Part shown: one piece after another, positions 1 through 36,637 of the stretch | How the letters are laid out: the number at the start of each line of letters is the position of its first letter | How positions within the stretch are numbered: position 1 is the first letter of the stretch | Assembly (NCBI GenBank): GCA_028876655.1 | Contig: JAGWRA010000191.1 | Coordinates: forward strand, 1-36,637 | Source of the DNA: Acidobacteriota bacterium | GTDB lineage: Bacteria > Acidobacteriota > Vicinamibacteria > Vicinamibacterales > CAVVIG01 | Length of the DNA stretch: 36,637 nucleotides | Direction of reading: 5' to 3' | Notes under the pieces: generated by a model | Told to the model about the DNA's origin: nothing | The model's input: only the letters and a program-made list of their open reading frames with translations | The model's database searches: none | Translations under genes and position numbers: made by a program

Positions 1-875
1 CAGTTGCCGCCCCCCTCCGCCGCGAGGTCCACGATCACCGCGCCGTTCTTCATGCCGTCGACCTGCGCCCGGCTGATCAGCTTCGGCGCCGGCCGGCCCG
101 GCACGGCGGCCGTCGTGATCACCACGTCGGCCTGCTGGATGTGGCGCGTCAGCGCCGCCGCCACCGTCTGCTTCTCCTCGGCCGTCAGCTCGCGCGCGTA
201 GCCCCCTTCGCCGCGGGCGTCGACGCCGGTATCGACGAACTTCGCGCCGAGCGAGGCGGCTTCCTCGCGCGTCTCGGGACGCACGTCGTAGCCCTCGACC
301 ACCGCGCCGAGGCGCCGGGCCGTGGCGATCGACTGCAGCCCCGCCACGCCGAGCCCCATCACCAGCACGGTCGCCGGCCGCAGCGCGCCCGTCGCCGTCG
401 TCATGCGCGGCAGGATGCGCGGCAGCTTCGTGCCGGCCAGCAGCACCGCATAGTAGCCCGCGAGCGCCGCCTGGCTCGACAGCGCGTCCATCGCCTGCGC
501 GCGCGTAATCCGCGGCACCAGCTCCATGGCGAAGCAGGTGATCCGCCGGTCGCGGAGCGCCTTCACCAGCGCCGGCTCGCGGTTGGCGTGGACGAACGAG
601 AGGAGCACCGCCCCCTCCTTCATCGCCCCGACGACCTCGAGCGGCGGCGGCTGCACCGCCAGCACCACGTCGGCCCCCGCCACCAGATCCCGCACGTCGC
701 CAGTGACGGTCACGTTCCGATAGGCCGTGTCCGGCAGGCTCACCCCGTCGCCGGCCCCGGCCTGCAGCTGGACCTCGCCCCCCAGCTTCACCAGCTTGTC
801 GACGACGGCCGGCACCATCGCCACGCGCCGTTCGCCGTCCCGTGTCTCCTTCAGTACCGCGACTCTGAATGCCAT
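1..875 (-). CDS. pntA: NAD(P) transhydrogenase subunit alpha, part 1 (partial, runs off the window)
   Basis: Soluble NAD(H)-binding domain (dI) of the proton-translocating transhydrogenase, which passes hydride between NAD(H) and NADP(H) at the inner membrane. The first 291 codons are visible. The N-terminus MAFRVAVLKETRDGERRVAM is the family's catalytic-domain start. PRITRAQAMDALSSQAALAG (about 121-140) is a transhydrogenase hallmark that separates it from alanine dehydrogenase. The dinucleotide motif GLGVAG lies at 174-179, and VDLAAEGGGN is at the cut edge. The ATG at 873-875 has AGGGAG six bases upstream. The missing C-terminus, and presumably pntAB/pntB, lie beyond position 1. Whether the alpha subunit is split in two, as in many bacteria, cannot be seen here. 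Confidence 0.93.
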   Translation of the reverse strand, partial: MAFRVAVLKETRDGERRVAMVPAVVDKLVKLGGEVQLQAGAGDGVSLPDTAYRNVTVTGDVRDLVAGADVVLAVQPPPLEVVGAMKEGAVLLSFVHANREPALVKALRDRRITCFAMELVPRITRAQAMDALSSQAALAGYYAVLLAGTKLPRILPRMTTATGALRPATVLVMGLGVAGLQSIATARRLGAVVEGYDVRPETREEAASLGAKFVDTGVDARGEGGYARELTAEEKQTVAAALTRHIQQADVVITTAAVPGRPAPKLISRAQVDGMKNGAVIVDLAAEGGGN

Positions 876-1302
876 CGAACGCTCCCTGGATCCGCCGCTG
901 CCCGACGGTCTCCCGCCGGCCCGTCAGCCACGCCCGCCGCCGCCCCTGCCGGGTCGACGATCACACCCGCCGCCCGAGGCCCTGGTCCGGATGCGGACTG
1001 GACCCGGCCGGCGACGGGTGACTGCCATCTGGCGCTGGGTGCCGCCGGGAGGCCCCGGACGGCCGCACGGGCAGGCGCACTAACTATATTTGATAGGTCG
1101 GCAGATCGGGACCCCTGTGTGAGCCCGAAGCCGCCGCCCCGCGAAAATCGCCGGTCCGGCCCCCACAGGCCGCCAGGCCGCGGTGCGCGCCGCCCCGGTC
1201 GTGGTCGATCGTCGGGCGGGCTCGCCCGCCGGCCGGACCGTGCCCGCGGACCGCATTCTGACCGGCAGCGGCGGGTGTGTCAAAAGCGGGCGAGCGGAGC
1301 GG
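876..1302. other. Intergenic region upstream of pntA
   Basis: No gene is seen in these 427 bases. The stretch holds a candidate promoter for the minus strand (1255-1283), a small GC hairpin at 1215-1230 (GGCGGG, CTCG loop, CCCGCC) without a T tract, and an AT-rich island at 1080-1097 that contains a minus-strand TATAGT at 1083-1088. Open frames crossing it have no family-like sequence. Confidence 0.6.
1255..1283 (-). promoter_or_regulatory. Candidate sigma-70 promoter for the pnt operon
   Basis: On the minus strand a perfect TTGACA (-35, 1278-1283) is followed after 17 bases by CAGAAT (-10, 1255-1260, four of six consensus bases). It would give a long leader of about 370 nt before pntA. A second, weaker possibility is TATAGT at 1083-1088, which has no good -35. 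Confidence 0.35.
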
Positions 1303-2256
1303 TCATCTCCCCGGCGCCGCGGCCTCGAACGGCAGGCTCAGGCCGAACGGCAGGTACGCCAGCTTGTCGTGATCCACGAATGGATAGACACCGGGACCGG
1401 GAATCCGGAACTCGAGGATCGCCCCTGACCCGGCCGGCACACCCCAGGTCTGGATGTCGTGCACCCAGGTCGTCCCGAGCGAGACCCGATCGAAGATGTC
1501 GCCGATGACGTGTGCCGACGCGACGTGCGGGCCGACGTTGACGAAGTAGATGCGGATGAGGTCTCCGGGGGCCACCTGAACCGGCGCGTTGCCGAGACGG
1601 CCGTTGAACATCGAGAACGTCTCGTCGTTGTGCTGGCTCCTGGTCGAATCGGTCCCCGGAATGAAGCCGTGCGCGTCCGGCGTGCCGTACACCGCGTCCT
1701 CGACGACCACCAGCTCGCGGGCCGGCCGCAACGGCCGGTCGCGCGGGTACACGATCATCGCCCCATGCAGGCCGCTCTTGATGTGGAAGTCGGTCACCGG
1801 ACCGGCCGAGCAGTGATACAGGTAGACTCCCGGGGTGTCGGCCACACCGCTCACCGTGAGCGTGGTCCCCGGCGCCGTCGGCCCGAAGCGGCGGGCGTCC
1901 ATCCGGAAGGCATGGGTGTCGAACCCGTGCGACGTCTCACCGTGATTGTGGACGCGGACGGTGACCGTGTCGCCCTCGCACACCTCCAACGTCGGGCCCG
2001 GCAGCCGCCCGTTGTACGTCCAGGCCCGGAAGCTGAGCCCCAGGCCCAGGTCGAACGTCGCGGTTTCGGTGACGGTCAGGTCGAACGTCTTCTGCCGGGA
2101 TCCGGCACACGTTTCCCGCTGGCCGGCGAGCGCGGGCATGGCGGCGGTGCGCAAGCCGCCGGCAGCCGTTCCCGTCCCCGTACGGGTCGAGCCCGATGGA
2201 GCGCAGCCGGTGCAGAGCACCGTCGCGACGACCAGACCTGTGATCGAGTAGCGCAC
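1303..2256 (-). CDS. NirK/AniA-like two-domain multicopper protein, probable lipoprotein
   Basis: A 317-residue secreted copper protein with two cupredoxin domains. Its layout matches copper nitrite reductases of the AniA type. Candidate type 1 ligands are His110, Cys149 and His158. Candidate type 2 ligands are His115, His148 and His296. Asp113 and His249 (in SAHVIGDIFD) sit where the catalytic Asp and His of NirK lie. The axial Met of the type 1 site is replaced by Leu163 (HIKSGLHG), as in high-potential laccases. The GTG at 2254-2256 is preferred because it gives a hydrophobic leader ending in CTGC (Cys18, a weak lipobox) and lies 16 bases after the radical SAM stop. The longer frame to 2394 overlaps that gene and is arginine-rich. 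The substrate could be nitrite or a metal/phenolic reductant. Alignment is from memory. Confidence 0.75.
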   Translation of the reverse strand: MRYSITGLVVATVLCTGCAPSGSTRTGTGTAAGGLRTAAMPALAGQRETCAGSRQKTFDLTVTETATFDLGLGLSFRAWTYNGRLPGPTLEVCEGDTVTVRVHNHGETSHGFDTHAFRMDARRFGPTAPGTTLTVSGVADTPGVYLYHCSAGPVTDFHIKSGLHGAMIVYPRDRPLRPARELVVVEDAVYGTPDAHGFIPGTDSTRSQHNDETFSMFNGRLGNAPVQVAPGDLIRIYFVNVGPHVASAHVIGDIFDRVSLGTTWVHDIQTWGVPAGSGAILEFRIPGPGVYPFVDHDKLAYLPFGLSLPFEAAAPGR

Positions 2257-2272
2257 GATGGGTGGTGTCGGC

Positions 2273-3490
2273 TCAGGCGGCCGGCCGTGGCCGCAGCCGT
2301 CGGGCGAAAATGGGGCGGGCGACGGTCTTCGCCACCTTCCGGAACGCCTCGTACCGGTAGAACCCGAAGTCGCGCCGCGCCAGCAGCGCCGCATCGTCGG
2401 GGTTCACGACGAGGCTGACTTCGATGTTCGGCGCCGCGCCGATCGGCAGCCAGTGCCGGCGGCAGGCGTCGTAGACGTACTCCATCACGTGGCGCATCCC
2501 CTCGTAGGAGGGCGACGGCCACGCCTCCATGTCGGCCCCCTGCGTCGGCCGGAAGATGCACACGGTCGGGAACGCACCGAGGTCGGTAATGACGTCGATC
2601 CCCTGCAGCGTCCGCTCGATCGGTTCGATGCCGGCGATGATCTCACCCGACACCGACCCGCGCGGCATCCGCTTCGCGCAGTAGGCCATCGCGTCCAGGA
2701 ACAGCTGCTGGCCGTGCACCCGCGCCTTGCCGGGGCAGATCCGGCCGAACCACGCGGGGTCGAAGAACTCGAGGCAGAAGGAGATGTGATCGATGCCGGC
2801 GTCGATGAGCGCGTCGTACCTCGAGAAGTCGCGCTCGGGCGCCAGCTGCACGCCGACGAGCAGGCCGACCTCTTCCTTGATCGCGCGGACGTACGGCAGC
2901 GTGAACTCGATCCCCTTCGTCCCCTGGAACCCGCCGTTCAGGTGGACGAACGTCACGCCCGACTCGTCGCGCGCCGCCCGGCAGGTCTCGACCACGTCGG
3001 CAATGCTCTTGTCAGCCTCCTCGGCGTCGCCGACGTTCTGGCCTGTCGTGCAGAAGCGGCAGTTGAGCGCCGGCCGGTAGTTCCAGAACGCGCAGACCAT
3101 GCTGACGTAGATGCCGAGGTAGGTCCCCTGCAGCACGCCGACCCGGCTCATCGGGACGCCCTGCGAGGTCTGGCGCGCGTACCAACCCGGTTCCTGCGGC
3201 AGCCGGACCGGGTAGTGCAGGTCGAACCGCTCGTCGACGATCTCGTACCCCTGGGCAGGGCCGCCAGTCAGCCGGTACGGGGAGTCGTGCGCGAAATTCT
3301 CCACGACCGGGACATTCACCCAGATCTCGTCCTTGATCCGGGACCCCGTCGGCAGCACCACTTCCAGACCGGATCCCAGACCCGCTCGCGTCCGGGACAC
3401 GCCCCGGACCCCCGCCAGCGATACCTCGTCGGGCACCCGCATCCCGCTGCAGAACAGGTCGATCTCGAGCTCACAGGCATTCAGGCGCAT
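2273..3490 (-). CDS. Radical SAM protein with atypical cysteine spacing
   Basis: A 405-residue protein whose core (about 125-340) looks like a radical SAM barrel. The likely cluster cysteines are Cys133, Cys144 and Cys147, from CAFWNYRPALNCRFC. That is CX10CX2C, not the usual CX3CX2C. Later stretches such as FVHLNGGFQG (a glycine-rich strand after the cluster), GVQLAPERD and SGEIIAGIEP suit SAM-binding and barrel strands. About 120 N-terminal residues before the cluster are unassigned. ATG at 3488-3490 has GAGG six bases upstream. It is followed by the copper protein gene with a 16-base gap, so the two are probably co-transcribed. Another radical SAM gene lies divergently upstream. The product and substrate are unknown. 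Confidence 0.75.
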   Translation of the reverse strand: MRLNACELEIDLFCSGMRVPDEVSLAGVRGVSRTRAGLGSGLEVVLPTGSRIKDEIWVNVPVVENFAHDSPYRLTGGPAQGYEIVDERFDLHYPVRLPQEPGWYARQTSQGVPMSRVGVLQGTYLGIYVSMVCAFWNYRPALNCRFCTTGQNVGDAEEADKSIADVVETCRAARDESGVTFVHLNGGFQGTKGIEFTLPYVRAIKEEVGLLVGVQLAPERDFSRYDALIDAGIDHISFCLEFFDPAWFGRICPGKARVHGQQLFLDAMAYCAKRMPRGSVSGEIIAGIEPIERTLQGIDVITDLGAFPTVCIFRPTQGADMEAWPSPSYEGMRHVMEYVYDACRRHWLPIGAAPNIEVSLVVNPDDAALLARRDFGFYRYEAFRKVAKTVARPIFARRLRPRPAA

Positions 3491-3716
3491 GGCGGTCCTC
3501 GGACAGCGGCCGATCCTCCTGGCGCAGGATACCGCGGGAGCTGGCCGTGGGCCATGATCCCGGTCATACGCCCGGACCCCGAAGTCTCTGCAAACTCGTC
3601 GCCAGCACGCGCGGTCGGGGGCCTGACGGCTGTCATACCGTCAGGGCGGCATCCGGTGGATAGTCGAGGCAGGCCGGGTTCGGACGACCGTCCGGCCGCA
3701 GACCCCGGAGGGCCCC
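3491..3716. promoter_or_regulatory. Divergent promoter region with inverted repeat
   Basis: These 226 bases separate the two divergent radical SAM genes. They contain a perfect 8-bp inverted repeat, CCTGACGG (3622-3629) and CCGTCAGG (3638-3645), spaced by eight bases. The heptamer GTCATAC occurs at 3563-3569 and again at 3632-3638, overlapping the repeat. The arrangement is what a dimeric regulator controlling both genes would use. No regulator gene is adjacent. Confidence 0.4.
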
Positions 3717-4844
3717 GTGACTCAGCCATTGGCCGTCGACTTCGACCGCGCCCCGTTCCTGGTGATCTGGGAGGTGACGCGCGCCTGCGCGCTCGCCTGC
3801 GTCCACTGCCGCGCCGACGCCATCGCGCGCCGCGATCCCCGCGAGCTCACCACGCCCGAGGCGTTCGCCCTGATCGACCAGCTGCAGGCGTTCGCGCCGG
3901 CCCGGCCGCTGTTCGTCCTGACGGGCGGCGACCCCATGCGGCGCCCCGACCTCGCCGCCATCGTCCGCTACGCGCACGACGCCGGCCTGACCGTGGCGCT
4001 GACGCCCAGCGGGACCGCAGCCGCCACCCACGCGCGGCTGGCGGAGCTGAAGGCGGCCGGCCTGTCACGGATCGCGGTGAGCCTGGACGGACCGGACCCG
4101 GAGACCCACGATGCGTTCCGGCGCGTCCGCGGGTCGTACGCCAACACGATGAAGATCATCGACAGCGCCCTGGCGCTCGACCTGCCGCTGCAGATCAACA
4201 CGACCGTGAGCCGCATGACGCTCCCGCACCTCGATGCGATGGCGGCCCGCGTGGCGGAGTGGCCGCTGGCGCTCTGGGCGGCGTTCTTCCTCGTGAAGAC
4301 CGGGCGCGGCGCCGCCCTCGATCAGGTCAGCCCCGAAGAGTGCGAGGGGGTGCTGCACCGCCTCTACGACCTCTCGCAGTCGGTCCCCTTCGGCATCAAG
4401 ACGACGGAGGCGCCGCAGTTCCAACGGGTGATCTGGCAACGTGACCAGGCGGGCGGAGGCACGGGGCGAGGCGGGGCGGCCACCGGGCGACGGCCGCTGC
4501 GCGCGCCGCGCAGCGTCGGCGACGGCAAGGGCTTCGTCTTCATCGATCACGTCGGGGAGATCTGTCCGAGCGGCTTCCTGCCGGTCCGCTGCGGCAACGT
4601 CCGGACCGACAGCCTGGCGACGGTCTATCGCACGCACGGCGTCTTCACGCGCCTGCGCGATCCCGACGCGCTCGGCGGCAAGTGCGGCCGCTGCCGCTTC
4701 CGGGAGATCTGCGGGGGGTCGCGTTCGCGCGCCTACGCGGCGACCGGGGCGATCACCGCCTCCGATCCGCTGTGCGTGTACCAGCCGGGGCCCACGGTCG
4801 AGCCGCTGGTCGAGCCGGAGGCGCTCAGTACTTCTTCCAGGTGA
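3717..4844 (+). CDS. Radical SAM/SPASM domain protein, TIGR04053-like
   Basis: A 375-residue radical SAM enzyme with canonical CX3CX2C at Cys24, Cys28 and Cys31 (VTRACALACVHCRAD). It has the SAM-binding strand FVLTGGDPM (about 66-74) and SRIAVSLDGPD. The C-terminal SPASM-type domain has cysteines in ICPSGFLPVRCGN, GKCGRCRFREICGG and DPLCVYQP for auxiliary iron-sulphur clusters. The opening FDRAPFLVIWEVTRAC resembles the TIGR04053 group, related to haem-synthesis and peptide-maturation radical SAM enzymes. Its substrate is unknown, and no small peptide precursor gene is seen nearby. The GTG start at 3717 has GGAGG five bases upstream (3707-3711). Its last 20 bases overlap the end of the convergent pilX. 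Confidence 0.85.
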   Translation: MTQPLAVDFDRAPFLVIWEVTRACALACVHCRADAIARRDPRELTTPEAFALIDQLQAFAPARPLFVLTGGDPMRRPDLAAIVRYAHDAGLTVALTPSGTAAATHARLAELKAAGLSRIAVSLDGPDPETHDAFRRVRGSYANTMKIIDSALALDLPLQINTTVSRMTLPHLDAMAARVAEWPLALWAAFFLVKTGRGAALDQVSPEECEGVLHRLYDLSQSVPFGIKTTEAPQFQRVIWQRDQAGGGTGRGGAATGRRPLRAPRSVGDGKGFVFIDHVGEICPSGFLPVRCGNVRTDSLATVYRTHGVFTRLRDPDALGGKCGRCRFREICGGSRSRAYAATGAITASDPLCVYQPGPTVEPLVEPEALSTSSR

Positions 4845-6249
4845 AGGAATCGAGCATATAGTCGCCGACGGTGAACAGCGTGCTCTTCTTCAGGTGCCGG
4901 TCGTAGTGGATGGCGGTGCCGCCGGCATCGTCGAGGGTGCCGGCAATCACGGCGCCGTACCAGTCCGTACCGCCCGTAAACCTGATGGCGGCGTTTGGCG
5001 CGTAGACGACGGCGGCCGTCTGCGCGTTCCCCGTCAGCTTCACCGTCCCCGTTCCCGCATAGTCGATCTGCAGCAGCGACGGATCCATCGTCGCGTTGGT
5101 CACCGAGCCGCCGCTGAAGTCGATTGGCGTCGACTGCCCGCTGCCGTCGACGTTCAGCACGACCGGCCCGGAGTCGATGACCAGCGTCGCATTGCCGTTC
5201 AGCTCGATGCTGTTGAGGCTGTAGGTCCCGGCGCTCAGGTGGAGCTCCGCGCCGGAGGTGACGTGGATGTTGCCGTAGCTGCCGGGCGGCAGCACGGTGT
5301 CGCTGTTGATCGACACGCTGGTCGTCGGTGGCGGGGGGTTCGGCAGGTCCGGCGTCCGGTAGTTCACCGGCTGCGGCAGTTCGATCGTGCCGCCGGTGAC
5401 GGTGGAGTTCCCGTTGCTGGTCCAGGCCGTGATCGTCGAACCGCACTTGCCGACGCCCGTACGCGGCGTCGAGAGGCTGCCGTTGATCGTGGTGGTGCTG
5501 CCGCTCGACGTCAGGTTGCCGTTCGAGCCGATGTCGCCGCCGTAGGTCTGCGTCACCACCTTGCCGCCCGAGTAGGTGATCGCCGTCGAGTCGTAGCTGT
5601 CGGTCGCGCCGCCGCCGGAGAAGCCGAGCGACGCACAGCCGTTGTTGGTGGAGAAGGCCGCGTAATTGAACGCCGGCACGACCTGCTGCTCCAGCGTGGC
5701 CTCGACCTGCACCTGGGCCTTCGGCTGGTTCACGATCGTCCCGACCGACGAGAGCCGCCAGGTCTGGATGGTCACCGGCGTGGTCGCGCCGACCACCGTC
5801 ACCTGCCCCATCGACAGCAGCCGGGCCGACGCCGCGTAGCCCACGCTGTCGCGCCCGGCGCTCAGCGTCCCCTGCGCACTTCCGGTGAAGGCAGTGCTGA
5901 CCGACGCGACCGGGTAGTTGGCCGTCACGTCGCTCCGTGCGGACAGCACGACGGCCTGGTCGTTCAGGACCGCCACGACGGGTGACACGCTGACGTCGTA
6001 GGCGGCGATCAGGTCGGTCCCCGTGGTGCTCGGCGCCGTATAGCCGTTCAGCAGGAAGTTCGCCGCCTTGTTGATCCCCGACTCGGCCGCGTAGCGCGCC
6101 TGCGTCATCTCCCGGTAGTTCTGGCTCGACCAGGTCTCGGTCTGCGAGACGAACGCGAGCGACGCCACCAGCGCCGACAGCACCAGCGTCATCAGCAGCG
6201 CCAGAATCAGCGCGATGCCCCGTTCGCCCGATCGTGCGGTCGGATCCAT
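4825..6249 (-). CDS. pilX: PilX-type minor pilin with large C-terminal domain
   Basis: A 474-residue type IV pilus-associated protein. After a short basic leader, a single hydrophobic helix runs GIALILALLMTLVLSALVAS (about 11-30). It is followed by EMTQARYAAESGINKA, the PilX N-terminal pattern. Classical PilX is under 200 residues. Here about 400 further residues are rich in G, T, S, N and V with beta-strand repeats (GAELHLSAGTYSLNSIELNG, YAPNAAIRFTGGTDWYGAV), suggesting a beta-helix-like module displayed at the pilus tip. It is the last gene of fimT-pilV-pilW-pilX, 18 bases after pilW. Its stop lies inside the convergent radical SAM gene. Confidence 0.82.
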   Translation of the reverse strand: MDPTARSGERGIALILALLMTLVLSALVASLAFVSQTETWSSQNYREMTQARYAAESGINKAANFLLNGYTAPSTTGTDLIAAYDVSVSPVVAVLNDQAVVLSARSDVTANYPVASVSTAFTGSAQGTLSAGRDSVGYAASARLLSMGQVTVVGATTPVTIQTWRLSSVGTIVNQPKAQVQVEATLEQQVVPAFNYAAFSTNNGCASLGFSGGGATDSYDSTAITYSGGKVVTQTYGGDIGSNGNLTSSGSTTTINGSLSTPRTGVGKCGSTITAWTSNGNSTVTGGTIELPQPVNYRTPDLPNPPPPTTSVSINSDTVLPPGSYGNIHVTSGAELHLSAGTYSLNSIELNGNATLVIDSGPVVLNVDGSGQSTPIDFSGGSVTNATMDPSLLQIDYAGTGTVKLTGNAQTAAVVYAPNAAIRFTGGTDWYGAVIAGTLDDAGGTAIHYDRHLKKSTLFTVGDYMLDSFTWKKY

Positions 6250-6267
6250 CGGTCCCGGCTCCTTCGG

Positions 6268-7209
6268 CTACGGCAGCAGGTTCTGCACGGTGGCCGGCAT
6301 CGGCTGCACCCGGCTCGTGTCGCCGAGGCTCGCCATCTCCCACACGTCGAACACGTTGCGCGGCGAGATGTTCAGCAGCGCCGCGGTCTCGGTCTGGTAC
6401 TGGTTGGTGATCGGATCCTTGCGCTGCGTCTGCACGGTGAGCGTCACCGCCACGTCCACCACGTACGTGTCGGTGCCGACGGTCTTCTGCTGGTACGAGA
6501 AACAGGGGGTGCCGTTCGGGTTCGGCAGCACGTTGGTCAGCAGGATGTCGCTCGCCGTCAACGCCGGCTTGGAGGCCGCGTCGAACGCCATCTCGTTGCG
6601 GTACAGCAGGCCGGCGGCGGTGTCGCAGGTGTATTCGATGTACACCATGTTGCCGTCGTCGTTGACGTCGCCGTAGAGCTTCAGGACCGTCCCGCTCGAT
6701 CCGTTCGTCGCCGTGGTCGGTACGATGCCGCTGGCGAATCCGCCGGCCGCGTTCACCGGCACGCCGGACGCGTGCGCCCGGATGAAGCTGGCCGTGATCG
6801 AGTTCGAGGCGGTGTTCACGGTCGTCGCCGTCACCGTCTCCAGGTTCGCACCGGTGTCGACGACGAGCTGCTCGCCGGCGAACATGCCGGCCACCGACGA
6901 GACGGTGACAGTGGACGTCCCCGCCGACGGCACGCTGCTCGTGAGCGTGACCGAGGCCGGCAGCGTCACCGAACCGGCCTGCCCGATCTCCTGCTGCAGC
7001 AGCTCGATCGCCCCGCGGACGCCGCCGTGCATCGCCGCGCGGTTGGAGATGCCGTTCTGCATCTGCGTCAGCTTCTGGATGCCGACCATCATGCTGCCCG
7101 AGATCACCAGCAGCACGGCCGTCGCGACCATCAGCTCGATCATCGAGAAGCCGGCGTCGCCCGCGCACGCTGCCCGCCGATCGTGGCCCATCGGATGCAC
7201 CGTCATCAC
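6268..7209 (-). CDS. pilW: PilW-type minor pilin
   Basis: A 313-residue prepilin-like protein. A class III leader ends at AG|FSMIELMVATAVLLVISGSM, with Glu at position 5 of the mature protein as needed for pilin assembly and methylation after PilD cleavage. The rest is beta-rich, matching PilW, which with PilV, PilX and FimT primes type IV pilus assembly. GTG 7207-7209 and ATG 7204-7206 follow two bases or so after the pilV stop (7211-7213), indicating coupled translation. Which of the two is used is not certain, and a further ATG lies at codon 7. Confidence 0.85.
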   Translation of the reverse strand: MMTVHPMGHDRRAACAGDAGFSMIELMVATAVLLVISGSMMVGIQKLTQMQNGISNRAAMHGGVRGAIELLQQEIGQAGSVTLPASVTLTSSVPSAGTSTVTVSSVAGMFAGEQLVVDTGANLETVTATTVNTASNSITASFIRAHASGVPVNAAGGFASGIVPTTATNGSSGTVLKLYGDVNDDGNMVYIEYTCDTAAGLLYRNEMAFDAASKPALTASDILLTNVLPNPNGTPCFSYQQKTVGTDTYVVDVAVTLTVQTQRKDPITNQYQTETAALLNISPRNVFDVWEMASLGDTSRVQPMPATVQNLLP

Positions 7210-7210
7210 C

Positions 7211-7756
7211 TCAGAACGGGTACGTCTTGAGCGCCGTCACGGTCGCCTGCGGCGTCTCGCCCGCGTTGCCGACGCTGTGCGCCACGATCACCGTGACCGT
7301 GATCTGCTTCAAATTCGTGGCCGGGCTGGTGATCTGCCAGGCCCGCTCGTAGAACCAGCCGGACGGCGGCGTCGTCCCCGTGGCGGCGAGCAGCGTGCCG
7401 CTCTCGTCGAGGTAGTCGACGTAGCCCGCCACCGGTGCCGTCGGATCGCTGCTGCCGCCGACCGCCAGCCCCGTGCCTCCCGAGTCGGTGGCCGGGAAGA
7501 CGGTCGTGTCGCTCGTCGTGTTGCCCCAGGCGAGCGCCAGCAACTGCTCCATCTTGTCCTGCCCGTACTGTGTCGCGCGGGCGGCCAGGTGCCCCTGGTT
7601 CTCGGTCGTCGAGGTCGCGAACATGCCCATCGGCAGCAACCCGATCGTGACCACGATCAGGATGCCGGTGGCGATCATCGTCTCGAGCAGGCTGATGCCG
7701 GCCTCCGAGCGGCGGGCCGGACGGCCGGACGAGGGCGCGTGCAGGTCTGTGCTCAC
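7211..7756 (-). CDS. pilV: PilV-type minor pilin
   Basis: A 181-residue prepilin-like protein with the leader ARRSEAG|ISLLETMIATGILIVVTIG and Glu at mature position 5. It then carries a short globular domain (ATQYGQDKMEQLLALAWGNT, a common PilV feature). It belongs to the minor pilin tip complex. The GTG at 7754-7756 is chosen because GAGG lies six bases upstream, overlapping the fimT stop codon region. A much longer frame through 8452 in the same phase is only an antisense-like extension through fimT. Confidence 0.82.
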   Translation of the reverse strand: MSTDLHAPSSGRPARRSEAGISLLETMIATGILIVVTIGLLPMGMFATSTTENQGHLAARATQYGQDKMEQLLALAWGNTTSDTTVFPATDSGGTGLAVGGSSDPTAPVAGYVDYLDESGTLLAATGTTPPSGWFYERAWQITSPATNLKQITVTVIVAHSVGNAGETPQATVTALKTYPF

Positions 7757-7764
7757 CGGAATCC

Positions 7765-8385
7765 TCACTGATTCGACCAGGTCGCCGCGGAGGCCGGACT
7801 CCACCAGAAGCGCGTCAGCCCCGTCGCAGACACCGTCGTGCCGTACACGGCCGTGCCGTCGGTGAGGTAGATCGCGTCGACGCCGGTGGGCGTTCCGGTG
7901 TCGTCGATCGGCACGCCGCGCGAGTTGAACACCACGCAGGCGGTGTTGCCGATGGCCGTGCCGGTGTCGTCCTCGCACATGGGCGCCTGCGCGATCGTCC
8001 CCTGCGTGTTCGGCGGCGCGGCGGCCAGGCTGCCGAAGCCGAAGGTGACGCCCGACGACAGCGTCTGCGTGCCCCCTTCGGTCACCCAGCCCGGCGTGCC
8101 GGTCTTCTGCCACGTCTGCATGTAGTACGTGTTGTCGCTCAGGTCGACGAACACGCGCGCGTGCGTGAAGTCGGAGGCCGCCCGCATCTTGGCCAGCGCG
8201 ATGTAGTTCGCGATGCCCCGCGCATCGCCGCCGGAGCGGACGCTCTCGACCGTCCGCTGCGTGACCGGCACGACCATGGCCGTCACGACCACCAGCACAC
8301 CCACGACGGCCAGCATCTCCACCATCGAGAAGCCGCCCTGGTCTCCGACGAGGGCACGGGCGGGACGAGTGATGAGTGCTCGCAT
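7765..8385 (-). CDS. fimT: FimT/GspH-type pseudopilin
   Basis: A 206-residue prepilin with the leader ending DQG|GFSMVEMLAVVGVLVVVTAM, followed by the GspH/FimT pattern of a short helix (ANYIALAKMRAASDFTHARV) and a beta-rich tail. It is the first gene of the four-gene minor pilin operon, with eight bases separating it from pilV. ATG at 8383-8385 has GGAG three bases upstream and gives a normal short leader. The frame extends upstream to 8523 with no typical signal. PilE, PilY1 and PilA-like genes are not present, so the major pilin must be encoded elsewhere. Confidence 0.8.
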   Translation of the reverse strand: MRALITRPARALVGDQGGFSMVEMLAVVGVLVVVTAMVVPVTQRTVESVRSGGDARGIANYIALAKMRAASDFTHARVFVDLSDNTYYMQTWQKTGTPGWVTEGGTQTLSSGVTFGFGSLAAAPPNTQGTIAQAPMCEDDTGTAIGNTACVVFNSRGVPIDDTGTPTGVDAIYLTDGTAVYGTTVSATGLTRFWWSPASAATWSNQ

Positions 8386-8741
8386 GACTCCAGTCACCGG
8401 GAAGACGTGCAGCAAGCGGCCTGCCATGCCTGATTCTGCCCGAAGAACGCACGATAACACGAATTGAATCAGCCTGTTATGGCATTGCCCCAAAGAACAG
8501 AGCGACCACGACGGCTCAACCACAAAAACGTCGCCCGGCGCACGATTCTGCCGGACCCCTTCGCCTAATCGGCCGCCCGCCGGCCGGACCCGAATGAGCC
8601 GATGCGCTGCCGCGTTCCGCCGTTCCTGTGTAACGGCCCCGCTTCGCCCGCTCCTCGAACACGCTATGCTGGATGGACCTGTCTATTTCAGTCGGTCCCT
8701 CGACCGGTGCCCCGGCATCGGCTCACTCGTGGAGGGCAGAG
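8386..8741. other. Divergent intergenic region between fimT and fadL
   Basis: No gene is seen. The AT-rich part at 8445-8500 probably holds the fimT promoter, although I could not assign clear -35 and -10 boxes. TATGCT at 8665-8670 is a weak -10 for the plus-strand fadL. I looked for a cyclic di-GMP (GEMM) riboswitch core, common before pilin genes, and found none. Confidence 0.4.
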
Positions 8742-10133
8742 ATGAAGAGTCTGCGGTTCCTTCGGTCCGTGGCTGTGCCGGCTGTTCTGGCGGCAGGATT
8801 GTGCGGCCTCGTGGCGGCCCCGGCCGCCGCCCAGGGGTACGGGTTGTACGAGCAGGGCGCCTGCATGATGGCGCGCGCCGGCGCCGGCGTGGCGGCGCCG
8901 TGCAGCGACGGCTCCGCCATCTTCTACAATCCGGCGGGCCTGGCTCTCGACGGGCGGGCCGAGGCCAGCCTGGGGGGGACCGCGATCGCGCCGCGGGGGA
9001 CGTTCACCAACGACAGCACCAGCCGTGTGAGCACCCTCAGCCCGAACACGTACTTCGCCCCGACGATCTACGCCGCCATGCCGTGGCACCGGGCCGTCGT
9101 CGGCCTCGGCCTCTTCGCCCCCTACGGCCTCACCTCCGAATGGCCGACCACTGCCGAGGGGCGGTTCGTGGGGTACAAGAGCTCGGTCAAGAGCTTCTAC
9201 ATCCAGCCGACGTTCGCCTTCCGGGCGACCGACCGGGTGATGTTCGGTGTGGGCCTCGACATCACCCACATGAGCGTCGAGCTGAACCGGCGCCTCGACC
9301 TCTCCTCGCTCCCGATCCCCGGAGCTGGCGGCCTGACGTTCGCAGCGCTCGGCGTGCCTCAAGGGACGGATTTCGCCGACTTGTCGCTGACGGGCAGTGG
9401 CAACCATGCCGGCGCGCACGTCGGATTCCTGATCAAGGCGAACAAGCAGTGGTCGTTCGGCGGCCGGTACCTGTTCCGCCAGACGGTCTCGGTCAGCAAC
9501 GGCGAGCTGGCCACGCGGCAGATCGCCACCGGGCTGAGGACGCCGGTGCCGCTGCCGGGAGTCCCGGCGGGGACGCCGATCGACGCCCTGCTGGCGTCAG
9601 AGTTCGGCGCCGGCGCGGTGCTCGGGCCGCAGACCGCCACGACGTCGCTGCCGCTGCCCGATCAACTCGTGCTCGGGGGGGCGTATCAGGCCTCGAAGGA
9701 ACTGCGGCTCTTCGTCGACTACCAGTTCACCCACTGGAGCCTGTTCAAGCAGCTCGTGATCACCAACGCGGTGGCGCCGGCGACCGTGCTGTACGGCAAC
9801 TGGAAGGACACCCACGGGGTCCGGATCGGCGGCGAGTACACGCTGCCGGACCGCGTCGTCTTCCGCGCGGGCTTCGACGCGCACACGGCCGCCGAACCCG
9901 ACCAGTCGGTGACGCCGATCCTGCCGGAGGCGCCGCGGCGCGAGGTCGCAGCCGGCGTCGGCGTGCCGATCGGCAGCCTGCGCGTCGACTTCGCCTACAT
10001 GTACGTGCACCAGAGCGATCGGGCGGGCCGCTCGATCGACACCGGTGCGATACCGCCCACGGTGGCGCTGAACAACGGCCTGTACCACTACTACGCGAAC
10101 CTGTTCGGGGTGTCGCTGGTGCTGGGCTTCTGA
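8742..10133 (+). CDS. FadL/TodX (OmpP1) family outer-membrane transporter
   Basis: A 463-residue beta-barrel for uptake of hydrophobic compounds such as long-chain fatty acids or aromatics. A signal peptide (MKSLRFLRSVAVPAVLAAGL to AAAQ, about 31 residues) precedes the FadL hatch sequence GYGLYEQGACMMARAGAGVA and SAIFYNPAGLAL. Alternating beta strands run to a C-terminal LVLGF ending in Phe, as outer-membrane barrels do. ATG 8742 has GGAGG six bases upstream (8731-8735). It stands alone, divergent from the pilin operon and convergent with urtE. The substrate cannot be read from the sequence. Confidence 0.9.
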   Translation: MKSLRFLRSVAVPAVLAAGLCGLVAAPAAAQGYGLYEQGACMMARAGAGVAAPCSDGSAIFYNPAGLALDGRAEASLGGTAIAPRGTFTNDSTSRVSTLSPNTYFAPTIYAAMPWHRAVVGLGLFAPYGLTSEWPTTAEGRFVGYKSSVKSFYIQPTFAFRATDRVMFGVGLDITHMSVELNRRLDLSSLPIPGAGGLTFAALGVPQGTDFADLSLTGSGNHAGAHVGFLIKANKQWSFGGRYLFRQTVSVSNGELATRQIATGLRTPVPLPGVPAGTPIDALLASEFGAGAVLGPQTATTSLPLPDQLVLGGAYQASKELRLFVDYQFTHWSLFKQLVITNAVAPATVLYGNWKDTHGVRIGGEYTLPDRVVFRAGFDAHTAAEPDQSVTPILPEAPRREVAAGVGVPIGSLRVDFAYMYVHQSDRAGRSIDTGAIPPTVALNNGLYHYYANLFGVSLVLGF

Positions 10134-10142
10134 CATCCGGGC

Positions 10143-10170
10143 GCCGGGCAGCCGTATGCGGCTGCCCGGC
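10143..10170. terminator. Strong hairpin between convergent fadL and urtE
   Basis: A perfect 12-bp stem, GCCGGGCAGCCG (10143-10154) and CGGCTGCCCGGC (10159-10170), closes on the loop TATG. It starts ten bases after the fadL stop and also lies downstream of urtE. There is no T tract on either strand, so it may act as a 3'-end stabiliser or Rho-assisted terminator for both genes. Confidence 0.65.
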
Positions 10171-10238
10171 GAACTCTCGAGCCGCGTGGCAACCCGGGCT
10201 TGGGGACGGCCGCGGATGGCGCGGGCATCAGGCACGCG

Positions 10239-10955
10239 TCAGATGTTCAGCAGGTGCGCCACCGACTCCGGGGCCTGCGCCGCCGTCTCACCCTGCATCA
10301 CGATGCGGCCCCCGCGCATCACGTAGAACCGCTCCCCAACCGACCAGGCGAAAGCGAGATACTGCTCGACCAGCAGGACCGCCACCTTCAGCTCGCGGCG
10401 GATCACCGCGAGGGCGTCCGCGATCTGCTGGACGACCGACGGCTGAATCCCCTCGGTCGGCTCGTCGAGAATCAGCAGGCGGGGCCGGGTAACCAGCGCC
10501 CGTCCGATGGAGAGCTGTTGTGCTTCCCCGCCGCTCAGCAGGCCGGCTTTCCGGCCGCGTAACCGGTCCAGCACGGGGAAGATCTCGAAGACGTGACCAG
10601 GGACCGTGCCGCCGCCGCCCGGGCGGCCTCTCAGTGCGGCGAGCCCGAGCTCCAGATTCTCCTCGACGGTCAGGTGCTGGAAGACGCCCCGGCCCTGCGG
10701 CACGTAGCCGACGCCCCGGCGCGCGCGCGTGAAGGCGCGCGCCTCGGTGACATCGTCGCCGTCGAGCACGATCCGCCCGCTGGCGGCCGGATGCAGCCCC
10801 ACGATGGTCCGCAGCAGCGTCGTCTTCCCCACACCGTTGCGGCCGAGGATCGTCGCCGCGTCTCCCGGTGCAACGGCCAGGCTGATGCTATGGACGACGC
10901 GGCTCTGCCCGTAGGCCGCACTGACCCCTTCAAGCGCAATCGCATTCGAGCTCAT
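10239..10955 (-). CDS. urtE: Urea ABC transporter ATP-binding protein UrtE
   Basis: A 238-residue LivF-type ATPase of the urea/short-amide importer. Walker A GRNGVGKT is at 38-45, a form typical of UrtE. The signature LSGGEAQ is at 140-146, Walker B LLILDEP at 160-166 and the Q-loop region in YVPQGRGVF. It is the last gene of porin-urtABCDE. Its first 26 bases overlap urtD, implying coupled translation. It works in the cytoplasm as a pair with UrtD, powering the UrtB/UrtC channel. Confidence 0.92.
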   Translation of the reverse strand: MSSNAIALEGVSAAYGQSRVVHSISLAVAPGDAATILGRNGVGKTTLLRTIVGLHPAASGRIVLDGDDVTEARAFTRARRGVGYVPQGRGVFQHLTVEENLELGLAALRGRPGGGGTVPGHVFEIFPVLDRLRGRKAGLLSGGEAQQLSIGRALVTRPRLLILDEPTEGIQPSVVQQIADALAVIRRELKVAVLLVEQYLAFAWSVGERFYVMRGGRIVMQGETAAQAPESVAHLLNI

Positions 10956-11697
10956 CGGCTCTCCCGAGATAGACGGCGCGCACCTGCGGGTCCTGTCGAA
11001 CCTCCTGCAGCGTGCCTTCCTTCAGCAGCCGACCCATGTGCAGCACGCTGACCGGAGCGCGGAGCCGTTCGACGAACGCCATGTCGTGGTCGATGACGAG
11101 CACGCTGTGGCGGGTCGTCAGCCGCTGCACCAGGTCGGCGGTCTGCTCGCGCTCCCCGTGGCTCATGCCGGCAGCCGGCTCGTCGAGCAGCAGGAGCTCG
11201 GCATCCGAGGCGACGACCATGCCGATCTCCAGCCACTGCTTCTGGCCGTGCGCCAGGCGACCGGCCGGCCGGTGGCGCTCGGCCGTCAGGCCGGTCAACT
11301 GCAGGATCTGCTCGGTGCGCACCTGTTGATCCCGTGTGGGCCGGGTGCGCAGCGCCGCCCGCCAGCCGCGGCCACGCGCATCGGCCAGTGCGAGGTTCTC
11401 GTACACGGTCAGGCTGTCGAGCAGTCCGGGAGTCTGGAACTTCCGGCAGATGCCCGCCCGCACGATCCGGTGGGCGGGCATGCGGGTGATGTCCGTCCCC
11501 CGCAAGACGATCCGGCCCGCGCTCGGCCGCACGCGCCCGATGATCGCGTCGAGCAGCGTCGACTTGCCGGCCCCGTTCGGCCCGATGAGCACCCGGACCG
11601 ATTGGGGCTCCAGCGTCAGGCTGAGGTCGTCGATCGCCTTGAAGTCGTCGAAGGAGACAGTCAGGTGCTCGACCTGCAGCAACGGTCCGTTCGTCAC
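10930..11697 (-). CDS. urtD: Urea ABC transporter ATP-binding protein UrtD
   Basis: A 255-residue LivG-type ATPase. Walker A GPNGAGKS is at 39-46. The family variant of the signature is LAHGQKQWLEIGM, Walker B is ELLLLDEP, and the switch His is in VLVIDHDMAFVE. HGQKQWLEIGM is distinctive for UrtD among LivG homologues. The tail ends unusually in ECDCA. The gene lies 46 bases after urtC and overlaps urtE. With UrtE it forms the ATPase pair of the importer. Confidence 0.92.
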   Translation of the reverse strand: MTNGPLLQVEHLTVSFDDFKAIDDLSLTLEPQSVRVLIGPNGAGKSTLLDAIIGRVRPSAGRIVLRGTDITRMPAHRIVRAGICRKFQTPGLLDSLTVYENLALADARGRGWRAALRTRPTRDQQVRTEQILQLTGLTAERHRPAGRLAHGQKQWLEIGMVVASDAELLLLDEPAAGMSHGEREQTADLVQRLTTRHSVLVIDHDMAFVERLRAPVSVLHMGRLLKEGTLQEVRQDPQVRAVYLGRADELECDCA

Positions 11698-11743
11698 GCG
11701 AGCCTCCTGCCGCTCCGCGCGCGGCCTCCGCGTCCAGGCTTCG

Positions 11744-12805
11744 TCATGGTCCGGCCGGCTCCGGCGTCATCGGTGCCGCGTCGGCAGCCGGACCTGGAGC
11801 CGATCGCCGTGCCAGCAGTCCCCCAATCCCCTGCGGCAGCACCGTCACCACGACGATGAACAGTCCGCCCATGACGAAGAGCCAGACGCTCGGCATGGCG
11901 CTGCTGACCCAGTCCTTGCCGAAATTCACGAGCAGGCAGCCGAGTACCGCGCCGGCCAGGCTCTCGCGACCGCCCACGGCCACCCAGATCAGCATCTCGA
12001 TCGACGGCACGACGCCGACCATCGCCGGCGAGATCACGCCGACTTGCGCGGCGAACAGCGCGCCGGCCACCCCGGCGAAGGCGCCCGCCAGGGCGAAGGC
12101 CGCCACCTTGTAGGGCACGGTGTCGTACCCGAGGCAGCGCACCCGGTTCTCGCCGTCACGGATGGCCACCAGCAGCCGCCCGAAGTGCGACCGCGACAGC
12201 CAGGTGGCCAGGCCGTAGCAGGCACACAGCGCGCCGAGCGTGACGGCGTAAAGGGTCGTCTGGGCCGACGCGTCCGTCAGGTGCACGCCGAAGAGCGGCC
12301 CGTAGTCGGTCAGCCCGTTGAAACCGCCCGTGTACGCCTGCTGGCTGATGAGCAGCGTCGCGAGGGCGAGTGCGAACGCCTGCGTGAGCAGCGCGAAATA
12401 GACACCGCGGACGCGCCGGTGAAAGACCAGCCAGGCGAAGAGGCCCGCCACGGCCGCCGGGACGAGGACCACGGCCGCCAGCGCCACGACCGGATGGCGG
12501 AACGGCGCCCACCACCAGGGCAGGTGATCGAGGCCGCTCCACACCATGAAGTCCGGCAGGTCGCCCGGCGCCAGCCCGGCGAGCTTCAGGTTCATCGCCA
12601 GCGCATAGCCGCCAAGGCCGAAGAACACCCCCTGGCCCAGGCTGAGGAACCCGCCCCAGCCCCAGACCACGGTGAGGCCGAGCGCGAGGATGCTCATCGC
12701 CAGGAAGCGGCCGAGCAGCGACAGGTTGTAGGGAGACAGCCACCACGGTCCGAGCGCCAGGACGCCCAGCACGAGCAGGTGGACGAGGAATTCCCTGCGC
12801 GGCAT
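11744..12805 (-). CDS. urtC: Urea ABC transporter permease UrtC
   Basis: A 353-residue LivM-type permease with about nine hydrophobic segments. It has the family stretches GLTVVWGWGGFLSLGQGVFF, LLISQQAYTGGFNGLTDY and the cytoplasmic coupling loop VAIRDGENRVRCLGYD, which contacts the ATPases. ATG 12803-12805 directly follows the urtB TGA (12806-12808), with GGAGG just upstream inside urtB. It pairs with UrtB to form the inner-membrane channel. Confidence 0.92.
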   Translation of the reverse strand: MPRREFLVHLLVLGVLALGPWWLSPYNLSLLGRFLAMSILALGLTVVWGWGGFLSLGQGVFFGLGGYALAMNLKLAGLAPGDLPDFMVWSGLDHLPWWWAPFRHPVVALAAVVLVPAAVAGLFAWLVFHRRVRGVYFALLTQAFALALATLLISQQAYTGGFNGLTDYGPLFGVHLTDASAQTTLYAVTLGALCACYGLATWLSRSHFGRLLVAIRDGENRVRCLGYDTVPYKVAAFALAGAFAGVAGALFAAQVGVISPAMVGVVPSIEMLIWVAVGGRESLAGAVLGCLLVNFGKDWVSSAMPSVWLFVMGGLFIVVVTVLPQGIGGLLARRSAPGPAADAAPMTPEPAGP

Positions 12806-13717
12806 TCAGGCCTCCTCGAGCGCCCGGCTCAGTCGGGTGACGATGCCCCGCGGCCGGACCTGGATGAACGCCATGACCACGACGAGCAGCAGGACGTCCG
12901 CCAGGCTGACGCTGGTGAACACCTGGAGCCAGGCCGACAGCAGGCCGACCGCCAGGGCGGCGGCGGCCGTTCCGGTGAGGCTGCCGAGCCCGCCGACGAT
13001 GACGACGAGGAACGCGTAGACGATGTAGCTCTGGCCGACCGTCGGGGTGACGGGGGCGATGAGCGCGAGGGCGGCGCCGGCGAGGCCGGCGACGCCCGTC
13101 CCGATCATGAAGATGACGAGATCGACCCGGCGCGAGTTGATGCCGAGTGCCTCGGCCATGTCGCGATCCTCCTGGACCGCGCGCACCAGCCGGCCCCAGC
13201 GCGAACGCGTCAGCACCAGCGCCAGGCCGGCGAGCACGACCCCCGCGACGGCGATGATGAACAGCCGGACCAGCGGCAGTTCCACACCAGGCAGCCCGAT
13301 CGAACGCAGCGGAATGGCGCCGGCCAGCCAGTCCGGCGCCGTCACCTCGACGCCCACCGGGCCGAACAGGCTGCGCGCTCCCTGCTGCATCAGCAGGCTG
13401 ACACCCCAGGTGGCGAGCAGCGTATCGAGCGGCCGCCCGTACAGGCGCCGGACGACGGTCAGCTCGAGGAGCGCGCCGAACAGGGCGGCGCCAGCGGCCG
13501 CCAGGAGCAGCGCGAGGGGCAGGCGCCACGGGCCGACCGGCATCCGGTAGGCGAGGTACGCCAGGTAGCCGCCCATCATCAGCAGCTCGCCGTGCGCCAT
13601 GTTGATGACGTTCATCAGCCCGAAGCTCAGCGCCAGCCCGAGCGCCGCCAGCAGCAGGATCGAACCGAGGCTGATGCCGTTGAACAGCTGGCTGGCCACC
13701 AGGCCGAGTTCCGTCAT
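12806..13717 (-). CDS. urtB: Urea ABC transporter permease UrtB
   Basis: A 303-residue LivH-type permease with about eight hydrophobic segments. It shows the family motifs LALSFGLMNVINMAHGELLM near the N-terminus, LLATWGVSLLMQQGARSLFG and the coupling loop VRAVQEDRDMAEALGINS. It lacks the long periplasmic N-terminal extension that some proteobacterial UrtB proteins carry. It sits 39 bases downstream of urtA and abuts urtC, so the two permeases are made together. Confidence 0.92.
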   Translation of the reverse strand: MTELGLVASQLFNGISLGSILLLAALGLALSFGLMNVINMAHGELLMMGGYLAYLAYRMPVGPWRLPLALLLAAAGAALFGALLELTVVRRLYGRPLDTLLATWGVSLLMQQGARSLFGPVGVEVTAPDWLAGAIPLRSIGLPGVELPLVRLFIIAVAGVVLAGLALVLTRSRWGRLVRAVQEDRDMAEALGINSRRVDLVIFMIGTGVAGLAGAALALIAPVTPTVGQSYIVYAFLVVIVGGLGSLTGTAAAALAVGLLSAWLQVFTSVSLADVLLLVVVMAFIQVRPRGIVTRLSRALEEA

Positions 13718-13756
13718 CGCCAGGCTCCCGCAGCGCGAGCCGCCGCGCTCAGGCCG

Positions 13757-14986
13757 TCAGTGCGCACAGCTCTTGCCCGGAAACGTCAGCTGGTCGTACG
13801 GCTGCGGCATGATCGGATCGCCCGACTGCCACACCACCTTGAACTGTCCATCCGGCTGCAGCTGGCCGACGTACGCCTTCTGATAGAGGCTCTGGTTGTT
13901 CGCGAACTTGATCGACCCCATCGCGCCCCAGCCCCACGGCAGCGCCACCGCCGCGGCGCGCACGGCCTGCGGATCCGTGCTGCCGGCCTTCGTCACCGCG
14001 GCCGCCCACTCCATCACGTCGACGTACCCGTGCACCATCGGGTCGTCGACGACCTGGTCGCTGCCGTACTTCGCCTTGTAGGCCGCGACGAACGCCTGGT
14101 TGGTGCCGACGTGGAGGCTCTGGAAGTAGTTCCACGTGGCGTAGCTGCCGGCCACGAGCGCCGGCCCCATCGCGCGCGCCTCCTGTTCGGCGATGCTGAA
14201 GGACATCACCGGCATCTTCGACGGCGGCATGCCGGCTGCCGCCATCTGCTTGAAGAACGACACGTTGCTGTCGCCGTTCAGCGTGTTGAAGATCACGTCG
14301 GGATGCGCGAGCTTGATCTTCGCGATGACGGCGCTGAAGTCGGTCCCCCCGAGCGGCACGTACTCCTCGCCCGCGACCACGCCGCCATCGTGGACGATGT
14401 GCTTCTTCAGGATGAGATTGGCCGTCCGCGGAAAGACGTAGTCCGAGCCGAGCAGGAAGATCCGCTTCTGGCCCATCTCGAGCGCCCACTTCAGCGCCGG
14501 CAGGATCTGCTGGTTCGGCTGCGCGCCGGAGTACATGATGTCGGGCGAGCACTCGTTCCCCTCGAACTGCACGGGATACCAGAGCAGGGAGTGAAAGCGC
14601 TCGAAGACGGGCAGCATCGCCTTGCGGCTCGCCGACGTCCACCCGCCGAAGACGGTGACGACGTGGTCCTCCTGGATGAGCTTCTGCGCCTTCTGCGCGA
14701 AGACCACCGGATCGGAGGCGCCATCTTCGATCACCGGCTGGATCGGCCGTCCCAGGACGCCCCCCTTCTCGTTGAGCTGATCGATCGCCAGCAGTGTCGC
14801 GTTCTTCACGCTGACCTCGCTGATGGCCATCGTGCCGGTCAGCGAGTGGAGCACGCCCACCTTGATGGGGACCGCGGCCGGAGCGGCAGCCGTCGTGCGG
14901 CCCATGACGAGCATCAGGAACGCGAACAGGAGGGCGGCGAGCGCCGGCAGTGCGAGGCGCCGGCCGGAGGTGCACGAACGGATCAT
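13757..14986 (-). CDS. urtA: Urea ABC transporter substrate-binding protein UrtA
   Basis: A 409-residue periplasmic binding protein of the branched-chain-amino-acid type. A signal peptide of about 35 residues ends near TTAAAPA. The mature part starts VPIKVGVLHSLTGTMAISE, followed by the UrtA-specific VFGGWTSASRKAMLPVFE and LLWYPVQFEGNECSPDIMYS. These residues lie in the urea/amide-binding group and separate it from leucine-binding homologues. The gene is 58 bases downstream of a porin gene and precedes urtB. Nitrogen-limitation control is expected from family knowledge, but no clear NtrC or sigma-54 site was found. Confidence 0.93.
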   Translation of the reverse strand: MIRSCTSGRRLALPALAALLFAFLMLVMGRTTAAAPAAVPIKVGVLHSLTGTMAISEVSVKNATLLAIDQLNEKGGVLGRPIQPVIEDGASDPVVFAQKAQKLIQEDHVVTVFGGWTSASRKAMLPVFERFHSLLWYPVQFEGNECSPDIMYSGAQPNQQILPALKWALEMGQKRIFLLGSDYVFPRTANLILKKHIVHDGGVVAGEEYVPLGGTDFSAVIAKIKLAHPDVIFNTLNGDSNVSFFKQMAAAGMPPSKMPVMSFSIAEQEARAMGPALVAGSYATWNYFQSLHVGTNQAFVAAYKAKYGSDQVVDDPMVHGYVDVMEWAAAVTKAGSTDPQAVRAAAVALPWGWGAMGSIKFANNQSLYQKAYVGQLQPDGQFKVVWQSGDPIMPQPYDQLTFPGKSCAH

Positions 14987-15044
14987 GATGATGTCTTCTC
15001 CTCGGATGATGTGAACGTCGAAGGAGCCCTCCTCCGGGGACGGC

Positions 15045-16274
15045 TCAGAACTGCAGCTGTTCCTGCACCCAGACGCGGCTCGCGCCGTAGCGCGCGTCGC
15101 TGAACGTCAGCCCGCTCAGGTAGGAGTAGGAGACCTGCAGCTTCGCGTGATGCCCGTGCATGTAGAAGTTGACCCCCACCGATCGCTCGAGCACGGTCTC
15201 GTAGGGAAACGTCGGCCCGGCGTACCACGTGTTCACCGGTGTCGTCACGACCGGCAGGTTGCGCACGGCACCCCAGCGGACGCCCGACACCCGTTCGGCC
15301 AGCTCCAGCCGCCCCGGTCGGACGTAGTAGCCGGCCTGTTCGGCGAAGCCGCTTGCGTCCGAATCGGCCGCCCCGTCCCCGGGGTGCGTCCGTCGGAAGT
15401 AGCCGGTCCCCTGCAGCGTGAGGAAGCCCTGGCGGTAGCCGGCCGTACCCGTCGCGTTGGTGGTCCGATCGCCCGCCGCCACGTTCTCGAACTGCGAGGC
15501 CGCCACGACCGGGTTGGACGCAACGGAGAACCAGAGCGTCAGCTCCGGCCTCTTCACGCCGGCCGGATCGGGGTCGGTCTCCAGGCCGCCATACGGCTGC
15601 AGGAGGTCCACCTGGACGTGTCCGAGCCAGGCGACGCGGCTGCCGAAGTTCTCCTGCCCGGCCGCGTCAAGGGCGGCAATGCCGTTCGAGACCATGCCGG
15701 CCCAGCCGAACCGGCCGGCGGTCCCCGACGCCTGGACACCGACGGCGCGCGGCAGGACGAACGCGAACTCGGCCGTCGACAGGTCGGCGAAGAGGTAATT
15801 CCCGGGGTTGTCGTTGTACTCGTAGGTGTAGGCCGTCCAGAACCGCCCCGCCTGTATGGTGAGGTGGCTCGAGACCTCCCGCGACACGAACCAATCGAGC
15901 ATCGACAGGGTGTTGCCGTTGCCGGCGGTGCTGCCCTGCATCTGCAGGAAGTACCGCGTCCTGGTGTCGAAGGCGGTTCCCGAGACTGCCAGCCGGCCGA
16001 GGTAGACGTCGAAGTTGTTCACCGCCCCCGGCGTGCCGCCGAGCGGCATGACGTCGCCCTTCGGATCGAAGAAGGTGTAGCGGCTCTGGAAGAGACCGCT
16101 GACGTTCAGTGAGAAGACGCCGTCCGGCGACCGTTGCGCGCCGACGACAGCAGCGCCGGTATCGGTCTCGCGCGCCTGCGCTGCAGGGGCGGCCGCGCCC
16201 AGCGCCACCGCGGTGAGGAGGAGAGCCGGCAGCACGCGGCTGCCGTGAAGTCGTAACCGGATCCGAGAAGGCAT
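15045..16274 (-). CDS. Outer-membrane porin, amide-urea (FmdC/OprP-like) type
   Basis: A 409-residue beta-barrel with a signal peptide (about residues 1-34, cleaved near AAQA). Repeated amphipathic strands follow, including VSGLFQSRYTFFDP, NFDVYLGRLAVSGTAF and LTIQAGRFWTAYTYEY. The C-terminal WVQEQLQF ends in Phe. The pattern suits phosphate-selective or FmdC-type porins. It is the first gene of the urt operon, so it probably lets urea or short amides through the outer membrane. ATG 16272-16274 gives a good signal peptide, although the upstream ribosome site is weak. The frame continues open to 16685 without signal-like sequence. Confidence 0.75.
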   Translation of the reverse strand: MPSRIRLRLHGSRVLPALLLTAVALGAAAPAAQARETDTGAAVVGAQRSPDGVFSLNVSGLFQSRYTFFDPKGDVMPLGGTPGAVNNFDVYLGRLAVSGTAFDTRTRYFLQMQGSTAGNGNTLSMLDWFVSREVSSHLTIQAGRFWTAYTYEYNDNPGNYLFADLSTAEFAFVLPRAVGVQASGTAGRFGWAGMVSNGIAALDAAGQENFGSRVAWLGHVQVDLLQPYGGLETDPDPAGVKRPELTLWFSVASNPVVAASQFENVAAGDRTTNATGTAGYRQGFLTLQGTGYFRRTHPGDGAADSDASGFAEQAGYYVRPGRLELAERVSGVRWGAVRNLPVVTTPVNTWYAGPTFPYETVLERSVGVNFYMHGHHAKLQVSYSYLSGLTFSDARYGASRVWVQEQLQF

Positions 16275-16728
16275 GAGGTCCCGCCTGCCGTGAATGAGTC
16301 GGTTCGGCGTCAGCCGGAGACGCGACGCCGCATCACAGCCGACGAGAGGACGGCGGGAGATTGAGCAAGCGGCGTGCCCGCGCGTGACGGCGCGCGTCTG
16401 TCGCCGGATCGCGCGAAATGCGCGGGAATTGCGGGGCATTCGGGCGTGCAGGGCCGCGCACGGGCCACCGCCGCATTTGTCGACTGCTCGGCCAGAAGGG
16501 ACAGTGATGTCGGAAGCGGGCTGCGGCCGGGACCCGTTCCGGACGTGGCGAATCCACGCGCGATCGTCAGATCGCGTCGGATCGTGCGGCGGGTCGGACG
16601 GATATGTCTTGGGCCTGGATCGGGCCGACAGTTTCGTCAGGTGCGCGTGGGCTCGAGGCGGGCGTACGCACGAAGGGCCGGGCAACCGGCCCGGCCCTTC
16701 GTCGGCTGGCTCTTCCGCCTGCGCCGCC
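16275..16728. other. Intergenic region between the urt and act-cta operons
   Basis: No gene is seen in these 454 bases. They should hold the promoter of the porin-urt operon (minus strand) and the 3' end of the cta transcript. A 7-bp inverted repeat, CGCGATC (16559-16565) and GATCGCG (16570-16576) around GTCA, is a possible operator. A strong hairpin lies at 16670-16702. Convincing -35/-10 or sigma-54 boxes were not found. Confidence 0.45.
16670..16702 (-). terminator. Hairpin terminator of the act-cta operon
   Basis: A perfect 14-bp stem, ACGAAGGGCCGGGC (16670-16683) and GCCCGGCCCTTCGT (16689-16702), has a five-base loop. It begins 26 bases after the ctaF stop. No T tract follows on the minus strand, as is common in GC-rich genomes. 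Confidence 0.65.
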
Positions 16729-17022
16729 TCAGCGGGCGACGTCGAGGAAGCGGGTGAGGTAGTCCATCATCGTGAACGAGAACATGATCGCCAGCCAGAA
16801 CAGCGCGCCGGCCATGATCAGCTTCTGCAGCTTCGGCGCCCACTTCGCGTGCATGAAGAACAGGACGACGAGCGACGCCTTGAGGAAGGCGATTCCGAGC
16901 GCGGCCACGACGTTGAACGGGCCGAGGTCGAAGTACGCCACCTGCACGGTGGTGTAGGTCAGCACCAGCAGGAGGACGAAGATCGTGTAGTACGTGCTCT
17001 TGGGTACGATGTGCTCGGACAT
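16729..17022 (-). CDS. ctaF: Cytochrome c oxidase subunit IV
   Basis: A 97-residue membrane protein with three hydrophobic helices (about 10-30, 37-57 and 67-87). It has the subunit IV features AYFDLGPFNVVAALGIAFLK and VVLFFMHAKWAPKLQ. It is a small accessory subunit of haem-copper oxidases that helps stabilise the CuB site. It is the last gene of the operon, 27 bases after ctaE, and is followed by a hairpin. Confidence 0.9.
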   Translation of the reverse strand: MSEHIVPKSTYYTIFVLLLVLTYTTVQVAYFDLGPFNVVAALGIAFLKASLVVLFFMHAKWAPKLQKLIMAGALFWLAIMFSFTMMDYLTRFLDVAR

Positions 17023-17049
17023 GCGTTCAGGACTCTCAGCGTCAGCGCG

Positions 17050-17718
17050 TTACTTGTGTCGGTCGATCAGGTACAGCAGCGGGAACAGGAAGATCCACAC
17101 GATGTCGACGAAGTGCCAGTAGAGGCCGGCCACTTCCATCGGGATGTGGTACTCCTTCGTGAACTTTCCCTTGCCCGCCATGTACATCATCACGATCAGG
17201 ATCCCCAGCCCCACGATCATGTGGATCGCGTGCAGGCCCGTCATGATGAAGTACAGCGAGAAGAACAGCTGGGCGTGCCCGATGTTCGTCCCCTCGATGA
17301 AGAAGTGCGCGCCCGGCACCAGGTGATCGTGGAAGTCGGTCGTGTACTCGATCCCCTTCACCACGAGGAAGCTGGCCCCCAGGATCCAGGTCATCACGAG
17401 GAACCGGATGACCGCCTTTCCGTTGCCCTCCTGCGAGGCGAAGACGGCCAGCGCCATCGTCAAGCTGCTGGTGATCAGGATGGCGGTGTTCAGCGCCCCG
17501 AGCGCAATCAGGGTGTGCTTGCTCGCGACGGCGAAGGCGTCCGGATAGGTCGACCGGTAGACGAGGTACGCGGTGAACAGGCCGCCGAAGAACAGGACCT
17601 CGGTGACCAGGAACACCCACATCCCGAGCGTCGACGCGTCGGACTGCTGCTCCAGGCTGTCGAAATGGTGCTGTAGCCCGGCCGGGTGTACAGCCTCGGT
17701 CGAAGCGATGTCAGCCAA
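17050..17718 (-). CDS. ctaE: Cytochrome c oxidase subunit III
   Basis: A 222-residue subunit III with five hydrophobic helices, the short form that lacks the first two helices of mitochondrial COX3. Family stretches include [40 protein letters not shown] and [18 protein letters not shown]. The start is TTG at 17716-17718. It overlaps the ctaD stop by eight bases and is preceded by GGAGGAGAG, so translation is coupled to subunit I. Confidence 0.93.
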
Positions 17719-19327
17719 CGTGGCTCTCCTCCAGTCCCCCGTAGTTGTACGCTTCCTCGGTCACCACCGGCGTCTCCTCGAAGTTGTGCTTCGGCGGCGG
17801 TGACGTGGTCTGCCACTCCAGGCCCTTGGCGTTCCACGGGTTGTCACCCGCGATGGGACCGTACTTCAGCGACCAGAGCAGGTAGACCAGCGGGATGAGG
17901 TAGCCGATGCCCAGGATCGACGCGCCGGCCGACGACAAAACGTTCAGCGTCTGGAACTCCGGCGGATACACGTGATAGCGCCGCGGCATCCCCATGTAGC
18001 CGAGGATGAACTGCGGGAAGAACGTCAGATTGAAGCCGAGGAAGATCGTCAGCGCGCCGATCTTGGCCCAGCCTTCCGGGTACATCCGGCCCGTCATCTT
18101 CGGCCACCAGTAGTGAAGGCCGCCCATGTAGCCCATGATCGCGCCGCCGACCATGATGTAGTGGAAGTGGGCGACGACGAAGTAGGTGTCGGTCAGGTGG
18201 ATGTCGAGGCCGAGCGACGCCAGGAAGAGCCCCGTCAGCCCGCCGATCGTGAACATCCAGATGAAGCCGAAGGCGTAGAGCATCGGCGTCGCGAACGAGA
18301 TCGAGCCCTTGTAGAGGGTCGCCGTCCAGTTGAACACCTTGACGGCCGACGGGATGGCGACGACGTAGCTCAGCAGCGAGAAGACCATCGCCGAATAGAC
18401 CGAGAGGCCGGCCACGAACAGGTGGTGCCCCCAGACCAGGAAGCCGAACACGGCGATCGCCAGGCTGGAGAAGGCCACGAACTCGTACCCGAAGACCCGC
18501 TTCCGCGAGAAGGCCGCGATGATCTCGCTGACCACCCCCATGCTCGGCACGATCATGATGTAGACGGCCGGGTGGGAGTAGAACCAGAACAGGTGCTGGA
18601 ACAGCACGGGGTCGCCGCCCCGTGCCGGGTCGAAGATGCCGAGGTGCAGCAGGCGTTCGGCGGCCACCAGCAGCAGCGTGATCGCCAGCACCGGCGTGCC
18701 GAGCACCATGATCAGGCTCGTCGCGTACATCGACCAGAGGAAGAGCGGCATCCGGAACCACGTCATCCCCGGCGCCCGCATGCGGTGGATCGTCACCATG
18801 AAGTTCAGGCCGGTGAGGATCGAGGCGAAGCCGGCGATGAAGATGCCGAGGGCGGCCAGGCTGACGTTGGTGTTCGACGAGAGGGTGCTGAACGGGGTGT
18901 AGAAGGTCCAGCCGGTGTCCACGCCGCCGGTGATGAGCGCCCACAGCGTGAAGCAGCCGCCGATCGTGAAGATGTACCAGCTCGCGAGGTTCAGCTTCGG
19001 AAACGCGACGTCCTTCGCCCCGATCATGATCGGGATGAAGAAGTTGCCGAGCGTGGCCGGGATCGACGGGACCAGGAAGAAGAACACCATGATGATGCCA
19101 TGCATGGTGAACAGCTTGTTGTAGGTCTCGTCACTGACCAGCGAGCCGGTCGGCGTCGCCAGCGACAGCCGGATCATCGCGGCGAACGCCCCGCCGATCG
19201 CGAAGAAGAGCGTGATCGTGACCAGGTACAGGATGCAGATCCGCTTGTGATCGGTCGTCAGCAGCCACGAACGCAGGCTGTAGTCGGTGTTGAGGTAGTC
19301 CTCGCGTGGCAGAACTGCGGTGGTCAT
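17711..19327 (-). CDS. ctaD: Cytochrome c oxidase subunit I, A2-type
   Basis: A 538-residue catalytic subunit that reduces O2 at the haem a3-CuB site and pumps protons. Ligands visible: haem a His76 and His389, haem a3 His387, CuB His252, His301 and His302, with the cross-linked Tyr256. The helix VI motif is YSHPAVY. The D-channel glutamate of A1 enzymes (HPEVY) is Ala254, and the preceding Tyr-Ser marks the A2 subfamily. The K-channel region reads AIPSAVK, with Ser327 in place of Thr, and Lys330. It lies nine bases after ctaC and overlaps ctaE. Confidence 0.95.
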
Positions 19328-19336
19328 AGCCTTCTT

Positions 19337-20377
19337 CTATCTGTGAGCCGCCGGCGCTCCGGCCGGGGACGACATGGCCGGCGTCTTCGGCGCGGCCGCA
19401 TGCCCGTCGGGCTCCGGTGTCGTCACGGTCGGAGCGCTCGGCGCGGGCTTCAACGTCTTGATGTACTCGATCAGCTCGAGCAGCTGTTCCTCGTTCACGA
19501 GCCCCTGGTAGGTCGGCATGATCGGCTGGTAGCCGGCCACCACCTGCGCGCCGGGGTCCATGATCGACTCGCGCAGGTACGCGTCGTCGGCCACGACGGT
19601 CTGCCCGTTCTGCAGCCGGACCTTCTGGTCGAACAGGCCGCTCAGCATCGGTCCGCGCGCGCCCGAATCCGGACTGTGACAGGTGACGCACGCCAGGTTC
19701 GTGAAGACCTTCTGGCCGGCGGCCGCCAGCGTGTCGGTGCCGACGCCGCCCGCGATCCACGCCTGGTAGTCGGCCGGCTTCATGACGATCACCTGGCCCA
19801 CCATCCGCGAGTGGCCCGCGCCGCAGTACTCGGCGCAGAACAGGTGGTAGGTCCCCGGCTTGGTCGCCTGGAACCACAGCGTCCGGTACCGGCCCGGCAG
19901 CACGTCCATCTTGATGCGGAAGTCCGGCACGAAGAAGCTGTGGATGACGTCCTGCGACGTCATGATCAACTTGATTTCCGTGTTCACCGGAACGTGGAGC
20001 TCGTTGATCTCGCGCTGCCCGTCCATGTGCTGGAACTTCCACATCCACTGCTTCGCCAGCACGTAGACGTTGACCGCGCTGTTGCTCTTCGGTGGCTCGT
20101 ACGCCTGGAAGTAGATGTCCGCGCTCCAGATGAACATCACCAGCGCGATGCCGAGCGGGATGATCGTCCAGACCGTCTCCAGCAGAATGGCACCGTGGAT
20201 CGACGCGCCGTGCTCGTCCTCGGAGCGCCGGCGGTACTTGATCGCGAAGTACAGGATCGTTCCCGCGATCAGCACCACGAAGAAGGCGCTGACGGCCACC
20301 AGGAAGAAGTACAGCGCATCCACCTTGGTCGCAAGCGTGGACGCTTCCTCAGGAAACAATGGGATGCCGGACAACAT
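19337..20377 (-). CDS. ctaC: Cytochrome c oxidase subunit II with fused cytochrome c (caa3 type)
   Basis: A 346-residue subunit II. Two transmembrane helices (about 22-45 and 63-85) precede the CuA cupredoxin domain. CuA ligands are His146, Cys181, Cys185, His189, Met192 and the Glu183 carbonyl (CAEYCGAGHSRM). A C-terminal class I cytochrome c domain follows, with CVTCH at 230-234 and a Met-containing segment MPTYQGL, so this is a caa3 oxidase that can take electrons without a free cytochrome c. The tail is Ala/Pro rich. It is encoded between sco and ctaD with nine-base gaps on both sides. Confidence 0.95.
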   Translation of the reverse strand: MLSGIPLFPEEASTLATKVDALYFFLVAVSAFFVVLIAGTILYFAIKYRRRSEDEHGASIHGAILLETVWTIIPLGIALVMFIWSADIYFQAYEPPKSNSAVNVYVLAKQWMWKFQHMDGQREINELHVPVNTEIKLIMTSQDVIHSFFVPDFRIKMDVLPGRYRTLWFQATKPGTYHLFCAEYCGAGHSRMVGQVIVMKPADYQAWIAGGVGTDTLAAAGQKVFTNLACVTCHSPDSGARGPMLSGLFDQKVRLQNGQTVVADDAYLRESIMDPGAQVVAGYQPIMPTYQGLVNEEQLLELIEYIKTLKPAPSAPTVTTPEPDGHAAAPKTPAMSSPAGAPAAHR

Positions 20378-20386
20378 CGTCGCTAC

Positions 20387-21319
20387 TTATGCTTTCCTGC
20401 CGGATGCCGCGGATCCGACCCCGGCCCCCGGATCGATCCGGTGAGTGCCGCGCCGCTCCATCCGCCACATGATGAAAATGAACGAACCCATCGCGAGAAC
20501 CGTCAACGTGCCGGCGATCCGCAGCAACCGCATGGTCAGCAGGCCGTACTTCCCCGTTTCGGGGTTGTAATGATAGCAGTACAGCAGCAGGTCATCGACC
20601 GGCGTCCCGATCTTGTCGTGCGAGGCTTCGACCAGCGAAAAGCGCAGGTCGCGCGGTGAGTACTCGATGCCGAACAGATACCGCGCCACGTGGCCCGTCG
20701 GCGTGATCACCACGATGCCGGTCGGATGGGCGAACTGCTTGATCCGCGGATCCCACAGGTAGCGGAACCCCACCGCCTGCGTCAGCGCCTTGATCGCGGG
20801 CTCCTGACCGGTCAGGAAGTGGAAGCCGTCCGCCGCGTCGCCGTGGCTGCCGTAATCCTTCACGTAGATCGCCCGCTTCTCCGCCGCCTGGGCCGGCCCC
20901 TCGCGCGGGTCGAAGCTCACGACGACGAACTCGTAGTCCTTGCCCGCCTGGAGCGACAGCGACTTCAGCGACGCCACCGCGCCGTTCATCACCTGCGTGC
21001 AGAGCATCGGGCAGTCGTAGTAGACCAGCGCCAGCACCACCGGCCGCTGCCCGAAGTAGTCGCCCAGCTTCACCGCGCGGCCGTGGGAGTCGACGAACGG
21101 CAGGTCGAGCGGCACCTGCGCGTCCAGCTTCTGGTCGAAGCCGATCTGCTTCAGGACGTCGGTCGACTCCGCCGCCGGCATCCCCGCCTCGAGCGTGGCC
21201 GTGCCGCTGTACGCGCTGGCCGACCGCATGTTCTGCGCCCGCGCCGACCCCGGCAGCGCGGTGAACAGCGCCAGCACGGCCAGCGACACGACGGCGAGGC
21301 GGGTCGGTTCAGCTTTCAT
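20387..21319 (-). CDS. SCO1/SenC-type copper chaperone
   Basis: A 310-residue periplasmic thioredoxin-fold protein that delivers copper to CuA of subunit II. It has a signal peptide (to about ARAQ, residue 29), copper-binding Cys103 and Cys107 in YYDCPMLCTQ, and His198 (FAHPTGIVVI). A C-terminal transmembrane helix (LRIAGTLTVLAMGSFIFIMW) is an extension found in SCO proteins of ACIII operons, not in the mitochondrial form. Its position right before ctaC supports the CuA-assembly role. Confidence 0.92.
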   Translation of the reverse strand: MKAEPTRLAVVSLAVLALFTALPGSARAQNMRSASAYSGTATLEAGMPAAESTDVLKQIGFDQKLDAQVPLDLPFVDSHGRAVKLGDYFGQRPVVLALVYYDCPMLCTQVMNGAVASLKSLSLQAGKDYEFVVVSFDPREGPAQAAEKRAIYVKDYGSHGDAADGFHFLTGQEPAIKALTQAVGFRYLWDPRIKQFAHPTGIVVITPTGHVARYLFGIEYSPRDLRFSLVEASHDKIGTPVDDLLLYCYHYNPETGKYGLLTMRLLRIAGTLTVLAMGSFIFIMWRMERRGTHRIDPGAGVGSAASGRKA

Positions 21320-21376
21320 GACGGGTCTTCACTTTCTCGGTCCCGGACGTTCACGACCGGCGGGCGCGGTCCGCCG

Positions 21377-21907
21377 TTACGGCACGAGCGATTCCATCAT
21401 CCGTCCCGAGCTCGACTCCTCGGGATACATCGGGCCCTCGACCGCCGGCGGGTTCGGCCGCACCGGCAGCCCCTGCTTCACGAGCAGCTCCATCGCGCGC
21501 GCGATCGGGATCCGGACGACGCCGTTCTCCCGGTCCACCCAGGCGTACGAGTCGAGGATGGCGTTCTCCTCGGCGTGCAGTGCCGCCAGATCCGCCGGCG
21601 GGTTCGCCTGGACGCCGGGGCCCACCGGCTCCTGCGGCTGCGCCAGCGGATAGGTGCGGGGCGTCTCGGATTCGGCAGTGTAGATCTTCTCCATCGGCGC
21701 CACGTCGGGCAGGGCCGCCTCGGTGCCCGGCAGCCACGCGAAGCCCGCGCCCGTGAACAGCCGGAAGACCCCCACCACCACGATCCAGGAAATGATGCAC
21801 AGCAGGGCCAGGCCGACGCCGGCCCAGACCACCCCTTTGGCACTGACGTCGCCGGCCTCGTGCGCCGTGTGCGGATCGTGATACGTGCTCTCGTGTGCGT
21901 TGCTCAT
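21377..21907 (-). CDS. Small membrane-anchored protein of the act-cta operon, unknown function
   Basis: A 176-residue protein with a His-rich cytoplasmic N-terminus, one transmembrane helix (about 25-50, VVWAGVGLALLCIISWIVVV) and an extracytoplasmic domain. The C-terminal part contains LDSYAWVDRENGVVRIPIAR followed by AMELLVKQGLP. I recall this stretch as recurrent in proteins next to sco genes, but the family has no function known to me. It lies between actF (28-base gap) and sco (57-base gap). It could be a small ACIII subunit in the ActG position, or an assembly factor for the ACIII-caa3 supercomplex. It has no cysteines or haem motif. Confidence 0.8.
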   Translation of the reverse strand: MSNAHESTYHDPHTAHEAGDVSAKGVVWAGVGLALLCIISWIVVVGVFRLFTGAGFAWLPGTEAALPDVAPMEKIYTAESETPRTYPLAQPQEPVGPGVQANPPADLAALHAEENAILDSYAWVDRENGVVRIPIARAMELLVKQGLPVRPNPPAVEGPMYPEESSSGRMMESLVP

Positions 21908-21935
21908 GGTGACCTAGATGCGTCTCCCGGGCGTC

Positions 21936-23126
21936 TCAGTGCGATGCGTGATGGCCGTACTGCAGCGCCTGCGCCAGCTGCGGGTCGCGCAGCGGGAGCA
22001 GCGGCCGCCCCTGCAGCGTGCGCGCCCAGGTCGCCAGCCAGATGCCCCCCAGCGCCAGCGGGGCCGCAATGTCCATCCAGGACAGGTGCAGGTTCACGTG
22101 CTCGGCCGGCGCGACCAGCCAGTAGATGTCCAGCCAGCGGAACGCCACGAGCGCGATCGCCAGGGCGCCGATCCGCGCCAGCTTGCCCTTGATCGACCGG
22201 TGCAGCAGCAGGAGGAACGGCACGGCGAAGTGGAACAGCACCAGCAGGATGCCAACCGCTTGCCAGCCGTGGCGGAAGCGCGGCAGGTAGAAGACGATCT
22301 CCTCGGGCAGGTTGCCGACCCAGATGAGCAGGAACTGGGAGAACGACGTGTACGTCCAGAGGATCACGAACGCCAGCATCAGGTTCCCGAGGTCGATCAG
22401 CTGCCTGGACGACAGGAGGCTCTTGAGCGGCTCGCGCTTGGCCAGCCACCAGAGCGCGGCGATGACGAACGAGAAGCCGCTCAGCCCCTGGCCGGCCATG
22501 AAGATCATGCCGAAGATCGTCGAGTACCAGTGGGGCTGGAGCGACATCAGCCAGTCGGTCACCGCGAAGGTCATCGTGATGCCGTAGAGCACCAGTCCGC
22601 CGCCGCTCAGCCGCTGCAGCTTGCGGCCGACGGCCGGATCGCCCGTCCGATCCTGTTCGAGCGACCACTTGTTGAGGAAGTGCGCGACCGCCCACCAGCA
22701 GATGAAGTACACGACCGCGCGCACGATGAACGCGGTCTGGTTCAGGTAGGCCGCCTTCTCCCGCACGTTGATGTCGGAGGCCACGACATCCGGGTGGCTC
22801 CAGACGTACAGCGAGTGGATGCCGAGCGCCACCGGGATGAACAGCACCGCCATCAGCGGGATCGTCCGCGAGCCGGCCTCGAGGAGGCGGCGCGTCATGA
22901 CGCCCCAGTTGCCGCCCGACAGGTGCTGCACCATGACGAGCGCGAGACAGCCGAGCGTGATGTTCAGGACGAAGATGTACGCCAGCAGGTACGAGTGGAA
23001 GAACTGGTCGGGGTTGAAGTAGCCCCCGACCGCGCAGGCCGCCAGCAGGACGACGCCAATCGGCAGCGCGCGCCGCGTGATCTGCTGCACATCGGATGGG
23101 ACGGAATACTCGGTTGGCATGGGCAC
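21936..23126 (-). CDS. actF: Alternative complex III subunit ActF (NrfD-like quinol-side membrane protein)
   Basis: A 396-residue integral membrane protein with about ten helices, homologous to ActC and NrfD/PsrC. Stretches such as QHLSGGNWGVMTRRLLEAGS, GITMTFAVTDWLMSLQPHWY and LSWMDIAAPLALGGIWLATW are characteristic of ActF. It is part of the membrane module of the quinol:cytochrome c/oxidase oxidoreductase that replaces bc1. The start is GTG 23124-23126 or ATG 23118-23120, in the same frame. The gene is 39 bases downstream of actE. Confidence 0.92.
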   Translation of the reverse strand: MPMPTEYSVPSDVQQITRRALPIGVVLLAACAVGGYFNPDQFFHSYLLAYIFVLNITLGCLALVMVQHLSGGNWGVMTRRLLEAGSRTIPLMAVLFIPVALGIHSLYVWSHPDVVASDINVREKAAYLNQTAFIVRAVVYFICWWAVAHFLNKWSLEQDRTGDPAVGRKLQRLSGGGLVLYGITMTFAVTDWLMSLQPHWYSTIFGMIFMAGQGLSGFSFVIAALWWLAKREPLKSLLSSRQLIDLGNLMLAFVILWTYTSFSQFLLIWVGNLPEEIVFYLPRFRHGWQAVGILLVLFHFAVPFLLLLHRSIKGKLARIGALAIALVAFRWLDIYWLVAPAEHVNLHLSWMDIAAPLALGGIWLATWARTLQGRPLLPLRDPQLAQALQYGHHASH

Positions 23127-23165
23127 GTTCGTCGTTCCTGAGCCTCTCGCTGGAGCGCCGGCCGG

Positions 23166-23762
23166 TTACTTGCTCCCCGGCGCGCTGGGCTGCGCGTTCA
23201 GTTTGTCCCGTTCCGCCGGCGGCACGTCCTGCATCGTCGCATGCTCGCTCAGCTGCAGCGCCCGGATGTAGGCCGCGATCGCCCACCGGTCGCGCACCGG
23301 GACCTGCGCCTTGTAGTCGGGCATCGCGCCGAACCCGTTGGTGATCACGTCGAAGAAGTGCCCCACCGGGGCGTTCATCAGCCGCGCCTCGAAATAGGAC
23401 GGCGGCCGGCGGTAGCCGCGACGCACGATCATGCCGTCGCCCAGGCCGGTCGTGCCGTGGCACGGCGAGCAGTAGATGTTGAACCGCTGCTGGCCCCGCT
23501 CGACCACCGCCTCGGTCACCGGGAACGGGAACTCGTTCACCTCGCGGCCGTCCACCTTGCCCGTGTAGAGCAGGTCGTCCTCGCGCAGCTGTCCGCGCGC
23601 GACCGTCCCCGCCACCAGCGGCCGCTCGGACCGGCCGCTCTTGAAGAAGTGGGTCTCGCGCAGCGGGATGTACTTGGGCTGATTGTGCATATCCTGCCGG
23701 CAGCCCGCCGCCGCCACCAAAACGAGACACCAGGCGCCGAGCGCCAAGAATTTACGGGACAA
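23166..23762 (-). CDS. actE: Alternative complex III subunit ActE, mono-haem cytochrome c lipoprotein
   Basis: A 198-residue exported cytochrome c. The lipobox VAAAG-C places the lipidated Cys at 21. The single haem site CSPCH is at 98-102, and the likely axial Met147 is in NGFGAMPDY. It passes electrons from ActA/ActB towards the oxidase. The start is TTG at 23760-23762. It overlaps the actD stop by 11 bases and is preceded by GAGAGGTGA, so it is translationally coupled. Confidence 0.92.
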   Translation of the reverse strand: MSRKFLALGAWCLVLVAAAGCRQDMHNQPKYIPLRETHFFKSGRSERPLVAGTVARGQLREDDLLYTGKVDGREVNEFPFPVTEAVVERGQQRFNIYCSPCHGTTGLGDGMIVRRGYRRPPSYFEARLMNAPVGHFFDVITNGFGAMPDYKAQVPVRDRWAIAAYIRALQLSEHATMQDVPPAERDKLNAQPSAPGSK

Positions 23763-24309
23763 CGTCGGTCACCTCTCGGGGGTGCAGGCTCTCGAGGAAC
23801 GCCCGCGTGCCGTCGCGGTCGAACTGCTCGTCCTTCGCCTCGATGCACAGGAAGAACCGGTCGGTCGTCGCCCGCTCGAAGCCGGGCACGTTGAACACCG
23901 GGTGGTAGGGCATCGGCAGGCCGTTGAGCGCCAGCATGCCGAACGCCGACGTGAGCGCCGCGAACAGGATCGTCAGCTCGAAGGTGACCGGGATGAACGA
24001 CGGCCAGCTGTTGAACGGACGGCCGCCGACGTTGATCGGGTAGGCGATCACCGAGATCCAGTACTGGAGGAAGAAGCCGACGAGGCACCCGGTGATGCCG
24101 CCGATGAGCGCGATGAGCGGTACCTCGTTCCGGTGGAGATCGAGGGCCTCGTGCAGCTCCTCGATCGGCACCGGCGTGAAGGCGTCCACGTGCTCGTAGC
24201 CGGCCTCGCGCACCCGGTGCGCGGCGGCCACCAGCGCCCCGGCTTCCTCGAACTCGGCCATCAGGCCGTAGAGCGACGACTTCGTATCCTGTCCGTGCAT
24301 AGTCAGCAC
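23752..24309 (-). CDS. actD: Alternative complex III subunit ActD (DUF3341)
   Basis: A 185-residue protein of the DUF3341 family. It opens SSLYGLMAEFEEAGALVAAA with an N-terminal cytoplasmic domain, then two transmembrane helices (about 65-85 and 103-125) joined by ISVIAYPINVGGRPFNSWPS. This helical hairpin sits against ActC in ACIII structures. The start is GTG 24307-24309 with GGGA upstream, or ATG 24298-24300 three codons later. It lies between actC and actE. Confidence 0.92.
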   Translation of the reverse strand: MLTMHGQDTKSSLYGLMAEFEEAGALVAAAHRVREAGYEHVDAFTPVPIEELHEALDLHRNEVPLIALIGGITGCLVGFFLQYWISVIAYPINVGGRPFNSWPSFIPVTFELTILFAALTSAFGMLALNGLPMPYHPVFNVPGFERATTDRFFLCIEAKDEQFDRDGTRAFLESLHPREVTDVVP

Positions 24310-24340
24310 CGCATTCCCGCGACGGCATCCGGCCGCCCGC

Positions 24341-25747
24341 TCAGTGCGCCTCCTTGCCCTTGACCCCGGCCTGCGGCAGCAACGTCCGCATCTCGACGAT
24401 CGAGATCATCGGGAGGAAGCGGATGAACAGGAAGAACAGCGTCAGGAACAGTCCGATCGTCCCTGTGAAGGTGGCCCAGTCCCACACCGTCGGCGCGTAG
24501 CGGCCCCACGACGACACCAGGAAGTCGCGGTGCAGGCTCGTGATGACGATGACGTAGCGCTCGAGCCACATGCCCGTGTTCACCACGAGCGAGACGAAGA
24601 ACAGCAGCGGCACGTTCGTCCGCACCTTCTTGAACCACAGCAGCTGGGGAATGACAATGTTCGTCGCAATGAGCGCCCAGTAGGCGACCGCGTACGGGCC
24701 GAACATCCGGTTCCACATCATGTAGCGCTCGAACGTGTCGGCGCTGTACCACGCGTAGAAGACCTCGCAGCCGTACCCGTAGGCGAGGATCAACCCGGTC
24801 GTCAGCATGACCTTCGCCATGACGTCGAGGTGCCACATCGTGACGAAGTCCTCGAGGCGGTAGGCGGCCCGCAGCGGGATGGCCAGCGTCAGCACCATCG
24901 CGAAGCCCGAGTAGATGGCCCCGGCGACGAAGTAAGGGGGGAAGATCGTCGTGTGCCAGCCCGGCACGATCGCCACGGCGAAGTCGAAGCTGACCACCGT
25001 GTGGACCGAGACGACCAGCGGCGTGGCCAGGCCGGCCAGCAGCAGCGACGCCGTCTCGTAGCGGAACCAGTGCCGCGCCGAGCCGCGCCAGCCGAGCGAG
25101 AGGATCCCGAACGCCTTGCGCGCGAAGGGACTCTTCGCCCGGTCGCGCAGCGTCGCGACGTCGGGGATGAGGCCGACGTACCAGAACACCAGCGACACCG
25201 TCGCGTAGGTGGACACCGCGAACACGTCCCAGACCAGCGGGCTGCGGAACTGCGGCCAGACGGTCATCGTGTTCGGATAGGGGAACATCCAGTAGAACAG
25301 CCACGGCCGGCCCATGTGGAGCAGCGGGAACATGCCCGCGCAGGCCACCGCGAACAGCGTCATCGCCTCTGCGAAGCGGCTGATCGACATGCGCCACTTC
25401 TGGTGCAGCAGCAGCAGGATCGCCGAAATCAGCGTCCCGGCGTGCCCGATCCCGATCCACCAGACGAAGTTCACGATCGCGAAGCCCCACGCGACCGGAA
25501 TGTTGATTCCCCAGATGCCGACCCCCTTCAGGAACAGGTAGGTCGCCGTCATGAGGAAGATCATCATGAAGGTGAACGCCATCAGGAAACCGAACACCCA
25601 CCCGAGCGGTGTCTTGCGGGTGAGCACGATTTCGCTGATCGCCTTGCTGACGGTTTCGAAGTCGTGTCCGGGCCCGATGACCGGCGGACGCTCCACGACC
25701 GCCACGGCCGCCGCGTGATCCGGTGAAATATCTGGACGTTCAGCCAC
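24341..25747 (-). CDS. actC: Alternative complex III subunit ActC (NrfD family)
   Basis: A 468-residue membrane protein with about ten helices and NrfD-family stretches VWWIGIGHAGTLISAILLLL, LLHMGRPWLFYWMFPYPNTM and CEVFYAWYSADTFERYMMW. It binds quinol with ActF and connects to the ActB iron-sulphur arm. I choose GTG 25745-25747 because it clears the actB stop by 19 bases. An upstream start at 25795 would overlap actB and add the Arg-rich MRRQRRSTARPRA, which looks like out-of-frame actB sequence. Confidence 0.9.
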   Translation of the reverse strand: MAERPDISPDHAAAVAVVERPPVIGPGHDFETVSKAISEIVLTRKTPLGWVFGFLMAFTFMMIFLMTATYLFLKGVGIWGINIPVAWGFAIVNFVWWIGIGHAGTLISAILLLLHQKWRMSISRFAEAMTLFAVACAGMFPLLHMGRPWLFYWMFPYPNTMTVWPQFRSPLVWDVFAVSTYATVSLVFWYVGLIPDVATLRDRAKSPFARKAFGILSLGWRGSARHWFRYETASLLLAGLATPLVVSVHTVVSFDFAVAIVPGWHTTIFPPYFVAGAIYSGFAMVLTLAIPLRAAYRLEDFVTMWHLDVMAKVMLTTGLILAYGYGCEVFYAWYSADTFERYMMWNRMFGPYAVAYWALIATNIVIPQLLWFKKVRTNVPLLFFVSLVVNTGMWLERYVIVITSLHRDFLVSSWGRYAPTVWDWATFTGTIGLFLTLFFLFIRFLPMISIVEMRTLLPQAGVKGKEAH

Positions 25748-25766
25748 GTTGATGTTCGCTCTCGGT

Positions 25767-28700
25767 CTAGCTGTTGACCGCCGTTGCCGGCGCAATCTCG
25801 GGGTTCGGGTTCTTCAGCAGCGCCAGGTACGTCGTGCGCGGCCGCGTGTTCAGGTCGGCGAGCAGCCCGTAGTTGCGCGTCTGCGCCTTCAGCTTCGACA
25901 CCCGGCTGTTCGGGTCGTTGATGTCGCCGAAGACGATGACGTCGGCCGGGCAGACGGCCTGGCAGGCCGTCAGGATCTCGCCGTCCTTCACCTTCCGGTT
26001 CTGCTTCTCCGACTCGATCTTCGCTTCCTGGATCCGCTGCACGCAGTAGGTGCACTTCTCCATGACGCCCCGGCTCCGCACCGTCACGTCCGGGTTGCGC
26101 ACGAACTTCAGGCTCGCCGTGTTCCAGTCCTGATAGAGCAGGAAGTTGAACCGCCGCACCTTGTAGGGACAGTTGTTCGAGCAGTACCGCGTCCCCACGC
26201 AGCGGTTGTAGACCATGTCGTTCAGCCCTTCCGAGCTGTGCACGGTCGCCCCCACCGGGCAGACCAGCTCGCACGGCGCGTTCTCGCACTGCTGGCACGG
26301 CACCGGCTGGCTGTAGACCACCGGGTTGTCGAGCGGCCCCTCGAAGTAGCGGTCGACGCGGATCCAGTGCATCTCGCGGCCCGCCATCACCTGGTCCTTG
26401 CCGACCACCGGGATGTTGTTCTCCGCCTGGCACGCGATGACGCACGCATTGCACCCGACGCACGCGTTCAGGTCGATGCTCATGCCCCAGGCGTAGCCGG
26501 TGTAGAGGTGATCGGGCGGATACAGCGTGTCGTCCGCCGCCGGCGTCTCGACCGCCTCCTCGACGAAGTTCGGGTGCTTGCGGAACTCGTCGAGCGTCGA
26601 CACCTGGACGAAGCCGCGCCCTTCCATGTTGTAGTGGGCGCCGACGGTCGCCAGGTGGAACTCGCCGTCCACCTTCTTCATCTGCAGCCCGGCGCCGCTC
26701 CAGAGCGCCGCCGCCGTCCGGATCCGGTTCGCGTCCACGCCCGTGCCGTCGCCGACCTTGCCGCAGCGCGTCCGCCCGTAGCCGAGCGTCACCATCGCGC
26801 AGTTGTCGGGCATCCCCGGCGTAATCGACACCGGCGCCTTCAGCGTCCGCCCCTCGAAGGTCAGCTCGGCCATGTCGACCAGCTGCTGGCCGTGCTCGCC
26901 GCCCTGGTAGGCGTAGCGGGCCCCGATCCCCAGCCGCTCGGCCGTCGCCGGGCTGATGAGCACGGCGTTGTCCCACGTCAGCCGCGTGATCGGCTTCGGC
27001 AGTTCCTGCAGCCAGCCGTTGTTGGCATAGCGCCCGTCGTAGATCGTCGGATCGAAGCGGAAGACGATCTCCATCCCGCCCGACGCCGCGGGGGGAATCG
27101 CCGGCATCGCGCCGCTCAGCGTCACGTCGACGGGCGGCAGCGCCGTGTTCGGCATCACGCCGTCGTTGAGCGCCTTGCGCCAGAACAGGTTGAACGCCGA
27201 TTCGCCGTCGGTGCCGGCCAGCTGCTGCACGGCGGCGGCTTCCGCGGGCGACGCCGGCTTCACCGCGCCGGAGGCGAACTGCTGCTTCCAGTACTCCCGC
27301 ACCACCTGGTACCCGGTGCGGCTCGGCTCCGACGAGAAGGCCGCGAGCAGATCGTGCGCCGACTTCCCCTCGTAGAGCGGCGCGATGAGCGGCTGCGCCA
27401 CCGAGATCGTCCCGTCGTAGGCGCGGCCGTCGCTCCAGGCCTCGAGGTAGTGCGTCTCGGGAACGTGCCACTGGCAGTGCGCGGAGGTCTCGTTGAAATG
27501 CGAGGCCAGGTGCACCCGCAGCGCCACTCTGGCCATCGCCGCGGCGAACGGCACGTCGGCCGGCGCCGTGTAGACCGGGTTGCCGCCGACGATGACGAGC
27601 AGGTCGACCTTGCCCGCCTGCATGTCGGCCACCAGCTCGCGCAGCGACTCGACCTGGTCGACCGGGTTCGCCTCGACCGGATCGGTGTAGACCACCGTCG
27701 TCCCGACGTTGCCGAGCGCCGCATTCATCGCATGCGCCAGCACGTGCACGGCCGGCGGCTGCTGCGCCCCGGCGATGACGACCGACTTGCCCGTGTGCTG
27801 CTGGAGATCCTTGACGACCGCCGCCACGTGCCCCTGCGTCGCGGCATCGAGGCCGGCCGGCACCGTGACGCCCTTCACGCCGAGCGCGGCTGCCACCGCG
27901 GCCGCGAAGACCGCCACCTGGCTCGGGCGCAGCGCCCAGCGGTGATCGGCCATGCTGCCCGTGTTGGTCAGGCTGCTCTCGGCCACGTACAGCCGGTTCA
28001 TCGTGCTGTCGGGACCGGTGACGCGCCGGCGGGCCGAGAAATCCCGGACGTAGCGCAGCGTCCCCGGACCGCAGTCGAGGAAGTCGGCGTCGAGCGACAG
28101 CACCACGTCGGCCCGATCGAACCGGTACTGCGTGTCGACGTCCCGCCCGAACGCCATCCGGGCGGCCGCCCGCGCCGGTTCGCGCCCGGTCTGCTCGTAC
28201 TGGTGCCACTTCGCCGCGGGGTACTCCTGGAGCAGCTCGCGGAACTGCGCGGCGAGCGACGGCGAGCCGACCGTCTCGCTCAGGAACCGGAGCCCGGCCC
28301 CCTTCGTGGTCTTCTTGTTGACCAGGATCGTCTGCATCGCCCCGACGAAGGCCGTCCAGGTCGAGGTCTGGCCGAGCTCGGTGATCGACTGCGCGCGGTC
28401 GGGGTCGTAGAGCGAGAGGACCGAACCCTGCGCGTAGACGCTCGTCGATCCCAGGCTCTCGGGGTGCAGGACGTTGCCTTCGACCTTGGTCGGCCGCCCC
28501 TCGTTGCTCTTGATGAGCAGGCCGGTCGAGACGCCGCCGAGCGTCATCGCCGTCGCGAAGTACAGCGGCTTGCCGAGGACGATCTCCTGCGGCTGGGTGA
28601 CGTAGGGGACGATCAGTTCCTCGGGCTGCTTCGTGCAGGCCGTCACGCCGGCCAGCGCCAGCGACGCCCCCATCAGCTTGAGGAACGTCCGGCGGCCCAG

Positions 28701-28865
28701 CGGGTCGAGCCATTCCGACGCCCGGCTCGGGAACTCGCGGTGCAGGATCTCCTGAAAGCCCTTGTTGTCGGTCAGCTCCTCGAGGCTGCGCCAGTACTCA
28801 CGGCCGCGCGACGCCCCGAGGCGCTCGCGGATGGATGCCAGGTCGAGGGTGTGGTCTGCACTCAT
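25767..28865 (-). CDS. actB: Alternative complex III subunit ActB (iron-sulphur/molybdopterin-like)
   Basis: A 1032-residue exported protein with a Tat signal (RRTFLK at 58-63). The large middle domain resembles molybdopterin oxidoreductases, but in ActB proteins it is known to lack the cofactor. The C-terminal ferredoxin-like domain (about 800-980) carries four cysteine sets: CVGCNACVIACQ, CQQCENAPCELVCP, CVGTRYCSNNCP and CTYC with ACQAVCP. The family holds three 4Fe-4S and one 3Fe-4S clusters. It relays electrons from the quinol site to the haems. It starts 51 bases after actA and stops 19 bases before actC. Confidence 0.95.
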   Translation of the reverse strand: MSADHTLDLASIRERLGASRGREYWRSLEELTDNKGFQEILHREFPSRASEWLDPLGRRTFLKLMGASLALAGVTACTKQPEELIVPYVTQPQEIVLGKPLYFATAMTLGGVSTGLLIKSNEGRPTKVEGNVLHPESLGSTSVYAQGSVLSLYDPDRAQSITELGQTSTWTAFVGAMQTILVNKKTTKGAGLRFLSETVGSPSLAAQFRELLQEYPAAKWHQYEQTGREPARAAARMAFGRDVDTQYRFDRADVVLSLDADFLDCGPGTLRYVRDFSARRRVTGPDSTMNRLYVAESSLTNTGSMADHRWALRPSQVAVFAAAVAAALGVKGVTVPAGLDAATQGHVAAVVKDLQQHTGKSVVIAGAQQPPAVHVLAHAMNAALGNVGTTVVYTDPVEANPVDQVESLRELVADMQAGKVDLLVIVGGNPVYTAPADVPFAAAMARVALRVHLASHFNETSAHCQWHVPETHYLEAWSDGRAYDGTISVAQPLIAPLYEGKSAHDLLAAFSSEPSRTGYQVVREYWKQQFASGAVKPASPAEAAAVQQLAGTDGESAFNLFWRKALNDGVMPNTALPPVDVTLSGAMPAIPPAASGGMEIVFRFDPTIYDGRYANNGWLQELPKPITRLTWDNAVLISPATAERLGIGARYAYQGGEHGQQLVDMAELTFEGRTLKAPVSITPGMPDNCAMVTLGYGRTRCGKVGDGTGVDANRIRTAAALWSGAGLQMKKVDGEFHLATVGAHYNMEGRGFVQVSTLDEFRKHPNFVEEAVETPAADDTLYPPDHLYTGYAWGMSIDLNACVGCNACVIACQAENNIPVVGKDQVMAGREMHWIRVDRYFEGPLDNPVVYSQPVPCQQCENAPCELVCPVGATVHSSEGLNDMVYNRCVGTRYCSNNCPYKVRRFNFLLYQDWNTASLKFVRNPDVTVRSRGVMEKCTYCVQRIQEAKIESEKQNRKVKDGEILTACQAVCPADVIVFGDINDPNSRVSKLKAQTRNYGLLADLNTRPRTTYLALLKNPNPEIAPATAVNS

Positions 28866-28916
28866 GACGATTCGCTGAAACTCACAAAGAACGACGTCGG
28901 GTCCGGCGGCCGCTCC

Positions 28917-29573
28917 CTACCGGTGGCACGTCGAGCAGCTCGTCAGGTCGGCCACGGGCTTGATGTGGTACTCGGCCACGAGCTTCCGGCCCAGCGCGAG
29001 CTGATCGGTCGGCGGCGTGTAATCCATCCGGAACACGTCCGCCCGCGGACGCACGTACCGCTCCGGGTGACGATGGCAGTTCAGACACCACTGCATCTGC
29101 AGCGACTGCACCTGCACCACCAGGGGCATCTGGTCGACCCGGCCGTGACAGGTCGAGCAGCCCACCCCCTTGTTCACGTGGATGCTGTGGTTGAAATAGA
29201 CGAAGTCGGGCAGATCGTGCACCCGCACCCAGCGCAGCGACGTGTTCGTCCGATAACTCGCCCGCACCGGCTCCAGATACGAGGCCTGGTTGAAGATCTG
29301 CGAATGGCAGTTCATGCAGGTCTTCGTCGGCGGGATGCCGGCGAACGCCGACGTCTCGACCGACGTATGACAGTACCGGCAGTCGATGCCGTTGCCGCCG
29401 ACGTGCCGCGCGTGACTGAACTGGATCGGCTGCGTCTGGATTTCGTTCTGGGTCGTCACCCACCCCGAGCTCTCGAAGGCGTTCATGAAGAGCAGCAGCA
29501 GGCCCACGACGAGCAGGCCCCCGAAGATGCTCAGCTTGGAGAGGGTATTGGCGCTGCGATGAAAGATCTGCAT
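28917..29573 (-). CDS. actA: Alternative complex III subunit ActA, pentahaem cytochrome c
   Basis: A 218-residue cytochrome with one N-terminal membrane anchor (about 14-31). It has five haem c sites: CRYCH (65-69), CMNCH (86-90), CSTCH (139-143), CLNCH (163-167) and CSTCH (213-217). Extra histidines (FSHARHV, FNHSIHV) can serve as distal ligands. It is the first gene of a 12-gene operon and receives electrons from ActB. ATG at 29571-29573 has no strong ribosome-binding site. Confidence 0.95.
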   Translation of the reverse strand: MQIFHRSANTLSKLSIFGGLLVVGLLLLFMNAFESSGWVTTQNEIQTQPIQFSHARHVGGNGIDCRYCHTSVETSAFAGIPPTKTCMNCHSQIFNQASYLEPVRASYRTNTSLRWVRVHDLPDFVYFNHSIHVNKGVGCSTCHGRVDQMPLVVQVQSLQMQWCLNCHRHPERYVRPRADVFRMDYTPPTDQLALGRKLVAEYHIKPVADLTSCSTCHR

Positions 29574-29800
29574 CGGTGCGGTCGATCGAACAACTACCGG
29601 CCAAGGGCCAGCCGGCAGGACAAGTGGGCGGGGGGTTCCGGGAGAGACTGAACACGCCGCCGGACAGCAGAGGCAACGGTGGTTCCGCGGAACCCGAGGC
29701 GCTCGTCCTCCCCGTAGTGCCTGGTTCTGCCGATATCCGCGGAAGGCTCAGCCGAAAGCCACCGCAATCCGGGTCGCACGTCTGTGCGAGCCAACCGGTA

Positions 29801-29830
29801 TCTCTAACAGAAAATGAATTTGCGCGTCAA
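29801..29830 (-). promoter_or_regulatory. Candidate promoter of the act-cta operon
   Basis: On the minus strand TTGACG (-35, 29825-29830) precedes TAGAGA (-10, 29801-29806) with an 18-base AT-rich spacer. The -35 matches five of six consensus bases. The -10 is weak. A nearly palindromic element 68 bases upstream (29898-29915) may bind a regulator. Confidence 0.45.
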
Positions 29831-30050
29831 GCCACGGGTCCGAAACCGGATCGTCTCGACGTGCGTCTTAACCAGTATCCTTTCGCTCCGGCCGACATTA
29901 GGCAAGCTGCCCTAAGTGCAGGACGTTCCCGGGTCGGCCACGCCGGTCCGCGAACGGCCCGACACATTCTACGCTTTCTGGCGCAAATGCCAAGCTCGAC
30001 AACCGCGCGCCGGTTTCACGGTGGCGGCGGATGCCGGGGGGAGTGTACCC

Positions 30051-30056
30051 TAAAAT
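30051..30056 (+). promoter_or_regulatory. Candidate -10 element for the zinc-ribbon gene
   Basis: TAAAAT matches five of six -10 consensus bases in otherwise GC-rich DNA and lies 62 bases before the ATG at 30119. No convincing -35 is visible at 16-18 bases upstream. Confidence 0.35.
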
Positions 30057-30118
30057 CGCCACAGGGCGGGCGATGATTCGCACCGCGCGCATCTTCCTGC
30101 GCACGCCGGACCGCAACC

Positions 30119-30535
30119 ATGAGCGATCGCAAGTACCGCCAGCGGGGCTATCAGGACGACGACCGGCGCGAGCCGGCGGCGTCCAAACCCGGGCCCACAC
30201 CGGCGCGCGAACGGCCGGAGGGGCCGCGCACGCCGAACCTGATGGGATTCCGCGAGGTCTTCCGCTGCGCGCGCTGCGGCAACCTCCTCCCGCTGCCGGT
30301 CGCCGCCGACGGCCGCTGCAACCGCTGCGGCGTCGACCTCCATGCCTGCATCCAGTGCGTCTCGTTCGACACCGGCCGCCGCTTCGAGTGCGCGCAGACG
30401 ATTCCGGCGCGCATCACGCCGAAGGACGCCCGCAACACCTGCACGCGCTTCGCCCCGCGCACCACGATCGAACGCGAGACCGGATCGACCGCCCCCAACG
30501 ATGCTCGCAAGGCGTTCGACGATCTGTTCAAGTAG
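30119..30535 (+). CDS. Small zinc-ribbon protein of unknown function
   Basis: A 138-residue soluble protein. A basic, disordered N-terminus (about 1-40) is followed by a four-cysteine zinc ribbon, CARC and CNRC (about 50-70, FRCARCGNLLPLPV and GRCNRCGVDL). A second cysteine set follows, CIQC plus single cysteines in FECAQTIP and NTCTRF. The C-terminus ends NDARKAFDDLFK. The pattern suggests a metal-binding structural or nucleic-acid/protein-binding role. I do not recognise a named family. It is a single gene facing away from actA, with no strong ribosome site before the ATG. Confidence 0.75.
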   Translation: MSDRKYRQRGYQDDDRREPAASKPGPTPARERPEGPRTPNLMGFREVFRCARCGNLLPLPVAADGRCNRCGVDLHACIQCVSFDTGRRFECAQTIPARITPKDARNTCTRFAPRTTIERETGSTAPNDARKAFDDLFK

Positions 30536-30584
30536 CCGCGCGCGTGACTGCGCGGAACTCATCCGTTTCGCGCAGAGACGGTCG

Positions 30585-30615
30585 GTGACATCTGCGCGGC
30601 CGGGAGTCGTATAAT
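30585..30615 (+). promoter_or_regulatory. Candidate promoter of the DUF5916 gene
   Basis: A perfect TATAAT (30610-30615) follows GTGACA (30585-30590, five of six -35 bases) with a slightly long 19-base spacer. It implies a leader of about 100 nt before the ATG at 30723. Confidence 0.55.
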
Positions 30616-30722
30616 CACCGTAAATTCAGGGCCCGCCGGAAGCGTCCCCCTCGGTCGTGCATGCGCGACGGCTTCGAGTCCCCCGGTCCCGGGACTTCGG
30701 ACCTCGACAGAGGGGGTACCCC

Positions 30723-32969
30723 ATGCGCGTTCCGGCCGCCGCGCTCGCCGTCGTTCTCGCCGCCACGTCCGCTTCCGCCGTTCCCGTTCATTCCACATCC
30801 GCCTCCGGTTCCCGCACGCGCCCGACGCCGCCCGTCCTGCGCGCGCGCGACGGCCGCCTCGAGATCCGGGCGGTGCGCGCCACGACGCCGGTCGTGATCG
30901 ACGGCGTCCTCGACGACCCCGTCTGGCGGACGGCGCCGGTGGCCTCGCACTTCGTGGAGAGCGAGCCGGACGAAGGGCGGCCGGCCCGCGAACGGACGGA
31001 CGTGCAGGTCGCCTTCGACGCGCGCAATCTCTACATCGCCGCCTACTGCCACGACACGGATCCGGCGGGGATGGTCCTCAACGACGTGAAGCGTGACTTC
31101 ACGCCGGGCGATCAGGACGACTTCGAGGTGATCCTCGACACGTTCGCGGACCGCCGCAACGGGTTCGCGTTCATCACCAACGAGGGGGGCGCGAAGTCGG
31201 ACGAGCAGTTCAGCAACGAGGGGCGCGACATCAACACCAGCTGGGATGCCGTGTGGCACGTCCGGACGCGGCGCGTGGCCGACGGCTGGACGGTGGAGAT
31301 CGCGATCCCATTCCACTCGCTGCGCTTCAATCGCGCGCGGCACGAGGTCTGGGGGGTGAACTTCGGCCGGCGGATCCGCCGGCTGAACGAGCTCGACTTC
31401 TGGGCGCCGATCCCGCGCGCCTACGACCTCACGCGCGTCTCGCTGGCCGGCGATCTCGTCGGCCTCACGACGGCCGACCCCGGGCGCGACCTGAAGATCA
31501 CGCCGTACGTCCTCGGCAGCAGCGTCCGTACCGTCGGCGGGACGGCCTTCGACGGCACGGCCAACGCCGGTTTCGATCTCAAGTACGGCGTCACGCCGGC
31601 GCTCACGCTCGACGCGACCGTGCGGCCGGACTTCGCCCAGGTCGAGGCCGACGAGCAGCAGGTCAACCTCACGCAGTTCAGCCAGTTCTTCCCCGAGAAG
31701 CGGCCGTTCTTCCTGGAGAACGCGGGGCTCTTCTACGTGGGCGACGCCGGCGTGAACAACCGCATCACGGCCCCGACGCCCGACGAGGACCTGATGCTGT
31801 TCTTCAGCCGCCGCATCGGCCTGTCGTCGACCGGCGCGCCGATCCCGATCCTCGGCGGCGCGCGGCTCACCGGCTGGACCCACGGCGTCGGCATCGGCCT
31901 CATGACCGCGCAGACGGGCCGGTCGGGCCGCACGCCGGGCAACAACTACACGGTGCTCCGTGTCCGCCGCGACCTGTTCCGGAATTCCGACGTCGGCGCC
32001 ATCTTCATGATGCGGCAGGCGAGCGGCTCGTCGCAGGACTTCAACCGCGTGTACGGCGTCGACGCCAACCTCCGCTTCTTCGGCAACCTCGACTGGAGCT
32101 CGTACGCCATCCGGTCGGCGGCGCCCGGACAGACCCGCGGGCAGTACGCCTGGCGCACGTCGATCACCCGCGACACCGACTTCGACGACATCCAGACGGG
32201 CGTGATGGCGATCGGCGATCACTTCCGCGACGACCTCGGCTACTACCGCCGCACGAGCGATCGGAAGTTCTTCCTCAACGCCGGCATCCGGCCCCGCCTG
32301 GCCTCGCTGCAGCGTCACGGCATCCTGGAGATGCACCCGCACGTCACCTGGAGCTACTACACGGATCTGTCGGGCCGGATGGTCGCTAGGAGCCTCCGCA
32401 CCGGCTACACCTTCTTCTTCAACAACGGCGGGTACACCGAGGTCGCCTTCACCCCGCAGTTCCAGGCCCTCGCCACGCCGTTCACGATCCATCCCGGCTC
32501 GCCCGCGATCCCGGCGGGGCGCTACGGCTGGGACGAGTACCAGGCCCTGCTCAACTCCGATCCGAGCCGCGCACTCTCGTTCAACGTCACCGTCACGACC
32601 GGCGGGCTGTGGAGCGGGACGCAGCGGACCGTGAGCGCGGGGCTGACGCTGCGGGCGTCCTATCACTTCATGGCGAGCCTGAGCCTCCAGCGGACGGCCG
32701 CGCACCTCCATCTGCCCGAGACGCAGTTCGTCACCGACCTCTGGACGCTGAGCACGAACTACTCGTTCACGCGGAACATGTTCCTCGGCTCGCTGATCCA
32801 GTACTTCCAGGACCTGGGACAGATGAACATGAACATCCGCTTCAACTTCATCCACCACCCGCTCAGCAACCTCTACCTCGTCTACAACGAGGAGCGCGTC
32901 ACGACGCCCGAGGTGCTGACGCCCGGCCGGGGGCTGATCCTGAAGTTCACGCAGCTGATGTCGTTCTGA
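30723..32969 (+). CDS. DUF5916 outer-membrane protein with CBM9-like N-terminal domain
   Basis: A 748-residue exported protein. The signal peptide (about 1-19, MRVPAAALAVVLAATSASA) is followed by a carbohydrate-binding-family-9-like domain (about 40-230), with hallmarks PVVIDGVLDDPVWRTAP and VQVAFDARNLYIAAYCHD. The DUF5916 barrel starts near GVNFGRRIRRLNELDFWAPI and includes LDATVRPDFAQVEADEQQVN and FFPEKRPFFLENAGLF. The C-terminus LKFTQLMSF ends in Phe. Family members are common in Acidobacteriota and Bacteroidota. Their substrate is unknown, and glycan or peptide handling at the cell surface is inference. ATG 30723 is chosen over the frame's upstream extension because it yields a signal peptide and follows AGAGGGGG. 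Confidence 0.88.
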   Translation: MRVPAAALAVVLAATSASAVPVHSTSASGSRTRPTPPVLRARDGRLEIRAVRATTPVVIDGVLDDPVWRTAPVASHFVESEPDEGRPARERTDVQVAFDARNLYIAAYCHDTDPAGMVLNDVKRDFTPGDQDDFEVILDTFADRRNGFAFITNEGGAKSDEQFSNEGRDINTSWDAVWHVRTRRVADGWTVEIAIPFHSLRFNRARHEVWGVNFGRRIRRLNELDFWAPIPRAYDLTRVSLAGDLVGLTTADPGRDLKITPYVLGSSVRTVGGTAFDGTANAGFDLKYGVTPALTLDATVRPDFAQVEADEQQVNLTQFSQFFPEKRPFFLENAGLFYVGDAGVNNRITAPTPDEDLMLFFSRRIGLSSTGAPIPILGGARLTGWTHGVGIGLMTAQTGRSGRTPGNNYTVLRVRRDLFRNSDVGAIFMMRQASGSSQDFNRVYGVDANLRFFGNLDWSSYAIRSAAPGQTRGQYAWRTSITRDTDFDDIQTGVMAIGDHFRDDLGYYRRTSDRKFFLNAGIRPRLASLQRHGILEMHPHVTWSYYTDLSGRMVARSLRTGYTFFFNNGGYTEVAFTPQFQALATPFTIHPGSPAIPAGRYGWDEYQALLNSDPSRALSFNVTVTTGGLWSGTQRTVSAGLTLRASYHFMASLSLQRTAAHLHLPETQFVTDLWTLSTNYSFTRNMFLGSLIQYFQDLGQMNMNIRFNFIHHPLSNLYLVYNEERVTTPEVLTPGRGLILKFTQLMSF

Positions 32970-32981
32970 GCCGGCGGCGGA

Positions 32982-33010
32982 TCGCCATCCGCGCCCGAGC
33001 GTGCCATAAT
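32982..33010 (+). promoter_or_regulatory. Candidate promoter giving a leaderless selenoprotein mRNA
   Basis: TCGCCA (32982-32987, four of six) and CATAAT (33005-33010, five of six) are spaced by 17 bases. A start site seven bases after the -10 would fall on the ATG at 33017, and no ribosome-binding site is visible before that ATG. A leaderless transcript is therefore likely. Confidence 0.45.
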
Positions 33011-33016
33011 CGGGGC

Positions 33017-33730
33017 ATGGCTCTGCTCTCCGAACCCGATCGCCAACGGCTGCGCGAGGCGCTCGACGCCATGCCCGCGCCCGTCCGGCTGATGTTCTTC
33101 ACGCAGACCCTCGGCTGCGAGACCTGCCTGCTCGCCCGGCAGATCCTGGACGAGCTGGTCTCGCTCTCCGCCAGACTCACGCTCGAGGAAGTGAACCTCG
33201 TCCTCGACAAGGACAAGGCGGCGGCCTGGGGCATCGACCGCGTGCCGGCGATCGTCGTCGCCGCGGGTGGATCCGACGAGGTGGACGCCCGCGGGCTCCG
33301 CTTCTACGGCGCGCCGTCGGGCTACGAGTTCATGTCGCTGCTCGATGCCGTGATGCTGGTGTCGGGGCTGGCGGAAGGGGCCGGCGAGCCGGCGCTGTCC
33401 GACGAGAGCCTCGAGCTGCTGGCCGGCGTCGACCAGGCGGTCGACCTGCAGGTGTTCGTCACCCCCACCTGACCGCACTGTCCCCGGGCGGTCAGCCTGG
33501 CTCAACGCATGGCGCTCGCCAATCCGCACGTCCGCGCCACGATCGTCGAAGCGACGGAGTTTCCCGACCTGGCCCGCCAGTACCGTGTCACCGGCGTGCC
33601 GAAGACGGTCGTCAACAACACGACCGAGATCCTGGGGGCGCTCCCCGAGGAGATGTTCGTCCGGCAGGCGCTGCAGGATCTGGAGAAGGTCACCGAGGAC
33701 AGCGCGCGCGACAAGCCGCCGGCCGGGTAG
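33017..33730 (+). CDS. Protein-disulfide-oxidoreductase-like selenoprotein (tandem thioredoxin folds, in-frame UGA read as Sec)
   Basis: One reading frame of 237 residues if UGA at 33470-33472 is decoded as selenocysteine 152. Domain 1 (about 1-115) has the active site Cys34-Glu-Thr-Cys37 and the cis-Pro segment IDRVPAIVVA. Domain 2 (about 140-225) reads LQVFVTPT-U-PHCPRAV, so the redox site is Sec152-Pro-His-Cys155, with its own cis-Pro segment VTGVPKTVVN. Downstream residues EFPDLARQYRVTGVPKTVV and GALPEEMF match the second domain of PDO/Grx-like proteins and continue for 85 codons without a stop. A SECIS-like hairpin follows the UGA. Total length equals the usual PDO length. Alternatives are a nonsense mutation or a sequencing error (TGC to TGA). 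It ends six bases from the convergent permease gene. Confidence 0.82.
33484..33500 (+). promoter_or_regulatory. Candidate bacterial SECIS hairpin
   Basis: CCGGGC (33484-33489) pairs with GCCTGG (33495-33500) over six base pairs, one of them G-U. The loop is GGTCA (33490-33494). Seventeen nucleotides separate the UGA from the loop. Loop sequence and distance agree with the bacterial SECIS consensus (G in the first two loop positions) and with the E. coli fdhF element as I recall it. Confidence 0.7.
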
Positions 33731-33736
33731 GGTCCC

Positions 33737-35146
33737 CTACCCCACCCGCTCGGCCCCGTGCGGGCGCGGCCGGCCGATCCAGAACAGCAGCCCCATCCCC
33801 GACCACAGCGCGAAGGTCAGCCACTCGTACTTCGAGAAGCTGCCCGGCACCTGCGGCAGCACCTTCATCAGGATGATCGCGAGGCTGACCAGCACGCCGA
33901 GCCAGGCGATCGGCTGGAACCCCTCCGCGTTGCCGGCCCGCCGCATCCGCAGGATGTAAGCGAGGCAGGCCGACATCCAGCCAACCCCGACCGCCAGCGA
34001 CCCGACGTCCGAGATCGGCACCAGGATCGCGTCGCCCAGGCAGGCGGCGCCGGCCGTGATGATCCCCATCAGCACGATCGCCGTCATCGGCGTCCCGTGC
34101 TCGCTGTGCACGCGCGACAGCGACTGGTGCACGAGGTTCCGCTTGCCCATGCCGTAGAGCAGCCGGGTCGACGCGACGAAATTGCCGTTGAACACCTTGG
34201 CCAGCGACAGGAACGCGCCGATCAGGATGACCTGCGCGATCCAGTGCGCGCCGAACGCCCGCTCGAACGCCACTTCCGTCCCGATGTGGCCGGTGACGAT
34301 GTTCTGCCACGGATGGTAGACCCAGGGGACGACGATCATCACGACCGCATAGAACACGAACCCGCCAATCAGCGCCATGTAGATCGCGGTGCCGAAGTTG
34401 CGCGGATCGAACCCGGCCTTGGCCTCTTCCGACCCCTTCGCCACCGACTCGAAGCCCGTCATGTAGTACGGCACGATCTGCATCGTCAGCAGGATCGACA
34501 TCCAGATGCCCGCCGTACCGGGATGCGAGAAGAGCGGATGCAGGTTCGCCGCGCTGCCGCGCAGGAAGCCGAGCACGGTGAAGATCAGGAACGCCCCCAG
34601 CAGGCCGAACGTCGTCCAGTTCTGGAGAATGCCGCTCGGATGGATGCCGCGGTAGTTGATGCCGACGACGAGCGCCGTCAGCAGCAGGCCGATGACGAGA
34701 CGCGGCAGGTAGATCGGCGAGCCGGCCAGCACCCACAACTGATAGCTGTTCAGCTCCGGGAAGACGCGCGCCATCAGGTTGCCGATGGCGACCGCCTCGA
34801 ACGGGCAGACGATCGCGTAGGCGAGCACCATCGTCCAGCCGGTGGCGAAGCTGAGGATCGGCGGGAAGACCCCCTCGGTGTAGGCGATCTCGGCGCCCGC
34901 GTCCTGGATCTGGCGGACCAGCCGCGCGTAGGTATGGGCGATCGGCAGCAGCAGCATGCCGCCGATCAGGAACCCCAGCGCGCCGCCGATCGGACCGCCG
35001 CGCCCCAGCCAGTCATCCATCAGGATGAGCCAGGCGACGCCGATCATGCTGCCGAAGCCGAAGGTGAAGTACTCGACGGTGCTCAGGCTCTTGTGGAGCC
35101 GGGTCGTCCGCCGGGCGGGGCTGCCGGAGTCAGGGGTCTCAGCCAT
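33737..35146 (-). CDS. APC-superfamily amino acid permease
   Basis: A 469-residue transporter with about twelve hydrophobic helices. Helix 1 carries FTFGFGSMIGVAWLILMDDW, the unwound substrate-binding turn of the APC fold (G-S-M-I-G-V). Helix 3 follows with the cytoplasmic EIAYTEGVFPP region, and helix 6 has YYMTGFESVAKGSEEAK. It likely imports an amino acid or amine with protons or sodium. The exact substrate is not readable. TATAGT at 35158-35163 on the minus strand would put transcription start about five bases before the ATG. It is convergent with the selenoprotein gene and divergent from marC. Confidence 0.88.
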   Translation of the reverse strand: MAETPDSGSPARRTTRLHKSLSTVEYFTFGFGSMIGVAWLILMDDWLGRGGPIGGALGFLIGGMLLLPIAHTYARLVRQIQDAGAEIAYTEGVFPPILSFATGWTMVLAYAIVCPFEAVAIGNLMARVFPELNSYQLWVLAGSPIYLPRLVIGLLLTALVVGINYRGIHPSGILQNWTTFGLLGAFLIFTVLGFLRGSAANLHPLFSHPGTAGIWMSILLTMQIVPYYMTGFESVAKGSEEAKAGFDPRNFGTAIYMALIGGFVFYAVVMIVVPWVYHPWQNIVTGHIGTEVAFERAFGAHWIAQVILIGAFLSLAKVFNGNFVASTRLLYGMGKRNLVHQSLSRVHSEHGTPMTAIVLMGIITAGAACLGDAILVPISDVGSLAVGVGWMSACLAYILRMRRAGNAEGFQPIAWLGVLVSLAIILMKVLPQVPGSFSKYEWLTFALWSGMGLLFWIGRPRPHGAERVG

Positions 35147-35157
35147 AGCGTGGCGGA

Positions 35158-35163
35158 ACTATA
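35158..35163 (-). promoter_or_regulatory. Candidate -10 element for the APC permease gene
   Basis: TATAGT (five of six consensus) lies 11 bases before the ATG at 35146, leaving room for a leader of only about five bases. No clear -35 is seen. Confidence 0.4.
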
Positions 35164-35227
35164 CCCGGTTTTCACGGGAGGCGGGAGGGATTGCGCGCGT
35201 GCCGGCCGCCTGGAACGGTCTTCGGTC

Positions 35228-35233
35228 TAGAAT
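35228..35233 (+). promoter_or_regulatory. Candidate -10 element for the MarC-family gene
   Basis: TAGAAT (five of six) lies ten bases before the ATG at 35244, which would again give a nearly leaderless transcript. It overlaps an alternative ATG at 35232. No -35 is recognised. Confidence 0.35.
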
Positions 35234-35243
35234 GGCCGGCACC

Positions 35244-35900
35244 ATGCACCTGTCGGACGAGCTCGGCTTCGCATTGCTCTCGTTCACGTCGCTGCTGGCC
35301 ATCGTGAATCCCCTGAGCGCCACGCCGATGTTCCTGGCGCTGACCTCGGAGTACACGCCGGCCCAGCGGCGCCGGACGCTGCAGCGCGGCGTGCTGACCG
35401 CGTTTCTGGTGATGGTCGGCTTCGCGCTGCTCGGCCGCTGGATCTTCACCGTCTACGGCATCACCATCAACGCGTTCCGGATCGCCGGCGGATTGATCTT
35501 CTTCGGCATCGGCCTGGACATGCTGCAGGCGAAGCGCTCGCGCGTGAAGGCGACCGAGGAAGAGGAGTCGGAAGGGTCGATGAAGGAGGACGTCGGCATC
35601 ACGCCGCTCGGCATGCCGATGATCACGGGGCCCGGGACCATTACGACCGTGATGGTGCTGGTCTCGCAGGCCGAGACGCGCGCCCACCTGGTCGCCGTCT
35701 ACGCCGCGATGGTGGCGGTGACGATCGTCACCTGGATCGTGCTCGCCGGCTCGAACCGGATCGTCTCGCTCTTCGGCCAGACCGGCCTGAACGTCATGAC
35801 CCGCCTCATGGGCCTGCTCGTCACCGTCGTCGGCGTCCAGAGCGTGATCGACGGCCTGTCACCGGTGCTCGTGAACATCCTGAAGATGGCGGGGCGGTAG
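35244..35900 (+). CDS. MarC family (UPF0056) integral membrane protein
   Basis: A 218-residue membrane protein with six hydrophobic helices. It has the MarC signatures LAIVNPLSATPMFLALTSEY near the N-terminus and GITPLGMPMITGPGTITTVM in the middle, each an N/G-P re-entrant-like repeat. The two halves suggest an inverted-repeat transporter fold. Early reports tied MarC to multiple antibiotic resistance, but that was not upheld, so the function is open. ATG 35244 starts MHLSDELGF. ATG 35232, four codons earlier, is also possible. Confidence 0.9.
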   Translation: MHLSDELGFALLSFTSLLAIVNPLSATPMFLALTSEYTPAQRRRTLQRGVLTAFLVMVGFALLGRWIFTVYGITINAFRIAGGLIFFGIGLDMLQAKRSRVKATEEEESEGSMKEDVGITPLGMPMITGPGTITTVMVLVSQAETRAHLVAVYAAMVAVTIVTWIVLAGSNRIVSLFGQTGLNVMTRLMGLLVTVVGVQSVIDGLSPVLVNILKMAGR

Positions 35901-35935
35901 GACTCGGGGCTCGGGGCTCCGGCGCCTCGCGACGC

Positions 35936-36418
35936 TCACGCGCTCAGCCGCGCCTCTCGATAGTACCGTCCCACGATCCCCGCAATCGGCAGGCCGATCG
36001 TGAACAGCAGGATCACGATGGCGACGATCAGGTGCGGCAGGCTGAACGGTCCCTTCGGGGTGTGGCTGAGCGGGACGACGACGAGGTTCATCACCAGGCC
36101 GACGAAGACGCCGTAGCCGAGGCCGGTGACGATGAGGTTCCGGGCGAGGACCTTCAGCCGCGGAAAGACCACGAAGAAGAACACGGTCCAGATGAGCGCG
36201 ATGAGGTAGTGGCAGGCGAGGCCGAGCACAGCGGTGGCCGGGCCGCCCGAAAAGGCGCGCATGCCGATCACGCCGCTCGCGATCCCCTGCAGGATCCTCA
36301 CGGGCGTGACCGGCGCCGTCAGCGGGTAGTAGATGACCGCGGCGAGGATGTCGAGCGTGCCGGCCACCAGCCAGGCGATCAGAATCGTGCGACCCGGACT
36401 CGAGCCCGCCGCGCTCAA
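35936..36418 (-). CDS. Four-helix membrane protein, unknown function
   Basis: A 160-residue protein with four hydrophobic helices, opening [20 protein letters not shown] and followed by [38 protein letters not shown] and [21 protein letters not shown] recall similar uncharacterised proteins but cannot name a family. The TTG start (36416-36418) overlaps the TGA of the upstream aldo/keto reductase as TTGA, with GGTGA close upstream, so it is translationally coupled. The frame extends further upstream only as shadow of the reductase gene. Confidence 0.7.
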
Positions 36419-36637
36419 CGATTCACCGCCCGCATGGCGGCTTCCGCATAGCGCGGCCCCGCGGCCACACCGTGCGGCGACACTTCGTCGATCGCGCGCA
36501 GGTCGTCCGCCGTCAGCTTCACGTACATCGCCTCGACGTTCTCCTCCAGGTAGCCGCGGTGCTTCGTCCCCGGAATCGCGACGATGTCCTTCCCCTGTGC
36601 GAGCACCCACGCCAGGGCCAGCTGCGACGCGGTGCAG
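36415..36637 (-). CDS. Aldo/keto reductase, C-terminal end (partial)
   Basis: Only the last 73 codons are in the window. [20 protein letters not shown] followed by [13 protein letters not shown] is the conserved NADPH-binding end of the aldo/keto reductase barrel (IPGT, then the Glu-Asn pair that contacts the adenosine phosphate). [20 protein letters not shown] follows. The family reduces aldehydes and ketones with NADPH in the cytoplasm. The N-terminal catalytic tetrad lies outside the window. It overlaps the next membrane protein gene by four bases. Confidence 0.9.

Follow-up and report, generated by a model that had tools for sequence, protein, structure and literature searches.

The window, by which we mean the whole analysed stretch of 36,637 nucleotides, carries on its forward strand a coding frame at 33017-33730 that ends at a TAG and contains exactly one internal TGA. 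Translation with TGA read as U gives a product of 237 residues, in which the TGA at 33470-33472 is residue 152 in the context VFVTPT-U-PHCPRAVSLAQRM. Under translation table 11 the frame would yield two ORFs, one terminating at 33472 and one of 73 codons that starts from the ATG at 33509. Residue 152 opens the second of two redox motifs (U152-P-H-C155), the first being C34-E-T-C37, encoded at 33116-33127 and recognized from the translation and comparison with homologues. The putative resolving Cys155 (33479-33481) occupies a column that is invariant in an alignment of eight rows; this cysteine was also demanded by our search patterns. By homology, Pro195 in VTGVPKT (33599-33601) would take the cis-proline position of the thioredoxin fold. 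Directly upstream lies a DUF5916 gene with a TGA stop at 32967-32969, and beyond it, at 30119-30535 on the same strand, a gene for a cysteine-rich, zinc-ribbon-like protein without a Pfam or NCBIfam family.

The product matched NCBIfam TIGR02187 (PDO_seleno_TRX, an equivalog model) with 240 bits against a cut-off of 185; the match runs over residues 6-219 and model positions 2-207 of 209 and thus spans the TGA. A redox motif in each of the two thioredoxin domains and the GVP195 of domain 2 are features of this family, and the model name suggests that the NCBI curators expect selenocysteine (Sec) in it. Pfam Thioredoxin_3 matched residues 143-219. Among solved structures, the protein disulfide oxidoreductases (PDOs) 2ayt/2ywm align with residues 8-227 (E 1.6e-36), placing a cysteine at residue 152 and GVPK at 193-196, and 1a8l aligns nearly end to end (E 1.2e-33). 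The placement of the TGA on the first cysteine of the second CxxC motif, proposed in the first-pass annotation, is thus borne out by both the frame translation and these structures. Like the cysteine-containing PDOs of thermophiles (2ayt/2ywm, 1a8l, 1j08, 2hls), the product contains two thioredoxin domains, each bearing its own redox motif, but those enzymes have Cys at the position of residue 152, 2ayt for example carrying CGYC where UPHC is found here. The tandem thioredoxin fold is shared also with the N-terminal domain of AhpF (1zyn, 1hyu), with weaker homology (residues 10-202, E 8e-12). We rejected an identity as AhpF, as the protein ends at 237 residues and lacks the C-terminal FAD/NAD(P)H reductase domains that are fused in AhpF, and TIGR03140 scored only 63 bits against a cut-off of 503.

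We searched the host genome (4.19 Mb in 281 contigs, 97% complete) for the machinery of Sec synthesis and insertion, and all four components named in the first-pass annotation were present. SelA was found on contig C60 (453 bits), a full-length SelB on C67 (331 bits), SelD on C251 (343 bits), and tRNA-Sec on C47 (60.6 bits with the Rfam model); ARAGORN likewise identifies the latter as tRNA-SeC, with the anticodon TCA. A second match above the cut-off of the tRNA-Sec model, on C251, was discarded since ARAGORN calls it tRNA-Ser(tga). The SelD gene (L018, G000:C251:64835-65761) has its own in-frame TGA, in the context MVACAG-U-ASK, which we take to be the active-site position of Sec-containing SelD. 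Judged by its reading frame, it is probably itself a selenoprotein gene. Elsewhere in the genome TGA is an ordinary stop codon, as in the DUF5916 gene. This stop, together with the complete Sec machinery and a Cys codon at the aligned site in all 36 TGA-free homologues described below, makes a genome-wide reading of UGA as another amino acid such as Trp, for which we found no supporting point, extremely unlikely.

We then read the codon at position 152 in related genes. Of the 60 nearest genomes, 39 contained a total of 41 full-length PDO copies, and the site codon was TGA in 32 of them and TGC or TGT in nine, always at the same position. The alternation of Sec and Cys foreseen at this column is therefore real, and close relatives do keep the TGA. 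A scan of named genomes with the pattern TPTxP[HY]CP[RAK]A, in which the site residue is left free, should favour neither Sec nor Cys, while missing other motifs. Its best 80 matches comprised 50 with TGA and 30 with TGC or TGT, distributed over Acidobacteriota, Rokubacteria, Zixibacteria, Chloroflexota and others. Pooling the nearest-genome copies with these best 80 scan matches gave 109 distinct homologues, of which, among the matches listed, 73 are Sec forms and 36 Cys forms (TGC or TGT at the site). The nearest named relative among the matches listed (L069; 68% identity, TGA) is from a metagenome-assembled genome of the Vicinamibacterales, an order of the Acidobacteriota, and on this basis the window probably belongs to the Vicinamibacterales as well. 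On a tree of the pooled homologues, the best estimate is that 10 Sec/Cys changes are needed, and at least five are forced by well-supported branches.

The form of the gene also follows the presence of SelB. In the set of relatives, 32 genomes have a TGA copy and seven have Cys copies only; SelB was found in 30 of the former and in one of the latter (Fisher p=5.7e-5, a significance inflated by kinship). We repeated the comparison with an even draw of 297 genomes from the phylum, some of which are also in the set of relatives. Here SelB occurred in 18/18 genomes with a TGA copy and in 9/31 with a stop-free copy, i.e., one lacking an in-frame stop whatever the site codon (p=4.7e-7, again inflated by kinship). 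The two TGA genomes in which no SelB was found, G001 and G010, both contain tRNA-Sec, and for G001 completeness is just 82%. Sharing of the same TGA by 73 of 109 distinct homologues, in many assemblies and phyla and with conserved sequence on both flanks, is the reason to reject the idea that TGC/TGT was misread in sequencing or recently mutated to a stop, leaving a pseudogene or two truncated proteins. In a draft contig a solitary TGA might arise in this way, and the TGA is followed by a short ORF from ATG 33509, but with the TGA forms so strongly tied to SelB we regard such an origin as highly improbable.

To be read as Sec, a bacterial UGA would be expected to be followed by a bSECIS element, for which the published model limits are a loop of 3-9 nt with a G within the first two loop positions, a stem of 4-16 bp and a spacing of 16-37 nt (PMC13188914). 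The hairpin at 33484-33500 (+), in which CCGGGC and GCCUGG form a 6 bp stem around the loop GGUCA, lies within these limits, its loop beginning 17 nt past the UGA with G as the first base. Taken alone, this hairpin is not above chance: half of 40 synonymous-codon shuffles fold equally well, single-sequence folding of the region gave a z of only -1.1 against plain shuffles, and in the best fold the UGA is itself base-paired. Because the window hairpin by itself is no better than shuffles, the case for a candidate SECIS is based on the comparison of homologues.

In the pooled homologues, the best loop start was at 17 nt in 65/73 Sec forms but in only 6/36 Cys forms. The mean energy of the hairpin at this fixed position was -12.2 kcal/mol for Sec forms and -7.8 kcal/mol for Cys forms (Mann-Whitney p=3e-6, with related rows included), and the mean z relative to each sequence's own synonymous shuffles was -1.17 and -0.52, respectively (p=6e-4, likewise with related rows). 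The three inner stem pairs can form in 57, 65 and 66 of the 73 Sec forms, as compared to 6, 18 and 10 of the 36 Cys forms. Synonymous codon use points in the same direction. At +7, Sec forms from the near relatives encode Val by GTC in 26/32 cases and Cys forms by GTG in 8/9, a split that fits expectation if the RNA, beyond the protein alone, is conserved. Sec forms thus preserve the predicted bSECIS-type hairpin, and most Cys forms do not.

These results make it very probable (around 96%) that UGA152 is a Sec codon directed by an in-gene bSECIS and specifies an active-site residue of a PDO-like selenoprotein. The earlier proposal that Sec replaces the attacking Cys of the second domain thus gains support from the TIGR02187 match, the Sec machinery and the Sec/Cys alternation. 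In the mechanism we envisage from sequence comparison, the hairpin just past UGA152, within the coding region, would direct decoding in vivo by SelB and tRNA-Sec. By homology with PDOs, the selenolate of Sec152 would make the attack at the U-P-H-C site, and Cys155 would resolve the resulting intermediate. In thioredoxin-fold selenoproteins Sec has a lower pKa and gives faster exchange. The CETC motif of the first domain probably hands on or accepts electrons. The electron donor may be a thioredoxin-reductase-like flavoprotein; a flavoprotein of this kind is the donor for archaeal PDO.

The alternative that survives best is that the UGA is mainly a conserved regulatory stop. In that case most of the product would be the truncated first domain as long as selenium is not plentiful, and read-through would act as a selenium sensor. 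The first domain could fold by itself, and low selenium generally leads to early termination at Sec-UGA codons. On the other hand, genomes without SelB have a full-length Cys version and not a truncated form, and we saw nothing to indicate that the first half of the gene is under selection of its own. We therefore consider a mainly regulatory role very unlikely.

Selenoproteins of the PDO type are not new, contrary to the suggestion in the first-pass annotation. TIGR02187 with a UxxC motif is entered as a selenoprotein family in PMC9312934 and in PMC13188914; the latter gives as reference Kryukov & Gladyshev 2004. Tables from 2006 list the family in Carboxydothermus hydrogenoformans and Symbiobacterium thermophilum (PMC1794560), and four members were reported in Asgard archaea (PMC11227280). 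NCBI names the family PDO_seleno_TRX. The kind of protein has thus been on record since 2004-2006, and the acidobacterial gene adds a well-supported member, not a new kind. It belongs to the same family and has the same type of UxxC motif as the known Sec-containing TIGR02187 proteins (PMC9312934, PMC1794560, PMC11227280), but the hosts named in those reports are Carboxydothermus, Symbiobacterium and Asgard archaea, whereas the present host is acidobacterial. Among the near relatives sampled here, it is the Sec form that prevails. A search by title and abstract, with partial literature coverage, found no paper reporting a Sec-PDO in Vicinamibacter or Rokubacteria. With this gene, an uncultured acidobacterial group joins the known hosts of a neglected family of selenoproteins. 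The gene also illustrates clearly how a single codon switches between Sec and Cys in step with the presence of SelB, and it leaves the understanding of Sec decoding unchanged.

The cysteine-rich gene at 30119-30535 recurs near other members of the family. Among the matches listed, 50 of the 109 PDO loci contain a homologue. Its position could be assigned for 27 named loci, and in 26 of these it precedes the PDO gene on the same strand, at a distance of no more than 250 bp or with a slight overlap. Most acidobacterial relatives have it immediately before the PDO gene; in the window, the DUF5916 gene lies in between. The zinc-ribbon-like CxxC pairs and a C-terminal AFDDLFK tail are conserved between the protein of the window and loci L069-L114. 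This gene position marks the cysteine-rich protein as a possible partner of the PDO, and its conservation near the PDO gene provides a testable clue to the substrate of the family.

The first-domain CxxC motif is more variable. One or both cysteines are lost in several Sec lineages, including an acidobacterial SESG clade, an NL(D/E)YG clade and Rokubacteria (e.g., L055, L064, L076, L085, L094, L109, L111, L108, L115 and L130). Raw counts of this loss were 28/73 for Sec forms and 3/36 for Cys forms (Fisher p=0.0013), but we rejected a link to Sec since no more than seven changes are required on the tree and independent pairs do not bear it out. Our tentative and rather doubtful proposal is that in Vicinamibacterales the Sec-PDO is the main form and works with the cysteine-rich, zinc-ribbon-like upstream protein as a dedicated, previously undescribed component, and that some Sec lineages without the first-domain CxxC are single-site selenoenzymes with a non-redox first domain.

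The host genome contains a second, Cys-containing copy of the family (CPYC; G000:C271:11348-11980 on the reverse strand, L023/L068). On the tree this copy falls within a clade made up mostly of Chloroflexota, where it groups with the copies of G036 (TGA) and G056 (TGC); this placement points to lateral transfer or else to a contaminated assembly. Elsewhere in the window, on the reverse strand at 25767-29573, a gene for a TAT-variant molybdopterin oxidoreductase/Fe-S protein adjoins one for a QrcA-related multihaem cytochrome c, and the pair looks similar to a portion of either an alternative complex III or a Qrc-type quinone complex.
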